64,000 bases of DNA from contig NZ_CP019698.1 of the NCBI RefSeq assembly GCF_002005145.1, positions 992,001 to 1,056,000 on the forward strand. Direction: 5' to 3'. Position 1 is the stretch's first letter. Every line of letters starts with the position of its first letter. The stretch is from Desulforamulus ferrireducens (GTDB lineage Bacteria; Bacillota; Desulfotomaculia; Desulfotomaculales; Desulfotomaculaceae). Of the stretch, positions 1 to 64,000 are shown in pieces. Under the pieces are notes generated by a model. That model had not been told where the DNA came from. It saw only the letters and a list, made by a program, of their open reading frames with translations, and searched no databases. Position numbers and translations under genes: made by a program.

Positions 1-1
1 T

Positions 2-1051
<1,050 letters not shown>

Positions 1052-1075
1052 ATAAATTAGGGTAGTTGTCTTGCC

Positions 1076-1113
1076 AAGGTGTATCGCTTCGCAAGAGCGG
1101 TACACCTTTTTCT
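1076..1113 (+). terminator. Rho-independent terminator after the GltD/NfnB-like gene
   Basis: A 12-13 bp GC-containing stem (arms beginning AAGGTGTATCGCT and ending AGCGGTACACCTT) with a small loop is followed by a T-run. It ends the first transcript before the xseA promoter. Confidence 0.85.
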
Positions 1114-1161
1114 TGTGGCTGTAGGCCAGTGGGAGTTAGGGTTAGTTCTCGCTGGCAAATT

Positions 1162-1170
1162 TGGTATAAT
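1162..1170 (+). promoter_or_regulatory. Extended -10 promoter for the xseA-folD-fchA-xseB-ispA operon
   Basis: TGGTATAAT is a perfect extended -10 (TGnTATAAT). No good -35 lies 17 nt upstream, as is usual for extended -10 promoters. It sits between the terminator of the previous gene and xseA, and upstream of the GCCGATG repeat, which would therefore be in the 5' leader. Confidence 0.55.
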
Positions 1171-1206
1171 ACTCTTGACATGGCATGAAAAAAAACGCAA
1201 TAATTA

Positions 1207-1237
1207 GCCGATGGCCGATGGCCGATGGCCGATGGCC
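1207..1237 (+). repeat. GCCGATG heptamer tandem repeat, 4.4 perfect copies
   Basis: Four exact GCCGATG heptamers in tandem plus GCC. The same heptamer vocabulary (GGCCGAT, GGCCAAA, GGCTAAT and their complements) recurs downstream of terminators near 8.7, 24.0, 27.5-27.8, 51.2-51.4 and 60.25 kb. This copy is a single arm, not a palindrome, and lies in the predicted xseA leader. Confidence 0.9.
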
Positions 1238-1271
1238 TAATATAGCCCAAAATAATGTTACGAGGTAACCC

Positions 1272-2486
1272 ATGCGAATACTATCTGTCTCCGAACTAAC
1301 CAGATACATTAAAAATAAATTAGAATCAGACCTGCTGCTGGCTAATATTTGGGTAAAAGGAGAAATTTCTAATTTCAAGCTCCATAGTTCCGGGCATATT
1401 TATCTAACCTTAAAGGACAGGGAGGCTTGTCTGAAAACGGTTATGTTTCGCTCCCGGGCCAGGACTTTGTTGTTTCAGCCAAAGAACGGTATGTCTGTGC
1501 TGGTACGGGGTTACATATCACTTTACGAGAGGGACGGCAGTTACCAACTCTATGCCGAGGGTATGGAACCTGAAGGCATTGGCGCCCTCTATATAGCCTA
1601 TGAACAATTAAAACAAAAATTAGCCGACCAGGGACTATTTGATCCCCAGAGAAAAAAACCTATTCCCAGAATTCCCCAAACCATTGGCATAGTCACCTCG
1701 CCCACCGGGGCGGCCATCCAAGATATGCTCAATATTATTCGGCGTCGGTGGCCCAGGGTTGATATCCAGTTGGCTCCGGTTTTGGTACAAGGTGAAGGGG
1801 CGGCAGCTTCCATTGCTAAAGCCATAAAATTGATGAATGAATTATCTCAGGTGGATGTTATTATTACCGGGCGTGGCGGTGGTTCCTTGGAAGAGTTATG
1901 GGCCTTTAATACCGAGGAAGTGGCCTTTGCTATTTACAACTCCCGCATCCCGGTAATTTCGGCGGTGGGACACGAAACAGACTATACCATTGCCGATATG
2001 GTTGCGGATTTGCGGGCCCCAACCCCCTCCGCCGCTGCCGAGTTGGTGGTGCCAGATAGCCGGGAAATGCTCCGCTATCTGCAAAGTATAAATTTGCGTT
2101 TGAGTAAGGCTGTGGTCAACAGGCTGGAACGCAACAAACAAAGGTTACAGCACTGCACCAACAGCGCTGTCCTACAGAGACCCTATTTAATTACCGGTAA
2201 CAGGCAGCAAACCCTTGATGTTTTAACCAGTAACCTACATCGGGCGGGTAAGCTGCGCCTGGCGGATAAAGCTGCCCAACTGGCAGCACTGGCGGGCAAA
2301 TTAAATGTACTAAGCCCCCTGGCTACCATGGCCCGGGGTTACAGCATCTGCACCGATGCTACCGGCAAAGTGGTAACCGATGCCCGGGCAGTTGAACTGG
2401 GAGCAAAGGTGGAGGTTTTGCTTAATAAGGGTATCTTGCATTGTCAAGTGGCGTCAAAGGAGGATGCCCCGGTAAAAAGGCCCTAA
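1272..2486 (+). CDS. xseA: Exodeoxyribonuclease VII large subunit
   Basis: 404 residues, normal length. XseA is the catalytic subunit of exonuclease VII, which degrades single-stranded DNA to oligonucleotides and works with XseB (encoded at 4137). An N-terminal OB-fold (LANIWVKGEISNF... GHIYLTLKD, about residues 20-50) is followed by the nuclease domain with GIVTSPTGAAIQDML, GRGGGSLEELWAFN and SAVGHETDYTIADMVADLRAPTP. The ATG is preceded by GAGGTAAC. xseA and xseB are usually adjacent; here folD and fchA are placed between them, still in one co-directional operon with ispA. Confidence 0.96.
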   Translation: MRILSVSELTRYIKNKLESDLLLANIWVKGEISNFKLHSSGHIYLTLKDREACLKTVMFRSRARTLLFQPKNGMSVLVRGYISLYERDGSYQLYAEGMEPEGIGALYIAYEQLKQKLADQGLFDPQRKKPIPRIPQTIGIVTSPTGAAIQDMLNIIRRRWPRVDIQLAPVLVQGEGAAASIAKAIKLMNELSQVDVIITGRGGGSLEELWAFNTEEVAFAIYNSRIPVISAVGHETDYTIADMVADLRAPTPSAAAELVVPDSREMLRYLQSINLRLSKAVVNRLERNKQRLQHCTNSAVLQRPYLITGNRQQTLDVLTSNLHRAGKLRLADKAAQLAALAGKLNVLSPLATMARGYSICTDATGKVVTDARAVELGAKVEVLLNKGILHCQVASKEDAPVKRP

Positions 2487-2507
2487 CCATATTTACTTTG
2501 CTATCAC

Positions 2508-2541
2508 CTAGGGAACACGCGATCCTGTTATCCTTCCCTAG
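2508..2541 (+). other. Hairpin in the xseA-folD gap
   Basis: CTAGGGAA and TTCCCTAG form a perfect 8-bp stem with an 18-nt loop. There is no T-run, so it is more likely an mRNA stability or processing element than a terminator. Function is unknown. Confidence 0.3.
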
Positions 2542-2609
2542 CTTGGGATGACGAGAGTGAAAACGATATTTTTAATATAAAAGTCTAAATGTTTCTAAAG
2601 GAGCGACCC

Positions 2610-3473
2610 ATGACAAAATTACTGGACGGTAAGCAAGTTGCAGGCATGTTAAGGGAAGAACTAAATAATGAAATAGCCGCCCTAAAAGAGCAGGGCACAG
2701 AACCTCAATTAGCGGTGCTTTTGGTGGGGGAGGATCCAGCCTCCCTGGCCTATGCCAACTTTCTGGAAAAGGTTAGCAGTAAGGCCGGTGTTCTTTTTAC
2801 ACTACACCAATTATCCCAGCAAGCCAGCGAACTGGAGATAAAACTGAAAATAGAGGATCTTAATACAGATGATAAGGTGCATGGTATTCTTTTGATGATG
2901 CCATTACCACCGCATGTTAATAAGCAAAGGGTCATGGAGGTAGTCTCGCCATTAAAGGACGTGGATGGCTTACATCCCTTTAACCGGGGTCATTTAATCA
3001 GTGGCGGAGTATGCTTGCAGCCTGCCACCCCCATGAGTTGTTTAGAAATCATGAAACGCTCGGGAATTTCCCTGACAGGGAAACATATGGTGATTGTTGG
3101 TCGGGGTGAGACTGTTGGCAAGCCGCTGGTGTTTATGGCTCTGGCGGAAAATGCCACAGTTACCGTTTGCCACAGTCGTACAGTGGACTTGCCCTCCTAT
3201 ACCAGGCAGGCAGATATAGTTGTAGCTGCGGTGGGGAAACCAGGGTTAATAACTGCCGACATGATCAAACCAGGGGCAGTGGTGGTGGATGCCGGCATCA
3301 GTGAAGTTAATGGTCAGATTGTTGGCGATGTGGATTTTGAGCGGGTAAAAGAAGTGGCAGGGGCAATTACCCCAGTACCCGGTGGTGTGGGAAGTCTGAC
3401 CACAGTATTAATGTTAAAAAATCTTGTCAAGGGCATTAAGTTACAGCAACAGGCGCGGGAATGGGAGGTATAG
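2610..3473 (+). CDS. folD: Bifunctional 5,10-methylene-THF dehydrogenase / 5,10-methenyl-THF cyclohydrolase
   Basis: 287 residues from the ATG at 2610, which has AAAGGAG seven bases upstream; an in-frame ATG at 2589 has no ribosome site. FolD oxidises methylene-THF to methenyl-THF with NAD(P)+ and hydrolyses it to formyl-THF, a step of purine and C1 metabolism and of the Wood-Ljungdahl methyl branch in either direction. Family motifs are clear: the YANFLEKVSSKAG region with the catalytic Lys, DVDGLHPFNRG, the nucleotide-binding GRGETVGKPL, and the C-terminal PVPGGVGSLTTVLML. The neighbouring fchA gene duplicates the cyclohydrolase step, and two formate dehydrogenases lie further along the window. 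Confidence 0.97.
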   Translation: MTKLLDGKQVAGMLREELNNEIAALKEQGTEPQLAVLLVGEDPASLAYANFLEKVSSKAGVLFTLHQLSQQASELEIKLKIEDLNTDDKVHGILLMMPLPPHVNKQRVMEVVSPLKDVDGLHPFNRGHLISGGVCLQPATPMSCLEIMKRSGISLTGKHMVIVGRGETVGKPLVFMALAENATVTVCHSRTVDLPSYTRQADIVVAAVGKPGLITADMIKPGAVVVDAGISEVNGQIVGDVDFERVKEVAGAITPVPGGVGSLTTVLMLKNLVKGIKLQQQAREWEV

Positions 3474-3479
3474 TCCAAC

Positions 3480-4118
3480 ATGACTGCAAGTTACTTAAAC
3501 TGGTCGGTGGAAGAACTCTTTACCAAAGCCAGTGCTGCTGCTCCGGAGCCAGGAGGGGGAGCCGTCTCCGCCATGAGCGGTTGCCTGGGCTGCGGTATGT
3601 TAACCATGGTGGCGCAAATTTCTGTCAACAAAGCCAAAGACCCGGACACAGCCAGGGAAATAAATCTGCTTATGGCAGGCTTGGCGGAAATTAGTGAGAC
3701 TCTAAAGGCGTTGGCTCAGAAAGATATGCAAGCCTTTAATCAATTTATGGAAGTACTGGCATTGCCTAATAAAACACCGGAAGAAAAAAAACTACGGGAA
3801 GATAAAAAACAGCAGGCGGCTTTGTTATCTGCAGAAGTTCCCCTCACCATAGGGCGTAATTGTTTAGCCGCCCTTGGTTGGGCCAGCAAAATTGCTGTCC
3901 TGGGCAGCAAACTGGCCATTAGTGATGTGGCCGTAGGGGTCTATCTCTTGGAAGCGTCTCTCAAGGGAGCATTGATCATGGTGGACGCCAATGTGCCCTA
4001 TCTCAAGGATAAAGCTAAGGTCGCAGAGCTGCTGAAGGAAAAGGAAAGACTTATCTTGGAAGCCGAAGAGTTAGCCAGAGACACCCTGCAGCGGGTAAAG
4101 TCCCGTATGCAGGAGTAA
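3480..4118 (+). CDS. fchA: Methenyltetrahydrofolate cyclohydrolase (FTCD cyclodeaminase-domain family)
   Basis: 212 residues. The protein matches the stand-alone cyclodeaminase/cyclohydrolase family (FchA): N-terminal SVEELFTKASAAAPEPGGGAVSAMSG, then a helical body ending in a charged helix. The family converts methenyl-THF to formyl-THF (or formimino-THF to methenyl-THF). It begins six bases after folD, with GGAGG at the end of folD as ribosome site, so the two are translationally close. In acetogens and sulfate-reducing Peptococcaceae, FchA next to FolD fits C1 flux through folate. Glycine-rich PGGG near residue 24 is the family hallmark. Biochemical direction cannot be read from sequence. 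Confidence 0.88.
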   Translation: MTASYLNWSVEELFTKASAAAPEPGGGAVSAMSGCLGCGMLTMVAQISVNKAKDPDTAREINLLMAGLAEISETLKALAQKDMQAFNQFMEVLALPNKTPEEKKLREDKKQQAALLSAEVPLTIGRNCLAALGWASKIAVLGSKLAISDVAVGVYLLEASLKGALIMVDANVPYLKDKAKVAELLKEKERLILEAEELARDTLQRVKSRMQE

Positions 4119-4136
4119 TATTGGAGGTAGAACCAC

Positions 4137-4373
4137 ATGGGGGCTGAAAAACAAACATTTGAAGAAGCATTGGCCAGACTGGAAGAAGTGGTAAGGGAGT
4201 TGGAAGGAAATCAACTTCCTTTAGATCGGGCTTTGGAATTATTTGCCGAAGGTATTAGCCTGTCCAAGTACTGCAACGGTTGTTTGGAACAAGCTGAGCA
4301 AAAAATTCAACTGCTCATGGCGGATGGCCAGTTGAAGGATGCCCCGGCAGAACTAATAGGGGGGAATCAATGA
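4137..4373 (+). CDS. xseB: Exodeoxyribonuclease VII small subunit
   Basis: 78 residues, the usual size for XseB. The family pattern [17 protein letters not shown], then [22 protein letters not shown] is clear; the protein is a short helical hairpin that binds XseA. The ribosome site is TTGGAGGT. The stop overlaps the ispA start (ATGATGA), so translation is probably coupled. Confidence 0.96.
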
Positions 4374-5257
4374 TGAACTTTGCCACAGAATTAAAAGCTT
4401 GGTCCAAACAGGTGGACGATGCCCTGGATCTCTATTTGCCTAAGGCAGAGGAATATCCAGCCACCATTCACGAAGCTATGCGTTATAGTGTCTTTGCCGG
4501 AGGTAAGAGGCTCAGGCCGGTTTTAGTATTGGCAGCCACCCAGGCGGTGGGTGGCGACGTGGCGAAAGTAATGCCGGTGGCCTGTGCTTTAGAGCTAATT
4601 CATACCTACTCCCTGGTGCATGATGATTTACCTGCCATGGATAACGATGATTTTCGCCGGGGACGACCCACCAACCATAAAGTATATGGGGAAGCCATGG
4701 CCATCTTGGTGGGGGATGCTTTACTGACCCATGCCTTTGAGCTCATTGCCCGCAGTGCAGAGGATTATCCTGCGGACAAGGTTAATACCGTAACTTTAGA
4801 AATTGCCTGGGCCGCAGGTTCCCGTGGTTTAATTGGCGGGCAAGTGGTGGACATGTTGTCAGAAAACAAGGCCATTACCGGTGAGGTGATGGAATATATC
4901 CATCGTCATAAAACAGGGGCGCTGTTTCGGGCAGCGGTACGGGCCGGTGCTATTTTGGGTGGTGCCAGTGAAGAGGAATTAAGCTGCCTGACCAGGTATT
5001 CCGAGCAAATGGGCCTGGCCTTTCAAATTAAAGACGACCTGCTGGATATCGAAGGTGATGAGGCTAAAATTGGTAAGCCGGTGGGCAGTGATCTGAAAAA
5101 TCAAAAATGCACCTACCCGTCTTTATATGGTTTGGAGCAAGCCAGAAACATGGCTCAGCAAGCAGCTGAGGCTGCCTGCGCAGAATTAAAAATTTTTGGT
5201 TCAAGGGCGGAATTTTTACGCTCCTTAGTGCATTTTATTATCAGTAGAGATCATTAA
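4370..5257 (+). CDS. ispA: Polyprenyl diphosphate synthase (farnesyl/geranylgeranyl type)
   Basis: 295 residues. The two aspartate-rich motifs of short-chain trans-prenyltransferases are present: [14 protein letters not shown] (first) and DDLLDIEGD (second), with the GGKRLRP substrate loop near residue 43. The enzyme condenses isopentenyl diphosphate with dimethylallyl and geranyl diphosphate to give farnesyl diphosphate for undecaprenyl and quinone chains. It overlaps xseB by four bases. The OLE RNA, oapA and dxs follow, the standard isoprenoid context of OLE loci. No intrinsic terminator is obvious after ispA, so read-through into OLE is possible. Two ATGs (4370, 4373) are equivalent candidates. 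Confidence 0.95.
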
Positions 5258-5375
5258 AAAATAAAAAATTTCGCGACAGCAAGCCAGAGCGATAGCATAT
5301 ATGATTAAAGAAGATAGAAACGAAAAAATCAGCCTTCAAGGTATTGGTTAACCTTCTTTGGTTGAATTTTGACAT

Positions 5376-5404
5376 TTGAGATTGGCTAATTTAACGTGTA
5401 TAAT
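5376..5404 (+). promoter_or_regulatory. Sigma-A promoter for OLE RNA
   Basis: TTGAGA (5376-5381), a 17-nt spacer and a perfect TATAAT (5399-5404) predict a start near 5411. This matches the expected 5' end of the OLE RNA and gives it a promoter separate from the upstream ispA operon. Confidence 0.7.
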
Positions 5405-5410
5405 TCATAG

Positions 5411-6044
5411 CATGCTAAATAAATTAGCTCAAAGATTGCTTGTTACTTGAAAAATAAGTGATGCAGTATCCTAGTCAGTATGGTCTTTCTGAAGGCGGGC
5501 CTAAAAATCCGTCAAGGGCACATCGATGAAGTTCCTGGTGCTGGCTTTTGACGCCCAGTTGGGGGCTGGTACTGGGAGTTAAGGGGAAGGGGCGACCTGC
5601 AATGGCATGTGGGCATCGACCCCCTCCCCGTGGAGACCCAAGTGCGTGGGGAGTCGGAAACGGCGAACTATGGCTTGGTTGTTAACCTGCATGTGGTAGG
5701 AAGCTGCGTGCAGTGTAGCCTGACTTGAAGTGGCACTGGCGGATTCCTCTGGTACAATCATAGAATACGGGCCCGTAATCTATGATTGTGGGATGAAACT
5801 TTTGCTGCAACAGAGTCTAAGAAAGATGCGTACTGTTGAGGAAAACTCCTAGGCTGTCTGACACATGTCAGGGTAGGTCAGGGATTAAAGTGTGGACTAA
5901 GTGGTAATCTAGCCCTGAGAGCGGTGACGCCTCAGATAGGGTTTAAAGGGTAACCGCCGGTTTGGCGACAGCCGGTACCGCTATGGGAAAACCTGCTGGA
6001 CCTAAGCCACAACATTTACCTGACCTGCTACCACTTATTTAATT
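5411..6044 (+). ncRNA. ole: OLE RNA (ornate large extremophilic RNA)
   Basis: About 630 bases between ispA and oapA-dxs have no credible coding frame but strong helices. A perfect hairpin with CAATCATAGA/TCTATGATTG arms and an inner TACGGG/CCCGTA stem lies at 5755-5788. TAAGTGGTA (5898-5906) pairs exactly with TACCACTTA (6029-6037), closing a 3' domain. Size, structure, a preceding promoter and the ispA-OLE-oapA-dxs order fit OLE RNA, a very large structured RNA of anaerobic and extremophilic Firmicutes. It forms a membrane-associated RNP with OapA and is linked to stress tolerance in Bacillus halodurans (established knowledge). Assignment rests on locus and structure, not a covariance search; the 3' end is approximate and no U-run terminator is seen, so co-transcription with oapA is likely. 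Confidence 0.9.
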
Positions 6045-6059
6045 AACATATACCATGGG

Positions 6060-6653
6060 GTGAAATTTTTTTTGGGCAATCATAAGAAAAATATTTCGAG
6101 AAACTACTTGTTTTTAGTATCCATTGGCTCCTTTGTGTTAGCAGTTGTTTTTTCTTTGTTATCTGAGCTGATGACCAGTGTTGTAAAAAGTGTAATAATA
6201 TCCTTGGCAGGTTTGCTGTTTATTATACTTATTGGTATTCTGGCTGATATAATAGGCACTGCAGCTACTGCTGCCCAGGAGGCACCTTTTCATGCCAAAG
6301 CGGCTAAACGTGTTCGCGGTGGTAAGGAAGGTGTCTTTTTGTTAAGAAACGCTGATAAGGTTGCCAATATCTGTAACGATGTAATTGGTGACATTGTTGG
6401 CACTGTCAGTGGTGCGTTAGGGATTTCAATTGTGGTTAAAATAGTTAAAGAGAACCCCGGTATAGATGCTTTTTTTGCCAATATTGTGATTACCGCTTTG
6501 ATTGCTTCTTTTACGGTATCTGGTAAAGCATTGGGAAAAACACTAGCCATATCCAGGGCAAATGATGTAATATTCTTGGTAGGGAAGTTTTTTGCTTACC
6601 TGGAAAAACTTACTGGCAAAGGACTGGGAAAAAAAAGTCGCGCCAGGTCTTAA
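6060..6653 (+). CDS. oapA: OLE-associated protein A (OapA), membrane protein
   Basis: 197 residues with about four hydrophobic segments (near residues 15-33, 40-62, 115-132 and 139-157) and a strongly basic tail ending KSRARS. OapA is the conserved membrane partner whose gene directly follows OLE RNA; it binds the RNA and anchors it at the membrane (known for Bacillus halodurans). The basic loop HAKAAKRVRGGKEG (residues about 78-91) and the basic C-terminus are plausible RNA contacts (inference). The GTG start has no clear ribosome site; the coding frame begins only some 20 bases after the predicted end of the OLE fold, so the start may be a few codons later. dxs follows with 18 bases between. 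Confidence 0.88.
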   Translation: MKFFLGNHKKNISRNYLFLVSIGSFVLAVVFSLLSELMTSVVKSVIISLAGLLFIILIGILADIIGTAATAAQEAPFHAKAAKRVRGGKEGVFLLRNADKVANICNDVIGDIVGTVSGALGISIVVKIVKENPGIDAFFANIVITALIASFTVSGKALGKTLAISRANDVIFLVGKFFAYLEKLTGKGLGKKSRARS

Positions 6654-6671
6654 AGGAGAAGGTGGACAAGT

Positions 6672-8591
6672 TTGGGCGTATTGCTAAAGAAAGTATTTAG
6701 CCCCCAGGATTTGCAACAATTTAATATAAAAGAGCTGCAGGCCTTAGCCGCCGAGATCAGGGAAGTTATTATTAATACGGTAGCGGAAACCGGGGGTCAC
6801 CTGGCCCCCAACCTGGGTGTGGTGGAGCTAACCATCGCCATACATCGGGTTTTTAATTCTGCCGTGGATCGTATTATTTGGGATGTAGGTCATCAGAGTT
6901 ATGTACATAAATTGTTAACCGGACGACTAACGCAGTTTCATACCTTGCGTCAACATGGAGGTATTAGCGGCTTTCCTAAACCAGAGGAAAGTATTCACGA
7001 TGCCTTTGCCACCGGTCACAGCAGCACTTCCATCTCTGCTGCCCTCGGCATGGCTTTGGGCAGGGATTTAAAGGGGCAAAAACACTCGGTGGTGGCAGTT
7101 ATTGGGGATGGTTCCATGACCGGCGGTATGGCCTTTGAGGCGATGAATTTTGCAGGTCACTCCAAAACCAACATGATTGTCATTTTAAATGATAATGAAA
7201 TGTCCATTGCACCCAATGTGGGGGCCCTTTCCGGTTACTTAAGCAGACTAAGGACTGATCCTAAATACTATAGGAGCAAAGATGAAATTGCTGAATTATT
7301 GCAAAAAATCCCCCATGGTTCCAAACTATTAAAAGTGGTGGATCGCTTAAAGGACAGTCTGAAGTATTTAGTAGTACCCGGTATGTTATTTGAAGAATTA
7401 GGTTTTACCTATCTGGGACCGGTGGATGGTCATGATATCAAAAGTGTGATGACGGTGTTACAGCAAGCCAAGGCAGCCACGGGACCGGTTTTAGTGCATG
7501 TGCTTACCCAAAAGGGTAAAGGGTATCTGCCGGCAGAACAAAACCCGGATCGTTTCCATGGGGTAGGCGCCTTTGATGTAGCCACAGGGGAAGTGAAAAA
7601 GGCCGCCGGTGCTCCCCCCAGCTATACCGAGGTGTTTGGTAAAACCTTGGTTAAGCTGGCACAGAGGGATGATAAAATAATTGGCATTACCGCAGCTATG
7701 CCCAGTGGCACAGGGCTTACCAACTTTGCCAAGGAGTTTCCCCAAAGATACTTTGATGTGGGCATTGCTGAACAACACGCGGTGACCATGGCAGCCGGCC
7801 TGGCCATGGCAGGCTATCGACCGGTGACAGCCATTTATTCCACCTTTTTACAACGTGCCTATGACCAGGTGCTGCATGATGTTTGTATGCAAAACCTGCC
7901 GGTGGTATTTGCCATGGATCGGGGTGGTTTGGTGGGTGACGACGGACCAACTCACCACGGAGTTTTTGATATTGCCTTTTTGCGCAATATTCCTAATATC
8001 GTACTGATGTCACCTAAGGATGAAAATGAGTTACAGCATATGCTGTATACCGCCCTTTGTCATGGCGGACCGGTGGCTGTTAGATATCCCAGAGGCAGTG
8101 GCGAAGGTGTTACCCTGGATGAAGAACTTAAGTGCCTGCCCGTTGGTAAAGGTGAAGTGTTACGGGAAGGCGATGACGTATTACTGTTAGCCATCGGAAA
8201 CATGGTGACGGAAGCCATGAAGGCTGCGGAAAAATTAAGCAGCCAAGGGATTGAGGCCACCGTGATCAACGCCAGATTTATGAAACCCCTGGATCAAGAT
8301 TTAATTTTGCACTATGCCCGCAGAATTAAAAAGGTGGTAACCCTGGAAGAACACGTACTCATGGGGGGCTTTGGCAGTGCTGTTCTCGAACTGTTTGAAG
8401 CGGAAAGACTGTACGATCTTAAGGTGAAACGCCTGGGTATTCCTGACCAATTTATTGAACACGGCAAACAGAGCATTTTACGAGCCAGCCTTGGTCTCAA
8501 CGCAGAGGGTGTTGTTGAGGCAGTGATGGGCCTGGGCAAGGAAATTAAGAAGGTGCAGAGGTTAAAGGCGGTTCTGGGCAGGAAGAACTAA
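6672..8591 (+). CDS. dxs: 1-deoxy-D-xylulose-5-phosphate synthase
   Basis: 639 residues, full length. This thiamine-diphosphate enzyme joins pyruvate and glyceraldehyde 3-phosphate, the first step of the MEP isoprenoid pathway that feeds IspA. Motifs: [11 protein letters not shown] (residues 75-85), the TPP motif [15 protein letters not shown] with its downstream NDNEMSI, and the transketolase-like [18 protein letters not shown] and [15 protein letters not shown] of the pyrimidine-binding domain. The TTG start has AAAGGAG 13 bases and GGTGG 6 bases upstream. It completes the ispA-OLE-oapA-dxs module. Confidence 0.97.
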
Positions 8592-8594
8592 AGG

Positions 8595-8629
8595 ACCCTC
8601 CCTCAGGCCTTTGGGGTCTGGGGGTAGGG
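8595..8629 (+). terminator. GC-rich hairpin after dxs, possible terminator
   Basis: ACCCTCCCTCAGGCC and GGGTCTGGGGGTAGGGT form a long imperfect stem around a TTTG loop, but no T-run follows. It may end or attenuate the dxs transcript ahead of the tlyA promoter. Confidence 0.4.
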
Positions 8630-8657
8630 TGGTTTAGTGTATAGAAAGCATATTTAC

Positions 8658-8685
8658 TTGACAAGACTTTGAATAAAACCATAAT
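8658..8685 (+). promoter_or_regulatory. Sigma-A promoter for the tlyA operon
   Basis: TTGACA (8658-8663), a 16-nt spacer and CATAAT (8680-8685) precede tlyA by about 60 bases. A short heptamer-repeat remnant (TTGGCCGCTGGCTAATGG) begins right after the -10. Confidence 0.65.
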
Positions 8686-8747
8686 TGGCCGCTGGCTAAT
8701 GGTTAAAATACCCGGTTCTACTTGGAACCCCTTGGAGGACAACCGAT

Positions 8748-9557
8748 TTGACAACTACTAAAGAACGCTTGGATATATATCTTGTCAATCATGGTTTTTT
8801 TCCCAGCCGGGAGAAGGCCCGTGCCGCGGTAATGGCCGGGCTTGTTTTTGTTGATGGCAATCGCGTGGACAAACCTGGTTATCCGGTGAAAGAGGCAGCC
8901 AATGTACAGGTACAGGGGAACCCATTGCCCTTTGTCAGCAGGGGTGGGTTGAAGCTGGCCAAGGCCATAGAAGTCTTTCACATCGATTTGCGGGATCAGG
9001 TTGTCATCGATATTGGAGCATCCACAGGTGGCTTTACAGATTGCGCTTTGCAAAATGGAGCCAAAAGGGTTTATGCCGTGGATGTGGGCTATGGTCAGTT
9101 AGCCTGGAAACTGCGTTCCGATCCCAGGGTAACCTCTCTGGAAAGGACAAATATCAGGTATCTGGAGCCTGCGGCGCTACCTGAGAAACCTACCTTTGCC
9201 ACCATTGACGTATCCTTTATTTCCCTCTCCCTGGTGTTGCCCAGGGTAGATATTTTAACCGCAAGCAAAGCAGCAGGGGTTGCCCTCATCAAACCCCAGT
9301 TTGAGGCCGGTAAAGAGCGGGTAGGCAAAAAAGGTGTGGTACGGGACCCGGCAGTGCACAAGGATGTTATCCATAAGATACTGGCTGTGGTGGAACAGCT
9401 TGGCTGGCAAGTAGGTGGTTTAGACTTCTCACCGGTGCGCGGCCCGGAAGGAAATATTGAGTATTTGTTGTATTTCTTAAAGAATCAGGAGCAAGGTGCA
9501 ACAGTTGTGGATGTAGATAAGGTGGTTGCAGAGGCCCATGGGACGTTAGAGGGGTAG
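8748..9557 (+). CDS. tlyA: TlyA family rRNA 2'-O-methyltransferase
   Basis: 269 residues. An N-terminal S4 RNA-binding domain (ERLDIYLVNHGFFPSREKARAAVMAG, residues 5-30) is followed by an FtsJ-like SAM methyltransferase domain with DIGASTGGFTDCALQNGA and a KPQFEAGKERVGKKGVVRD segment. TlyA proteins methylate ribose in 16S and/or 23S rRNA; in Firmicutes the gene (yqxC) typically sits in the xseA-ispA-dxs-recN neighbourhood, as here. The TTG start has TTGGAGGA upstream. A GTG/TTG-started gene follows after eight bases. Confidence 0.93.
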   Translation: MTTTKERLDIYLVNHGFFPSREKARAAVMAGLVFVDGNRVDKPGYPVKEAANVQVQGNPLPFVSRGGLKLAKAIEVFHIDLRDQVVIDIGASTGGFTDCALQNGAKRVYAVDVGYGQLAWKLRSDPRVTSLERTNIRYLEPAALPEKPTFATIDVSFISLSLVLPRVDILTASKAAGVALIKPQFEAGKERVGKKGVVRDPAVHKDVIHKILAVVEQLGWQVGGLDFSPVRGPEGNIEYLLYFLKNQEQGATVVDVDKVVAEAHGTLEG

Positions 9558-9565
9558 GTGGTTCT

Positions 9566-10096
9566 TTGCTCCCAGGTGATTTTTTGATCCTCGGCCTAAT
9601 CATCGGTGCTGTTTTTATCTATTATATAACTAAATTTTGGCAATCCCAGCGGGCTAGAAAGCGGGTGCTAAGGGCAGGGAAGGCTGAGTCAGCGGCCAGA
9701 AAATTTTTGGAGACACGGGGTTACAGCATTCTGGCAGTGCAGGAGAGGGTGCCCATTGTCACGAAAGTTAATGGCAAGCCGCACAAAAGTCATATTAAGG
9801 CAGATTTAATTGTGCAAAAGGGAAAACAGGTATTTGTTGTTGATGTAAAAACGGGGGATGTGGCACTAAAACCGGCCTCACCCGATAACAGACGTCAATT
9901 ATTGGAATATTACTTGGTGTACCGAACAGACGGTGTGTTGATTTTGGATATGGACAACGAAAGACTATATACCTTGGAATTTGATATTAAATTCCCGACT
10001 ACCAGGGGATTTGCCCCGCTACCTTACTTGCTTTGTTTTTTGGCAGGGGCCATAGTGGTTTTTATTTTATTTTATAAAGGGGGAGCTATCAGTTGA
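9566..10096 (+). CDS. Membrane-anchored PD-(D/E)XK nuclease-like protein
   Basis: 176 residues, not assigned to a named family. An N-terminal membrane segment (residues about 6-22) and a C-terminal one (about 152-170) flank a soluble core. The core shows a restriction-endonuclease-like pattern: E41 in a helix (AESAARKFLETRGY), D80, then D93-V-K95 after a hydrophobic strand (FVVDVKTG), and Q111 in the next helix. This fits a PD-(D/E)XK fold that may cut or only bind nucleic acid. It overlaps nadK by four bases (TTGA) and follows tlyA by eight, so it is an operon member. Function is unknown; membrane placement is inferred from hydrophobicity. Confidence 0.7.
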   Translation: MLPGDFLILGLIIGAVFIYYITKFWQSQRARKRVLRAGKAESAARKFLETRGYSILAVQERVPIVTKVNGKPHKSHIKADLIVQKGKQVFVVDVKTGDVALKPASPDNRRQLLEYYLVYRTDGVLILDMDNERLYTLEFDIKFPTTRGFAPLPYLLCFLAGAIVVFILFYKGGAIS

Positions 10097-10953
10097 ACAC
10101 CATCGGACTGGTGGTCAACAGCAGCAAAAGCAATGTTGCAGAACCTGTCAACAGGCTGGTTGCCTGGTTAAAGGAAAGAAAGGTAAAAGTACTCTACAAC
10201 CAAGAAAGTGCAGCCCTCTTAGGCCTGGGGAAGGGATTACCCACGGCAGAACTAGCCCGGCAATGTGACTGCATCATGGTTTGGGGCGGTGATGGCACGC
10301 TGCTCAACTGTGCTCGGCAGACTGCCTTTACCGGTACTCCCATATTTGGGGTTAACCTGGGTCGCTTAGGTTTTTTAACAGAAATAGATATACCGGATCT
10401 CCGAGACAAAATGCAAGCACTCTTAGCTGGTGAGTATTTTATTGAAGAAAGAATGATGCTGCAGGCCACAGTACTAAGAGAAAATCAGATTATTGATCAG
10501 GCTATTTGCCTAAATGATGCAGTGGTCTCCAAAGGGGCTTCCTTACGCATGGTCTATCTTACCATGAAGGTTAATGGGGAACATGCCGGAACCTTCGCAG
10601 CGGATGGACTTATTTTAGCCAGCCCCACCGGTTCTACGGCCTATTCCCTGTCTGCCGGGGGCCCCATCATTACTCCGGAAGCCCAAGTTTTGCTCATTAC
10701 CCCCATTTGTCCCCATTCATCCAACAGACCAATGGTCATAGCCCCGGAGAGTGAAGTGGAGGTTGAGGTACTGCCTGATGTGGAAGATGTACGATTAACC
10801 TTGGATGGTCAGCACGGCATAACCCTCAAGGTAGGGGATAAGGTGATCATCAAAAGAGCTGAGGTTAAGGCAAAATTTCTCAGGATCCATAAAACAAATT
10901 TTTTTGACGTCTTACGGGGTAAATTAAAGGAGTGGCAGAGTGGTCTTGATTAA
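10093..10953 (+). CDS. nadK: ATP-NAD kinase
   Basis: 286 residues. NAD kinase phosphorylates NAD to NADP. The diagnostic GGDGTLLNCAR motif (residues 60-70), NLGRLGFLTE near 87, the NDAVV segment and the TAYSLSAGGPII glycine-rich motif are all present. The TTG start overlaps the stop of the preceding gene; GGGGGAG lies upstream. The end overlaps the next gene by 14 bases. The nadK-argR-recN order is the conserved Firmicute arrangement. Confidence 0.96.
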   Translation: MNTIGLVVNSSKSNVAEPVNRLVAWLKERKVKVLYNQESAALLGLGKGLPTAELARQCDCIMVWGGDGTLLNCARQTAFTGTPIFGVNLGRLGFLTEIDIPDLRDKMQALLAGEYFIEERMMLQATVLRENQIIDQAICLNDAVVSKGASLRMVYLTMKVNGEHAGTFAADGLILASPTGSTAYSLSAGGPIITPEAQVLLITPICPHSSNRPMVIAPESEVEVEVLPDVEDVRLTLDGQHGITLKVGDKVIIKRAEVKAKFLRIHKTNFFDVLRGKLKEWQSGLD

Positions 10954-11524
10954 TTGGTTTACAGTGGCCAAACTGGGGCATCATTTTCTTTTGGAAATTT
11001 TACAGGAAGGCGACACTGCATTGGACGGTACCATGGGTAACGGACATGATACCCTGATGCTAGCCCAAGCAGTGGGTGCCCGGGGTAAAGTATACGCCTT
11101 TGATATCCAGACACAGGCTATTAACAAGACCAGGGAAAAATTGGCTGCTGCCAATGTGCTGGATGAAAGGGTACAATTAATTCAAGACAGCCACCATAAA
11201 CTTAGCGAATATATTGTAGGTCCTCTACAAGGGGCCATTTATAACTTAGGGTACCTGCCAGGTAGTGATAAAGAGATTATCACCCGTACAGATACCACCC
11301 TGGCTGCTCTGCAGCAAACCCTGGAGCTACTTTCAAAGGGTGGTCGTCTGGTCATTGTGGTCTACCCAGGACACCCGGGTGGGCAAGAGGAAAAGGAGGC
11401 TATAGAAGATATGGCTTCTCGGTTGGATGCTCGTCAATACAAGGTACTCAAGGTAAATTTGCTTAACTGTCCACCCTCGGCACCGGGCGTAATACTTATA
11501 GAGAAGGTGGTGGAAAAGGTATGA
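10940..11524 (+). CDS. Class I SAM-dependent methyltransferase (YtqB/putative rRNA methylase family)
   Basis: 194 residues. The N-terminal half carries a Rossmann SAM motif: [20 protein letters not shown] (motif I) and [12 protein letters not shown] (acidic motif II). It fits the putative rRNA methylase (YtqB/MraW-like) family found beside nadK-argR-recN in Clostridia. Substrate is not known from sequence. GTG start inside the end of nadK, with AAAGGAG upstream; the stop overlaps argR by four bases (ATGA), so the block is tightly coupled. Confidence 0.82.
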
Positions 11525-11979
11525 AAACACAACGTCAAGCCAAAATATTGGAACTGGTGCGGGAAAGAACCATAGAAACTCAGGAGGAACTGGCTGCCGC
11601 CCTGCGGGCGGAAGGGTTTGAAGTTACCCAAGCCACAGTTTCCAGAGACATTAAGGAACTTAGTTTAATTAAAATACCCGGCGAAAATAATACTTCTTAC
11701 TATGCCTCCCCCGATGAACCTTTAATGCGTCGAGGCGGTGAGGAACGCTTAAAACGCTTGGTTAGACTCTCCCTCAGCGATATTAACTCCAGCGAGAATT
11801 TAATTATCATAAAGACCCCGCCTGGGGAAGCCCAGGGGATGGCCTCGGCCATTGATCATATCCATTGGCCGGAAATTATTGGTACCGTAGCAGGGGATGA
11901 CACCATCTTAGTTATTGTTAAGCCCAAAGAGGTTGCTTCACAGGTTGTGCAGAGATTTTTGGATCTGGCAAGGAGGTAA
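11521..11979 (+). CDS. argR: Arginine repressor ArgR/AhrC
   Basis: 152 residues, normal length. N-terminal winged helix ([28 protein letters not shown], residues about 20-47) and C-terminal arginine-binding hexamerisation domain with [32 protein letters not shown]. ArgR binds ARG boxes when arginine is high and controls biosynthesis and catabolism genes. In Firmicutes argR commonly lies directly upstream of recN, as here. The ATG overlaps the previous stop. No ARG operator was identified in the window. Confidence 0.96.
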
Positions 11980-11983
11980 GCCT

Positions 11984-13687
11984 GTGCTCCGGTCGTTGTA
12001 TATTAAAAATTTTGCTTTAATAGATGATATTGAAGTAACCTTTGAACCAGGTCTCTGTGTAGTTACCGGTGAAACCGGGGCCGGTAAATCGATGCTCATA
12101 GATGCTTTACAGGTAGCCTTGGGCAGCCGGGCTTCCTCTGATTTTATCCGGGCTGGCAGGGAAAAAGCCATTGTCCAGGCCACCTTTGATGTGGCCGAAT
12201 TAACCTGGTTAAAACAACGGTTAGCCGAGCAGGGCATTGATTGCGATGAGGATCAATTATTGATCTTTACAAGGGAGTTGTCCCGCAACGGTAAAAATGT
12301 CTGCCGCGTAAATGGCCGCCTAACCAATCTTAGTGTCTATCGAGAAGCAGGTATGGGGCTGGTGGATATGTTGGGCCAGCACGAACAACAAACCCTGCTT
12401 AATCAGGATAGACACCGCTGGCTTTTGGACAGACTGGGCGGCACAGAACTGTTAAACCAGGCTCAGAAGATTAAGGACATTTACCGACAATGGAAAGAGG
12501 CAACAGCCCAATTAGAGGAACTGGAAAGCAATGCCCGGGAGTTAGCCAGACGGATGGATATGCTTAACTTTCAGGTACAGGAGATTAAAAAGGCTGACTT
12601 AAAACCGGGGGAAGAAGAAGAGCTATTTATTGAACGACGTTTACTGGTCAACTCGGAGAAGATTTCCCGATTAGCCGGAGAGGTCTACCAATACCTGTAT
12701 GGTGGTGAAGCCCGGGTCAAACCGGCGGTAGAAACGGTGGGACAGGCTGTTTCATCTCTGAGGGAATTGTGTGAAATAGATGCCAACCTGAGTGGCTTGT
12801 TGGAGATGGTGGAAAGCGCCCTCTACCAAATAGAGGATGTAGCCAGGGAAATCTCCTCCTACCAGGACAACATAGAATACAATCCCCAAAGGTTAGACAA
12901 TATTGAACACAGATTATCTTTGATCAAACAACTAAAGTATAAATATGGAACGACAGTGGAGGAAATTTTAGCCTATCAGAAAGCGGCGGCAGCTGAGTTA
13001 GATTTGCTAAGCAATAGTACAGAGCGGGCCGAGGAATTAAAGAATAGGATCGCTGCCTTAGCCAAGGAATGGCACCAGGAGGCTAAATTACTGAGTAAAC
13101 TGCGCCAAGGGGCAGCCAGTAAGCTGGAACAAGATGTGGCCAGGGAATTAAAATATTTGGAAATGAAGGGCCTGGAATTTAAAGTTGGGTTTAAGTCAAG
13201 AAAGGACATCTCCCCCCATGGCTTGGAGGAAATTGAGTTTTTAATTGCACCAAACCCAGGGGAACCACCGCGGCCGCTGCAAAAAATTGCCTCGGGTGGT
13301 GAGCTTTCCCGGATTATGCTGGCACTTAAGGTTTTACTGGCCAGAATAGACGAAGTACCTACTTTGATTTTTGATGAAGTTGATACAGGTGTGGGGGGCA
13401 AAGCCTTACAAGCCATTGGTGAAAAATTGGCACACATTGGTAATTCAAAACAGGTTATCTGTGTTACCCACGGTCCCCAGGTGGCATGTTTTGCCGATGC
13501 GCATTATTTAATTAGTAAATCAGTTGAGGATGGCCATGCTAAGACATCGGTGGTTCAGCTGGATGAAGAGGGAAGAATAGCTGAATTGGCTCGGATGCTG
13601 GCAGGTAGGGAAATAACCGATGTGGTTAAAAACCACGCCAGCCAAATGCTTAAAATGTCGGCGGTTTATAAACAAAAGGCTTTATAA
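11984..13687 (+). CDS. recN: DNA repair protein RecN
   Basis: 567 residues from the GTG at 11984, with AAGGAGG seven bases upstream; a longer in-frame reading from 11915 lies inside argR and is rejected. RecN is an SMC-like ATPase that acts early in double-strand break repair. Walker A GETGAGKSM lies near residues 29-37 after the N-terminal LRSLYIKNFALIDD; coiled-coil arms occupy the middle; the signature ASGGELSRIMLALK and Walker B TLIFDEVDTGVGG lie near the C-terminus, followed by VTHGPQVA. It ends the large housekeeping cluster. Confidence 0.97.
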   Translation: MLRSLYIKNFALIDDIEVTFEPGLCVVTGETGAGKSMLIDALQVALGSRASSDFIRAGREKAIVQATFDVAELTWLKQRLAEQGIDCDEDQLLIFTRELSRNGKNVCRVNGRLTNLSVYREAGMGLVDMLGQHEQQTLLNQDRHRWLLDRLGGTELLNQAQKIKDIYRQWKEATAQLEELESNARELARRMDMLNFQVQEIKKADLKPGEEEELFIERRLLVNSEKISRLAGEVYQYLYGGEARVKPAVETVGQAVSSLRELCEIDANLSGLLEMVESALYQIEDVAREISSYQDNIEYNPQRLDNIEHRLSLIKQLKYKYGTTVEEILAYQKAAAAELDLLSNSTERAEELKNRIAALAKEWHQEAKLLSKLRQGAASKLEQDVARELKYLEMKGLEFKVGFKSRKDISPHGLEEIEFLIAPNPGEPPRPLQKIASGGELSRIMLALKVLLARIDEVPTLIFDEVDTGVGGKALQAIGEKLAHIGNSKQVICVTHGPQVACFADAHYLISKSVEDGHAKTSVVQLDEEGRIAELARMLAGREITDVVKNHASQMLKMSAVYKQKAL

Positions 13688-13696
13688 AAATTTTTG

Positions 13697-13725
13697 AGCG
13701 ACTGTCTAGCAGTTGCTTTTTTTTA
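13697..13725 (+). terminator. Terminator after recN
   Basis: AGCGACTG pairs with CAGTTGCT (one G-T pair) and a run of eight T follows directly. Confidence 0.85.
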
Positions 13726-13955
13726 TTATAAACGGTTATACAAACAAAACTTACAAAAATGTCGAAGACAGCAAAAAAGCTGAATTCGGTAATTTCCGGC
13801 AGAAATGAGATGATTAAAAGCTTTTTGTTAAGGTAATCTTAAGATTACGCAGAGTTTATTTCTCTTTTTTCAGTTTTCTTTAATTTACGATATCCATTTT
13901 TAAAAAAAGGAGGGATGAAAGGGCACCAATATAAAATATTAAGGAGGGGCTGTAC

Positions 13956-15302
13956 TTGGACTTCCAGAAAAAAAGGACGCCTGTATTAATTGTGGCGATT
14001 ATCTTCTTGGGCCTTTGTCTTCAGCTCCCGTTCCAATTGCTAAATCATTTGCCGATTCAACAAAGTGTATCCGTAGGTGATAAACTTAGTTTTGACATCG
14101 GATTACCTAAATATTTAGAGCAGAACCTCTTAAAGTATAGCTATGAAACCAATCTTAATTCCTCAGCAATTATTACAACCGGAAATATTACTCCTGTGGC
14201 AACCACTCCGGGCCAACTGGATGTGCAGGTAAAATTATTTGGTTTAATCCCTGTAAGAAATATTTCGGTCAATGTTATACCGGAAATCAGGGTGATACCT
14301 GGCGGTCAGGCAGTGGGTGTGATGATCGAATCAGAGGGAGTCATGGTTGTCGGTCGCTCCGCTATTATTGATGAAGAGGGAAAAAGACATAATCCCGCAG
14401 CCGAAGCAGGTATTCAATTGGGGGATATACTCCTCAGTGTGAACGATCAAGTGGTGGAGACTGAAAGCCAGGCTCAGGAGATGATCAATAAGCTGGGGCA
14501 AAAAGGTAAACCATTGGTTATGAAATTTAAGGAGAGAGATTCCCAGAAAATATTTCAAACCAAAATCACACCCATTTACTGTAAGGAAACAAAGCGCTAT
14601 CGAGTGGGGCTGTTTGTCCGTGACAGTACAGCGGGAGTGGGTACCCTGACTTTTTACCACCCGGAAAGCAATTCCTATGGTGCCTTGGGTCATATTATCA
14701 CGGATATTGATACCTGTCGGCCCATTAATTTAAGTAAAGGAAAAGTAGTGGGGGCACAAATTGAAGGAATAAGAAGGAGTAAAAAAGGGCAGCCGGGAGA
14801 AAAAATGGGAGTTTTTCACAGAGGGGAAGGTATTGTCGGTAACATTACCAAAAATACCAATTGCGGTATCTTTGGTAAGCTTAACAAAGCACCTGAAAAT
14901 ACTTACACCCAGGGAACTATACCGGTGGCCATGGCCAATCAGGTAAAGGAAGGGCCAGCTTATATTTATACTGTTTTACAGGGCAATAAGATTGAAAAAT
15001 ATGATATTGAAGTAGAACAAATTAACCTTTATGGTCGGGCCGAAGGAAAAGGTATGATTATCAGAATAACCGATAAAGAACTACTGGCCAAGACCGGCGG
15101 CATTATCCAGGGGATGTCAGGCAGTCCTATTATACAAGATGGTAGACTCATTGGCGCTGTTACCCATGTTTTTGTCAATGACCCCACCAGAGGCTACGGA
15201 GTAATGGCTGAGTGGATGTTATATGACTCAGGAGTACTACCTAAACAAGTGAGCGAGAGAAAAAATGCACAATTTGGCGCTAGAGGCTATGTAGCGTGCT
15301 AA
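13956..15302 (+). CDS. spoIVB: SpoIVB serine peptidase (sigma-K checkpoint)
   Basis: 448 residues. SpoIVB is made in the forespore, crosses its membrane and cleaves SpoIVFA to release pro-sigma-K processing. Seen: an N-terminal hydrophobic signal/anchor (residues about 9-27), a PDZ domain around 115-200 (AAEAGIQLGDILLSVNDQVV), and the S55 peptidase domain with catalytic-serine motif GMSGSPIIQDGRLIGAVTHVFV near residues 387-408. The TTG start has AAGGAGGGG about nine bases upstream. Gene order recN-spoIVB-spo0A is the conserved Bacillus/Clostridia order. A 0A box (TGTCGAA, 13760-13766) lies in the upstream gap. Confidence 0.97.
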   Translation: MDFQKKRTPVLIVAIIFLGLCLQLPFQLLNHLPIQQSVSVGDKLSFDIGLPKYLEQNLLKYSYETNLNSSAIITTGNITPVATTPGQLDVQVKLFGLIPVRNISVNVIPEIRVIPGGQAVGVMIESEGVMVVGRSAIIDEEGKRHNPAAEAGIQLGDILLSVNDQVVETESQAQEMINKLGQKGKPLVMKFKERDSQKIFQTKITPIYCKETKRYRVGLFVRDSTAGVGTLTFYHPESNSYGALGHIITDIDTCRPINLSKGKVVGAQIEGIRRSKKGQPGEKMGVFHRGEGIVGNITKNTNCGIFGKLNKAPENTYTQGTIPVAMANQVKEGPAYIYTVLQGNKIEKYDIEVEQINLYGRAEGKGMIIRITDKELLAKTGGIIQGMSGSPIIQDGRLIGAVTHVFVNDPTRGYGVMAEWMLYDSGVLPKQVSERKNAQFGARGYVAC

Positions 15303-15335
15303 ATTCAATTAAATTCAAGAATTTCGTCTAATATG

Positions 15336-15413
15336 TGTCGAATTGAATTATTTTACCCTTTTTAGTAAATTTTTCCCTTTTTAAAGAAGGAGTTTATACC
15401 CCGCCTGTCGAAA
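15336..15413 (+). promoter_or_regulatory. spo0A control region: sigma-H-like promoter and two 0A boxes
   Basis: Two exact TGTCGAA 0A-box cores lie at 15336-15342 and 15406-15412. A sigma-H-like promoter reads GAAGGAGTT (15386-15394, consensus RNAGGAWWW with one mismatch), 12-nt spacer, GTCGAAA (15407-15413, consensus RNNGAAT with one mismatch). The second 0A box overlaps the -10, which suggests Spo0A~P acts at this start site. The same 12-nt spacing and GAAA ending are found at the spoIIA promoter in this window. Confidence 0.6.
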
Positions 15414-15478
15414 GCTATAAACCACTAGATAGATATTCCAGATAATGGAAAAGAAAAGAATATAATAGGAGGCGGGGT
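15398..15478 (+). promoter_or_regulatory. Inverted repeat pairing upstream DNA with the spo0A ribosome site
   Basis: ACCCCGCCT (15398-15406) and AGGCGGGGT (15470-15478) are perfect 9-bp complements; the second contains the AGG of the spo0A SD (AGGAGG, 15467-15472). The first arm is upstream of the predicted sigma-H start, so pairing can occur only in longer transcripts. Role is inferred. Confidence 0.4.
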
Positions 15479-15486
15479 CTTACATT

Positions 15487-16257
15487 ATGATTAGAAAGGC
15501 GATCAAGGTACTAATAGCGGATGATAACAGAGATTTCTGTGAATTGTTAAAGGAATTTATAAATGAACAGGATGACTTTGTATTAGTGGGCATGGCCTAT
15601 AATGGCTTGGAAGCCTTGGAAATAATTAATCAGCAAACACCTGATGTTATAGTACTTGATATTATCATGCCACATTTAGACGGTATAGGTGTATTAGAGA
15701 AAATTTCCTCAGGGGCAGTGGCCCATAAACCCAAGGTTATTATGTTAACTGCCTTTGGCCAAGAAAGCGTTACCGCTCGGGCGGTGGAACTAGGTGCCGA
15801 TTATTATATATTAAAACCCTTTGACTTTTCCGTTCTGGGCACGAGAATCCGTCAACTGGCCGATGGTGTGGCAGTAGGCCAGTATATTTCTGTCAACAAA
15901 CCACGCAATTTAGATGTGGCAGTTACCAACATTATTCACGAGATGGGAGTACCCGCCCATATTAAAGGATATCATTATCTCCGTGAGGCCATTCTCTGCG
16001 TGATTAATGAAGTAAATCTGTTAGGGGCAGTTACCAAAGAGCTGTACCCCATGATTGCGCAAAAATACCAAACTACACCCAGCCGGGTTGAAAGGGCCAT
16101 TCGCCATGCCATTGAGTTAGCCTGGGATCGCGGTAATATCGAAATGATGACCAAGTTCTTCGGTTACACCATCAACCTGGAACGTGGTAAGCCCACTAAC
16201 TCTGAATTTATTGCCATGGTGGCGGATAAATTGAGAATTGAGAGTAAAGTAAGCTAA
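15487..16257 (+). CDS. spo0A: Sporulation master regulator Spo0A
   Basis: 256 residues. The N-terminal receiver has the acidic pocket D12-D13, phospho-acceptor D58 ([13 protein letters not shown]) and the conserved Lys of ILKPFDF near 113. The C-terminal DNA-binding domain carries the invariant recognition region [19 protein letters not shown] and a FFGYTI tail. Phosphorylated Spo0A binds TGTCGAA boxes to start sporulation; boxes occur upstream of this gene and of spoIIA. AGGAGG lies 14 bases before the ATG, rather far. A strong terminator follows. Confidence 0.98.
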
Positions 16258-16267
16258 ATCCCACGAA

Positions 16268-16310
16268 AAAATAAGCACCTCTCGTACAACTGAGAGGTGC
16301 TTATTTTTTA
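16268..16310. terminator. Bidirectional terminator after spo0A
   Basis: A 14-bp perfect stem (AATAAGCACCTCTC and its complement) with an 8-nt loop is flanked by A-run on the left and T-run on the right, so it can end transcripts from both strands: spo0A and the small convergent gene at 16308-16484. Confidence 0.92.
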
Positions 16311-16484
16311 ATGTTGTTTATAGCTAGTTGTTACATATAATTTACCAGATATTTTTCCACCTACACCTTTGATGACAGTGTTAGAGGACCTGGTAAATAA
16401 TGGTGGTTGCGGATTGCCGGAGAGCTTAACTTGTGATAATAAATTAACCATACCGGGAGTTATCTGATGAAAATTGTTTTTCAA
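16308..16484 (-). CDS. Small unknown protein, 58 residues, convergent with spo0A
   Basis: The minus strand holds an open frame of 58 codons starting with TTG, with GGGGG eight bases upstream as ribosome site, and ending right at the bidirectional terminator shared with spo0A. The translation begins MKNNFHQITPGMVNLLSQ and has a proline patch (GNPQPP) followed by a Gly/Ser/Thr/Val-rich beta-like tail ending YKQH. No signal peptide or membrane helix is seen. I do not recognise a family. Start spacing and terminator position support a real gene; it is otherwise the only candidate in the 16.3-16.77 kb gap. Confidence 0.5.
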   Translation of the reverse strand: MKNNFHQITPGMVNLLSQVKLSGNPQPPLFTRSSNTVIKGVGGKISGKLYVTTSYKQH

Positions 16485-16779
16485 AATAAATACCCCCTAT
16501 AAATAAATTATCTCAGACAGCTATAATATTAAACCCTTTTGGGATTACTTTAAATATAATCTTGTTGGCATTTGAGGATAATTAGAGGGAAAGTTACTAG
16601 GCATTAAAAAGTTTGCCAGGAACATGTTACACCGGATAAAAAAAGTAAGTCATATTTCTAAGAATAAAACAGATTAAAATACCCAATATATGCGTGTATA
16701 GGAAAAAAATAACATAAGCTATACTTGACTTAACCTATTATTATCATTAGAATGAAGGTGGTAAGGTGGTGTATTGTGG
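16485..16779. other. AT-rich gap upstream of steA
   Basis: About 300 bases with no convincing frame. The left part should hold the promoter of the small minus-strand gene; the right part contains TTGACT (about 16724) followed by AT-rich sequence before steA. No RNA fold stood out. Confidence 0.4.
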
Positions 16780-17904
16780 ATGAATATAAGAGCAATCGCC
16801 CGAGTAGATAAAAGAACAAAGGATTTAGCCAAAAGAATACATGCCAATGAAATTGCAGTTATATGTCATCATGAATTAGATAAAGTAGCAGCAGATTCTT
16901 TAATTGCTGCCAAGGTCAAAGCAGTAATTAACGCCGACCCCTCACTAAGTGAGGATTACCCCAACCAGGGCCCGATTACTCTGTTAGAAGCAGGTATTCC
17001 TATCCTTGATAATGCAGGCAGGCACCTGATGGAGGAAGTTAAGGATGGTGATGAACTGGAGATACGGGGTAACGTTGTCTGGCATAAAGGCAGGAAGCTG
17101 GCAGAAGGAACCTTGTTGACCATTACACAGGTGAAAGAACACATGGAAAAATCCCGGAGCCGTATGGACCGGGTCTTGTCGCGTTTTATTCACAACACTC
17201 TGGATTATGCCCGCAATGAAGTGGATTTTGTCTGCGGAGGACTGAATATCCCGGAAGTAAGCACTAATTTTAAGGGCAAACATACCCTCATTGTGGTACG
17301 TGGCCACAATTACAAAGAAGACTTAAATACCATAAAATCTTACATTGATGAGGTTCACCCGGTTTTAATTGGTGTTGACGGTGGCGCTGACGCCTTATTG
17401 GAATTTGGTTATAAACCCGACATGATTATCGGTGATATGGACAGCATCACAGACCGTGCTCTATGCTGTGGCGCGGAACTGGTGGTGCATGCTTATCCCG
17501 ATGGACGGGCACCGGGCATGGAAAGGGTTCATGCCCTGGGGCAGCAGGCTAAGATTTTTCCGGCACCGGGCACCAGTGAAGATATTGCCATGATGTTAGC
17601 CTATGAAAATGGTACGGAATTAATTGTGGCTGTTGGCACCCACTCTAATATGTTAGATTTTTTAGAGAAGGGGCGCAAGGGTATGGCCAGTACCTTTCTA
17701 GTGCGCTTAAAGGTCGGGGATATTCTGGTGGATGCTAAAGGTGTTAGCCAACTGTACAACAAAAATCGTATCAAAATGAAATATGTGGGTCAAATATTAC
17801 TGGCTGGCCTGGTACCCCTGGCAGTTGTGGTGGCCATGGCACCACCCACCAGGGAGTTATTTAGATTATTAGTGTTAAATGTTAGATTAATCTTTGGGGT
17901 GTAG
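16780..17904 (+). CDS. steA: SteA-like protein (putative cytokinetic-ring/division factor, TPPK-like fold)
   Basis: 374 residues from the ATG at 16780 (AAGGTGG ten bases upstream; a TTG two codons earlier is too close). The middle carries VRGHNYKEDLNTI... VLIGVDGGADALLEFGYKPDMIIGDMDSI, the thiamin-pyrophosphokinase-like catalytic-domain pattern characteristic of SteA, and SEDIAMMLAYENG. A C-terminal hydrophobic segment (about residues 340-357) probably anchors it. In Corynebacterium, SteA works with the membrane protein SteB in cell separation; the next gene here is SteB-like, supporting the assignment. Catalytic activity is not established for the family. Confidence 0.8.
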   Translation: MNIRAIARVDKRTKDLAKRIHANEIAVICHHELDKVAADSLIAAKVKAVINADPSLSEDYPNQGPITLLEAGIPILDNAGRHLMEEVKDGDELEIRGNVVWHKGRKLAEGTLLTITQVKEHMEKSRSRMDRVLSRFIHNTLDYARNEVDFVCGGLNIPEVSTNFKGKHTLIVVRGHNYKEDLNTIKSYIDEVHPVLIGVDGGADALLEFGYKPDMIIGDMDSITDRALCCGAELVVHAYPDGRAPGMERVHALGQQAKIFPAPGTSEDIAMMLAYENGTELIVAVGTHSNMLDFLEKGRKGMASTFLVRLKVGDILVDAKGVSQLYNKNRIKMKYVGQILLAGLVPLAVVVAMAPPTRELFRLLVLNVRLIFGV

Positions 17905-17913
17905 GAGGAATCT

Positions 17914-18843
17914 ATGATTATTGATTATCGCTACCACATTGCTTCGTTGGTGGCTGTTTTTATAGCCCTGGGTATAGGCATCCTGGTGGGCAGTGCCGTA
18001 CTGGGTAATGATGGTATTGTGGAGCGACAGAAACAATTAGCGGACAGGCTGGAAGCCCAATTGGAGGAATTGAGGCAAAAGAATGAAGCTGTCCAGGCCA
18101 GGGCTAACAACCTGGAAATTGATAACAACATCCAAAAGCAATTTGAAAAACAAGTTCTACCGCCACTCATTAGCGGTAAATTAACAGGCAAAAGATTAGC
18201 CATTGTGGAAACAAACAGCTATGGTTTTCGAGACGATTTAGTCAATACACTAGCCATGGCCGGCGCCACTGTACAATCTGTAACCACTATTTTGGATGGC
18301 TTTGATTTAACCGATCATAAAGAGCGTTTAATCAGTGAGCTGGGTATTAAAGAACAAAGTGAAAATGAGATTATTGGCTTTTTGGCAACAGAAACTGCCC
18401 GGGGCATTTTGACCGGAGAAAAACAGGCATTGCTTAACACTTTAGCCCAAGCGGAGCTGTTAAAACTGTCCGGTGATTATGGTGTGCCGGTTGATGCAGT
18501 AATATTCATTGGCGGCAGTCAAGACCAAACTTTAGTTAAAACCGAAATAGTAGATTACCCGATGATCGATTATTTTTTGCAGCAAAAAATACCGGTCTTT
18601 GGTGTGGAAGAAACCAACGTTACCTATTCTTACATGAAAGCCTATCAAAAGAAAAGAATGAGTACTGTTGATAATGTGGAATCGGTACCGGGGCAATTGG
18701 CCTTGGTGATGTCCATTGCGGATAAGCCGGGACATTATGGGGTAAAACCAACCGCTCAGCAACTCCTGCCACCTTTTGATACGACTGGGGGTGTCGGCAA
18801 TAGCCAAAACGGCCAAAGTGTCGGTGGTAATTCCCGCCCATAA
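17914..18843 (+). CDS. SteB/MctB-like membrane protein ('copper transporter' family)
   Basis: 309 residues. N-terminal MIIDYRYHIASLVAVFIALGIGILVG is the hallmark of the MctB family: RYH motif then a single membrane helix (about residues 10-30), followed by a coiled-coil (about 37-80) and an extracellular domain. The family is often labelled copper transporter from mycobacterial MctB, but the homologue SteB pairs with SteA in division. The gene starts ten bases after steA with TAGGAGGA as ribosome site. The C-terminus (GGVGNSQNGQSVGGNSRP) is low-complexity. The next gene overlaps it by up to 68 bases. Confidence 0.78.
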   Translation: MIIDYRYHIASLVAVFIALGIGILVGSAVLGNDGIVERQKQLADRLEAQLEELRQKNEAVQARANNLEIDNNIQKQFEKQVLPPLISGKLTGKRLAIVETNSYGFRDDLVNTLAMAGATVQSVTTILDGFDLTDHKERLISELGIKEQSENEIIGFLATETARGILTGEKQALLNTLAQAELLKLSGDYGVPVDAVIFIGGSQDQTLVKTEIVDYPMIDYFLQQKIPVFGVEETNVTYSYMKAYQKKRMSTVDNVESVPGQLALVMSIADKPGHYGVKPTAQQLLPPFDTTGGVGNSQNGQSVGGNSRP

Positions 18844-19501
18844 TGAGGCAGAGCGCATAACTGATACTGTTAAAGGAGTATTGGGCATTCCCGAGGTTAC
18901 TGAGGTTATTGTGGTGGACGATGCCTCCACCGATGAGACAGCCAAGCTGGCTAAATTGGCCGGGGCCATAGTTCTTGAACTACCTAACAATATGGGTAAA
19001 GGTGGTGCCCTAAATGCCGGTGTGGCCAAAGCCAGCGGGCAGGTTATTGCCCTGTTGGATGGCGACCTGGGTGCCAGTGCCAGTGAAGCAAGGTCATTAA
19101 TTTTACCTGTTTTGCGGGATGAGGCAGATATGACCATTGCCCGTTTCCCCAAGGCCCAAAAAAAGGGAGGGTTTGGTTTAGTAAAAAACCTTGCCCGACT
19201 GGGCATCCGTTACTATGCCGGTTTGGAGGCCACCGCCCCCTTATCCGGTCAAAGGGTGATGACCCGTGACGTATTGGCCAGGGTAATTCCCTTTGCTTCG
19301 GGTTATGGTGTAGAAGTGGCTCTCACCATTAAAGTGGCTCGGGCCGGTTTTCGGGTGCTAGAAGTTCCCACCCAAATGTCCCATGCCGAGACAGGCAGAG
19401 ACCTGCGGGGATTTATGCACCGGGGCAAGCAGTTTGTCCATGTAGCCAAGGTCCTGGCGGGCTGTTTTCTGAACTACGGCTTCAGCCGTGCCAAGTCTTA
19501 G
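18776..19501 (+). CDS. Family 2 glycosyltransferase
   Basis: Up to 241 residues. GT-A fold signatures: VSVVIPAHNEAERI, EVIVVDDASTDETA, MGKGGALNAGV, and the nucleotide-sugar/metal motif LLDGDLGAS. It resembles small dolichyl/undecaprenyl-phosphate sugar transferases that act on cell-surface glycans; substrate is unknown. It lies between steB and a MraY/WecA-like enzyme. The start is uncertain: TTG 18776, GTG 18791 and GTG 18818 all lie inside the steB 3' end and none has a good ribosome site, so coupled translation is likely. GTG 18818 starts nearest the family's usual N-terminus. Confidence 0.85.
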   Translation: MIRLGVSAIAKTAKVSVVIPAHNEAERITDTVKGVLGIPEVTEVIVVDDASTDETAKLAKLAGAIVLELPNNMGKGGALNAGVAKASGQVIALLDGDLGASASEARSLILPVLRDEADMTIARFPKAQKKGGFGLVKNLARLGIRYYAGLEATAPLSGQRVMTRDVLARVIPFASGYGVEVALTIKVARAGFRVLEVPTQMSHAETGRDLRGFMHRGKQFVHVAKVLAGCFLNYGFSRAKS

Positions 19502-19606
19502 GCTGTGGCTTTAATGGGGTTTTAGTTTACATAACGCAGGATAAGAGCTGGAGAAAAGTTTTCTACTTAATTCAATTGGCTGACGACGACCAACCAGAGG
19601 TGTTTT

Positions 19607-20440
19607 ATGTTTCCTAGTCTTTCTTGGTTAATGCTTTTGGCTACCCTCCTTGCCTTTGGGGTGGCCAAATTTATCCTTCAAAGTGTTTTACAGCTAATAA
19701 TTGAAGCAGGCTTTGTCAGACCCAATTTCCGGGGTGATCAGATACCCGTGGGGGCAGGCCTTTTATTTTTCTTAAGCGTTTTGCCCGCTGCTGTTTTGCT
19801 ATTAGCGTGGCAAACTGGCGATTACCAACGGGCCGGTGTTATTTTTTTATTTGTTATGGGGGCCATGACCTTACTGGGCCTGGTGGATGATATATTTGGT
19901 TCACGGGCGGCCAGCGGCCTCAAGGGACATATTAAACGTATGCTGCAGGGGGAATTAACCACCGGTGGCTTAAAGCTACTGGCCGGCGGCTTTATCTCCC
20001 TGGCTGTGGCCATTATTATAAGCTCTGATTGGCTGCAGGCGCTGGTTAACACCCTGGTGATTGCCCTGTCCATTAATGCCATTAATTTATTGGATCTGCG
20101 ACCGGGTAGAGCGGGCAAAGGCTTTTTATTTGCCGGACTGCTTTTGTTTATAGCCGGTTGGCCGTCGGAGCATTTGGCTTGGCTGGCCATTACCATGGGA
20201 GCTCTTTTGGCTTATTTACCCTATGATCTAAAAGCTAAAGCTATGATGGGGGATACCGGTTCCAACGCCCTGGGTGCTACCGTTGGCATTACGGCAGCCC
20301 TGGTTTTACCACACCCCATCAAACTGGGTTATCTGGTATTTTTAATTGCCTTTCATATACTAACCGAGAAATACAGCTTATCTAAAATTATTGAAAAGAA
20401 TAAAATGCTAAATTACCTGGACCAGTTAGGACGGAGTTAA
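19607..20440 (+). CDS. MraY/WecA-like glycosyl-1-phosphate transferase
   Basis: 277 residues, nearly all hydrophobic with multiple membrane helices. Family motifs: LLGLVDDIFGSR (DD motif, about residues 87-98), INLLDLRPGRAGKG (NLLDG-like, with R in place of the usual D-G pattern) and MMGDTGSNALGATVG. Such enzymes transfer a sugar-1-phosphate onto undecaprenyl phosphate. At 277 residues it is shorter than MraY (about 320), so it is likely a specialised paralogue. Context with SteA/SteB and a GT2 suggests a surface-glycan role tied to division (inference). AGAGGTG precedes the ATG. Confidence 0.8.
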   Translation: MFPSLSWLMLLATLLAFGVAKFILQSVLQLIIEAGFVRPNFRGDQIPVGAGLLFFLSVLPAAVLLLAWQTGDYQRAGVIFLFVMGAMTLLGLVDDIFGSRAASGLKGHIKRMLQGELTTGGLKLLAGGFISLAVAIIISSDWLQALVNTLVIALSINAINLLDLRPGRAGKGFLFAGLLLFIAGWPSEHLAWLAITMGALLAYLPYDLKAKAMMGDTGSNALGATVGITAALVLPHPIKLGYLVFLIAFHILTEKYSLSKIIEKNKMLNYLDQLGRS

Positions 20441-20465
20441 AAAACCCCTAACTGGTTGTTTTTTG
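20422..20465 (+). terminator. Terminator overlapping the stop of the MraY-like gene
   Basis: CCAGTTAGG and CCTAACTGG form a perfect 9-bp stem; TTGTTTTTTG follows. The left arm is within the last codons of the gene. Confidence 0.8.
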
Positions 20466-20535
20466 TGCAAAATTAAGCAGGTATTTTTGTTAGACAAAAC
20501 GAAATATTTGATCTAATGAAGTGGAGGACTATTAA

Positions 20536-21231
20536 ATGAATATTAACATCAAACCGGTAACCATCTTTACAGCTAATTTAGGTAGTGGCAAAACAGAGAT
20601 CTCCATTAACTTTTCCCGTATGTTACAACAGCGGGGAGAAAAAGTGTCTTTGGTGGATTTAGATATTATTAACCCCTATTTCCGTACACGTTTGGCAAAG
20701 GATAATTTAGCCAGCCAGGGTCTGCATGTGATATGCCCACCCGGACATTTGGTTAATGCCGATGTACCGGCCCTAACTCCCGCCATTCGAGGTGCGTTAC
20801 AGGCTACCGAGGGTTATTGTGTCTGTGACGTAGGTGGGGATGATGTGGGAGCCATTGCCTTAGGTATGTATCGGCCGTACCTTTCAGAGGATCGCTTTAA
20901 TTTATACTTTGTTGTTAACACCTGCCGTCCCTTTACCAGGGATTACGCCGGTGTTTATAAGATTATGAGCGATATTGAAAAAAACTCCCGCCTCAAAGTA
21001 ACAGGGTTGGTCAGTAATACCAACCTGGGCCGACATACCGATGTCCAGACAATGATAGAGGGTTATTATAAGGTAGCGGAAATTGCAGCAAGACTGGAAC
21101 TGCCGCTGGCCTTTTTGGCCTCTCCGGCCCAATTGGTACCGGAAGTGGCAAAACATCTACCGGCGGTACCGGTTTTGCCCCTGGAATTTTATATGAAGAC
21201 TCCCTGGGAAGAAGCCTTCGGCGAAGGGTAA
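20536..21231 (+). CDS. SIMIBI-class P-loop ATPase (CobQ/CobB/MinD/ParA-like) next to 2-oxoacid:ferredoxin oxidoreductase
   Basis: 231 residues. The N-terminal P-loop reads ANLGSGKTEIS (K19, with A13 in place of the usual first Gly), followed by SLVDLDIINPYFRTR, a MinD/Mrp-like switch region with conserved aspartates, and CDVGGDDVGA (Walker B-like, about residues 97-106). Membership in the nucleotide-binding CobQ/CobB/MinD superfamily is clear; the specific role is not. It lies 66 bases upstream of a ferredoxin and three oxidoreductase subunits on the same strand, so a maturation or regulatory role for that enzyme is possible (inference). A good SD (GTGGAGGA) precedes the ATG. Confidence 0.8.
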   Translation: MNINIKPVTIFTANLGSGKTEISINFSRMLQQRGEKVSLVDLDIINPYFRTRLAKDNLASQGLHVICPPGHLVNADVPALTPAIRGALQATEGYCVCDVGGDDVGAIALGMYRPYLSEDRFNLYFVVNTCRPFTRDYAGVYKIMSDIEKNSRLKVTGLVSNTNLGRHTDVQTMIEGYYKVAEIAARLELPLAFLASPAQLVPEVAKHLPAVPVLPLEFYMKTPWEEAFGEG

Positions 21232-21297
21232 GTAGCCAGCTTTGTAAACCAAGGTGCCATATTAACAGCAAACTATTTAATTAAGGAGGGAATATAT

Positions 21298-21516
21298 TTG
21301 GCTACAGTAACATTCCGCGAAGAACGCTGCAAAGGATGCGAATTGTGCATTTCGGTTTGCCCCGAAAAAATTATTGCTCTGGCCGAACATTACAATGCCA
21401 TGGGGTTTCACCCAGCCACCGTGGTAGAAATTGATAAATGCAAAGCCTGTGCAATCTGCGCAAGGATGTGTCCTGACGTAGTAATTGAAGTAGTAAAGGA
21501 GGAGAAGCAGGATTGA
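21298..21516 (+). CDS. 2x[4Fe-4S] ferredoxin subunit (delta) of 2-oxoacid:ferredoxin oxidoreductase
   Basis: 72 residues with two CxxCxxCxxxC clusters: CKGCELCISVCPE (residues 11-23) and CKACAICARMCPD (44-56). It passes electrons from the TPP centre of the oxidoreductase to external ferredoxin. TTG start with AAGGAGGG upstream. The stop overlaps the next start (ATTGA). Confidence 0.93.
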   Translation: MATVTFREERCKGCELCISVCPEKIIALAEHYNAMGFHPATVVEIDKCKACAICARMCPDVVIEVVKEEKQD

Positions 21517-22577
21517 GTAAGGTACTAATGAAGGGTAACGAGGCCATTGGCGAAGGTGCCATTCGCGCCGGTTGTCGCCATTTCTTTGGTTATCCCATTA
21601 CCCCGCAAAGTGAACTGCCTCACTACCTGGCCAAACGTATGCCTGAGGTAGGCGGTGTTTTTTTACAAGCAGAAAGTGAAACATCTTCCATTAATATGGT
21701 TTACGGAGCAGCCGGGGCCGGTTTTCGTACCATGACCTCCTCTTCCAGCCCTGGCTTAAGTCTGATGCAGGAAGGTATTTCCTACTTAGTAGGGGCGGAA
21801 CTACCCTGCGTCATAGTGAATGTTATGCGTGGTGGTCCCGGTCTTGGTAACATCGCCCCGGCCCAGGGGGATTATTTCCAAGCAGTTAAGGGCGGCGGTC
21901 ATGGCGATTATAAATTAGTGGTGCTGGCTCCCGCTTCGGTACAGGAAATTATTGATCTGATGCAATTGGCCTTTGATTTGTCCGATAAGTACCGTACTCC
22001 GGTGATGGTGGTGGGAGATGGTATTCTGGGGCAAATGATGGAGCCTGTGGAGTTAGCTGATGAGGTTTCTCTGCCGGAAGTTCCTGTTAAACCCTGGGCT
22101 GCCAGTGGTTTAAAGGGACGGACAAAGCCCAATATTATTAATTCCTTGTACATTGTTCCCGAGGATTGTGAGGCATTAAACCAGAGATTGTTTGCTAAGT
22201 ATGCGGAAATTACCGCTCAGGAAACCCGCTGGGAAGAGTACCGTCTGGAGGATGCTGAAATAGTCTTAACCGGTTTTGGCACCGCAGCGCGGATTGCTAA
22301 ATCTGTGGTGGACAAGGCCAGAGCAGAAGGCATCAAGGCCGGTCTGATTCGCCCCATTACCCTATGGCCCTTCCCCTCGGAGGTCTATGCCAAAGCAGCG
22401 GCACATGCGGCTAAGTTCCTTTGTGTAGAAATGAGCATGGGCCAGATGATTGAGGATGTGCGTTTGGCAGTGAACGGTCAGAAGCCTGTGCATTTCTATG
22501 GCCGTAGTGGTGGCATGGTACCTTTGGCCAAGGATGTTTTAGCAGAGGTCAAAAAACTTATGGCAGGGGGTGAATAG
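21513..22577 (+). CDS. 2-oxoacid:ferredoxin oxidoreductase alpha subunit (VorB/KorA type)
   Basis: 354 residues. The N-terminus has GNEAIGEGAIRAGCRHFFGYPITPQSELPHYL, the pyrimidine-binding TPP domain motif, then ESETSSINMVYGAAGAG and SPGLSLMQEGISYLVGAELPCVIVNVMRGGPGLG. These match the VorB/KorA subunit of branched-chain 2-oxoacid or 2-oxoglutarate:ferredoxin oxidoreductases. The enzyme makes or splits acyl-CoA with reduced ferredoxin in the anaerobic cytoplasm. Subunit order delta-alpha-beta-gamma is typical of the four-subunit class; substrate choice (2-oxoisovalerate versus 2-oxoglutarate) cannot be fixed by eye. Confidence 0.92.
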   Translation: MSKVLMKGNEAIGEGAIRAGCRHFFGYPITPQSELPHYLAKRMPEVGGVFLQAESETSSINMVYGAAGAGFRTMTSSSSPGLSLMQEGISYLVGAELPCVIVNVMRGGPGLGNIAPAQGDYFQAVKGGGHGDYKLVVLAPASVQEIIDLMQLAFDLSDKYRTPVMVVGDGILGQMMEPVELADEVSLPEVPVKPWAASGLKGRTKPNIINSLYIVPEDCEALNQRLFAKYAEITAQETRWEEYRLEDAEIVLTGFGTAARIAKSVVDKARAEGIKAGLIRPITLWPFPSEVYAKAAAHAAKFLCVEMSMGQMIEDVRLAVNGQKPVHFYGRSGGMVPLAKDVLAEVKKLMAGGE

Positions 22578-22580
22578 TCA

Positions 22581-23330
22581 ATGGCAAAGGTGATCTTCAA
22601 ACGTCCGGAATCTCTAACTGATAAACCATTCCACTATTGTCCGGGTTGCACCCACGGGATTATTCACCGTTTGGTTGCCGAAGTGATTGATGAAATGGGT
22701 ATGCGGGATAACACCGTTGGGGTTTGCCCCGTTGGCTGCTCGGTGTTTGCCTATGATTACTTTAATGTAGATATGTTTCAGGCCGCCCACGGTCGTGCAC
22801 CGGCTGTGGCTACGGGTATTAAGCGTTGCTTGCCGGATCGCCTGGTCTTTACTTACCAGGGTGACGGTGATTTGGCTTCCATTGGCACGGCAGAAATTGT
22901 GCATGCCGCGGCCAGAAGTGAAAATATTACCACTATTTTTGTTAATAATGCCGTCTATGGCATGACCGGCGGTCAAATGGCTCCCACCACCTTACCAGGT
23001 CAGAAAACCACCACCACCCCACGGGGCCGGGAGAAAGAATTAAATGGTTTACCGGTACGGGTTTGTGAAATGCTGGCCACCCTGGACGGAGCTACCTATG
23101 TGGCCAGGGTATCGGTACATGATCCCAAGCATATTGTGCAGGCCAAGAAGGCTATCAGGAAGGCCTTTGAGATACAAAAGGCCGGCTTAGGCTTTGCCTT
23201 GGTGGAGGTTCTCTCCACCTGTCCCACCAACTGGGGATTGTCACCCAAGGAAGCTATTAAGTGGTTAGCAGACAACATGATTCCCTATTACCCCCTTGGT
23301 GTCTATAAAGAACCGGCGGAGGTGAAATAA
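22581..23330 (+). CDS. 2-oxoacid:ferredoxin oxidoreductase beta subunit (TPP-binding)
   Basis: 249 residues. [15 protein letters not shown] carries the CPGC Fe-S ligands, [11 protein letters not shown] continues the family pattern, and [17 protein letters not shown] with [11 protein letters not shown] is the diphosphate/Mg-binding TPP motif. It catalyses oxidative decarboxylation with the alpha subunit. It begins three bases after the alpha subunit and abuts the gamma subunit. Confidence 0.94.
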
Positions 23331-23885
23331 ATGCTGCAAGAAATATTAATCGCGGGTTTTGGCGGACAAGGTGTACTTTCCACCGGTCAATTGTTGGCCT
23401 ATGCCGGTATGATTGAGAATAAGCAGGTGGCTTGGATTCCCTCCTATGGACCGGAAATGCGCGGTGGTACGGCCAATTGTGGTATAACCATCTCCGATGA
23501 ACCCATCAGTTCGCCCTTGGTGACAGAGCCCACCACGCTGATCGTCATGAATCGTCCCTCTCTGGATAAGTTTGAAAAGGCAGTGGTGCCCGGGGGGCTT
23601 ATTCTGGTCAATTCTTCCTTAGTAGATCAGAAGGTACAACGGCAGGATGTCCAGGTGTTGGAGATACCGGCCAATCAGATTGCCGAAGAATTGGGTAATG
23701 CCAGGGTGGCCAATAACGTGATCTTAGGTGTGTTAATTGAGCTAACGGGCATTGTTTCCCTGGAAGCCGTTGTGGAATCCTTAAAAAAGGTACTGCCTGC
23801 CCGACGCCACAACCTAATTCCCGTTAACCAACAGGCCTTGGAAAAGGGTATCCAACTGGCTAAGGAATATAAGAGTAAGCAATAG
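23331..23885 (+). CDS. 2-oxoacid:ferredoxin oxidoreductase gamma subunit
   Basis: 184 residues. The family signature [23 protein letters not shown] (residues 5-27) and [21 protein letters not shown] (36-56) are present. The gamma subunit forms the CoA-binding domain contact of the complex. ATG directly after the beta-subunit stop; GGAGGTG lies within its 3' end. It closes the operon, followed by a terminator. Confidence 0.94.
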
Positions 23886-23894
23886 TTAATTAGT

Positions 23895-23928
23895 AAGTGT
23901 CGCACATAGCCTGCGGCACTTTCTTTTA
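23895..23928 (+). terminator. GTGTCGC/GCGGCAC-type terminator after the oxidoreductase operon
   Basis: AAGTGTCGC pairs with GCGGCACTT and a T-rich tail follows. It is one of four sibling hairpins in the window (others at 27446, 33749 and 51127). Confidence 0.8.
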
Positions 23929-23965
23929 TGCACATGAAAGCAGGTAGCCTAGCTTTCATAAGTGA

Positions 23966-23995
23966 CCAAAGCAAATGGCTAACGGCCCAAAGCAG
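23966..23995 (+). repeat. Degenerate heptamer-repeat remnant
   Basis: CCAAAGCAAATGGCTAACGG and the following CCCAAAGC use the same words as the arms of the 27.5 and 51.2 kb elements and, as there, lie just after a GTGTCGC-type terminator. Confidence 0.5.
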
Positions 23996-24084
23996 ATTTT
24001 ATTTGCAATATTGTTCTAAGAAAGTTATCATTTGGTTAAGTTGGTGTATAGTAGTAAATAGTAGATAGCGTACCGGAGGTGCCC

Positions 24085-25221
24085 ATGATGATAAACACAG
24101 AAAGGTTAATAGATGAATTCTTGGAATTGGTTCAAGTGGACAGTGAATCCGGGTCCGAACGGCAATTGGCCGACCTGCTTAAAGAAAAGCTCAGTGCCCT
24201 TGGTTTGGATGTTTTTGAGGACGAGGCGGGCTCTTATGTGGAGGTGGGCCAGAGAACAGGTAACATTATTGCTACTCTGCCGGCTAACGGTGGCCAGGGT
24301 CCTATGCTGCTTTTCTCGGCCCATATGGACACTGTAAAGCCTGGCCAGGGTATAAAACCACGGCGGCAAGGGGGAGTTATTACCTCCTCTGGAGATACCA
24401 TCCTTGGTGCCGATGATAAGGCCGGGATTGTGGCTATCCTGGAGAGCCTAAGGGTGTTACAGGAACAGAGCATCCCACACGGCGGTTTGCAAGTGGTTTT
24501 TACCGTCGGGGAGGAAATAGGTCTGAAGGGTGCTAAGGCTTTGGCCTATGACCGCATTCAGGCCCCAATGGGTTTTGTGCTGGATAGTGGTGGCCCCACC
24601 GGAGAAATCATTATTAAAGCACCCACCCAGTATAGTATGAAAGCAACCATTAAGGGAAAGGCTGCCCATGCCGGTATTGCCCCGGAAGAAGGAATTAATG
24701 CCATAGTGGTAGCTGCCAGGGGTATTGCCAACATGAGAGTTGGTCGGCTGGATGAGGAAACAACCTCCAATATTGGCTTAATTTCCGGCGGTGTTGCCAC
24801 CAATATTGTGCCAGAACAGGTCACCATCGAAGGGGAAGCCCGCAGCATCGATCCCGCCAAGGCGAAAGCACAAATAGATCATATGGTGGAGGAACTGCAA
24901 AAGGCTGCTGACCAACTGGGGGCTAAGGCCGAAATTACGGTGGTTAAAGAATATGACTCCATCAATTTAGCCCCTGATTCTTTGCCGGTGCGTATAGCCC
25001 TCCAAGCTGCTGAACAGATTGGGATCAAGCCTTATCTAGGAAAAACCGGTGGTGGTAGTGACGCCAACGTCTTTAACGGCCAAGGTATAGCCTGTGCCAA
25101 CTTGGGTACCGGCATGTCCAAAGTACATACCACCGAGGAGTTTATCACCGAGGAAAACCTGCTTAATAACGCCAGATTTGTGCTGGAAATTATTAAAACA
25201 GCGCAAGAATTCCAGGAGTAG
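24085..25221 (+). CDS. PepT-like M20 family aminopeptidase
   Basis: 378 residues. Zinc-ligand motifs of the M20/PepT group: LLFSAHMDTVKPGQG (His/Asp, about residues 73-87), GADDKAGIVAILE (bridging Asp) and TVGEEIGLKGAK (catalytic Glu pair), then a dimerisation lid domain and a GGGSDANVFN motif near 325. It is expected to trim peptides such as tripeptides in the cytoplasm; the PepT2-like subgroup has unproven specificity. GGAGGT lies four bases before ATG 24085 and seven before ATG 24088; either may be used. A GTG at 24079 is inside the SD. Confidence 0.88.
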   Translation: MMINTERLIDEFLELVQVDSESGSERQLADLLKEKLSALGLDVFEDEAGSYVEVGQRTGNIIATLPANGGQGPMLLFSAHMDTVKPGQGIKPRRQGGVITSSGDTILGADDKAGIVAILESLRVLQEQSIPHGGLQVVFTVGEEIGLKGAKALAYDRIQAPMGFVLDSGGPTGEIIIKAPTQYSMKATIKGKAAHAGIAPEEGINAIVVAARGIANMRVGRLDEETTSNIGLISGGVATNIVPEQVTIEGEARSIDPAKAKAQIDHMVEELQKAADQLGAKAEITVVKEYDSINLAPDSLPVRIALQAAEQIGIKPYLGKTGGGSDANVFNGQGIACANLGTGMSKVHTTEEFITEENLLNNARFVLEIIKTAQEFQE

Positions 25222-25264
25222 GCCAAGGGGAGTGTTTCCTGACTGTTTTCAAGGAGTTGAGTAG

Positions 25265-25477
25265 ATGGAAAGTGCGGGATTTAATTCTACTATACTAGCT
25301 CAGTTGTTAAATATAGTTGTTCTACTAATATTTGTTGTGTTTGTTGTGCTTGTTTTTAGGGCCCTTAGTGCTGCGCCAAAACTGATAAAAGAAGTAGCTG
25401 AATTAAATCGTCGACTGATGGACATTGAACAAATCCTGAAAAGTGTAGAACATAAAATAGATAAGAAGAGTTCTTAA
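25265..25477 (+). CDS. Small membrane protein with one helix and a coiled coil
   Basis: 70 residues. One strong membrane helix (about residues 10-34, rich in V/L/F) then a basic/acidic heptad helix (KLIKEVAELNRRLMDIEQILKSVEHKID). This resembles DUF4083-like small proteins, but the name is tentative. Starts with ATG after AAGGAGTTGAGTAG; it is 43 bases after the peptidase and 13 before the DUF3866 gene, so it is part of that operon. Confidence 0.7.
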   Translation: MESAGFNSTILAQLLNIVVLLIFVVFVVLVFRALSAAPKLIKEVAELNRRLMDIEQILKSVEHKIDKKSS

Positions 25478-25490
25478 AAGAGGTGCTACT

Positions 25491-26570
25491 TTGATCCGTA
25501 TACGTCGTGGTGTGGTACAAAAAATTACCGCACAAAGACCAGGAATTAGTGAATTATTGGTAGAGGTGGAAGGTGAACTGCAAAAGGCTATTAATTACGA
25601 CCCCCTTACCGGTGATGTGGCTGCCGGGGACGAAGTAATTTTAAATACCACCGCTGTTTATAAAAAGTTGGGCACCGGAGGTGCCCATTTTGTGCTGGCT
25701 AACTTGGCCAACCAAGAAATAGATGTGCCCGAGGCAGGTCACATTATGAAGCTGCGCTACACACCCTCCCAGGTCAAGGTGCTGGCGGTGGAAGAACCTG
25801 ACAGCCCACATGCAGCGGTCATGCAGCAGGCCAACTCCCTGGAGGGGACGCCGGTAATCATTGGTACCCTGCACAGTATGCTGGCCCCGGCCGCCGCTGC
25901 CTTAAAAAAACTGGCCCAACGGCCACTTAAGGTTGTCTATTTAATGACCGACGGTGCTGCCTTGCCTTTGTCCTTATCCCGTCTGGTTTGGGAACTTAAG
26001 GAAAAGGGACTAATCCAGCACACTGTCACCTGCGGACATGCCTTTGGCGGTGATCTGGAAGCCATTAATATTTATACCGGTTTGTTAGCTTGTAAACATG
26101 TACTGGGAGCGGACGTGATTCTTGTGGCCATGGGGCCGGGCATTGTGGGAAGTGGCTCCCGGTTTGGCTTTACCGGTGTTGAGCAAGGGGAAATAATCAA
26201 TGCCGTAAATATCCTGGCCGGGCAACCCATTGCCATACCCCGCATTAGTTTTGCCGATGCCAGGGAGCGTCACAGGGGACTTAGTCACCATAGTCGCACC
26301 GCCCTGGGCAGCATCGCCTTAACCAAGGCCACGGTAGTACTGCCGAAAATGGCACCGGAGAAGCTGGAACTGGTGCTGCGGCAAGTGGAAGAAAGTAATA
26401 TCTTGAGTAAACATGAGCTGGCCATCTGTGAGGGAGAAGCTGCCCTGTCCGCTTTGGTCGAATATGGGATCAAGGTTACTACCATGGGTCGCTCGGTGGA
26501 GCAAGATCCCGAGTTTTTCCTGGCTGCCGGAGCAGCCGGAGTTTATGTAGCTAATTTAGCTTGGCCTTAA
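25491..26570 (+). CDS. DUF3866 family protein
   Basis: 359 residues. The N-terminus IRRGVVQKITAQRPGISELLVEVEG and the segment YDPLTGDVAAGDEVILNTTAVYKKLGTGGAHFVLANL match the DUF3866 family of Firmicutes/Actinobacteria, whose function is unknown. The middle contains several short Rossmann-like strands (KVVYLMTDGAALPLSLSRLV, ILVAMGPGIVGSGSRFGF). No signal peptide or membrane helix. TTG start with AGAGGTG upstream. Its 3' end overlaps a small minus-strand gene by 20 bases. Confidence 0.8.
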   Translation: MIRIRRGVVQKITAQRPGISELLVEVEGELQKAINYDPLTGDVAAGDEVILNTTAVYKKLGTGGAHFVLANLANQEIDVPEAGHIMKLRYTPSQVKVLAVEEPDSPHAAVMQQANSLEGTPVIIGTLHSMLAPAAAALKKLAQRPLKVVYLMTDGAALPLSLSRLVWELKEKGLIQHTVTCGHAFGGDLEAINIYTGLLACKHVLGADVILVAMGPGIVGSGSRFGFTGVEQGEIINAVNILAGQPIAIPRISFADARERHRGLSHHSRTALGSIALTKATVVLPKMAPEKLELVLRQVEESNILSKHELAICEGEAALSALVEYGIKVTTMGRSVEQDPEFFLAAGAAGVYVANLAWP

Positions 26571-26682
26571 TAAGCTCCTGGACAGTTTTATGCTGTTCAG
26601 CATATTCCTTGATTAGTTTACATAAATCCTTAGCCTTGGCCAGGAAATATACTTTGTCAGCATATACATAAACTTGCATCAT
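26551..26682 (-). CDS. Small unknown protein, 43 residues
   Basis: Minus-strand frame of 43 codons with ATGATG start and GGGAGGG five bases upstream, a textbook ribosome site. The protein begins MMQVYVYADKVYFLAKAKD and continues as a charged amphipathic helix ending LIKAKLN. No family recognised. It is convergent with, and overlaps by 20 bases, the DUF3866 gene and fills the otherwise empty 26.57-26.76 kb gap. Confidence 0.6.
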   Translation of the reverse strand: MMQVYVYADKVYFLAKAKDLCKLIKEYAEQHKTVQELIKAKLN

Positions 26683-26758
26683 GTTTGTCCCTCCCAACTG
26701 GTTATGGGACAGTATATGAAAGGACCATTGGCTTTATGTATCAGGAAGGAGTAAGTAA

Positions 26759-27433
26759 ATGAAGCTTGTTACCCTCACGGCCAATGCCAGCGGCGCCGTT
26801 CAGGCCGCCCGGCAGGGGTTGGTGGTAATGGTGGTGGATGTTATTGATATGTCCACCACTTTAGAAGCAGCACTGGATGCCGGAGCCCTGGCTGTTTTGG
26901 GGGCCAGTCCCGACGCAGCCAATCCCCCTGTGCCCTTAAATCCAGTGGCCATCGGACAACGGGCAGCCCAACTGGCCCTGGCGGCAGGTACCAGTGTGGT
27001 TTTGGTGACAGAGCCACGGGTGGGTTCCGATGCTGAAAGGGCAGCCAATGCCTCCCGCTTGCTGCAAGGGGTTCGTCAAGGGGGCGCGGAGGTTACGGCG
27101 ATTATTCCCAACCTGGGAGCAGAAACACCGAAAATCTGTGATTTATCCGGCCGAGTGGTGGTAGCAGCCACCAATACCGGTGGGGTTGCTTACGATGCAG
27201 CCTACACCGCAGGTGCGCCGGCAGTAATTACCGGCACAGTGGCCCGCACCTTAAAAAAGAGAGGTACCCAGCCGGCCCAGGCCGCAGCCCGCAGGGCCAT
27301 CGAAGCAGCCCAGCAACATAAGACCGGCATCTGTGTGGTGGCTGCCAGTGCAAACTCTTTGGAAGATATATTAGCAGCGGAATACATTATGAAAACCATC
27401 ATAGAAACAGGTTACCTAGCGTTAAAAAGCTAG
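26759..27433 (+). CDS. ComB-like (2-phosphosulfolactate phosphatase superfamily) protein, divergent
   Basis: 224 residues. Start VVMVVDVIDMSTTLEAALDAGA resembles the VVIDVLRATTT motif of ComB, and the end ANSLEDILAAEYIM resembles the family's SLEDxLxAG segment; the middle VVVAATNTGGVAYDAAY fits the fold. However the region between is shorter and lacks the typical GGERxG motif, so phosphosulfolactate phosphatase activity is doubtful. Unusually alanine-rich. AGGAAGGAG precedes the ATG; a terminator follows. Confidence 0.55.
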   Translation: MKLVTLTANASGAVQAARQGLVVMVVDVIDMSTTLEAALDAGALAVLGASPDAANPPVPLNPVAIGQRAAQLALAAGTSVVLVTEPRVGSDAERAANASRLLQGVRQGGAEVTAIIPNLGAETPKICDLSGRVVVAATNTGGVAYDAAYTAGAPAVITGTVARTLKKRGTQPAQAAARRAIEAAQQHKTGICVVAASANSLEDILAAEYIMKTIIETGYLALKS

Positions 27434-27445
27434 CAATAAAAATGG

Positions 27446-27481
27446 GTGTCGCATGACTACGTTATGCGGCACTTTGTTTTT
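27446..27481 (+). terminator. GTGTCGC/GCGGCAC-type terminator; left end of the 27.5 kb repeat element
   Basis: GTGTCGCAT pairs with ATGCGGCAC (one T opposite G) and TTTGTTTTT follows. The same hairpin, with related loop sequence (GACTACG versus AACTACG), stands at the left end of the 51.2 kb element. Confidence 0.85.
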
Positions 27482-27567
27482 GGGCCATCGGCCATCAGCC
27501 TTCGGCCGTCGGCTAAATACTGGCCATTGGCCTTTGGCAGTTAGCCATTGGCTTAGTTGGATTAAAC

Positions 27568-27717
27568 CTGGTACTGGTAGCACATTCCCCTGCAGAGAGA
27601 ACTTTATTGGAGCCCCTCGTGAGGGTTCGGGAGCCGCATGGCGCGCAGCGACTGGGGGAGTTATGCAGGGTTTTATGACAATTACCTCTGGCGGTTACGC
27701 CACCACTTACACTCTAA
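27568..27717 (+). other. 150-bp structured insert in the loop of repeat copy A
   Basis: Present only in copy A. GC-rich with nested pairing: CCCTGCA (27588-27594) with TGCAGGG (27664-27670); inside it CCCTC/GAGGG (27614-27625); outside it TGGCG/CGCCA (27689-27702). No credible reading frame. It looks like a folded RNA or a second small element nested in the first. No known riboswitch class was recognised. Confidence 0.45.
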
Positions 27718-27964
27718 GGAGGTTCTAAAAAAGCCAATGGCCAAGGGCCAAAGGCTAAAGGCTAAAAGCCAAAAGTCTATGGTCTAAGGCCAAAAAGCCG
27801 AAGGCCGATGGCTGATGGCCGACGGCCAGTTGCACATCATCACCTAATATTGCAACAACCCCCCGGACATAGCCGGCACTTTTTACTAATAAACATGTTC
27901 ATTTAATTTTTCGCATAGTATGTACAAGGACATAAAGCGTCGGGGATAAAAGCGGGGTGAGGCG

Positions 27965-28597
27965 GTGGCCAGAGGACTGAAAAAATTATGTAAATCCTCC
28001 TTACGGGAGGGATGGCCCATCTATTTACTGGCCTTGATAACCTTTGTGGCCGGAATTGTGGCTGGTTGGTGGGGGGCCGGGGGGCTAAACAGCGAACAGG
28101 TGGGGCAGCTACTGCTAAACCTGGATCAATTTATGAACCAAGCCAGTCAACTAAACATAGACCGACAGTCTATGATCAGGGATACCATAACCAACAATTT
28201 GGCTTACATAGGAATTATTTATTTGTTAGGGCTGACTGTTATAGGTATGCCGGTTATCCTGACATTGTTATTTGCCAGGGGTTTTTCCCTGGGTTTTACC
28301 ATTAGTTTCTTAGCCAGGGAAAAGGCCGGTGAAGGCATTGTACTGGCATTAAGTTCGGTGGTGCCGCAAAACCTGTTACTAATACCAGCTATTTTACTAG
28401 CCAGTGTTGCTGCCCTTTCCTTTTCCTGGTTACTACTAAAAAGATTTCTCAATTCCAGATTGCCAATTTTGCCTGGTTTAATCGGTTATCACCTACTGAT
28501 ATTGGTTGTTTGCTGTATTTGTTCGGCTGCAGGGCTGGTGGAAGCCTATATAACGCCGGAGCTTATTAAAGCTACAGCAGCATTTTTAACAAAATAA
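27965..28597 (+). CDS. spoIIM: Stage II sporulation protein M
   Basis: 210 residues with about five membrane helices. SpoIIM joins SpoIID and SpoIIP in the mother-cell peptidoglycan machine that drives engulfment. The SpoIIM-type region GFSLGFTISFLAREKAGEGIVLALSSVVPQNLLLIPAILLAS (residues about 103-145) is characteristic. GTG start with GGGGTGAGG upstream. Its position upstream of yqzK-like, xerD, deoB, dacF and spoIIA genes matches the Bacillus subtilis order spoIIM-yqzK-xerD-drm-dacF-spoIIA. Confidence 0.93.
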   Translation: MARGLKKLCKSSLREGWPIYLLALITFVAGIVAGWWGAGGLNSEQVGQLLLNLDQFMNQASQLNIDRQSMIRDTITNNLAYIGIIYLLGLTVIGMPVILTLLFARGFSLGFTISFLAREKAGEGIVLALSSVVPQNLLLIPAILLASVAALSFSWLLLKRFLNSRLPILPGLIGYHLLILVVCCICSAAGLVEAYITPELIKATAAFLTK

Positions 28598-28739
28598 ACA
28601 AAAACTGACAACTTTAGAAGTTTAAGTTTACATAATCTTTTTGGTGCTGGGGAATATTAAAATCAAGAAAGGGAAATGATAATTTTTTTATCTTATCCAA
28701 AGTAGTGACTAGCAAGCAAATCTCTAAGGAGGGAAAACA

Positions 28740-29030
28740 ATGTCAAAAGAGTTGACCCCGGTAGATTTGCCCTATGATTTAATTAAAACCAGCGCTTTTT
28801 CCGGCTTGGTGCCCAAAGAGTTGGCTCCCTATGTTAAGCCAGCCATGGCGGAATTTAGAAATGAAATGGCTGCCGAGTTAGGTTTACCCGATTATGCCAA
28901 TATGGATAAAGGAGAATTACCCAGTAGGCTTAATGGTAACGTTGGTGGAGGTATGACGAAAAAAATGGTTGCCTTTGCCGAGGCAGTATTAGCCTGGCAT
29001 TATAAAAACAGAAAGTTGATTTCAGAATAA
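28740..29030 (+). CDS. Alpha/beta-type small acid-soluble spore protein, extended N-terminus
   Basis: 96 residues. The SASP core is at residues about 43-88: FRNEMAAELGLPDYANMDKGELPSRLNGNVGGGMTKKMVAFAE, matching the family pattern E.A.ELG...Y....G.L..R.NG.VGG.MTK. Such proteins coat spore DNA. An unusual 40-residue N-terminal extension (VDLPYDLIKTSAFSGLVP...) precedes it; typical alpha/beta SASPs are 60-75 residues. AAGGAGGG precedes the ATG; presumed sigma-G control was not located. Confidence 0.85.
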   Translation: MSKELTPVDLPYDLIKTSAFSGLVPKELAPYVKPAMAEFRNEMAAELGLPDYANMDKGELPSRLNGNVGGGMTKKMVAFAEAVLAWHYKNRKLISE

Positions 29031-29033
29031 ACT

Positions 29034-29067
29034 AAAGGCTCCGCCAAGGGTACGGCGAGAGCCTTTT
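29034..29067. terminator. Bidirectional terminator between the SASP gene and the minus-strand DUF441 gene
   Basis: AAAGGCTC-CGCC pairs with GGCG-AGAGCCTTTT; A-run on the left and T-run on the right allow termination from either strand. Confidence 0.8.
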
Positions 29068-29522
29068 CATTTAAACCAGTAGATTACTTCCAGAAACAAG
29101 GCAGTTAGTCCCGCGGCCATTAAGGGTCCAATGGGTATACCACCTAAAAATACAATACCAATAATAGAGCCTATCACCATGCCAAAAATCAATTGAGGGT
29201 CCAGTTTTAATAATTTGAGACCCTCACCATTCATGTGGGTGGCCAAGGCACCTCCGATAACTGCCAGTATTCCCTGGGGTGAGAGGGTGTTTTTTAACAT
29301 ATCCAGATACACTACATTATCGTGGGCTAAGGGGACGAGCACCGACAGCATCAAAAATATCAGTCCAACCTCCAAGCCCCGCCGCTCCAACAAATATAAC
29401 AGTCGGCTCAGTTTACTCAGCTTAAGAAAAAGAAGGATACAAGCGGCGGTGGCCAACAAATTAGAATCGGCAGCAAAACCCAGTAATAATAAAGCAAACA
29501 GGATTAAGTTACTTCTTTGCAT
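29067..29522 (-). CDS. DUF441 (UPF0756, YtwI-like) membrane protein
   Basis: 151 residues from the ATG at 29522 (GGTGAGAAGG upstream); a longer reading from 29618 has no ribosome site. Four to five membrane helices with family motifs SVLVPLAHDNV, ILAVIGGALATHMNGEGL and GGIPIGPLMAAGLTAL. DUF441 proteins are conserved small membrane proteins of unknown function. It is one of few minus-strand genes here, following another minus-strand membrane gene by about 70 bases. Confidence 0.85.
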   Translation of the reverse strand: MQRSNLILFALLLLGFAADSNLLATAACILLFLKLSKLSRLLYLLERRGLEVGLIFLMLSVLVPLAHDNVVYLDMLKNTLSPQGILAVIGGALATHMNGEGLKLLKLDPQLIFGMVIGSIIGIVFLGGIPIGPLMAAGLTALFLEVIYWFK

Positions 29523-29592
29523 CCTTCTCACCCCCTGTAAATTTTTATGCCCCTGGTTAAAAAAAAGACCTATGGCATAAGCCACAGGCCGG

Positions 29593-29826
29593 TTACTTCT
29601 TATGCATATCAAATACATTTGCCTGAAAGGTTTCCATGCTGGTATTCATGGCATGAAGACCACTGCGTATGCCCTCAATGGAACGTTTGGTCTCCAGCAC
29701 AAAGCTTCTGGTCCTATCAATGATCTCTTCTAGATTGTGATTTTGCGCCAAAAGTAAAAGAACAAGAATGAGAAATAAAGTAAAAGGGCTATTAGGATCT
29801 AAGTCTTTTATCTCATTGTTCACCAT
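29593..29826 (-). CDS. Small unknown protein with one membrane helix
   Basis: 77 residues from ATG 29826, with AGGAGGTGG just upstream; longer readings to 29922 lack a site. A short N-terminus (MVNNEIKDLDPNSP), one very hydrophobic helix FTLFLILVLLLLA (about residues 15-28), then an amphipathic helical tail resembling a coiled coil. No family recognised. Probably in one unit with the DUF441 gene. Confidence 0.65.
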   Translation of the reverse strand: MVNNEIKDLDPNSPFTLFLILVLLLLAQNHNLEEIIDRTRSFVLETKRSIEGIRSGLHAMNTSMETFQANVFDMHKK

Positions 29827-29955
29827 ACCACCTCCTACATTTAGTACCTTTCCTCCAAGCAGCACCCGTTCTAAAAGGAGCAGCACTAGCATATTTTGGA
29901 ATATGCCATAACACATTCGCAATTCTAGTTTAGCTTATGATGAGGAGGGAAGAAT

Positions 29956-30225
29956 GTGCTGGTGGTTTTTATTCCCAAGGCAAAATATAAACATAAAATT
30001 CTCAAAGGGCTTAGATTTACCCTTGTTTTTACCATAATTGCTATTTTGTTGGTACAACTACTGGGTCTAATCCGTACTTCAAGTTTTTTTACCGAGGATC
30101 AGACTCCCAGTGGCAATTCCCTGCGGGTAATTGCACCTGCGGAGGTTTGTGAAGATGAAATGAACCATGGCTTATTGGAGAAAATAATAGAGAGTCTTTT
30201 AAAATATAGACAAGGAGAAAAATAA
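29956..30225 (+). CDS. DUF4227 (YqzK-like) protein
   Basis: 89 residues. One membrane helix (about residues 20-40: LRFTLVFTIIAILLVQLLGLI) after a basic N-terminus and a short acidic soluble tail. Position between spoIIM and xerD matches Bacillus yqzK (DUF4227), function unknown. GTG start with GAGGAGGGA six bases upstream. A terminator lies between it and xerD. Confidence 0.75.
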   Translation: MLVVFIPKAKYKHKILKGLRFTLVFTIIAILLVQLLGLIRTSSFFTEDQTPSGNSLRVIAPAEVCEDEMNHGLLEKIIESLLKYRQGEK

Positions 30226-30251
30226 AAAAAGGAATTATATGGGTCTTGTTG

Positions 30252-30289
30252 AAGTAGTTCCAAAAACCTTGGACTACTTTTTGTTTTTC
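30252..30289 (+). terminator. Terminator after the YqzK-like gene
   Basis: AAGTAGTTCCAA pairs with TTGGACTACTT (one bulge), followed by a T-rich tail, 34 bases before xerD. Confidence 0.75.
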
Positions 30290-30322
30290 ACTGGGAAGAG
30301 TGGAAAAGTAAGGAGGAGGGAA

Positions 30323-31231
30323 ATGGAACGCTGGTTGGCAGATTTTATCCATTACCTGGCAGTGGAAAGGGGTCTGGCCCAAAATACCTTAGCCTCCTAT
30401 CGAATAGACCTCAACCAATATCTAGATCATCTTAAGAAACAAGGGCTGACATCCCTGGGGCAAGCGGATAGAAATCATATCTTATCTCATCTTTATAAAC
30501 TCCAAAAGGAGGGTAAAGCTCCCTCGACAATTTCCCGGCATTTGGCGGCTTTGAAGCATTTTTACAGGTTTTTATTGTCCGAGGGGTTAGTAGCAGAGGA
30601 TATTACCCAGAGCTTGGAATCTCCTAAGCTGGCACAACGTTTACCACAGGTGTTGAGCACTGAAGAGGTAGAAATACTACTTAGTCAGCCCCAGTTGTCT
30701 GATCCCGCCGGCATGCGGGATAAAGCCATGTTGGAACTAATCTATGCCACAGGAATTAGGGTTTCGGAACTGGTTTCCCTAAACCTGCAAGACGTACAAC
30801 TGGAAATGGGGTATATTCGCTGTTTTGGCAAGGGTTCAAAAGAGCGGATCATTCCCTTGGGCTCAGTAGCTGTCAAGTATGTGGAAGAATACCTGTCCAG
30901 AGCCAGGGTCAAACTAACCAAGGGTAAATCAGAGCATCAGGCTCTGTTTGTTAATGTGCAGGGTAAAAGACTTACACGCCAGGGTTTTTGGAAAATCATT
31001 AAGAAATACGCCAGGGAAGGTAAGATCGATAAGCCCATTACACCGCATACCCTAAGGCATTCCTTTGCCACTCACCTCTTGGAAAATGGGGCGGATTTAA
31101 GGTCTGTGCAGGAGATGTTAGGACATGCGGATATCTCAACAACCCAGATTTATACGCATCTAACCAAGATTCGGTTACGCGAAGTATATAATAGCGCCCA
31201 TCCCAGGGCCAAAGTCATGATACAGGAGTGA
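30323..31231 (+). CDS. xerD: Tyrosine recombinase XerD
   Basis: 302 residues from ATG 30323, with AAGGAGGAGGG ideally spaced; a reading from 30239 crosses the terminator. XerD resolves chromosome dimers at dif together with a partner recombinase. N-terminal SAM-like core-binding domain, then catalytic residues: Arg in TGIRVSELV, HTLRHSFATHLL (His, Arg), GHADISTTQIYTH (His, Tyr). The xerD-deoB-pdp order is common in Firmicutes. Confidence 0.95.
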   Translation: MERWLADFIHYLAVERGLAQNTLASYRIDLNQYLDHLKKQGLTSLGQADRNHILSHLYKLQKEGKAPSTISRHLAALKHFYRFLLSEGLVAEDITQSLESPKLAQRLPQVLSTEEVEILLSQPQLSDPAGMRDKAMLELIYATGIRVSELVSLNLQDVQLEMGYIRCFGKGSKERIIPLGSVAVKYVEEYLSRARVKLTKGKSEHQALFVNVQGKRLTRQGFWKIIKKYAREGKIDKPITPHTLRHSFATHLLENGADLRSVQEMLGHADISTTQIYTHLTKIRLREVYNSAHPRAKVMIQE

Positions 31232-31241
31232 GCCAGCATAA

Positions 31242-32417
31242 ATGGGAAAAATCAAACGTGTAACATTAATCATTTTAGATAGTGTAGGCATTGGTGAATT
31301 GCCGGACGCTGCCCAGTACGGGGATGCAGGGTCCAATACCCTGGCCAATGTAGCCAAGGCAGTGGGAGGCCTAAACTTACCTCATTTAGGGAGTTTGGGA
31401 CTAGGTAATATTCACCCGCTGACAGGAGTGCCGGCGGTGGCCTTGCCCCAGGGGGCCTATGGCAAAATGGCCGAAAAATCTCCGGGTAAAGATACCACAA
31501 CCGGTCACTGGGAAATGGCCGGTATTATTTTAGACAAACCCTTTCGCACCTACCCTGAGGGATTTCCGGCAGATTTAATCGAGGAGTTTGAACAAAGAAT
31601 TGGTCGCCGCTGTCTCGGGAATGTAGTGGCCTCTGGTACCCAAATCATTGAAGAATTGGGTGCGCAGCATATGGCCACAGGCTATCCCATTGTTTACACC
31701 TCGGCGGACAGCGTATTTCAAGTGGCAGCCCATGAGGAAGTTATCTCCTTGGAGGAACTTTACCGTATTTGTCAAATAGCCCGGGAACTACTGGATGGTG
31801 AGCATAAGGTGGGCAGGGTTATTGCCCGACCCTTTGTTGGACAACCCGGTGCTTTTCAACGGACAGCCAACCGGCACGATTACGCTGTACCACCGCCGGA
31901 ACCCAATATTCTCACCGAGCTACAACGGGCCGGCGTGAAAACCATGGGTGTGGGCAAGATATTTGATATTTTTGCCGGGGTTGGCATCTCGGAGTCCAAG
32001 AAAACCAAAGACAATATGGATGGCGTGGATAAAACCCTTGAATTTATGAGGAATAGCCAGCAGGGCTTGATCTTTGCTAATTTGGTGGAATATGATTCCC
32101 ACTATGGCCATCGTAACGACCCGGTGGGTTATGCCAAGGCTTTAGAAGCCTTTGATCGCAGGTTGCCGGAAATTATGGCGGCTCTGGGTCCTGACGAAGT
32201 GTTAATCATCACCGCAGACCACGGCTGTGATCCCACCACAGTCAGTACCGATCACAGCAGGGAGTATGTTCCCCTGTTAGTTTATGGTCAGCCGGTAAAA
32301 CAGGGAGTAAATTTAGGCGTAAGAGCTTCCTTTAGTGATATCGCCGCTACCTTGGCTGACTTTTTTGGCCTGCCCTTTGGGGTGGGGTCGAGCTTTGCTT
32401 CGGAGGTTTTGAAATAA
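31242..32417 (+). CDS. deoB: Phosphopentomutase
   Basis: 391 residues. Interconverts (deoxy)ribose-1-phosphate and -5-phosphate in nucleoside salvage. The alkaline-phosphatase-like metal motifs are clear: [20 protein letters not shown] (residues 8-27), the phospho-acceptor region [12 protein letters not shown] (about 83-94), and [25 protein letters not shown] near the C-terminus. Starts 10 bases after xerD and is followed by pdp, its functional partner. Confidence 0.96.
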
Positions 32418-32438
32418 GAGAAAGAGGGTTTGTCTGTT

Positions 32439-33740
32439 ATGCGTATGATTGATTTAATCCATAAAAAAAGAGAGGGAGAAAGTCTAACTAAGGAAGAAAT
32501 AGATTTTATCATTCAAGGCTATACCAGGGATGAAATACCAGACTATCAAATGGCTGCTTTTACCATGGCGGTTTTTTACCAGGGTATGAGCAGGCGGGAA
32601 ATTGCCGACTTCACCAATGCCATGGTGCATTCCGGTGAGACCATTGACCTATCAGCCATTGAAGGAATTAAGGTGGACAAACATTCCACCGGTGGCGTAG
32701 GTGATAAGGTAAGCTTAATCATTATTCCCCTGGTGGCTGCCGTGGGGGTTCCTGTGGCTAAGATGTCAGGCAGGGGGTTAGGGCATACCGGAGGAACCAT
32801 AGATAAACTGGAAGCCATCGAGGGCTTTCGTGTTGAACTAAGTCGAGAAGAGTTTATCAATCATGTAAATAACTATAAAATGGCCATTGCAGGGCAAACG
32901 GCCAACCTGGCTCCGGCAGATAAGAAGTTATATGCCCTGCGGGATGTTACCGCCACAGTGGATAGTATCCCTTTAATTGCCAGTTCGGTGATGTCCAAGA
33001 AAATAGCTGCGGGGGCAGATGCCATCGTTTTGGATGTTAAGGTTGGCTCCGGAGCCTTTATGAAATCTTTGGGGGAAGCTAAAGAACTGGCGGAAACCAT
33101 GGTGGAAATCGGTAATTCCTTAAATCGCAAAACCATCGCCATTATTACCGATATGAGCCAACCCTTGGGTCGGGAAATAGGTAATGCCAATGAGGTGAGG
33201 GAGGCTATTGAGGTTCTCCGGGGTCAAGGAGCAAAGGATTTAACCGCGGTGGCCTTAAGTATTGCCTCTTACATGACCATACTGGGTGGGATTTATGAGG
33301 ATTTTGACACTGCCCATGAGGAATTGGTTAAGGTTATCCAGTCGGGTCAAGCCATAGAAAAGCTAAAACAGTTAGTTAGCATCCAGGGTGGCAACCCGGA
33401 GGTCATTGATCATCCGGAAAAACTCCCCCAGGCCAAGCACCATATCGAAGTGAAAGCCTGGGAAAGTGGTTTTGTGGCCAGCATTGATGCCGAAAGCGTC
33501 GGCACCGCTGCTATGTTACTGGGCGCCGGCCGACAGAAAAAGGGTGATACCATAGATCATGCCGCCGGGATAACCCTGTACAAAAAAATTGGTGATGAAG
33601 TTAATCCCGATGATACCCTTTGTGTTTTGCATACTAATTTAGAGAATTATGACCAGGCAGTGCAACTGATTAATAAAGCCTATACCTTTAGCAATAAAAA
33701 GCCAAAGCCGAAGGATTTTATCTTGGATGTCATAGCCTAA
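32439..33740 (+). CDS. pdp: Pyrimidine-nucleoside phosphorylase
   Basis: 433 residues from ATG 32439; the TTG at 32430 lies too near the AAAGAGGG site and is not homologous to family starts (MRMIDLIHKK). Splits uridine/thymidine to base and (deoxy)ribose-1-phosphate, which DeoB then converts. Motif KHSTGGVGDKVSLIIIPLVAA and MSGRGLGHTGGTIDKLEAI carry the thymidine/pyrimidine phosphorylase signature. Confidence 0.95.
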   Translation: MRMIDLIHKKREGESLTKEEIDFIIQGYTRDEIPDYQMAAFTMAVFYQGMSRREIADFTNAMVHSGETIDLSAIEGIKVDKHSTGGVGDKVSLIIIPLVAAVGVPVAKMSGRGLGHTGGTIDKLEAIEGFRVELSREEFINHVNNYKMAIAGQTANLAPADKKLYALRDVTATVDSIPLIASSVMSKKIAAGADAIVLDVKVGSGAFMKSLGEAKELAETMVEIGNSLNRKTIAIITDMSQPLGREIGNANEVREAIEVLRGQGAKDLTAVALSIASYMTILGGIYEDFDTAHEELVKVIQSGQAIEKLKQLVSIQGGNPEVIDHPEKLPQAKHHIEVKAWESGFVASIDAESVGTAAMLLGAGRQKKGDTIDHAAGITLYKKIGDEVNPDDTLCVLHTNLENYDQAVQLINKAYTFSNKKPKPKDFILDVIA

Positions 33741-33748
33741 TTAAAATG

Positions 33749-33788
33749 AGTGGGTGTCGCAAAAAGGATTGCGGCACCCACTTTATTG
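33749..33788 (+). terminator. GTGTCGC/GCGGCAC-type terminator after pdp
   Basis: AGTGGGTGTCGC pairs with GCGGCACCCACT, then TTTATTG. Third of four sibling hairpins. Confidence 0.85.
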
Positions 33789-33920
33789 TTGACTGGTTAA
33801 GCCGTTATTTAAAAGATACGTAACATTTTCTTGGAAAAAGATCCCTCCTATTTTTACAGCATATTGCAGCCCCAAAGGATAACAATAATAGAAGAACAGA
33901 GATCCTGGAGGGTGATATCA

Positions 33921-35123
33921 ATGAACGAAAAGCTGAAATTTAGGGTGAAGGTTTTATTTTGTCTTGTTCTATCCATTGTATTAGCCATCACAGTTGGTTT
34001 ATCCCCTGCTATGGCTGAACCAGCGGCAAAGATCAAGGAAGAAGCCGCAGCAGCTTTCCAGTTGGAGACCACTGCGCAAACGGCTGTTTTAATGGACTAT
34101 AATTCTGGACAAATACTCTACCAAAAGGATATGCATACCCCTCGACCCATGGCCAGTGTGACCAAATTGATGACCATGCTCTTAATTTGTGAGGCCGAGT
34201 CTCAGGGCAAAATTAAAATGACCGACAAAGTAGTGGCCAGTGAACATGCCTGCAGCATGGGTGGTTCTCAGATCTTCCTGGAGCCTGGGGAAGAAATGAC
34301 CGCCAAGGAAATGCTCATTTCCATTGCCACCGGCTCTGCTAACGACTGTAGTGTAGCTATGGCAGAGGCAATTGCCGGTTCCGAGGAAGCCTTTGTGGAC
34401 ATGATGAACCAAAAGGCTAAGGATATGGGGTTAAAGAATACCCACTTTGTCAATCCCACCGGTTTACCCGCGGAAAACCATTATACCTCAGCCTATGATA
34501 TGGCGCAGGTGTTAAGAGAGTGTCTAAGATACCCCACCTTCCGAGAAGTATCCTCCATTTATGAGTATGACCTGCGGGGTGGTGATTTTAAGCTCTGGAA
34601 TACCAACAAACTGTTAAAGTGGTACCCGGGAGCGGATGCCGGCAAAACCGGCTGGACCAATGAGGCCAGTTATTGTTTGGCAGCTTCCGCTAAACGGGAT
34701 GGTTTAAGGTTGATATCTGTGGTACTGGGCTGCCCGATGCCCCGCACCCATTTCCAAGAAACCATCAAATTATTTAATTATGGTTTTGCCAGATATAAAG
34801 CGGTGAATTTGGCAGAAGCCGGACAGGTAATTAAAGAAGTGGCAGTGGGCAAGGGTGAAGTAGATAAGGTTAAAGTGATTACCAAAGAACCCGTTGGTCT
34901 GGTGGTGGCCAAGGGACAAGAAAAGACGGTGGAAGGTAAAATTAATTTGCCAGATAAACTGGACGCCCCCATAGCCAAGGGACAGGTGGTAGGTAATTAT
35001 GTGGTAACCAAGGATGGACAGGAAGTACTTAAGGTAGACCTATTGGCTGCCCAAGAAGTGAAAAAGGCCTCGCCACTGCAGTTGCTCAACGATATGTTAG
35101 ATCGGGTTTATAGTATGGAGTAA
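33921..35123 (+). CDS. dacF: D-alanyl-D-alanine carboxypeptidase, DacF type
   Basis: 400 residues from ATG 33921 (GGAGGGTG upstream). Signal peptide at residues 9-34 (VLFCLVLSIVLAITVGLSPAMAEP). Penicillin-binding motifs: SVTKLM (SxxK), SAN in TGSANDC, and KTG in DAGKTGWTNEAS. Trims the terminal D-Ala of peptidoglycan stem peptides outside the membrane; in Bacillus dacF is the forespore gene directly upstream of spoIIAA, as here. A C-terminal PBP5-like domain follows and an amphipathic anchor (QLLNDMLDRVYSM) ends it. Confidence 0.93.
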   Translation: MNEKLKFRVKVLFCLVLSIVLAITVGLSPAMAEPAAKIKEEAAAAFQLETTAQTAVLMDYNSGQILYQKDMHTPRPMASVTKLMTMLLICEAESQGKIKMTDKVVASEHACSMGGSQIFLEPGEEMTAKEMLISIATGSANDCSVAMAEAIAGSEEAFVDMMNQKAKDMGLKNTHFVNPTGLPAENHYTSAYDMAQVLRECLRYPTFREVSSIYEYDLRGGDFKLWNTNKLLKWYPGADAGKTGWTNEASYCLAASAKRDGLRLISVVLGCPMPRTHFQETIKLFNYGFARYKAVNLAEAGQVIKEVAVGKGEVDKVKVITKEPVGLVVAKGQEKTVEGKINLPDKLDAPIAKGQVVGNYVVTKDGQEVLKVDLLAAQEVKKASPLQLLNDMLDRVYSME

Positions 35124-35163
35124 TGGCCGTCAGTCTTCAATTTAATAATTTGCTCGTTCTCTT

Positions 35164-35192
35164 AAAGCAGCCGTTTTGCGCGGCTGCTTTTT
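35164..35192 (+). terminator. Terminator between dacF and spoIIAA
   Basis: AAAGCAGCCG pairs perfectly with CGGCTGCTTT around a 7-nt loop; T-run follows. Confidence 0.88.
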
Positions 35193-35244
35193 CGACATTC
35201 ATTTTGGAAAATTTTAGCAGGAATTTTGCTGAGACAAAGAGAAA
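35191..35244 (+). promoter_or_regulatory. spoIIA promoter: 0A box plus sigma-H-like -35/-10
   Basis: An inverted 0A box TTCGACA (35191-35197) precedes a sigma-H-like pair: GCAGGAATT (35217-35225, perfect RNAGGAWWW), 12-nt spacer and AGAGAAA (35238-35244, RNNGAAT with one mismatch). In Bacillus spoIIA is under Spo0A~P and sigma-H, in agreement. Confidence 0.65.
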
Positions 35245-35283
35245 AATTTCTAACAATATTTCAATGTGGAAGGGAGCCGCAAC

Positions 35284-35622
35284 ATGCATTTGGATATGGA
35301 ATATCAACAGGATACCTTGGTGGTTCGCCTGGGTGGAGATATGGATATTGGTGTGGCTGATAAACTTCGTATTACCCTGGACAAGGCGCTCACAGAAAAG
35401 AAAATCAAACATTTGGTGCTGAATTTAGCCAGGGTAACTTTTATTGACAGTTCCGGTTTAGGAGTTATTTTGGGCCGTTATAAAAGGTTGCATCAGGCCG
35501 GTGGCAAAATAATTCTCGTGGGAGCACAACCGCAGGTAAGGAGAATTTTGGAGTTATCAGGACTTTTACAAATAATAGAGGAATTGCCGGATGAAAATCA
35601 GGCAATGACGAAGATTGTTTAA
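35284..35622 (+). CDS. spoIIAA: Anti-sigma-F factor antagonist SpoIIAA
   Basis: 112 residues from ATG 35284 (AAGGGAG upstream; the ATG at 35266 is inside the leader). STAS domain protein that, unphosphorylated, displaces sigma-F from SpoIIAB. The phosphorylated serine lies in the invariant FIDSSGLGVILGRYK (D55-S56-S57). It starts the spoIIAA-spoIIAB-sigF operon. Confidence 0.96.
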   Translation: MHLDMEYQQDTLVVRLGGDMDIGVADKLRITLDKALTEKKIKHLVLNLARVTFIDSSGLGVILGRYKRLHQAGGKIILVGAQPQVRRILELSGLLQIIEELPDENQAMTKIV

Positions 35623-35636
35623 AGGGAGTGGTTGGG

Positions 35637-36083
35637 ATGGTAGTTTTGAATAAATGTGTGCTTGAATTTACCAGTGTACCGGAAAATGTGGCCTTTGCCA
35701 GGGTTTCTGTGGCCGCCTTTGCGTCCCAACTGGATTGTACTTTACCCGAATTGGAAGAAATTAAAGTGGCGGTTTCCGAAGCGGTGGGTAATGCCATTGT
35801 TCATGGTTATGGTAACAAACCAAATCATACGGTAAGAGTATCAGCCACCATTTATAAGGAAGGACTGGAAATCAGGGTAGAGGATACCGGTATTGGTATA
35901 GCCGACATAGATTTAGCCATGCAGCCGGCCTATTCCACCGACCCGGAGAGAATGGGGCTGGGTTTTGTCTTTATGCAGTCCTTTAGTGACCAATTACAGG
36001 TTGATTCCACTCCGGGGAAAGGTACCACGGTGACTATGTTTAAACGCATTGGTGTACGTGGCGCCAAGGCGCGGGCCAATTAG
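35637..36083 (+). CDS. spoIIAB: Anti-sigma-F factor / serine kinase SpoIIAB
   Basis: 148 residues from ATG 35637 (AGGGAG eight bases upstream; GTG 35628 lies on the SD). GHKL-type kinase that binds sigma-F and phosphorylates SpoIIAA. ATP-lid motifs: EEIKVAVSEAVGNAIVHGY (N-box), VEDTGIGIADI (G1) and RMGLGFVFMQSF (G2), then GTTVTM. Confidence 0.96.
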   Translation: MVVLNKCVLEFTSVPENVAFARVSVAAFASQLDCTLPELEEIKVAVSEAVGNAIVHGYGNKPNHTVRVSATIYKEGLEIRVEDTGIGIADIDLAMQPAYSTDPERMGLGFVFMQSFSDQLQVDSTPGKGTTVTMFKRIGVRGAKARAN

Positions 36084-36100
36084 TAAAGGCGGGGTTGTTC

Positions 36101-36883
36101 ATGAGTTCAACCAGACTTTTAGAAATGAACCTCCCACGTTTTCCCCTCCTGGGCGATCAGGAAATGAGAGAACTTTTAAAGAAGGCCCAGGCTGGGGATA
36201 GCGACGCCCGGGAGCGATTGGTCAACTGCAATTTAAAATTGGTCTTTAATTTAGTGCAAAGATTTAATAACAGAGGCTATGAATTGGAAGACCTTTTTCA
36301 AATTGGTTGTATTGGTTTAATGAAGGCCATAGACAAGTTTGATTTGAACTATGACGTAAAATTTTCCACCTATGCGGTACCCATGATTGTGGGAGAAATA
36401 CGACGCTTTTTAAGAGATGACAGTCCCGTCAAAGTTAGCCGTTCTCTGAAGGAGACAGCCTACAAAATACAGCAAACCAGAGATAGGCTGACAGCCCGGT
36501 TGGGTAGGGACCCGTCTATTAATGAAATAGCGGAGGAACTGGGTTTTGCCCGTGAGGAAGTGGTTAATGCCTTAGAAGCTGCCCAAGCCCCTACCTCTAT
36601 CTATGAAACATTGCATCAGGATGACGGTGATCCCATTTATATTTTAGATCAGTTAAGTGGTGAAGAAGATGGCGATGCTCCCTGGCTAGAGAAGCTGGCT
36701 ATTAAGCAATTGTTAATTGGGCTACCGGAAAGGGATCGGCAAATTTTGCTGTGGAGGTTTTTTGAGGACAAAACCCAATCGGAGGTGGCCTTACGTTTGG
36801 GCTTGTCCCAGGTACAAGTTTCCCGACTGGAGCGTCAGGCATTAAAAAAATTAAAGGATGCCATGAACCAAAATAGCACATAG
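36101..36883 (+). CDS. sigF: RNA polymerase sigma-F factor
   Basis: 260 residues from ATG 36101 (TTG at 36095 rejected, no spacing to the site). Region 2: YELEDLFQIGCIGLMKAIDKFDLNYDVKFSTYAVPMIVGEIRRFLRDD; region 3 around SLKETAYKIQQTRD; region 4: SEVALRLGLSQVQVSRLERQALKKL helix-turn-helix. Sigma-F is the first forespore-specific sigma. Followed by a terminator and the spoVA genes, which in Bacillus are sigma-G controlled. Confidence 0.96.
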   Translation: MSSTRLLEMNLPRFPLLGDQEMRELLKKAQAGDSDARERLVNCNLKLVFNLVQRFNNRGYELEDLFQIGCIGLMKAIDKFDLNYDVKFSTYAVPMIVGEIRRFLRDDSPVKVSRSLKETAYKIQQTRDRLTARLGRDPSINEIAEELGFAREEVVNALEAAQAPTSIYETLHQDDGDPIYILDQLSGEEDGDAPWLEKLAIKQLLIGLPERDRQILLWRFFEDKTQSEVALRLGLSQVQVSRLERQALKKLKDAMNQNST

Positions 36884-36897
36884 AAATGCCACACACT

Positions 36898-36930
36898 TAA
36901 ATTCGGTTGCCGTACCGAATTTTTTTGTTT
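36898..36930 (+). terminator. Terminator after sigF
   Basis: AAATTCGG pairs with CCGAATTT (small loop) and a run of seven T follows. Confidence 0.85.
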
Positions 36931-37008
36931 TGCCCTAGACATAATATGCTTAATATAAGGGACACCGACCCAGTCAGGTGTCCTTCAAAACGTTACAAGG
37001 TGGTTTGC

Positions 37009-37470
37009 ATGGTCAAGGTAAGGGGAAGCCACTTCCTGGAAGTGGCTAAGGAGAATTATGAATTCCTGGTGCGACAGGTAAAGCCTAAACCAAAGGTGCT
37101 GCGCAACAGCCTGTTGGCCTTTGCCATGGGTGGCGCTATATGTGCCCTGGGGCAGATTATTGTTAATTTTTTCTTAAGTCTGGGTTTAGCTATGCAGGAT
37201 GCTGGGTTAGCTGCCTCCATTGTCTTGGTATTTTTGGCAGCCCTCTTAACAGGTATCGGAATTTATGATGAAATGGCCAAATATGCCGGTGCAGGGATGA
37301 TTGTACCCATCACCGGTTTTGCCAACTCCATGGTGGCTCCGGCCATGGAATTTCGCAGTGAAGGGATGGTTTTTGGCGTAGGGGCAAGGCTTTTTATGAT
37401 TGCCGGTCCAGTGTTGGTAATAGGGATGGTGGCGGCCTGGTTAGCCGGACTCATTGCCTATTTAAGGTAG
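37009..37470 (+). CDS. spoVAC: Stage V sporulation protein AC
   Basis: 153 residues from ATG 37009 (ACAAGGTGG upstream); an extension to 36907 overlaps the sigF terminator. Inner-membrane protein of the SpoVA channel that moves Ca-dipicolinate into and out of the spore. Several helices with family segments NSLLAFAMGGAICALGQ, YAGAGMIVPITGFANSMVAPAMEFRSEGMVFGVG. Confidence 0.93.
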   Translation: MVKVRGSHFLEVAKENYEFLVRQVKPKPKVLRNSLLAFAMGGAICALGQIIVNFFLSLGLAMQDAGLAASIVLVFLAALLTGIGIYDEMAKYAGAGMIVPITGFANSMVAPAMEFRSEGMVFGVGARLFMIAGPVLVIGMVAAWLAGLIAYLR

Positions 37471-37483
37471 GGGGTGCTGGTAG

Positions 37484-38491
37484 CTGGATAAGAGAATTGG
37501 TTTACAGACAGTGGTTTTTCAACAACCGCCGGTAATTTTATCCCATGCCAGTATCGTTGGACCTAAGGAAGGCCAGGGACCCCTGGGTCATGTTTTTGAT
37601 AAAGTGTTAGAGGATATGTACTATGGCGAGAGTACCTGGGAAAAGGCCGAGCAAAAAGTTTTTTTGGAAACCATGGAATTAGCCTTAGCTAAAGCGGAGC
37701 TGACATCGGCTGATATTGATTATCTATTGGCCGGTGATTTAACAAACCAAATTATTACAGCTAACTTTACAGCCCGCAGTTTAGCCATTCCCTTTATAGG
37801 ATTATATGGTGCCTGTTCAACCATGTACGAAAGCTTGGCCTTGGGTGCCATGCTCATTGACGGTGGCTACGCTCGGTATGTGCTGGTGGGAGCCTCCAGC
37901 CATTATGCCACGGCAGAAAGGCAATTTCGCTATCCCACTGAGCAGGGAGTGCAACGTTCCATGTCCGCCCAGCGAACGGTGACAGGTGCCGGTGCCATTG
38001 TTTTGGGCTATCAAGGGACAGGTCCCCGGATTACCCATGCCACCATTGGTAAAGTTATTGATTTTGGCCAGAGTGACGCCAGTGATATGGGTTCGGCCAT
38101 GGCCCCCGCTGCGGCGGCTACCCTGCTGCAACATCTGTCTGACCGCCAAATATCCCCGGACTGCTACAGTATGATTGCCACCGGGGATTTAGGGAAATAT
38201 GGCCGGGAATTGGTGGTTAAACTATGTGAACAACAACAGGTTCAGTTATCTAGTAATTACACCGACTGCGGTATTTTAATATTTGATGAATCTCAAGATA
38301 CCCATGCCGGGGGTAGCGGCTGTGGCTGTTCGGCTGTGGTCACCTGTGGGCATTTGTTACCGGAACTGGAACAGGGGAGGCTTACCAGTTTACTTGGCAT
38401 TGGCACCGGTGCCTTATTATCCCCCTGCAGTTCGCAACAGGGGGAAACTATACCCGGCATTGCCCATGCCGTTGTCATAGAAGCCAATTAA
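37484..38491 (+). CDS. spoVAD: Stage V sporulation protein AD (probable CTG start)
   Basis: 335 residues if translation starts at CTG 37484; the first ATG/GTG/TTG in frame is GTG 37511. The CTG reading adds LDKRIGLQT, which aligns with the Bacillus SpoVAD start (K.TGKQTWVF) before VFQQPPVI, and GGGGGTG sits eight bases upstream, while GTG 37511 has no site. A stop codon (37481) limits the frame just before. SpoVAD has a thiolase-like fold and binds dipicolinic acid. Motifs GPKEGQGPLGHVFDK and the GACSTMYESLALGAMLI segment with the cysteine support it; length then matches the Bacillus protein (about 338). Confidence 0.92.
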   Translation: MDKRIGLQTVVFQQPPVILSHASIVGPKEGQGPLGHVFDKVLEDMYYGESTWEKAEQKVFLETMELALAKAELTSADIDYLLAGDLTNQIITANFTARSLAIPFIGLYGACSTMYESLALGAMLIDGGYARYVLVGASSHYATAERQFRYPTEQGVQRSMSAQRTVTGAGAIVLGYQGTGPRITHATIGKVIDFGQSDASDMGSAMAPAAAATLLQHLSDRQISPDCYSMIATGDLGKYGRELVVKLCEQQQVQLSSNYTDCGILIFDESQDTHAGGSGCGCSAVVTCGHLLPELEQGRLTSLLGIGTGALLSPCSSQQGETIPGIAHAVVIEAN

Positions 38492-38502
38492 GGGGGAATT
38501 TG

Positions 38503-38856
38503 ATGATCCTCAAGGCATTTCTGGTGGGAGGTACCATCTGCTTAATAGGACAGTTACTCATGGATTTGACCAGTCATAAAATTACCCCTGGCCATATATT
38601 GGTAGGCTTTGTTACCGCCGGGGTGGTGATCAGTGCTTTGGGTTTATATCAACCACTGGTGGATTTTGCCGGCGCCGGGGCAACAGTGCCACTTACCGGT
38701 TTCGGGCATCTGCTGGCCCAAGGAGCCATTGCAGAGGCAGAGCGGGGTGGCCTCTTAGGGGTATTTAAAGGGGCACTCACTGCCACAGCCGGAGGAATTA
38801 CCGCAGCAGTGGTTTTTGGTTATATAGCTGCCCTGGTTTTTAAACCCAAGGGATAG
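38503..38856 (+). CDS. spoVAEb: Stage V sporulation protein AEb
   Basis: 117 residues, three to four membrane helices. Homologous in pattern to SpoVAC (FAGAGATVPLTGFGHLLAQGAI) as expected for SpoVAEb, another SpoVA membrane component. ATG 38503 with AGGGGGAA upstream; a TTG three bases earlier is also possible. Confidence 0.9.
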   Translation: MILKAFLVGGTICLIGQLLMDLTSHKITPGHILVGFVTAGVVISALGLYQPLVDFAGAGATVPLTGFGHLLAQGAIAEAERGGLLGVFKGALTATAGGITAAVVFGYIAALVFKPKG

Positions 38857-38866
38857 GGTGTGTTCC

Positions 38867-39445
38867 ATGAGTGAAAAAAGAAATGTCATCTTTGTCACCG
38901 ATGGCGATCAGATTGCCCGACGCTCCCTGGAAGTGGCGGCTCGTAATATAGGAGGCAGGTGTATCTCCATGTCAGCGGGTAATCCCACCACCCTAAGTGG
39001 GGTAGAGTTAATAGAACTAATTAAAAGTGCTGCCCATGATCCGGTAATTGTTATGTTTGATGATAAAGGTCAGGAGGGCATGGGGTCTGGTGAAAAGGCG
39101 ATGTTGGAAGTGTACAATGATCCGGATATTAATGTATTAGGTATCCTGGCGGTGGCTTCCAACAGTGGCTTTTGTGGTGGTACCAAAGTGGACTGCTCCA
39201 TCACCAATACCGGTGATGTTATCCCAGGTCCGGTAAATAAATTTGGTAAGGCAATACGCCAAAAAGAGTTACATGGGGATACAGTGGAGATTATAAATGA
39301 TATGGATGTACCGGTGGTGGTGGGTGTAGGAGATATCGGCAAGATGGAAGGTGCCGACGATTACCATTACGGTGCCGCTATTACAACCCGAGCTTTGCAA
39401 GAAATATTAGAAAGGAGTGGATTTAAATGGGAGCAGCCACAGTAG
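38867..39445 (+). CDS. spoVAEa: Stage V sporulation protein AEa
   Basis: 192 residues from ATG 38867. Soluble alpha/beta protein beginning KRNVIFVTDGDQIARRSLEVAA, with SAGNPTTLSGVELIELIK and MFDDKGQEGMGSGEKAML; these are the SpoVAEa hallmarks. Overlaps the start of spoVAF by 19 bases. Confidence 0.9.
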   Translation: MSEKRNVIFVTDGDQIARRSLEVAARNIGGRCISMSAGNPTTLSGVELIELIKSAAHDPVIVMFDDKGQEGMGSGEKAMLEVYNDPDINVLGILAVASNSGFCGGTKVDCSITNTGDVIPGPVNKFGKAIRQKELHGDTVEIINDMDVPVVVGVGDIGKMEGADDYHYGAAITTRALQEILERSGFKWEQPQ

Positions 39446-40950
39446 AGAAACAAGCTCCAAAGGTTTCGCCCAATCTGGAAAGAAACATTGCCTATTTAAA
39501 CAGTGTGTTGGGTTATGGAAAAAGTTTCGATATTGTATTAAGGCGGTTTAACGTCGGTGGCAAGGAAATCGCCATGTACTTTGTTAATGGTTTTGTCAAA
39601 GATGAGGTCATGGCTCTCATTTTACGCAATTTGGACGAACTAAAGCGGGTGGACGTCACTCCTAACAGCCTCAATAAACTGTTTAATGAACACATTAACC
39701 ACATCCAAGTGGAGCCGGTGGATGACTTAGAAAAGGTCATTGATCAGGTACTCAGTGGCCCCTTGGCCCTGTTAATTGATGGGGAAGAACGTGCCCTAAT
39801 TATTGATTTGCGCCAGTATCCCTCTCGGTCACCCCAGGAGCCGGATTTGGAAAAGGTTGTGCGGGGACCCAGGGATGGCTTTGTGGAAACTTTACTGATG
39901 AACTGCTTATTAATTAGGAGAAGGTTAAGAGACCCCAGACTGCGTAACGAAGTGATGCAGGTGGGCACCAGATCGAAAACCGATATTGTTATTTCCTATA
40001 TTGAAGACGTAGCCAATCCTAAATTAATTGAAAAAATAAAAGATAACTTGCAAAAGGTTAAAATAGACGGCATTCCCATGGCGGAAAAGGCTATGGAGGA
40101 ACTCATCGAACCTGGCAGGTTTGGACATCTGTTTCCCAAGGTTCGTTTTACCGAGCGCCCGGACGTTGCCGTGGCCCATTTATTGGAGGGCAGGGTACTG
40201 ATTATGGTGGATACTTCCCCCAGCATCATCATCACTCCCTGTACCCTGTGGGATCATTTGCAGGCCGCGGAAGAATATCGTCAAGGACCACCGGTGGGTG
40301 TTTATATTCGTTGGGTGAGATATCTGGGCGTGTTAGCAGCACTGTTTCTTTTACCGGTATGGTTTTTATTTGCCATTCAGCCGGAATTACTGCCGCCGTC
40401 CCTGAGGTTTATCGGTCCCAATGAACCAGGCAGAATTCCCCTCATTGGTCAATTCGTGTTAGCGGAGCTGGCCATTGATATGATTCGCCTGGCCACCGTA
40501 CATACACCCTCACCCCTGGCTACCTCCACCGGTATCATTGCTGCTTTATTAGTGGGTGATGTGGCTATCACAGTGGGACTTTTTAACGCCGAGGTAGTTA
40601 TGTACACCGCTATTGCCGCAGTTGCCTCTTTTATGATCCCCAGCTATGAATTGAGTTGGGCTGTTCGCCTGGTGCGACTTTTTCTCCTGCTGGCAACGGC
40701 AGCCTTTAGATTGCCGGGGTTAATAATTGCCACCTTATTGACCTTGGTCTATTTGACATTCACCAAGTCCATGGGTGTTCCCTATATGTGGCCCCTTATT
40801 CCCTTTAACGCTAAGGAAATGCTAAATGTGTTAGTACGTACTCCAGTGGCCCTAAGAAATACCCGTCCGGCTATTTTTCATCCCCAGGATGTAGTAAGAC
40901 AAGCTGTTCCCGAACCTGCCCGCAAGCCTGAAAAGGAGAAGAAAAAATAA
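39427..40950 (+). CDS. spoVAF: Stage V sporulation protein AF (GerA-like)
   Basis: 507 residues. Large N-terminal soluble domain, then about five membrane helices (from residue 295) as in GerA-type germinant receptor A subunits: PGRIPLIGQFVLAELAIDMIRLATVHTPSPLATSTGIIAALLVGDVAI. Ends in a basic KEKKK tail. Probably modulates germination. AGAAAGGAG precedes the ATG at 39427. Terminator follows. Confidence 0.93.
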   Translation: MGAATVEKQAPKVSPNLERNIAYLNSVLGYGKSFDIVLRRFNVGGKEIAMYFVNGFVKDEVMALILRNLDELKRVDVTPNSLNKLFNEHINHIQVEPVDDLEKVIDQVLSGPLALLIDGEERALIIDLRQYPSRSPQEPDLEKVVRGPRDGFVETLLMNCLLIRRRLRDPRLRNEVMQVGTRSKTDIVISYIEDVANPKLIEKIKDNLQKVKIDGIPMAEKAMEELIEPGRFGHLFPKVRFTERPDVAVAHLLEGRVLIMVDTSPSIIITPCTLWDHLQAAEEYRQGPPVGVYIRWVRYLGVLAALFLLPVWFLFAIQPELLPPSLRFIGPNEPGRIPLIGQFVLAELAIDMIRLATVHTPSPLATSTGIIAALLVGDVAITVGLFNAEVVMYTAIAAVASFMIPSYELSWAVRLVRLFLLLATAAFRLPGLIIATLLTLVYLTFTKSMGVPYMWPLIPFNAKEMLNVLVRTPVALRNTRPAIFHPQDVVRQAVPEPARKPEKEKKK

Positions 40951-40994
40951 AACTTTTGGCTTCTTTGTAAAGTCAAAAGGTGTTGCAAACTAAT

Positions 40995-41038
40995 AAGCTC
41001 CCCCTTAAAAACCAACGCAGGGGAGCTTGTCTTTTTTC
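40995..41038. terminator. Terminator between spoVAF and mobA
   Basis: AAGCTCCCC and GGGGAGCTT form a perfect 9-bp stem with a 16-nt loop; TCTTTTTT follows on the + strand. The converging mobA ends just to the right. Confidence 0.85.
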
Positions 41039-41043
41039 TTATC

Positions 41044-41688
41044 TTAGCAGCCCGTCCTTTTCTGGCTGCCCAGGGCAAATCGCTCCATTTTCATACGTTT
41101 AGCCAGCTCATAATCCTCCGGTGTATTTACATTAAAAAAGACTTGATCCCACTCGCGAGCCGGCCGTTGAGTAAAATCAAGATACTTTATGTTAATCAAT
41201 TCATAAAAAGATATAATTTTAGGTCGTTCCTGTTCCTGTAGCACCCTTTCAATCTGAGGCAGACAATCCTTACGATAGGCTGCATGCAAGGGTTGGAGGT
41301 ACTTGCCCTTTTGGGGTACCACAGCTTGATATTCTGTTAAGTCAGATAACAGTTCCAGAGCCAGTTCCGGGCTAAAAAAAGGCATATCACAAGCCACAAA
41401 AAAACCATAGGGATTAGACATATGCTTTAGTCCGCTGTGAATACCTGCCAGGGGCCCTTGGTTAAGAAATATATCTCGATAAACTGGTAGTTTAAAATGA
41501 AGGTATTTTTCCGGCGTATTGCTGATAATTAGTATTTCATTAAAATAGGAAGCCAGTTGATTAATGATAATTTGCAGGATGGTTTGACCTTCCAGCATCA
41601 GCAAGGCTTTATTAGTTTTCATGCGACTGCTGTTGCCACCTGCCAAAATTACAGCAGATAGTAAGTTGTTTCTTACCACCTTTTTCAC
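41044..41688 (-). CDS. mobA: Molybdenum cofactor guanylyltransferase
   Basis: 214 residues. Adds GMP to molybdopterin for the bis-MGD cofactor that both formate dehydrogenases in this window need. Nucleotidyltransferase signature LSAVILAGGNSSRMKTNKALLML (residues 10-32) and FFVACDMPFFSPEL (metal-binding Asp). GTG start with weak ribosome site; oriented away from the tat/fdn operon across a 340-base shared gap. Confidence 0.9.
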   Translation of the reverse strand: MKKVVRNNLLSAVILAGGNSSRMKTNKALLMLEGQTILQIIINQLASYFNEILIISNTPEKYLHFKLPVYRDIFLNQGPLAGIHSGLKHMSNPYGFFVACDMPFFSPELALELLSDLTEYQAVVPQKGKYLQPLHAAYRKDCLPQIERVLQEQERPKIISFYELINIKYLDFTQRPAREWDQVFFNVNTPEDYELAKRMKMERFALGSQKRTGC

Positions 41689-42029
41689 GTCTTTCGCTTT
41701 TATTTACTAGAGCAAAACGATTCAATGCTATTATGTATAAAACCGTCTTTATTGAAATGTACGATAGTTAAAGGAGTCTCTTAAGAAACTACTAAAAATC
41801 AATCTGAACAACTCTCCCCTGAGAATCCAGTATTTTTAAAATGAGACAAAATATAATAATATTATAACTGTACCGGAATGATTTGAAAAGGATGTTTGAC
41901 CGCCGGGTGGTTGTATTTATTTAAATTTTCAGACACATCTGATATTAATGTTGCCAAGCATTAGCATGTTTGGCATAATGGATACAAGAACACCTATTTT
42001 AAGCAACAAAAAATTAAAGGGAAAGGGGA
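41689..42029. other. Divergent intergenic region between mobA and tatA
   Basis: AT-rich, no frame. It contains the tatA promoter with its dyad (41951-41979). A CCGCCGGG patch at about 41900 has no clear partner. No molybdenum-cofactor riboswitch fold was recognised. Confidence 0.5.
41951..41979 (+). promoter_or_regulatory. tatA-fdn promoter with a dyad in the spacer
   Basis: TTGCCA (41951-41956), 17-nt spacer, CATAAT (41974-41979) with a TGG extended element. The spacer is filled by a 24-bp dyad: TGCCAAGCAT (41952-41961), TAGC, ATGTTTGGCA (41966-41975), one mismatch. A regulator bound here would overlap both hexamers. The regulator is not known. Confidence 0.6.
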
Positions 42030-42248
42030 GTGATCATTTTCTTTGAAGGAATATTTCAACCAACACACCTGTTACTAATTCTCATCGTGGTTCTGATCAT
42101 CTTTGGGCCAGGTAAATTGCCAGAGGTTGGCAAAGCCCTGGGAAAAACCATTGGTGAATTCAGAAGGGCTACATCAGCTAGCTTCGAACCAGAAGAAAAG
42201 AAAGTTACCAAAGAAGAAGCAGTTGTTAAACAAGAACCAGCTAAATAA
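42030..42248 (+). CDS. tatA: Sec-independent translocase subunit TatA
   Basis: 72 residues. One N-terminal membrane helix (about residues 9-25), hinge [25 protein letters not shown] amphipathic helix and an acidic/basic tail, the standard TatA build. GTG start with AAAGGGG. Forms the pore recruited by TatC for the twin-arginine formate dehydrogenase encoded next. Confidence 0.93.
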
Positions 42249-42314
42249 CAGACCAACAGATTAGAACAACCCATTATAAAGAATCCCGGTAACACCGAGG
42301 GGGTTATAGGTTAC

Positions 42315-45300
42315 ATGAAGAAAATTAGCAGGCGCGATTTTTTAAAAAGTATAGGACTTGGTACAGCAGGCTTAACCTTAATGGCCAGCCCTGCCCTGGC
42401 ATCCGAGTCCCACCACACTTTTACTGGAGAGCAATTACCCTCCAAAATTAGAAAGGTAAAAGAAACCTTTACCGTTTGTGCCTACTGCGGCTGTGGCTGC
42501 GGCATTATACTTTACAGCAATGATAAGGATGAAATAATCTTCTGTGAAGGCGATCCCGATCATCCCATTAATGAAGGATCCCTTTGTTCCAAAGGTAACG
42601 GTATTATTGATGTCTATAATAACGTTAATAAAAAGAAAAGCCGGGAAGTCAACAAACTACGTATTACCGAACCACTTTACAGGGCTCCTGGCAGTTCCCA
42701 GTGGGAGAAAAAAAGCTGGGATTGGGTATTAACAGAAGTTGCTAAGCGGGTCAAAGCCACCCGTGATGCCACCTTTGAAGAAAAGGATGAAAATGGTGTC
42801 ACCGTCAACAGAACCACTGCCATAGCAACCTTTGGCAGTGCCTCCCTGGATAATGAAGAAAACTACCTGCTACACAAAATGTTTAGATCCTGGGGGCTTT
42901 TGAACATCGAGCATCACGCCCGTCTCTGACATAGCTCCACAGTAGCCGGTCTGGCTGCTTCCTTCGGACGTGGTGTAATGACTAACCACTTTATTGATTT
43001 TATTAATACAGATGTATTTTTAATGATTGGTTCCAACTCAGCGGAAAACCACCCACAGGCCATGAAGTGGATCATGAAGGCTAAGGATAAGGGTGCCAAG
43101 CTAATTGTGGTTGACCCACGGTTAACCAAATCTGCAGGTTTAGCGGATATTTTTGCTCGCCTGCGCCCCGGCACTGACATTGCTTTCCTTAACGGAATGA
43201 TTAACTATATAATTGAAAATAATTTATATTTTCATGATTATGTGCTGCATTTTACCAATGCCAGCTTCCTGGTCAACCCGGAATATAAATTCGAGGATGG
43301 TGTCTTTTCCGGCTTAGTTGAAAAAGATGGCAAGAAGACCTATGATACCAAGACCTGGCAATATCAAATGGATGGCGATCCGGTTATTGATGGTATTCGG
43401 GAAGAAGCCATTAAAAAGGATCCCACCCTGCAGGATCCTAACTGTGTTTTCCAAATTCTCAAGAAACACGTTAGTCGTTATGATCTCAAGACGGTGTCAA
43501 GGATTACCGGTACGCCAGAGGAAGTGCTGAAGAAGGTTTATGATCTCTTTGGTTCCACCGGTAAACCTAACAAAGCCGGCAACGTTATTTACGCCATGGG
43601 AATTACCCAACACACCTATGGGTCCCAGAACTGCCGGGCTCTCTCGGTATTACAATTATTATTGGGTAATATAGGTATCGCCGGCGGCGGTGTGAATGCC
43701 CAACGGGGTGAATCCAACGTACAGGGTTCCACCGACTTTGCTATGCTGAATCACCTGTTACCCGGTTATAATCCTATGATTTATGCTCACAAGCATACCA
43801 AACTGCAGGATTATTTTGATAAGGACGTACCGAAAACCGGTTACTGGTCCAACCGTAACAAGTTCCTGGTTAGTATGCTTAAGGCCTGGTATGGTGATAA
43901 GGCGACCCAGGAAAATGATTTCTGCTTTGACTATATCCCTAAACATGATAATAAAAACCGCAGCCACATGGGTATTTTCTCCGAAATGGCTGAGGGTAAA
44001 ATCAAAGGCATGATTGCCTGGGGTCAAAACCCCGCCGTGGGTGGTCCTTCTACCTTCCAGGGCAGGAAAACCATGGAGAATCTGGATTGGCTGGTAGTTG
44101 TTGACTTGTTTGAAACCGAGACAGCGGCATTTTGGCATCGTCCAGAAGCTGATCCCAGCCAAATCAAGACGGAAGTATTCTTCCTGCCTGCGGCCATGTC
44201 CTATGAAAAAGAAGGAACCGTGACCAACAGCGGTCGCTGGCTACAGTTCCGCTATAAGGCAGTCAATCCGCCGGGTAATGCTAAGAGTGATCTTTGGATT
44301 GCCGACCGACTGTTTAAAGCAGTTAAGAAGGAATACCAGAGTGGGGGTAAGTTCCCAGCTCCCATCATGGATATGGTCTGGAATTATGATATTCCCGGGG
44401 AAGATGAGCCTAACATTGAACAAGTGGCCATTGAAATTAACGGCTATGATGTCAATACCAAAGAAGTATTGCCCAGCTTTGCCCGACTGGCTGCGGATGG
44501 CTCCACTGCCTGTGGTTGCTGGATACACACAGGTTACTGGGCCATGGATCAGGAAGCCGGTACCGTGGCTTGCAAACGTCGGGTGAATAAGGATAAATCA
44601 GGCTTAGGTTTGTTCCCGCAGTATGGCTTTGCCTGGCCGGCAAACCGTCGTATTGTTTACAACCGTTGCTCTGCCGACCCTGCCGGTAACCCCTGGAATC
44701 CAGAGAAGGCTCTGGTTAAATGGGATAGCTTGGCAGGCAAATGGGTCACTGTGGATGTGCCGGACTTTGCTGTTACCAAGCCGGCGGCGGAACCAGGTGG
44801 CCAGCCGACACCGGTACCGCCGGAGCAAACCGTACCCTTCCTTATGCAGGAAGAAGGTCGCGGACGTTTATTCGCAGTGAAGGGTGTTAGCGACGGACCG
44901 CTGCCGGAGCATTACGAACCTATTGAAAGTCCTGTACAGAACATTATTTCCAAGCAACAAAACATGCCTTTGGCTACCAGATTTAAGGGTGACGCCAGTA
45001 AAGTGGCTGAAATTGCCAGCCCTGAATATCCCTACGTAGCCACTACCCATCGGGTGATTGAACATTATCAGAGTGGTGCGGTAACCCGTAACTGCCCAAC
45101 CTTAGCAGAGATTTCTGCCCATATGTTTGCTACTATTTCGCCCAAATTGGCCCAGAAGATTGGTGTTAAAACAGGTGATGATGTCATAGTGGAAACCCTG
45201 CGAGGCTCCATCACCTGTAAGGTGTCCGTTTCCGGTGTTTGTGTACCCATGAACATCGACGGTAAAGAGGTGGAAGTAATTGGTATGCCCTGGTGCTTTG

Positions 45301-45425
45301 GTTATCAGGGGATTGCCAAAGGGGCTATTGCCAATGACTTGACACCCAGTGTAGGTGACCCAAACACCAGTATTCCTGAGTATAAGGCCTTTTTGTGCAA
45401 CATCAGGAAAGCTAGCAAATATTAG
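42315..45425 (+). CDS. fdnG: Exported formate dehydrogenase catalytic subunit, selenoprotein
   Basis: 1036 residues read through an in-frame TGA at 42927-42929, giving Sec205 in HHARL-U-HSSTVAGLAA, the active-site context of molybdenum/tungsten formate dehydrogenases. A SECIS hairpin follows directly. A Tat signal (RRDFLKSIGLGTAGLTLMASPALAS, residues 6-30) shows export; C55, C58, C62 and C93 bind one [4Fe-4S]. The rest is the Mo-bisMGD domain (GSNSAENHPQAMKWI, LGNIGIAGGGVNAQRGESNVQGS) and C-terminal MopB domain. Size is close to E. coli FdnG (1015). GAGGGGG upstream of the ATG. Oxidises formate outside the membrane and passes electrons to the next two subunits. Confidence 0.96.
42927..42960 (+). 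promoter_or_regulatory. Bacterial SECIS element of fdnG
   Basis: Twelve bases after the TGA a 7-bp stem AGTAGCC (42941-42947) / GGCTGCT (42953-42959, one T-G pair) presents the loop GGTCT, the apical loop sequence of known formate dehydrogenase SECIS hairpins that bind SelB. Confidence 0.9.
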
Positions 45426-45448
45426 AGCAGAGCTAAGGGGGTGTAATA

Positions 45449-46264
45449 ATGGCTAAAGGTGTATTAGTTGATATAACCAGATGTATGGGCTGCAAGGCTT
45501 GCCAAGTGGCCTGTAAGCAATGGAATGATCTACCCTCCAGCAATCCGGAATTTAAAGATGGTTTAACCAGCCCGCCGGAGATGGATGGCTATAACTACAC
45601 CACAGTTTTCATTGAAGTGGTGGAGGATAAAAAGAATAACGACTATACCATAAGATCGGCCAAGCGCCAGTGCATGCACTGTGAACATCCGGCCTGCGCG
45701 TCGGCTTGTTTTGCCAAAGCGTTACAAAGGGATCCCAAAACTGGTGCGGTGGTTTACTATCCTCACCTGTGTGTGGGTTGCCGGTACTGTATGCTGGCCT
45801 GTCCCTTTGATATTCCAAAGTACGAGTGGGATAAACAATTCCCCTTGGTGGCTAAGTGCCAATTCTGTTTTGACCCAAAGGGTAAGTATGACCGTTTGGG
45901 CTATGGTCTGAAACCTGCCTGTGTGGATACCTGCCCCACCGGTGCCCTTAAGTTCGGTGAGCGGGATGAACTGTTAAAGGAAGCCTGGCAGCGTATTAAC
46001 AGTGACCCTAAGTATATTAAGCATGTCATGGGCGAAAAGGAAGCCGGTGGCACAGCCTGGCTGTATATTTCTGACGTACCCTTTACAACCTTTGGTTTCC
46101 GTCCCAACCTGGGTACCCAGCCGTTACCGGAGTATTCCCACAACTTCCTCAAATGGACACCCATTATTGCGGTGGGTTGGGGTACTTTACTGACGGTGTT
46201 GTACCACTACACCAAGCGTCGTCAAAAGGTTGCCTCTGAAAGCAACAAAGACGTTCACATGTAG
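45449..46264 (+). CDS. fdnH: Formate dehydrogenase iron-sulfur subunit, membrane-anchored
   Basis: 271 residues. Four [4Fe-4S] clusters in the DmsB/FdnH pattern: CMGCKACQVACKQW, CMHCEHPACASACFAKAL, CVGCRYCMLACPFDIP, CFDPKG...CVDTCPTGAL. A C-terminal membrane helix (about residues 233-250) anchors it. Links fdnG to the quinone-side subunit. GGGGGTG precedes the ATG. Confidence 0.95.
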   Translation: MAKGVLVDITRCMGCKACQVACKQWNDLPSSNPEFKDGLTSPPEMDGYNYTTVFIEVVEDKKNNDYTIRSAKRQCMHCEHPACASACFAKALQRDPKTGAVVYYPHLCVGCRYCMLACPFDIPKYEWDKQFPLVAKCQFCFDPKGKYDRLGYGLKPACVDTCPTGALKFGERDELLKEAWQRINSDPKYIKHVMGEKEAGGTAWLYISDVPFTTFGFRPNLGTQPLPEYSHNFLKWTPIIAVGWGTLLTVLYHYTKRRQKVASESNKDVHM

Positions 46265-46296
46265 TGGACGGAAAAAGGGGATAGGGGGGAAAAATA

Positions 46297-47463
46297 ATGT
46301 CAGCAAATAAAGGATTACTCAAAGAAATTGCGGAATATAAGTGGAGGTTTACCATGACCACCACCCGCAAGATATTATTAATGCTGGCCGGCCTGGGTGT
46401 TGCCTGTATGATCTTCCGTTTGGCCACAGGCTTAGGTATGGCCACCAACTTAAACGATAAATGGCCCTGGGGCCTGTGGATTGGTCTTGACGTACTGACA
46501 GGTGTGGCCTTAGCCGGTGGTGGCTACGGCACCGCCATCATTGTCCATGTGCTGCATCGGGGTAAGTATCACCCCATTGCCCGCAGTGCCATGTTAACCT
46601 CATTACTGGGTTATCTATTAGTAATGGCAGGTCTGTTTATGGATATCGGCCAATGGTTTAATTTCTGGCGGCCTTTCGTATCCTGGGGACATACCTCTGT
46701 ATTGTTTGAAGTCTTCTGGTGCGTTTCTTGCTATACCACCGTACAGGTACTGGAATTTGGCGAAATCCTCACTGAAAAGGTTGGTACCAAGTATCATAAC
46801 GCCTTTAAAAAGGCTTTACCTGTACTCATGATTGTGGGTATTGTTTTCCCCACCCTGCACCAATCCTCTTTGGGTGCCTTGTATTTAATTATGGTGGATA
46901 AACTGTACCCCCTGTGGTGGTCACCTTACCTGGGTTTGTTCTTTTTAATATCCTCTTTCTTTGTCGGACCGGCCATGATTTGTGTGGAAACCGGCCTGGC
47001 TGGCAGAGCCTTTAAGCACGAAGTTCCTATCCATGTACTGCGGGGCTTGGTGAGGATTTCCGGTGTCTTCATGGTTCTTTATCTGGCACTGAAGATCTAC
47101 GATCTAAGTAACCGTGGTGTATTTAACCTTGTCTTCAAGGGTAACCTGGAAGGAAATATGTTTGTATTAGAACTACTCCTGGGTGTGATTATCCCGATCA
47201 TTATTGCCTTCAGCAGCATGAGCAGTACCCGCAAGGGACTGATCACCTTTGGTGTACTGGTGAGCGGCGGCTTAATTCTCAACCGGATGAATGTAGTATT
47301 TACCGGTATGTCCGCATCCCTTGGAGGCTGGTACTTCCCCTCCATTATGGAATGGGCAGTTAGTATCGGTTTGATATCTATCGGTGTTCTGGCTTACTGC
47401 TTTATTGCTGAGAACTTTAATATTCTCGATCATGATGAACACCATCATAAAGCCACTGCTTAA
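46297..47463 (+). CDS. NrfD/HybB-type membrane subunit of formate dehydrogenase
   Basis: 388 residues, about ten membrane helices. NrfD/PsrC family segment WPWGLWIGLDVLTGVALAGGGYGTAIIVHVLH is clear. It replaces the cytochrome-b FdnI of enterobacteria and would transfer electrons to menaquinone without haem. Ends with a His-rich HDEHHHKATA tail. Starts 33 bases after fdnH. Confidence 0.9.
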   Translation: MSANKGLLKEIAEYKWRFTMTTTRKILLMLAGLGVACMIFRLATGLGMATNLNDKWPWGLWIGLDVLTGVALAGGGYGTAIIVHVLHRGKYHPIARSAMLTSLLGYLLVMAGLFMDIGQWFNFWRPFVSWGHTSVLFEVFWCVSCYTTVQVLEFGEILTEKVGTKYHNAFKKALPVLMIVGIVFPTLHQSSLGALYLIMVDKLYPLWWSPYLGLFFLISSFFVGPAMICVETGLAGRAFKHEVPIHVLRGLVRISGVFMVLYLALKIYDLSNRGVFNLVFKGNLEGNMFVLELLLGVIIPIIIAFSSMSSTRKGLITFGVLVSGGLILNRMNVVFTGMSASLGGWYFPSIMEWAVSIGLISIGVLAYCFIAENFNILDHDEHHHKATA

Positions 47464-47487
47464 GGCGGTGCCAAAGGAGCTGCTCTA

Positions 47488-48300
47488 ATGGAAATAAGGA
47501 ATAATAATGACCGGCTGGCAAACTTTTACCTGGAGATAATGGATTTAGAAAATGATGTAGCATCATTAGAGTGTAGCCTTACTCTAGATTCCGAACTGCT
47601 GAAACGGTGGGAGCAGGGGGAAGCAGCTTTAGCCTTGGCTGCTCCCACCTTGGATGCATTAAAGATGTTTCAACATTTTTCTGCTGTGGCCCTGGCCTGC
47701 CTAAAGTGGCAGGCCGGACCACGACCTGTTGCAGAGGCCTTCATTAAGGCCCTGCAGGAGATGGACAAGCCAGCTCAGGAAGATTTTATTAATGCCTTAT
47801 TTAAGGTGAACGGTCATAAAACATATTGGGCTAAAAAATTAAGTATTTCTGTGGAATTATTGGACTTTTTAGGCCAAGCCACCTTTAAACCCCTGTTAAA
47901 GAAGTACAGCGAAACAGTGGTTAAACAACTGCCCATGGATGATTGGACCTATGGCCATTGCCCGGTTTGTGGTGATCAACCCATACTGGCTAAACTAACC
48001 GGCAAAGAAGGCTATCGCAAGCTATTCTGTGGCCGCTGTGAAACGGAATGGCGTTATAAAAGAATTGGCTGTCCCTATTGCCAAGAGGAGAATGCTTCCC
48101 ATACTTCCTTTATTACCCTGGATGATCATAAGCAGTATCGTGTTTATCTTTGTGACCGTTGCAAAAGCTATCTAAAGACAGTTGATGAGCGGGTATGTGG
48201 GGAAGTAGATCTGTTTTGTGAGGATTTAGCCACTGCTGAATTAGACAAACTGGCCCAGGCTGAGGGGTATCAGCGGGGTGACAAACGGCAGCAGGTTTGA
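47488..48300 (+). CDS. fdhE: Formate dehydrogenase accessory protein FdhE
   Basis: 270 residues. Rubredoxin-like zinc/iron motifs: HCPVCGDQP, LFCGRCETEW, GCPYCQEEN and LCDRCKSYLKTVDE (residues about 155-235). FdhE is needed for assembly of Tat-exported formate dehydrogenases in E. coli. Overlap with the upstream part of tatC is avoided by the tatC GTG start at 48338. Confidence 0.93.
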   Translation: MEIRNNNDRLANFYLEIMDLENDVASLECSLTLDSELLKRWEQGEAALALAAPTLDALKMFQHFSAVALACLKWQAGPRPVAEAFIKALQEMDKPAQEDFINALFKVNGHKTYWAKKLSISVELLDFLGQATFKPLLKKYSETVVKQLPMDDWTYGHCPVCGDQPILAKLTGKEGYRKLFCGRCETEWRYKRIGCPYCQEENASHTSFITLDDHKQYRVYLCDRCKSYLKTVDERVCGEVDLFCEDLATAELDKLAQAEGYQRGDKRQQV

Positions 48301-48337
48301 TACAGAGGCTACTTGCAGAGCAGAAGGGGGTAATCTT

Positions 48338-49153
48338 GTGGTAGAAGAAAAGGATCAGACTATGATGGAGCACCTGGAGGAACTCCGCCGGGTGCTAATC
48401 ATCTCTTTAATTGCTACTATCATCATGTCAGGTGTTTGCTGGTTTTTCAGCGATCGCATTATGGAAATTATTTTAAAGCCGGTGCTAGACTCTGGCAACA
48501 AGATGCATTACATAGGCATCATGGAAGCACTGATAACCAAAATCAAGGTCTCGATTTTCCTTGGCTTCCTTACTGCCTTACCAATAATACTCTGGCAGTT
48601 TTGGTCCTTTATTATGCCGGCGCTGCGCAAGGTGGAGAAAATATACTTCACCATCTTTGTGGTAGTATCCTACATATTTTTTATCGGTGGCATCCTATTT
48701 GCTTTCTATACCGTATTTAATATTGGGGTCAAGTTTTTACTTCACTTCGGTGGGGAAGAACTTATTCCCATGTTAACCATTGGCAATTATATTTCCTTTG
48801 CTATGATGTTTATCCTGCCCTTTGGTGTTGTATTTGAGCTGCCCTTGGCGGTATTCCTCTTAGCCCAGTTGGGTGTAATTGATTACCAGTGGATGGTCAA
48901 AAAGAGAAAAATGGCCATTCTTGTCTCTGTGGTCACCGGTGCAGTGTTAGTACCATCACCGGATATTATCACCCCATTAATGATGGCAACACCAATGTAT
49001 TTATTGTTTGAAATAAGTGCTTCCATCGTTAAACTCGTGGAATGGTTGAAAAAGAGGAAGGCAAAACGGCAAGCCCAGGAAGAGGCTAAGAAACAAATGG
49101 AAGAAGAAAGTAACGTTACTCAGGCAGAAGAAGAAAACAAAGGTAACGATTAA
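48338..49153 (+). CDS. tatC: Sec-independent translocase subunit TatC
   Basis: 271 residues from GTG 48338 (AAGGGGG seven bases upstream; a longer frame to 48278 overlaps fdhE). Six membrane helices with MMEHLEELRRVLIISL (TatC start) and FGVVFELPLAVFLLAQLG. The C-terminus has a charged coiled tail (KKRKAKRQAQEEAKKQMEEES). TatC recognises the twin-arginine signal of FdnG. The operon therefore carries its own Tat pair. Confidence 0.95.
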   Translation: MVEEKDQTMMEHLEELRRVLIISLIATIIMSGVCWFFSDRIMEIILKPVLDSGNKMHYIGIMEALITKIKVSIFLGFLTALPIILWQFWSFIMPALRKVEKIYFTIFVVVSYIFFIGGILFAFYTVFNIGVKFLLHFGGEELIPMLTIGNYISFAMMFILPFGVVFELPLAVFLLAQLGVIDYQWMVKKRKMAILVSVVTGAVLVPSPDIITPLMMATPMYLLFEISASIVKLVEWLKKRKAKRQAQEEAKKQMEEESNVTQAEEENKGND

Positions 49154-49190
49154 AAATAAATATTATACTTTACTTTGAAACTTTACTTTT

Positions 49191-49221
49191 GACCGGCTTG
49201 GAGGAGCCGGTCTTTTTATTT
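49191..49221 (+). terminator. Terminator after tatC
   Basis: GACCGGCT and AGCCGGTC form a perfect 8-bp stem, followed by TTTTTATTT. Confidence 0.88.
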
Positions 49222-49522
49222 AAGGATTAAGCTGGTGTCAGATAATTGGACGACAACACTGATGCATAATTATGTAAATGTCAAAAATCTGTACAGACTA
49301 CCTTGCAGGTATTTTTTTAAAAACTGTAGAAAATTAAAAAATAAACATATGTACAGTAACTGACACATTTTGTTTAAACAAGGAGGGGAGTGGCTGTAAA
49401 GATAAAAAATGTAAGACATGACCAAAGTTTTGTTAGTAAATCAGAAAGTCATTCAGAATTTGCCAGGGCAAACTGCGCCCACAGAAAATGGCGCAAGACC
49501 AGTTTTCTAAGGAGGTTTATTA
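49222..49522. other. Leader region of the NSS transporter gene
   Basis: No convincing gene. It holds a perfect 12-bp palindrome TTGTTTAAACAA (49370-49381), two GTACAG words about 60 bases apart and, upstream of them, a short 5-bp hairpin with T-run (about 49302-49318). These may be an operator or attenuator. Confidence 0.35.
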
Positions 49523-51031
49523 ATGGGACAACGTGAACAGTGGGGAACCAGATTTGGTTTTATTATGGCGGCGGTTGGTTCTGCCGTAGGTTTAGGCAAC
49601 ATCTGGCGCTTCCCCTATATGGCTGCTGATAACGGCGGCGGAATTTTCTTTCTTTGCTATTTATTTGCACTCTTAACTGCCGGTATTCCCATCATGATTT
49701 TGGAATTTGGTATGGGACATAAATATCGTGGCAGTGCTCCCCTCACCTTTTTCAGAATCAACCCTAAATGGGAATGGCTGGGTTGGTGGCAGGTACTGGT
49801 TTGCTTCTTTATTTCGGTTTATTATGTGGTAGTTATTGCCTGGTCTTTATCCTATGTAATGTTTTCAATTAATCAAGCCTGGGGAGATGCACCGAAGGAC
49901 TTTTTCTTTGGTAACTTTTTACAACTTACCTCCGGTCCCTTTGAATTAGGCGGTATCAATACCCAGATTTTACTACCCCTGGCCCTGGCATGGATTGTTG
50001 CCTTTGTTTCCATTTATACAGGTGTAAAGTCTGGTATTGAACGGGTAGCTAAACTTCTAATTCCTATTTTATTCTTTATGGTTGTATTTATCGTTATCCG
50101 TGGCGTCACATTACCTGGTGCCGCAGCAGGTCTGAACTTCCTGTTTGAACCTGACTTTAGCAGGATTTTCGACTACAAGGTGTGGACTGCCGCCTACGGC
50201 CAGATTTTCTTTGACCTGAGTATTTGTTTTGCCATTATGATTACTTATTCCAGTTATCTACCTAAGAAGTCTGATGTTGTTAATAACGCCTTTACCACTT
50301 GCTTAACCAACTGCAGCTTCAGCCTCTTAGCTGGTATGGCAGTATTTAGTATTTTAGGACATATGGCCTTTACCCAGGGAGTAGCAGTGGAAGATGTTGC
50401 CACCGCAGGTGTCGGTTTGGCCTTCATCACCTTCCCGGCAGCTATTAGTACCTTAGGAAGTGCAGCACCCCTCTTTGGCATTTTGTTCTTCCTGGCACTG
50501 GCCTTTGCTGGTATTACTTCCCTAATCTCCATTAATGAAGCAGCCATTGCCTCTATCATGGATAAGTTTGAAATGGGACGTAAAAAGGCCACCATTATGT
50601 ATACTGGAACAGCTGCCGTCTGCAGTCTGTTATTTGCCACCGGTGCCGGTCTCTATATCTTAGATATTGTGGATCACTTCACCAACAACTTTGGTATTGT
50701 CTTTGGGGGCCTTATCCAGGTGCTCTTAATGGGCTGGTTGTTTAACTTGAATACCATCAAGGATCACGTTAACCCAATCTCTGATTTCAAGGTTGGCAAT
50801 TGGTGGATATTCTCTATTAAAGTAATTACTCCTTTAGTGGCTGGCTACACCGGTATTATGACCTTAATCAACGATATCAAAACTCCCTACGCGGGGTATC
50901 CCCAGGATGCGTTGTTCTGGATGGGTTGGTGTGTGCTAATTGTCATTGTAGTAGGTGGCGTACTGATGGCTTCCCGTAAGTGGAAAGATGAACAGACCCT
51001 TGTTAAAGGAGGGGTTTCTTTTGACAAGTAG
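49523..51031 (+). CDS. Sodium:neurotransmitter symporter (NSS) family transporter
   Basis: 502 residues, about twelve membrane helices. First helix GFIMAAVGSAVGLGNIWRFPYMAADNGGG holds the sodium/substrate unwound motif of the LeuT family. Such bacterial carriers take up amino acids with sodium. A 32-residue MetS-like gene overlaps its end, as in the Corynebacterium MetPS methionine/alanine system. Good SD (AAGGAGGT) before the ATG. Substrate unknown. Confidence 0.93.
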   Translation: MGQREQWGTRFGFIMAAVGSAVGLGNIWRFPYMAADNGGGIFFLCYLFALLTAGIPIMILEFGMGHKYRGSAPLTFFRINPKWEWLGWWQVLVCFFISVYYVVVIAWSLSYVMFSINQAWGDAPKDFFFGNFLQLTSGPFELGGINTQILLPLALAWIVAFVSIYTGVKSGIERVAKLLIPILFFMVVFIVIRGVTLPGAAAGLNFLFEPDFSRIFDYKVWTAAYGQIFFDLSICFAIMITYSSYLPKKSDVVNNAFTTCLTNCSFSLLAGMAVFSILGHMAFTQGVAVEDVATAGVGLAFITFPAAISTLGSAAPLFGILFFLALAFAGITSLISINEAAIASIMDKFEMGRKKATIMYTGTAAVCSLLFATGAGLYILDIVDHFTNNFGIVFGGLIQVLLMGWLFNLNTIKDHVNPISDFKVGNWWIFSIKVITPLVAGYTGIMTLINDIKTPYAGYPQDALFWMGWCVLIVIVVGGVLMASRKWKDEQTLVKGGVSFDK

Positions 51032-51119
51032 TGCTATTTTTATGATGGTGTTGGCTATGATTTTACTTTGGGGCGGAGCAGCCTACTGTATGTCCGTAGC
51101 CATGAAAAAGAAATTCTAA
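51021..51119 (+). CDS. MetS-like small subunit of the NSS transporter
   Basis: 32 residues starting with TTG, overlapping the transporter stop by 11 bases, with AAAGGAGGGG six bases upstream. One membrane helix (SAIFMMVLAMILLWGGAAYCMSV) followed by a basic MKKKF end. MetS-family proteins are about this size, accompany NSS carriers and carry this SAI..M...M...WGG pattern; MetS is required with MetP for uptake in Corynebacterium. Confidence 0.82.
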   Translation: MTSSAIFMMVLAMILLWGGAAYCMSVAMKKKF

Positions 51120-51126
51120 AACCAGG

Positions 51127-51168
51127 GAAGTGTCGCGAAACTACGGTTTTGCGGCACTTCTGTTTTTT
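51127..51168 (+). terminator. GTGTCGC/GCGGCAC-type terminator; left end of the 51.2 kb repeat element
   Basis: GAAGTGTCGC pairs with GCGGCACTTC around an AT-rich loop containing AACTACG; TGTTTTTT follows. Confidence 0.85.
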
Positions 51169-51394
51169 GGGGCCATTAGCTTTTGGTCGTCAGCTTTTGG
51201 CCATCGGCCTTCAGCCCTCGGCAGTCGGTTAAAATATTGGCCATTGGCCTTTGGCTGTTAGCCATTGGCTTAGTTAGATTAAACACCATAGGGAGGTTCT
51301 AAAAAAGCCAATGCCAAAGGCTAAAGGCCAAAAAGCCGAAGGCCGACGGCCGATAGCCGACAGCCGATCACATCATCCCTATATTGTGCAGCAG
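51127..51394. repeat. Palindromic heptamer-arm element (copy B)
   Basis: Left arm 51171-51270 and right arm 51305-51368 use 7-base words GGCCATT, GGCCTTT, GGCTGTT and complements, so the RNA can fold into one long imperfect hairpin. The loop is only ACCATAG between TTAAAC and GGAGGTTCTAAAAAAGCC. The right flank CACATCATCCCTATATTG matches copy A. It fills most of the gap between the MetS-like gene and the NuoE-like gene. Confidence 0.8.
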
Positions 51395-51451
51395 CTTTCT
51401 AAAATTGCCGCATGAAGAAGGATGGTACTTTTCCAAGAAAAATAGTACAAT

Positions 51452-51964
51452 ATGTCAATGAGAAATCTTATGGAGGTGTCATCCCTGGACAAAGACCTCT
51501 TACAAGAAAAAGACCGGCAATTAAAGTTGGAAGAACTGTTGACTAAGTATCAGAATACCCCCGGAGCCTTGATTCCGGTACTACAGCAGGCTCAGGAGAT
51601 ATATGGTTATTTATCCCCGGAACTAATACGCACCATTTCCTCAAGACTACGCATACCCGCCTCCCGCACCTATGGTGTGGCGACCTTTTACTCGCAATTT
51701 CACTTACAACCCAGGGGACGACATATAATTAAGGTTTGCCAGGGAACCGCCTGTCACGTAAGGGGTGGCAGTAAGGTAATGGAAGCCTTAAAAAGTTATC
51801 TTGGTGTCGGCGCTGGTGAAACTACAGCCGATTTAAAATTTACTTTAGAAACAGTGGCCTGCTTAGGGGCCTGCGGTTTGGCACCGGTAATGATGATTAA
51901 CGACCAAACAGAGGGACAACTAACACCGGCCAAGGCTTTACAAAAAATAAAGAGTTGTGACTAG
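51452..51964 (+). CDS. NuoE-like [2Fe-2S] subunit of NAD(P)-linked formate dehydrogenase
   Basis: Up to 170 residues. Thioredoxin-like ferredoxin of the 24-kDa complex I subunit: TYGVATFYSQFHLQPRG, then cluster ligands CQGTACHVRGG and CLGACGLAPVM. Passes electrons between the flavin subunit and the Fe-S chain. Start uncertain: ATGs at 51452, 51458 and 51470 have no ribosome site, while GGAGGTG (51472-51478) is six bases from an in-frame CTG at 51485, giving 159 residues. Operon with the next two genes. Confidence 0.9.
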   Translation: MSMRNLMEVSSLDKDLLQEKDRQLKLEELLTKYQNTPGALIPVLQQAQEIYGYLSPELIRTISSRLRIPASRTYGVATFYSQFHLQPRGRHIIKVCQGTACHVRGGSKVMEALKSYLGVGAGETTADLKFTLETVACLGACGLAPVMMINDQTEGQLTPAKALQKIKSCD

Positions 51965-51976
51965 GGGGGGAAGGGC

Positions 51977-53920
51977 ATGAGAAGTTTAATGGAGGCCTGC
52001 TGTCAGCTCTGTAACCATACACCGGCCACACCATGTTCTAAGTACCTTCTTTGCCGCACCGAGGGACCTTTATGCCATGACAACGACCAGTGCCGGCAAC
52101 AGCGGCAAAGATTTATCCGAGAAGTTATACTGCCCGATAACTCCAGAAGTCAAATCATTGTCTGTGGTGGCACCGGTTGTTCTTCCTCGGGATCAGCCAA
52201 TTTGGTGGATTTATTAAATCAGGAGATTAGCAAGCATGGCTTAGGGGACGTTGTGCAGGTGAAAAGAACCAGCTGTCACGGTTTTTGTGAGAATGGTCCT
52301 ATCCTGCACATTAAGCCCGCAGGAGTCTTTTATACCAAGGTCAAACCAGAGGATATTAAAGAGCTGGTAACCAGTCATTTGATTAATGGGCGTATAGTAG
52401 AGAGATTACTGTATCAAGATAACTCGGGTACGGTTTATCCCTATTTTTGGGATATTCCCTTTTATGCCGGCCAGACTCGCTTAATTTTAAGAAACTGCGG
52501 TCAAATTAATCCGGAGTCCATAGCTGATTATGTGGCTGTGGGAGGCTACCGCAGCCTGGTTAAGGTGCTGCAGCAAATGTCTCCAGATGAAGTGATTGAG
52601 GAGGTAACGCTATCCGGTCTCAGAGGACGGGGTGGGGCCGGTTTTCCCACCGGGCGAAAGTGGGCCTCGGCCCGTAAAGCACCGGGCGAGATAAAATATA
52701 TTATCTGTAATGCTGATGAAGGGGATCCCGGAGCCTTTATGGATCGTTCCTTGCTGGAGGGAGATCCCCACGCTGTGTTGGAAGGAATGCTCATTGCCGG
52801 CTATGCTGTGGGTTCCACCAGGGGCTATATCTATTGCCGGGCGGAATATCCCCTGGCTATCCAAAGACTAAAGATAGCCATTGGTCAGGCTAGGGAAGCC
52901 GGCCTTTTGGGTAGTAATATTTTAAATTCCGGGTTTGCCTTTGATATTGTGCTCAAAGAAGGTGCCGGTGCCTTTGTGTGCGGCGAGGGCACAGCCTTAC
53001 AGGCTTCCATTGAAGGCTTAAGGGGCATGCCCAGGGTAAAACCACCCCGTTCCACGGAAAAGGGACTGTGGGAAAAGCCCACGGTTTTAAATAATGTCGA
53101 GACTCTGGCCAATATTCCCTTTCTTATGCAAATGGGAGGGACAGCCTATGGTCAATTAGGTACGGCAAAATCCCCCGGTACCAAGATCTTTGCCTTAAGC
53201 GGTGCAGTAACCAACCCAGGACTGGTGGAAGTTCCCATGGGATTAACCCTTAGGGAGATTATCTTTGGCATTGGGGGAGGCATCCGTGACGGCAAAGGTT
53301 TTAAAGCAGTCCAACTGGGGGGGCCTTCCGGTGGTTGCCTGACGGAACAACACCTGGATCTGCCGGTGGATTTTGACTCCCTGGCCGGCGCGGGGGCGAC
53401 CATAGGTTCCGGTGGTATGGTGGTAATGGCTGAAGATACCTGTATGGTGGATGTGGCCCGCTTCTTTTTGGCCTTTACCCAGTCGGAATCCTGTGGCAAG
53501 TGTACACCCTGCCGGGAAGGTACCAAAAGGATGCTGGAAATTCTGGAGCGTATCTGCCAGGGGGAAGCGGAGTTAAAAGACCTGGAGGATTTGGAGAGGT
53601 TATGCCGGGTGGTCAAGAGCACTTCCCTTTGCGGATTGGGACAAGCCTGTCCCAACCCGGTAATATCTACTTTAAAATATTTTCGGTCGGAGTTTTTAGC
53701 CCATATTATAGAAAAACGCTGTCCTGCCGGAGTTTGTTCCTCCTTGGTAAAATACAGTATTGCTGCTAACTGCCGGGGCTGTGGTTTGTGCCGTAAGAAC
53801 TGCCCGGTGGGAGCCATTGAAGGTGAACGGCAACAGCCCCATACCATCGCAGAGGATAAGTGTATTAAATGCGGTGTCTGCCTGGCTCAATGCAAATTTG
53901 GGGCAGTCTTACGCCTATAG
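51977..53920 (+). CDS. NuoF-like flavin/NADH-binding subunit with Cys-rich N-terminus
   Basis: 647 residues. N-terminal 45 residues have seven cysteines (8, 9, 12, 20, 26, 33, 39), an uncommon addition. Then a [2Fe-2S] thioredoxin-like domain (CGGTGCSSSG... CHGFCENGP), the FMN/NADH domain (GRGGAGFPTGRKW, CNADEGDPGAFMDR, GAFVCGEGTAL), the 4Fe-4S motif ESCGKCTPCREGTKRM, and a C-terminal 2x[4Fe-4S] domain (CRGCGLCRKNCPVGAI, CIKCGVCLAQCKFGAV). This is the HymB/HydB type that reduces NAD(P)+. ATG with GGGGGGAAGG upstream. Confidence 0.93.
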   Translation: MRSLMEACCQLCNHTPATPCSKYLLCRTEGPLCHDNDQCRQQRQRFIREVILPDNSRSQIIVCGGTGCSSSGSANLVDLLNQEISKHGLGDVVQVKRTSCHGFCENGPILHIKPAGVFYTKVKPEDIKELVTSHLINGRIVERLLYQDNSGTVYPYFWDIPFYAGQTRLILRNCGQINPESIADYVAVGGYRSLVKVLQQMSPDEVIEEVTLSGLRGRGGAGFPTGRKWASARKAPGEIKYIICNADEGDPGAFMDRSLLEGDPHAVLEGMLIAGYAVGSTRGYIYCRAEYPLAIQRLKIAIGQAREAGLLGSNILNSGFAFDIVLKEGAGAFVCGEGTALQASIEGLRGMPRVKPPRSTEKGLWEKPTVLNNVETLANIPFLMQMGGTAYGQLGTAKSPGTKIFALSGAVTNPGLVEVPMGLTLREIIFGIGGGIRDGKGFKAVQLGGPSGGCLTEQHLDLPVDFDSLAGAGATIGSGGMVVMAEDTCMVDVARFFLAFTQSESCGKCTPCREGTKRMLEILERICQGEAELKDLEDLERLCRVVKSTSLCGLGQACPNPVISTLKYFRSEFLAHIIEKRCPAGVCSSLVKYSIAANCRGCGLCRKNCPVGAIEGERQQPHTIAEDKCIKCGVCLAQCKFGAVLRL

Positions 53921-53932
53921 GAGGTGAAGCAG

Positions 53933-56608
53933 GTGGAAGTAACATTAAATATCAACGGGCAGGCAATTACTGTGCCTGCCGGCACTACCATCCTCACTGC
54001 TGCCAGAAAGGCCGGCATAGAGATACCTACCCTCTGCCATGATCCGGAGTTAAGCCGTTACGGCGGCTGTCGCCTTTGCGTGGTGGAAGTTGAGGGCTGG
54101 GGTAGTTTACCTGCTTCCTGCGTTACCGAAGTGCGGTCTGGTATGCTGGTTTATACAGAATCGGCCAGGGTAACGGAAGCCAGACGAACCATTTTAGAAT
54201 TACTGCTGGCCAATCACCCGGAGGATTGCTTAACCTGTGAAAAAACAGGAACCTGTGCTCTGCAGGATTATGCTTATCGTTACGGGGTACGCAGGGGTAA
54301 TTTTTTAGGCGAAAGACAAAACCACCCCCTGGAAAATGATAATCCCTTTATTGTGCGGGATATGAATAAGTGTATTTTATGCGGTAAATGCGTGCGAGTA
54401 TGCTCAGAGGTGGTGGGTCGCAGTGCCATTGATTTCAGTCAGCGGGGCTTCCAGACTAAGGTAGCCACTGCCCTGGATGAGGGTTTACAGCGGTCTGGTT
54501 GTGTTTTTTGTGGTTCTTGTCTGGAAGTGTGTCCGGTGGGGGCTCTCACTGCCAAGGCACAAATTGGTCAAGGCCGTCCCTGGGAGATAACCACCGTGGC
54601 TACCACCTGCCCCTATTGCGGGGTGGGCTGTCAATTGCAACTACAGGTAAAGAATAACAGGGTAATCGGCGCCAAGGCTCAAGGCAGTGGTCTTAACGGG
54701 CGGCACCTTTGTGTTAAGGGGCGCTTTGGACATGGCTTTATTCACCACCCGGAACGGCTCAAAAAGCCTTTGCTGCGCCGACAAGGTGTTTTGCAGGAGG
54801 TTAGTTGGTCGGAGGCCATAGCTTACACCGCACAGCAGCTGGAGCGCATTAAACAACAAAGCGGTGGGGCAGCCATTGGTGTGTTGGCTTCTGCCCGCAT
54901 AACCAATGAAGAAAACTATCTTTTAAATAAATTGGCCAGACGGGTGTTAGACACCAACAACCTGGATCATTGTGCCCGTCTCTGACACTCCCCTTCGGTC
55001 GCCGGTCTGGCGGCTGCTGTGGGAAGTGGGGCCATGACAAACTCCATTGCCGAGATCAGCGATGCTGATTTTATACTGGCCATAGGCAGTAATACCACCG
55101 AAGCCCATCCGGTTATTGCTCTGCGTATTCGTCAGGCAGTTCAGCGGGGGGCCAAATTAGTAGTGGTTGACCCCCGCAGGACAGAATTGGCGGAATGGGC
55201 CAGTGAGCATCTACAAATAGTAGCCGGTACGGATATTGTTTTACTGAACAGCCTGGTGCATGTCATCCTAAGGGAAGCATTATGGAATAAGGAATTTGTC
55301 GCGTCACACTGTGAGGGCCTGGAAGAATTGCAACAGGCGGTGGCATCCTATACACCGGCCTATGCTGAGCAGCTCACAGGGATTCCCGTGGCTGTGATTG
55401 AACAGACAGCCCGGGACTATGCTCAGGCCGCCAGGGCGACCATACTCTACACCATGGGTATAACCCAACACATTTGCGGCACCGATAATGTATTAGCCTT
55501 GGCCAACCTGGCACTGCTGTGCGGCCATATTGGCCGGGCATCCACTGGCATCAATCCTTTACGGGGGCAAAACAATGTGCAGGGCGCCTGTGACATGGGA
55601 GCGCTACCTAATGTCTACACAGGTTACCAGCCTGTGAGCGACGCTGCCTGCCGTGCCAAGTTTTCTCAGGCCTGGGGTGGCCCTTTACCGGCCCAACCAG
55701 GTCTAACTGTGGGTCAGATGCTAGATGCTGCCCAACTAGGCCAGCTAAAGGCCATGTATATTGTGGGAGAAAATCCGGTTATCTCGGATCCCGATGCCAA
55801 TCATGTGGCCGCTGCCTTAAAAAACCTGGATTTCTTAGTGGTGCAGGATATTTTTCTCACAGAAACAGCGGCCCTGGCTGATGTGGTGTTGCCCGCCGCC
55901 AGCTTTGCCGAAAAGGACGGGACCTTTACTAACACGGAAAGAAGGGTACAACGGGTACGCCAGGCCATTTCCCCTGTGGGAGATAGTCTGCCCGATTGGC
56001 AAATCATCTGTGCTCTGTCCCAGGCCATGGGCTATCCCATGTCATACCGTCATCCTGAAGAAATTTTTCGGGAGTTAGCTCAACTCACCCCCTCCTATGC
56101 GGGCATTAATTATGAGCGGTTAGAGCAAGGTGGTATTCAATGGCCCTGTCCGGAGGTGAACCACCCAGGTACCCCCATTCTTCATCAAGGGCAAATTTTG
56201 CGGGGTAAAGGAAAGTTTCATGCGGTTCACCACCTGCCACCGGCTGAATTACCCGATGCAGAATATCCCCTGCTGCTTAATACCGGTCGCAGGCTCTTCC
56301 ATTACCATACCGGCAGTATGTCCCTGCGTACTGGCTTACGGGAGATTTGCCCGGAGGAAAGGCTGGACCTAAGCTGGCAGGATGCCAGAACTTTGGGCCT
56401 TCATCAAGGAGAAAGGGTGCGTGTGATTTCCCGCCGGGGAGAGGTTGTTTTACCCGTGCAGATTTCCGAAAGAGTTCCCCGGGGTATGGTTTTTGCCTCC
56501 TTCCATTTTCCTGAAACGGCCATCAACCAACTGACCCATGACGCCCGCTGTACTAAATCAGGCATTCCAGAATTTAAAATATGTGCGGTAAGAATAGAAA
56601 AAATCTAA
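53933..56608 (+). CDS. fdhA: NAD(P)-linked formate dehydrogenase catalytic subunit, selenoprotein
   Basis: 891 residues read through TGA 54983-54985, giving Sec351 in DHCARL-U-HSPSVAGLAAA. Start GTG 53933 has AGGAGGTG six bases upstream; GTG 53924 is within that site. N-terminus: plant-type [2Fe-2S] (CHDPELSRYGGCRLCVVEV), His-Cys cluster (HPEDCLTCEKTGTCALQ), two [4Fe-4S] (CILCGKCVRVCSEV, CVFCGSCLEVCPVGAL), then the MGD domain Fe-S (CPYCGVGCQL). No signal peptide, so cytoplasmic, unlike fdnG. With NuoE/NuoF-like subunits it can reduce CO2 or oxidise formate with NAD(P), possibly with ferredoxin. Confidence 0.95.
54983..55014 (+). promoter_or_regulatory. Bacterial SECIS element of fdhA
   Basis: GTCGCC (54998-55003) pairs with GGCGGC (55009-55014, one T-G), presenting GGTCT, 12 bases after the TGA. 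Loop and spacing are the same as in fdnG. Confidence 0.88.
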
Positions 56609-56610
56609 AA

Positions 56611-56653
56611 ACTGGAGCCGGTTGTTGCGTCTACAACCGGCTCCAGTTTTTTG
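56611..56653 (+). terminator. Terminator after fdhA
   Basis: A 15-bp perfect stem (ACTGGAGCCGGTTGT and complement) with 7-nt loop and a T6 tail. The strongest in the window. Confidence 0.93.
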
Positions 56654-56744
56654 TATATCTATCATAACATTAGGTTATAAACCCAAGGGGGTATGATGTA
56701 CCCCACGGGACATGTTCTCCAGACTATACTTTCAGTTATGTAGC

Positions 56745-56984
56745 CTAATCCCTTGGGATAAATCCAATGGGTTTCCTTTCCTTCTTAATCGGCTTCCAGC
56801 TCCCCAAAATATAAACCTCTTCCTGCTTAGCTTCATTAAAATACATACTGACAAAAAAATGACCCTCAGCCAGTAGCCTGTTGGCCTGCTCTATTCCCAC
56901 CACTTTTATTAACTCCGTAACGTTTTCACTACCACCTACGGAAATACCTCCCATATTTCCAGAAGTACAGGTGCTGCAACTCAT
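56745..56984 (-). CDS. Small unknown protein with CxxC start
   Basis: 79 residues. Begins MSCSTCTSGNMGGISVGG, with a CxxC pair and a glycine-rich stretch, then an alpha/beta domain (VYILGSWKPIKKERKPIGF at the end). AGGGAGG lies seven bases upstream of the ATG. No family recognised; the CxxC and Gly-rich start could bind metal (inference). Confidence 0.7.
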   Translation of the reverse strand: MSCSTCTSGNMGGISVGGSENVTELIKVVGIEQANRLLAEGHFFVSMYFNEAKQEEVYILGSWKPIKKERKPIGFIPRD

Positions 56985-57126
56985 ATAACAACCTCCCTAT
57001 TGTGATTTAAGTTCTAAAACCAATATATTCTAAAATCATTATAGCAAGTTTTATCTGTAATAGCATAGACAATGTAATATTTGCCCATACTAGCTTATGA
57101 ATGTGTTTTTTTAAGGAGGAGATAAA

Positions 57127-58107
57127 ATGCCAATCCGGGTAGGTATTCCGAGGGCGTTGCTTTATTACTATTATTTTCCCCTGTGGAAGGAGTTTTTAGA
57201 GAGATTAGGGGCAGAGGTTGTGGTTTCTGACCGCACCACCAAAGGTATTCTCACCAGTGGTGTGGAGCATTGTGTGGATGAAGCCTGCCTGCCCATTAAA
57301 CTTGCCTTTGGTCATGTCAAAAATCTCGTAGACAAAGGTGTGGATGTTATTTTTTTGCCCAGAATAGTCAGTGTGGCCCAAAGGGAGTATATCTGTCCCA
57401 AGTTTTTAGGCTTTCCCGATATGGTTAAGCAAAATATCCCGGGGTTACCCAGGGTGCTTGATACCACCATCAATGTCAGGAAAAAACAGCAGGATATCCA
57501 CCTTTTTACCCGTGAGGTGGGGGCTCTTTTTAACCATGGTGCCATTAAATCCCGGCTGGCTTATTTACTTTCCATGCCCACCCATTTCCAGTATATTTCA
57601 CTTTTGGAACAGGGTTACCTACCGGAGGAAGCCATGGGTATATTAAAGGGCAAAAAAATTAAAGAAAACCCGGTGGCAACCGACCTGAAAGTGGCGGTCA
57701 TCGGCCATCCTTATAATATCTACGATCCCTTTATTAGTATGAACCTAATTAATCGTTTAAGAAAATTCGGAGCAGAAGTAATCACGGCGGACAATCTGAC
57801 GGAACAAATGGTTAATGAAGGGGTTAAACGATTACCTAAAAAGCTCTTCTGGACCATGTCCAGAAGAATGACCGGTGGTGCATTAAATCTGCACGATAGA
57901 AATGCGGTAGATGGCATAATTCATGTGGCTGCCTTTGCCTGTGGGCCGGATTCCATGACGGGAGAGCTAATTGAAAGGTATATTCGGCGGGATGGTAAAG
58001 TGCCCTTTATGAACATCAACCTGGATGAGCATACCGGCGAAGCGGGTGTGGTCACCCGCTTGGAAGCGTTTCTTGATATGTTGCGTTGGAGGAAGAAGGC
58101 AGTATGA
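57127..58107 (+). CDS. DUF2229 / acyl-CoA dehydratase activase-related protein, first copy
   Basis: 326 residues. Starts RVGIPRALLYYYYFPLWKEFLERLGAEVVVS, typical of the DUF2229 domain often fused behind HgdC-like activases. Conserved cysteines in HCVDEACLPIK (residues about 40-50) and AFACGPDSM could bind an Fe-S cluster. AAGGAGGAG precedes the ATG. Ends overlapping the next gene (ATGA). Actual substrate is unknown. Confidence 0.82.
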   Translation: MPIRVGIPRALLYYYYFPLWKEFLERLGAEVVVSDRTTKGILTSGVEHCVDEACLPIKLAFGHVKNLVDKGVDVIFLPRIVSVAQREYICPKFLGFPDMVKQNIPGLPRVLDTTINVRKKQQDIHLFTREVGALFNHGAIKSRLAYLLSMPTHFQYISLLEQGYLPEEAMGILKGKKIKENPVATDLKVAVIGHPYNIYDPFISMNLINRLRKFGAEVITADNLTEQMVNEGVKRLPKKLFWTMSRRMTGGALNLHDRNAVDGIIHVAAFACGPDSMTGELIERYIRRDGKVPFMNINLDEHTGEAGVVTRLEAFLDMLRWRKKAV

Positions 58108-59204
58108 AGGTAACCTTTCCACATATGGGCTATATGTATGTATCTCTCAAGGGGATGTTGGAATACCTGGGTATTGATGTGGTGGTACCGCCCGCCTGTA
58201 GCAAAAAAACCTTAACACTGGGTGTCAAACATTCGCCGGAATTTGCCTGCTTACCCTTAAAACTAAATATAGGTAATTTTATTGAAGCCAAGGAACTGGG
58301 TGCCGACACCATCATGATGGCCGGTGGCTGCGGGCCCTGTCGCTTTGGTTACTATGCCTATGTGGAAAACGAAATTCTTAAGGACTTAAAAGTGGATTAC
58401 AATCTGGTGGTGATGGAGCCGCCGGAAAAACATATTGGTGAACTGTTAGGCCGTATTCGTAAAATTACCGGTAACCGCCCCTGGTTACAAATAATTAAAG
58501 CACTGCGCTTTGGTTTTCTTAAAGCCAAAGCGGTGGATGAAGTAGAAGTATTGTCTTTTCAAATTCGCCCCAGAGAATTGGTAAGGGGCAGTACAGATCG
58601 GGCCTTACAAAAAGCCATTAACCTCATTGACGAAGCCAAAACAACCACAGAGCTAACCATTGCTTTAGAGCGGGCTAAAGAATTAATGCGTGTCGTACCG
58701 GCGGAAAGGGAACGTCCCGCCCTCAGGGTGGCCTTAATTGGTGAGATATATACCTTGTTGGAGCCCTATGCCAATGTAAACATTGAGCGACACCTGGGGC
58801 AGCTTGGGGTGGAAGTGGATCGCTCCATGATGTTAAGTCAGTGGGTTAATGATCATCTTTTTATGGGATTGGTCAGAAACATTCCCAGCAGCGACCGCTT
58901 TAAAAAGGTTGCTGCGCCCTACTTAAACCACTTTGTGGGTGGGCATGGTTTGGAAACCGTGGGTTCAGCAGTTTGGTACGCCCGGCAGGGTTATGATGGA
59001 GCAATTCAAGTACTTCCCTTTACCTGTATGCCGGAAATTGTGGCTCAGAGTATTTTACCCAAAGTCAGCGCTGAGGTGGATATGCCGATAATGACCTTAA
59101 TTATGGACGAACATTCCGGGGAAGCAGGGCTGATTACCCGCCTGGAGGCTTTCATTGACTTGCTCAAGAGGAAAAAGGAACAGAAGGAGGCTTTAACTTC
59201 TTAG
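58104..59204 (+). CDS. DUF2229 / CoA-dehydratase-like protein, second copy
   Basis: 366 residues from ATG 58104, overlapping the previous stop by four bases. Similar layout to its neighbour: FACLPLKLNIG, GGCGPCRFGYYAY (cysteines for a possible cluster), and LPFTCMPEIVAQSILPKV; both copies end with a DEHTGEAG/DEHSGEAG motif, so they are paralogues. Probably acts with the activase encoded next. Confidence 0.8.
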   Translation: MKVTFPHMGYMYVSLKGMLEYLGIDVVVPPACSKKTLTLGVKHSPEFACLPLKLNIGNFIEAKELGADTIMMAGGCGPCRFGYYAYVENEILKDLKVDYNLVVMEPPEKHIGELLGRIRKITGNRPWLQIIKALRFGFLKAKAVDEVEVLSFQIRPRELVRGSTDRALQKAINLIDEAKTTTELTIALERAKELMRVVPAERERPALRVALIGEIYTLLEPYANVNIERHLGQLGVEVDRSMMLSQWVNDHLFMGLVRNIPSSDRFKKVAAPYLNHFVGGHGLETVGSAVWYARQGYDGAIQVLPFTCMPEIVAQSILPKVSAEVDMPIMTLIMDEHSGEAGLITRLEAFIDLLKRKKEQKEALTS

Positions 59205-60181
59205 TGAAAGGATACCTTGGTATAGATGTTGGTTCGGTAAGTACCAATATTGTTTTTATGAATGAAGCTACCGAAGTGCTGGAGAGTTTATATCTACGCA
59301 CCAACGGCCAGCCGGTGGCCACGGTGCAAAGGGGTCTCAAACAGCTGCGGTCGAAATTACCCGCCAATACCATTGTTAAAGGTGTGGGCACCACTGGCAG
59401 TGGACGGCAATTGATTGGCATTGTGACAGGGGCCGACGCCATCAAAAATGAAATAACCGCCCACGCAGTGGCTGCCTCTCACTTGGTACCAGGAGTGCAG
59501 ACTGTTTTAGAAATTGGCGGTCAAGACAGTAAAATTATTATTTTGCGTGACGGGGTGGTGGCTGACTTTGCCATGAATACCGTCTGTGCTGCGGGGACTG
59601 GCAGTTTCCTGGATCAGCAGGCCAGCCGTTTAAACATTGCCATCGAGGAATTTGGCGACCTGGCTCTGAAAGGCCGGTCACCCGTCCGCATTGCCGGACG
59701 TTGTGCAGTTTTTGCCGAATCAGATATGATTCATAAACAGCAGATGGGATTTAATTTGGAGGATATTTTGGCCGGACTGTGTGAAGCCCTGGTGCGGAAC
59801 TATCTGAACAACGTGGGTAAGGGCAAAGAAATCCGGGGGCCGGTTGTCTTCCAAGGTGGGGTGGCGGCCAATGTGGGTATGAGAAAGGCCTTTGAAAAGG
59901 CCCTGGGTCTTCCGGTGCAGGTACCCAAATATTATAATGTTATGGGTGCTGTGGGAGCTGCTTTGTTGGCTAAGGAGACGGTGTCCAAGGGCATACCCAC
60001 CCGTTTCAAAGGTTTTGGTGTGGCAGATGTAGAGTACAAAGCCGGCACCTTTGAATGTGATGGCTGCCCTAACCTCTGTGAAGTGATTGAAATGACTGAA
60101 GCGGGTCAAGTGATTGCCCGCTGGGGAGACCGTTGCGGCAAATGGGCCAATGCCCTGGCAGCCAGTGAGGCAGCCATTTGA
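59204..60181 (+). CDS. HgdC-like 2-hydroxyacyl-CoA dehydratase activase (ASKHA ATPase)
   Basis: 325 residues. ASKHA ATPase motifs: GYLGIDVGSVSTNIVF (phosphate 1), VGTTGSGRQLIG, EIGGQDSKIIIL (phosphate 2) and FQGGVAANVGMRKAFE (adenosine). A CAAGTGSFLDQQA cysteine and a C-terminal CDGCPNLC suggest Fe-S ligation as in the homodimeric activator. GTG start overlaps the preceding stop by one base. ATP-driven electron donation to a dehydratase-like partner is the family role. Confidence 0.88.
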   Translation: MKGYLGIDVGSVSTNIVFMNEATEVLESLYLRTNGQPVATVQRGLKQLRSKLPANTIVKGVGTTGSGRQLIGIVTGADAIKNEITAHAVAASHLVPGVQTVLEIGGQDSKIIILRDGVVADFAMNTVCAAGTGSFLDQQASRLNIAIEEFGDLALKGRSPVRIAGRCAVFAESDMIHKQQMGFNLEDILAGLCEALVRNYLNNVGKGKEIRGPVVFQGGVAANVGMRKAFEKALGLPVQVPKYYNVMGAVGAALLAKETVSKGIPTRFKGFGVADVEYKAGTFECDGCPNLCEVIEMTEAGQVIARWGDRCGKWANALAASEAAI

Positions 60182-60204
60182 GAGGTGAGATGTTAGAGCC
60201 AAGG

Positions 60205-60240
60205 AAAAAGGGGTGGCGCAAATTTTGCGCACCCCTTTTT
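60205..60240 (+). terminator. Terminator after the activase gene
   Basis: AAAAAGGGGTGGCGCAA pairs with TTGCGCACCCCTTTTT (one G-A mismatch) with a minimal loop; symmetrical, so it may also serve the minus strand. Confidence 0.9.
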
Positions 60241-60265
60241 GGCCGTCAGCCCTTTGGCCATGGTT
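60241..60265 (+). repeat. Short heptamer-repeat remnant
   Basis: GGCCGTCAGCCCTTTGGCC directly follows the terminator, using the words seen at 27.5 and 51.2 kb. Confidence 0.5.
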
Positions 60266-60296
60266 AGTTCCCAGCAACCGGTGTATGAAACAGGGC

Positions 60297-60797
60297 TTAG
60301 TAAATCATATTCGGGCCCATGCCAGAACCCATACCGGTCCCCATATTGGGGTACATATTGGGTTGCTGGCCCATATGGAACATTTGCTGACAAAGGGATG
60401 CTACCAGGCGATACATATATTCTTGTTCTCCTAAAATATGGTTGACCAGGGCTTGCCAAACCGGTTGGTTTTGACCAATTTGCGCAAGATGTTGCAAAAT
60501 ATTAATAAACTCTTGGTCGTACTGCAAAAACTGTTGCATTAAGCGCACAGTATCTTGAGCCAGGTGGAAATTGTTTTGGCCGGTGGCCATGCCGAGTAAC
60601 CGCTGGGCCTCTTGGTGCAGGGCGGTAAAGCACTGGTGCATCCTATTTAAGCCGGCAAGCAAGTTGGGGGTAATGGTTAAATTTAGACAATTAGCTACGT
60701 TTTGCAAAAAAATGGGGTGCTCACTGCTAATTTTTGTCCAAAAGGTCAGCTCACGTAAAGCACATTCTATGTTATTCAAGTAGGTATAACAAAACAT
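60297..60797 (-). CDS. DUF2935-like protein with Met/Gly/Pro-rich tail
   Basis: 166 residues from ATG 60797 (GGAGGG six bases upstream; a second ATG lies at 60800). Helical N-terminal domain with ALRELTFWTKISSEHPIFL, the DUF2935 pattern of a hemerythrin-like four-helix fold with FW..I..EH. The C-terminus (GQQPNMYPNMGTGMGSGMGPNM) is repetitive, as in some coat or surface proteins. A 0A box lies upstream (60883-60889). Role unknown. Confidence 0.75.
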   Translation of the reverse strand: MFCYTYLNNIECALRELTFWTKISSEHPIFLQNVANCLNLTITPNLLAGLNRMHQCFTALHQEAQRLLGMATGQNNFHLAQDTVRLMQQFLQYDQEFINILQHLAQIGQNQPVWQALVNHILGEQEYMYRLVASLCQQMFHMGQQPNMYPNMGTGMGSGMGPNMIY

Positions 60798-60924
60798 CAT
60801 GATCCCTCCGTTTATTTTTCTCATACACATTATGTTAAAACCTGCATTTTGGTTCCTTAACTGGAGGAAGCTGGATGCTAGGTGTCGAAAATGTTTTTAA
60901 AACATATAGATAGGGGAATTAATA

Positions 60925-63096
60925 TTGACTCAACAAGACAACCAGATTATTCAACAAATTAGCCGGGAATTGACGGTAAAGGAACGACAGGTTTTAACCA
61001 CCGTCAAATTACTTGATGAGGGTAATACCATCCCTTTCATTGCCCGTTACCGTAAGGAAATGACCGGGGAATTGGATGAAGTACAGATCCGTAAGATATC
61101 CGAGAGACTGACATCCCTGCGCAATTTAGCTAAACGTAAGGCAGAGGTTATCAACTCCATTGAGGAGCAGGGCAAATTAACCGATGAATTAAAGGAAAAA
61201 ATTCTCACCGCAGAAACCATCACAGCGGTGGAAGACCTGTATCAGCCCTACCGTCCCAAACGTAAGACCAGAGCCAGCGTGGCCAGGGAGAAAGGATTGG
61301 AGCCCCTGGCCCAGTGGTTGTTTAAGGCACCCCAGGGCAGCCAGGTTTTGCAAGAGGCTGCTGGTTTTGTCAATGAGGAAAAAGGTGTTCATACAGCGGA
61401 GGAAGCCCTGCAGGGAGCTATGGATATTGTTGCGGAAATGGTGTCAGATGACACAGAAACCCGCGGCTGGGTGAGGGAATTTACATATAACAGAGGGGAG
61501 TTAACAACCCAGGCGAAAAATCAAGAAGCCGACCAACGGGGCGTTTACCGGATGTACTACGATCATCGGGAACCCATCAAGCAGGCGCCACCTCACCGCA
61601 TTTTAGCCATTAACCGGGGGGAAAAGGAAGATATTCTCAAGGTAAATATTCAAGTAACGGAAGAAACCATTCTTGAGCGTCTTTATAAAAAGTGGATTCC
61701 CCACCACTGTGGGGCTGCCGACATTTTGCAAGAAGCCATCAGAGATGGTTATCGCAGGCTGTTAGCTCCGGCAGTGGAAAGAGATATCCGTAACCAACTC
61801 ACCGAGGTGGCAGAGGAACAGGCCATCAGGGTGTTTTCCCAAAATCTACGGCAACTTCTCCTGCAGCCACCGGTCAAGGATAAAATGGTCCTGGGCATAG
61901 ATCCGGCCTACCGTACCGGTTGCAAATGGGCGGTGGTTGACACCACCGGCAAACTGCTGGAGGTGGGAGTTATCTACCCCACACCGCCGGTTAACAAAGT
62001 GGCAGAAGCTAAGGAAGTAATAGTAAGGTTGGTGCAACAGTACAACATTGATCTTATAGCCATTGGCAATGGGACTGCCTCCCGGGAGACGGAACAATTT
62101 GTAGCCACCGTGATCAAGGAACAGGGCTGGCAGCAGGTGCAATATGTGATTGTCAACGAGGCCGGGGCCAGTGTCTATTCGGCATCGGAATTGGCGGCCA
62201 AAGAATTTCCTGATTTAGATGTGGCCCAGCGTAGTGCCGCTTCCATCGCCAGAAGAATTCAAGATCCCCTGGCAGAGTTAGTGAAAATTGAACCCCGTTC
62301 CATTGGGGTAGGGCAATACCAGCACGATGTGGCACCTAAAAAACTGGAGGAGAGTTTAACCGCTGTGGTGGAATCGGCGGTAAATATGGTGGGGGTAAAT
62401 TTAAACACCGCCTCGCCCTCCCTGCTGTCCTATGTCTCTGGGATTAACAGTACGGTAGCCAACAACATTGTGCAGTACAGAGAACAGAACGGCAAGTTTA
62501 CGGAACGAACCCAACTGAAAAAGGTGCCCCGTCTTGGCCCCAAGGCCTTTGAGCAAAGTGTAGGCTTTTTACGCATTTTAGATGGCACCAATCCCTTGGA
62601 CAAAACAGGCATTCACCCGGAATCCTATCCTGTGGTTAAACAATTGTTAAAGGAAATTGGCTGCACCGAAGGGGATATTGGGGGAGAGGCAATCAAGGCC
62701 AAACTCAAGGAAATACAACCGGAAGCCATGGCCAGCAAGCTAAATACCGGTGTTCCCACCCTAAAGGATATTATCGACGGCTTATTGCGACCAGGCAGAG
62801 ACCCCAGGGAAGACTTACCCGGACCACTCTTTCGTACGGATATATTAAAAATAGAAGATCTCCAGCCAGGTCTTGTCTTAAAGGGGACAGTGCGCAATGT
62901 GGTGGATTTTGGTGTCTTTGTTGACATTGGCCTGAAAAATGACGGTATGGTTCATCGTTCGGAGCTAAGTGAACGCCGTTTCCGTCATCCCTTGGACGTT
63001 GTTGCCGTGGGTGATGTGGTACAGGTGCGGGTTCTTGCTGTGGATTTGGAAAGACAAAGGGTGGCCCTGAGCATGAAGGGGGTTTCACCGGAATAA
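60925..63096 (+). CDS. tex: Tex family transcription/RNA-binding protein
   Basis: 723 residues. N-terminal helical region (LTVKERQVLTTVKLLDEGNTIPFIARYRKEMTGELDE), YqgF-like domain (VLGIDPAYRTGCKWAVVD), helix-hairpin-helix repeats (LNTASPSLLSYVSGI) and a C-terminal S1 RNA-binding domain (LKGTVRNVVDFGVFVDIGLKNDGMVHRSEL). Conserved cytoplasmic protein implicated in transcription and ribosome-associated processes. TTG start with AGGGGAA upstream. Confidence 0.95.
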   Translation: MTQQDNQIIQQISRELTVKERQVLTTVKLLDEGNTIPFIARYRKEMTGELDEVQIRKISERLTSLRNLAKRKAEVINSIEEQGKLTDELKEKILTAETITAVEDLYQPYRPKRKTRASVAREKGLEPLAQWLFKAPQGSQVLQEAAGFVNEEKGVHTAEEALQGAMDIVAEMVSDDTETRGWVREFTYNRGELTTQAKNQEADQRGVYRMYYDHREPIKQAPPHRILAINRGEKEDILKVNIQVTEETILERLYKKWIPHHCGAADILQEAIRDGYRRLLAPAVERDIRNQLTEVAEEQAIRVFSQNLRQLLLQPPVKDKMVLGIDPAYRTGCKWAVVDTTGKLLEVGVIYPTPPVNKVAEAKEVIVRLVQQYNIDLIAIGNGTASRETEQFVATVIKEQGWQQVQYVIVNEAGASVYSASELAAKEFPDLDVAQRSAASIARRIQDPLAELVKIEPRSIGVGQYQHDVAPKKLEESLTAVVESAVNMVGVNLNTASPSLLSYVSGINSTVANNIVQYREQNGKFTERTQLKKVPRLGPKAFEQSVGFLRILDGTNPLDKTGIHPESYPVVKQLLKEIGCTEGDIGGEAIKAKLKEIQPEAMASKLNTGVPTLKDIIDGLLRPGRDPREDLPGPLFRTDILKIEDLQPGLVLKGTVRNVVDFGVFVDIGLKNDGMVHRSELSERRFRHPLDVVAVGDVVQVRVLAVDLERQRVALSMKGVSPE

Positions 63097-63214
63097 TAAA
63101 AATAATCGTCCCGCCTTTTTCTGAAAATATTTAACTATCAGCGAAAAATATGTATAATATAATCATGAAACTGAGAAGAGTTATAAACCTTCTTCAGAGG
63201 GGTAGGGACGATCC

Positions 63215-63493
63215 ATGATTGCTGACCGCAGGGAATTGTGGTGGAGAATTGAAAGGGCTATGCTTTCCATGCAAGCCCTAGGATATAGTGCAGAACAAAT
63301 CGAGAAAGTTCTACTGGATGTTTTTCATCAGCGTCCGCAGGGTAGTTATACCAAAGAAGAATTACTCCCGCTGGTGCACAATCTGGAAAAACGAGTGAGT
63401 CATGCCAAAAGGTGGATTCTTTATTTAAACAGCGGCGCTTGCGGTTTAGGAAAGCTATCAACAAATCCCAAATCACCTTCCTGCAATGTCTAG
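63215..63493 (+). CDS. Small unknown protein, 92 residues
   Basis: Starts ATG after AGAGGGGTAGGG. N-terminal half is helical (RRELWWRIERAMLSMQALGYSAEQIEKVLLDVF), the C-terminus carries a GACGLGKL segment and a Cys near the end. No family recognised. Its last codons overlap the terminator. Confidence 0.65.
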   Translation: MIADRRELWWRIERAMLSMQALGYSAEQIEKVLLDVFHQRPQGSYTKEELLPLVHNLEKRVSHAKRWILYLNSGACGLGKLSTNPKSPSCNV

Positions 63494-63510
63494 GAAGGTG
63501 ATTATTTTTA
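63471..63510 (+). terminator. Terminator after the 92-residue gene
   Basis: AATCACCTTCCT and AGGAAGGTGATT form a perfect 12-bp stem followed by ATTTTTA. Confidence 0.85.
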
Positions 63511-63634
63511 GCTGTAAAAATGAGATAATTTGGCTGGATGTAATTCTTTTTTAAGATTTAAGTTATAATATGATAATATTGCTGTGGAAATATTGGCTAA
63601 TTTCAGAGTGGTTGGTTGGGGGGAAGACTAGGGC

Positions 63635-64000
63635 ATGCAGAGACCTGGTAAAGTCCTGATTGTGGATGATGAAAAGAGTAACCGGCAAATTTTAGAGGCT
63701 TATTTGTTATCTGAAGGATATCTTACCTTTCAAGCTTCAGGTGGTCAGGAAGCTATGCAATTGACTAAGGAAATATCTCCGGATATGATCTTATTGGATG
63801 TCATGATGCCGGAACTGGATGGCTTTGCGGTATGTCATTTATTAAAAAATGACCCGACCACGAAAATTATACCAGTGATTATTATTACCGCACTGGACGA
63901 CCGGGAGACAAAAATTCGTGGTCTTGAGGCGGGAGCAGATGATTTTCTGACCAAACCAGTGAACCCTCTGGAGCTAAAAGCCAGGGTTCGCTCTTTAATT
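63635..64000 (+). CDS. Response regulator receiver, truncated by the window edge
   Basis: 122 codons seen, frame open to the end. Receiver domain: D11-D12 acidic pair (VLIVDDEKSN), phospho-acceptor D55 (ILLDVMMPELDGF), ITALDD and K107 in ADDFLTKPVNPLEL. The output domain is outside; a PleD/RpfG-like protein (GGDEF or HD-GYP) is common for this receiver type. No good ribosome site; ATG 63635 follows GGGGGGAAG at a distance. Confidence 0.88.
   Translation, partial: MQRPGKVLIVDDEKSNRQILEAYLLSEGYLTFQASGGQEAMQLTKEISPDMILLDVMMPELDGFAVCHLLKNDPTTKIIPVIIITALDDRETKIRGLEAGADDFLTKPVNPLELKARVRSLI

What the first reader, a model, noticed from the sequence alone, without database searches (positions are those of the whole stretch)
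5411..6060. OLE RNA-OapA module between ispA and dxs
A 630-base non-coding structured region followed by a small multi-helix basic membrane protein, flanked by isoprenoid genes, matches the OLE locus. Here it has a dedicated TTGAGA-17-TATAAT promoter and a perfect 9-bp long-range pairing (5898-5906 with 6029-6037). The oapA start is some 20 bases past this helix with no separate ribosome site, so OLE and oapA may be one transcript with processing between them.
Basis: partly seen in the sequence, partly recalled or inferred. Interest (0 to 1): 0.75.

Follow-up and report, generated by a model that had tools for sequence, protein, structure and literature searches.

The report
OLE RNA with its membrane partner

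Summary
Window 5442-6050 (+) matches Rfam OLE (RF01071) end to end at 530.7 bits (cut-off 50). It is the only copy in this Desulforamulus genome and is followed directly by oapA (DxxxD intact) and dxs. OapB, a YbxF/OapC homologue and bS21 are encoded elsewhere in the genome.

- The promoter (TTGAGA-17-TATAAT, 5376-5404) holds up. Similar promoters sit upstream of OLE in most of 128 loci.
- The "perfect 9-bp long-range pairing" exists as letters but is not a conserved helix. The strand 6030-6040 is the 3' half of terminal stem P1 and covaries with 5452-5462. The internal strand is nearly invariant and shows no covariation.
- oapA starts at TTG 6072, with a strong Shine-Dalgarno (6057-6063), not at GTG 6060 without one.
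- No terminator separates OLE from oapA here, so co-transcription followed by processing is plausible.

Side finding: in relatives of the same order OLE has left oapA and become a standalone gene with its own promoter and, in most, an intrinsic terminator just after P1. OLE is therefore a discrete trans-acting RNA.

The parts
4370..5257 (+). ispA, farnesyl diphosphate synthase (upstream neighbour)
   Evidence: NF045485 393 bits, PF00348
5376..5404 (+). sigma-A type promoter TTGAGA-17-TATAAT; predicted RNA start about 5411
   Evidence: 11/12; 0 of 200 shuffles score as high; promoters conserved upstream of OLE
5442..6050 (+). OLE RNA (Rfam match; P1 to P1 is 5452-6040)
   Evidence: RF01071 530.7 bits; single copy in the genome
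5452..5462 (+). 5' strand of terminal stem P1
   Evidence: covaries with 6030-6040 in 130 sequences; pairs 5454:6038 and 5456:6036 E=0, 5455:6037 E=0.25 in tree-based null
5501..5508 (+). A-rich loop CUAAAAAU (P4 loop, dimer bridge B1 in the cryo-EM structures)
   Evidence: sequence; role from PMC12286853
5769..5774 (+). P9 loop palindrome GGGCCC (dimer kissing loop)
   Evidence: columns 5769:5774 co-vary; role from PMC12286853
   Evidence: nearly invariant; no covariation with 6029-6037; 5900:6035 is a standard pair in only 23% of sequences
5964..5969 (+). P13 loop GGCGAC, part of the published OapB-binding region
   Evidence: binding site from PMC9723947
6030..6040 (+). 3' strand of terminal stem P1
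6057..6063 (+). Shine-Dalgarno GGGGTGA of oapA
   Evidence: duplex with anti-SD -10.6 kcal/mol
6072..6653 (+). oapA, TTG start, 193 aa, DxxxD at D103/D107
   Evidence: OapA found directly downstream of OLE in all 131 loci sampled
6672..8591 (+). dxs (downstream neighbour)
   Evidence: TIGR00204 908 bits

Best explanation
This is a canonical full-length OLE RNA gene followed by oapA. SHOWN: sequence and structure membership; closure of the RNA by terminal stem P1 (5452-5462 with 6030-6040); an upstream sigma-A-like promoter; an oapA reading frame with its own Shine-Dalgarno and TTG start; and genes for OapB, a YbxF/OapC homologue and bS21 in the genome. INFERRED: RNA polymerase starts near 5411 (with read-through from ispA also possible), transcribes OLE and continues into oapA and dxs. 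OLE folds into domain 1 (P3-P9, a dimer in published cryo-EM) and domain 2 (P1, P2, P10-P15). Its mature ends form at or just outside P1 by nuclease trimming, since there is no terminator. As published for Halalkalibacterium, OapA dimers would bind near P2 and P4a and hold the RNA at the membrane, with OapB on P13 and OapC/bS21 on domain 1, giving a stress-response ribonucleoprotein.
For: RF01071 530.7 bits, full model. 284 of 398 Bacillota genomes hold OLE and 289 of the same 398 hold OapA. Promoters: 59% of 128 loci exceed the 1% null level. oapA start: TTG 6072 with SD -10.6 kcal/mol, same arrangement in relatives. OapB matches PDB 7k9b 'OLE-associated protein B' (E 2.7e-10) and lies between map and infA; the YbxF/OapC homologue lies before rpsL; bS21 is present. 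DxxxD invariant in 131 OapA, as stated for OapA in PMC11332333.
Against: No transcript, end mapping or protein binding could be measured here.
Confidence: 0.9

Rival explanations
1. The reader's long-range helix 5898-5906/6029-6037 is a real structural element, either instead of P1 or as a switch with it.
For: Nine perfect pairs; in 4 of 9 Desulforamulus genomes (5461:6031 = A.C without a repairing insertion) the internal duplex is more stable than P1 as an isolated duplex.
Against: No covariation at any of the nine pairs; the internal strand stays fixed while the 3' strand changes with the 5' end. P1 is the more stable duplex in 126 of 130 sequences. Sister species keep A-U in P1 and have a weaker internal duplex.
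Confidence: 0.04
2. The region is a cis-acting leader (riboswitch-like) of oapA or dxs rather than an independent RNA.
For: OLE lies directly upstream of oapA in all 131 loci sampled; no terminator lies between them in the window; 16 of 131 loci have a terminator-like hairpin before oapA.
Against: In six relatives OLE is absent from an intact ispA-oapA-dxs locus and sits elsewhere in the genome with its own promoter and a downstream terminator hairpin. Literature shows OLE as an abundant RNP component that binds OapA (PMC12265935, PMC12054373).
Confidence: 0.06
3. oapA is translated from GTG 6060 without a ribosome site, after RNA processing.
For: GTG 6060 is the first in-frame start codon of the listed ORF.
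Against: SD energy +0.9 kcal/mol there, against -10.6 for TTG 6072; same-order relatives share the TTG with a strong SD, and most lack an in-frame start at the GTG position.
Confidence: 0.04

Closest known systems
OLE RNA, Rfam RF01071 (type species Halalkalibacterium halodurans)
   Same: Full-length model match, P1-P3 and domain 2 helices, A-rich P4 loop, GGCC P9 loop, P13 OapB region, ispA-ole-oapA-dxs neighbourhood, argR nearby
   Different: Nothing categorical. One A.C mismatch in P1 shared by part of Desulforamulus and a leader of about 40 nt between predicted start and P1. The Rfam covariance model leaves the 5' and 3' ends unpaired.
OapA (OLE-associated protein A)
   Same: Directly downstream of OLE, about 190 aa, DxxxD (D103/D107), one profile recovers it across Bacillota
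   Different: No Pfam or NCBIfam model hits it at 0.001. H. halodurans numbering is D100/D104 (PMC9723947).
OLE variants 1 and 2 (PMC11332333)
   Same: The standalone OLE RNAs of relatives share shortened P9, as in variant 1
   Different: The window's OLE is full-length, not a variant. The standalone forms keep P13 and differ in the P4, P5 and P6 loops.

Membership tests
OLE RNA (RF01071) | covariance-model match above the gathering score over the full model | tested here: met
   530.7 bits vs 50, positions 1-616
OLE RNA (RF01071) | long-range stems of domains 1 and 2 (P1, P2, P3, P10-P13) supported by covariation | tested here: met
   42 coupled pairs at E<=0.5 in a 130-sequence, tree-aware scan, including P1, P2, P3, domain 2 stems
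OLE RNA (RF01071) | adjacent oapA gene | tested here: met
   oapA 6072-6653; 131/131 sampled loci
OLE RNA (RF01071) | dimer contacts: A-rich P4 loop and palindromic P9 loop | tested here: met
   CUAAAAAU 5501-5508, GGGCCC 5769-5774 present as sequence; dimerisation itself not tested
OLE RNA (RF01071) | known protein partners OapB, OapC, bS21 encoded in the genome | tested here: met
   OapB-like (7k9b, E 2.7e-10), YbxF/L7Ae-like before rpsL, bS21
OLE RNA (RF01071) | abundant ~600-nt transcript at the membrane | not testable with these tools
   needs RNA-seq/northern/FISH
OapA | DxxxD motif | tested here: met
   D103/D107, invariant in 131; motif named in PMC11332333
OapA | multi-pass membrane protein that binds OLE | not tested
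   hydrophobic stretches visible; no topology prediction or binding assay run
   no coupling; 5900:6035 paired in 23%

The most novel reading that the evidence does not exclude
In a sub-clade of Desulforamulus (this species included) the 3' end of OLE has two competing partners, terminal stem P1 (weakened by an A.C mismatch) and the conserved domain 2 strand UAAGUGGUA, so OLE's end could switch between closed and open forms.
Probability: 0.04. Interest if true: 0.55.

Novelty: already known. Interest (0 to 1): 0.3.

Why it matters
The locus is an ordinary, well-preserved member of a famous RNA class of unknown biochemical function. The work clears up three points of anatomy (P1 rather than the internal helix, the oapA start and ribosome site, the conserved promoter). 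It also gives a natural experiment: in relatives OLE has moved away from oapA into its own transcription unit, with a promoter and usually a terminator just past P1. This marks the natural 3' boundary of the RNA and argues that OLE acts in trans. Those standalone RNAs change the loops used for RNA dimerisation, so they may be useful for testing whether dimerisation and OapA linkage are separable.

Tried and rejected
A new tertiary contact for the conserved internal segment 5881-5912: best partners did not reach significance. Looked for unexplained coupled pairs in domain 2: all significant pairs fall in known or expected stems. GTG 6060 start: rejected. Named-genome scan with a single OapA gave only 9 close loci, so organism names are few. 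Widner 2020 (PMC7363126) is not in the library, so published P1 coordinates were not read directly; that the terminal stem is the published "P1" is inferred from the naming of domain 2 (P1, P2, P10-P15 near the ends, PMC12265935).

Full report
WHAT IS THERE. The Rfam scan of the whole window gives one match, OLE (RF01071), at 5442-6050 on the + strand, 530.7 bits against a cut-off of 50, over all 616 model positions. It is the only copy in the 3.24-Mb single-contig genome. Neighbours are xseB, ispA (FPP synthase), OLE, oapA, dxs, tlyA, NAD kinase, mnmM, argR and recN. The genus is Desulforamulus: the contig of D. aeronauticus DSM 10349 (218,437 bases) equals genome G151:C36, listed as same genus. 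argR near ole is a known pattern (PMC10898510).

HOW COMMON. 284 of 398 Bacillota genomes drawn evenly hold OLE, and 289 of the same 398 hold OapA. In the window's order 101 of 113 genomes hold OLE. Literature reports 2,822 hits (PMC11332333). This is an ordinary member.

THE 9-BP PAIRING. I collected 131 OLE loci and took the 5' end, the internal UAAGUGGUA and the 3' end of each. The 3' strand follows the 5' end: for example L007 has GGGAUAGGGUGAU with AUCACCCUAUCCC, and L080 has GGCAAAAGGUU with AACCUUUUGCC, while the internal strand stays AGUGG. A tree-aware covariation scan (G-test with average-product correction; null evolved on a FastTree tree with the observed number of changes per column) found 42 coupled pairs at E<=0.5. 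My scan is home-made and its E-values rest on 12 simulated alignments, so they are coarse.

In this species P1 has an A.C mismatch at 5461:6031, and the 3' strand happens to match the internal segment perfectly. As isolated duplexes the internal pairing is more stable (-12.1 against -9.4 kcal/mol), which is true in only 4 of 130 sequences. In the genus, five of nine genomes have A.C at that position by alignment, one of them with an inserted base that restores pairing with a bulge; the other four have A-U. All 22 other order members fetched and listed have A-U. A switch between the two pairings cannot be excluded for this sub-clade, but nothing favours it.

PROMOTER. TTGAGA-17-TATAAT is at 5376-5404. 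In 128 loci the best promoter score upstream of OLE averages 13.0 against 9.2 (sd 1.5) for shuffled sequence; 59% exceed the 1% null level, and the -10 hexamer typically ends 20-35 bases before the conserved GCAG. In the window this distance is 58, so about 40 nt of leader precede P1. Published work describes the H. halodurans cluster as one polycistronic RNA (PMC12265935), so both sources of transcription are possible.

OAPA START. GTG 6060 has no Shine-Dalgarno. TTG 6072 lies 8 nt after GGGGTGA (6057-6063), -10.6 kcal/mol. The ten same-order loci printed all start at an equivalent TTG with a strong site, and all 131 loci have a start with SD energy of -5 or better. TTG is chosen for 83 of 129 oapA genes, against 10 of 35 other ORFs in the same loci and 7 of 44 long ORFs in the window. 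A weak start codon may hold OapA below the level of the RNA on the same transcript (inference). The protein carries D103xxxD107, invariant in 131; DxxxD is described as distinctive of OapA (PMC11332333).

PARTNERS. OapB lies between map and infA and matches PDB 7k9b "OLE-associated protein B" (E 2.7e-10). A YbxF/OapC homologue lies just before rpsL. bS21 is present. The published OapB region (P13, GGCGAC loop) and the dimer loops are intact in sequence.

ONE TRANSCRIPT OR TWO. No terminator lies between OLE and oapA in the window; 16 of 131 canonical loci have a terminator-like hairpin there, against 3 in shuffled sequence. The cleanest evidence comes from relatives. In family f142 and in G178, both of the same order, the ispA-oapA-dxs locus is intact but OLE is missing from it (L185, L187, L189, L192, L194, L196). 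OLE sits elsewhere, in G428/G429 antisense between rpmA and spo0B-obg. G429 has both the canonical and the standalone copy. The standalone genes have a promoter-like sequence 27-46 nt before the conserved element (TATAAT in five, TAAAAT or TAGAAT in four) and a hairpin just after P1; eight of nine passed my terminator scan, and the ninth, L195, has an imperfect hairpin with a T-run. So OLE can be a discrete RNA ending just past P1, and cis linkage to oapA is not required. In canonical loci such as the window the 3' end must then come from processing, which is inferred.

VERDICT.

Noticed in passing
L181, L182 (genome G429): Two full-length OLE genes in one genome: canonical ispA-OLE-oapA-dxs (517.8 bits) and a standalone OLE (407.2 bits) antisense between rpmA and spo0B-obg. 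It looks like a duplication caught before loss of the original copy.
   Followed up: partly
L183-L196 (genomes G425-G428, G430-G432, G178): OLE relocated away from oapA into its own transcription unit with a promoter-like sequence and a terminator-like hairpin; in the six genomes where the ispA-oapA-dxs locus was read it lacks OLE. G428 and G430 (84% and 97% complete) show no OapA at all.
   Followed up: partly
L182, L183, L184, L186, L188, L190, L191, L193, L195: All standalone OLE RNAs share loop changes at dimer contacts: P4 loop GCUAAAAAU for CCUAAAAAU, P5 loop GCC(A) for GCCCA, P6 loop CAAAGG or CAAGGG for CAAUGG; most also have a short P9 without the GGCC palindrome.
   Followed up: partly
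window 6072 and 131 oapA genes: oapA uses TTG as start codon in about 64% of species, against 10 of 35 control ORFs in the same loci.
   Followed up: partly
L033, L043 between OLE and oapA: A strong hairpin (GGGCUGCUG...CAGCAGCCC) between OLE and the oapA ribosome site with no clear U-run; a candidate processing or attenuation element.
   Followed up: no
genome G000:C1:606489-607070: A CNNM-domain protein (E 2e-52) is present; MpfA-type CNNM proteins are reported to anticorrelate with OLE (PMC11332333). Whether this one is MpfA was not tested.
   Followed up: no
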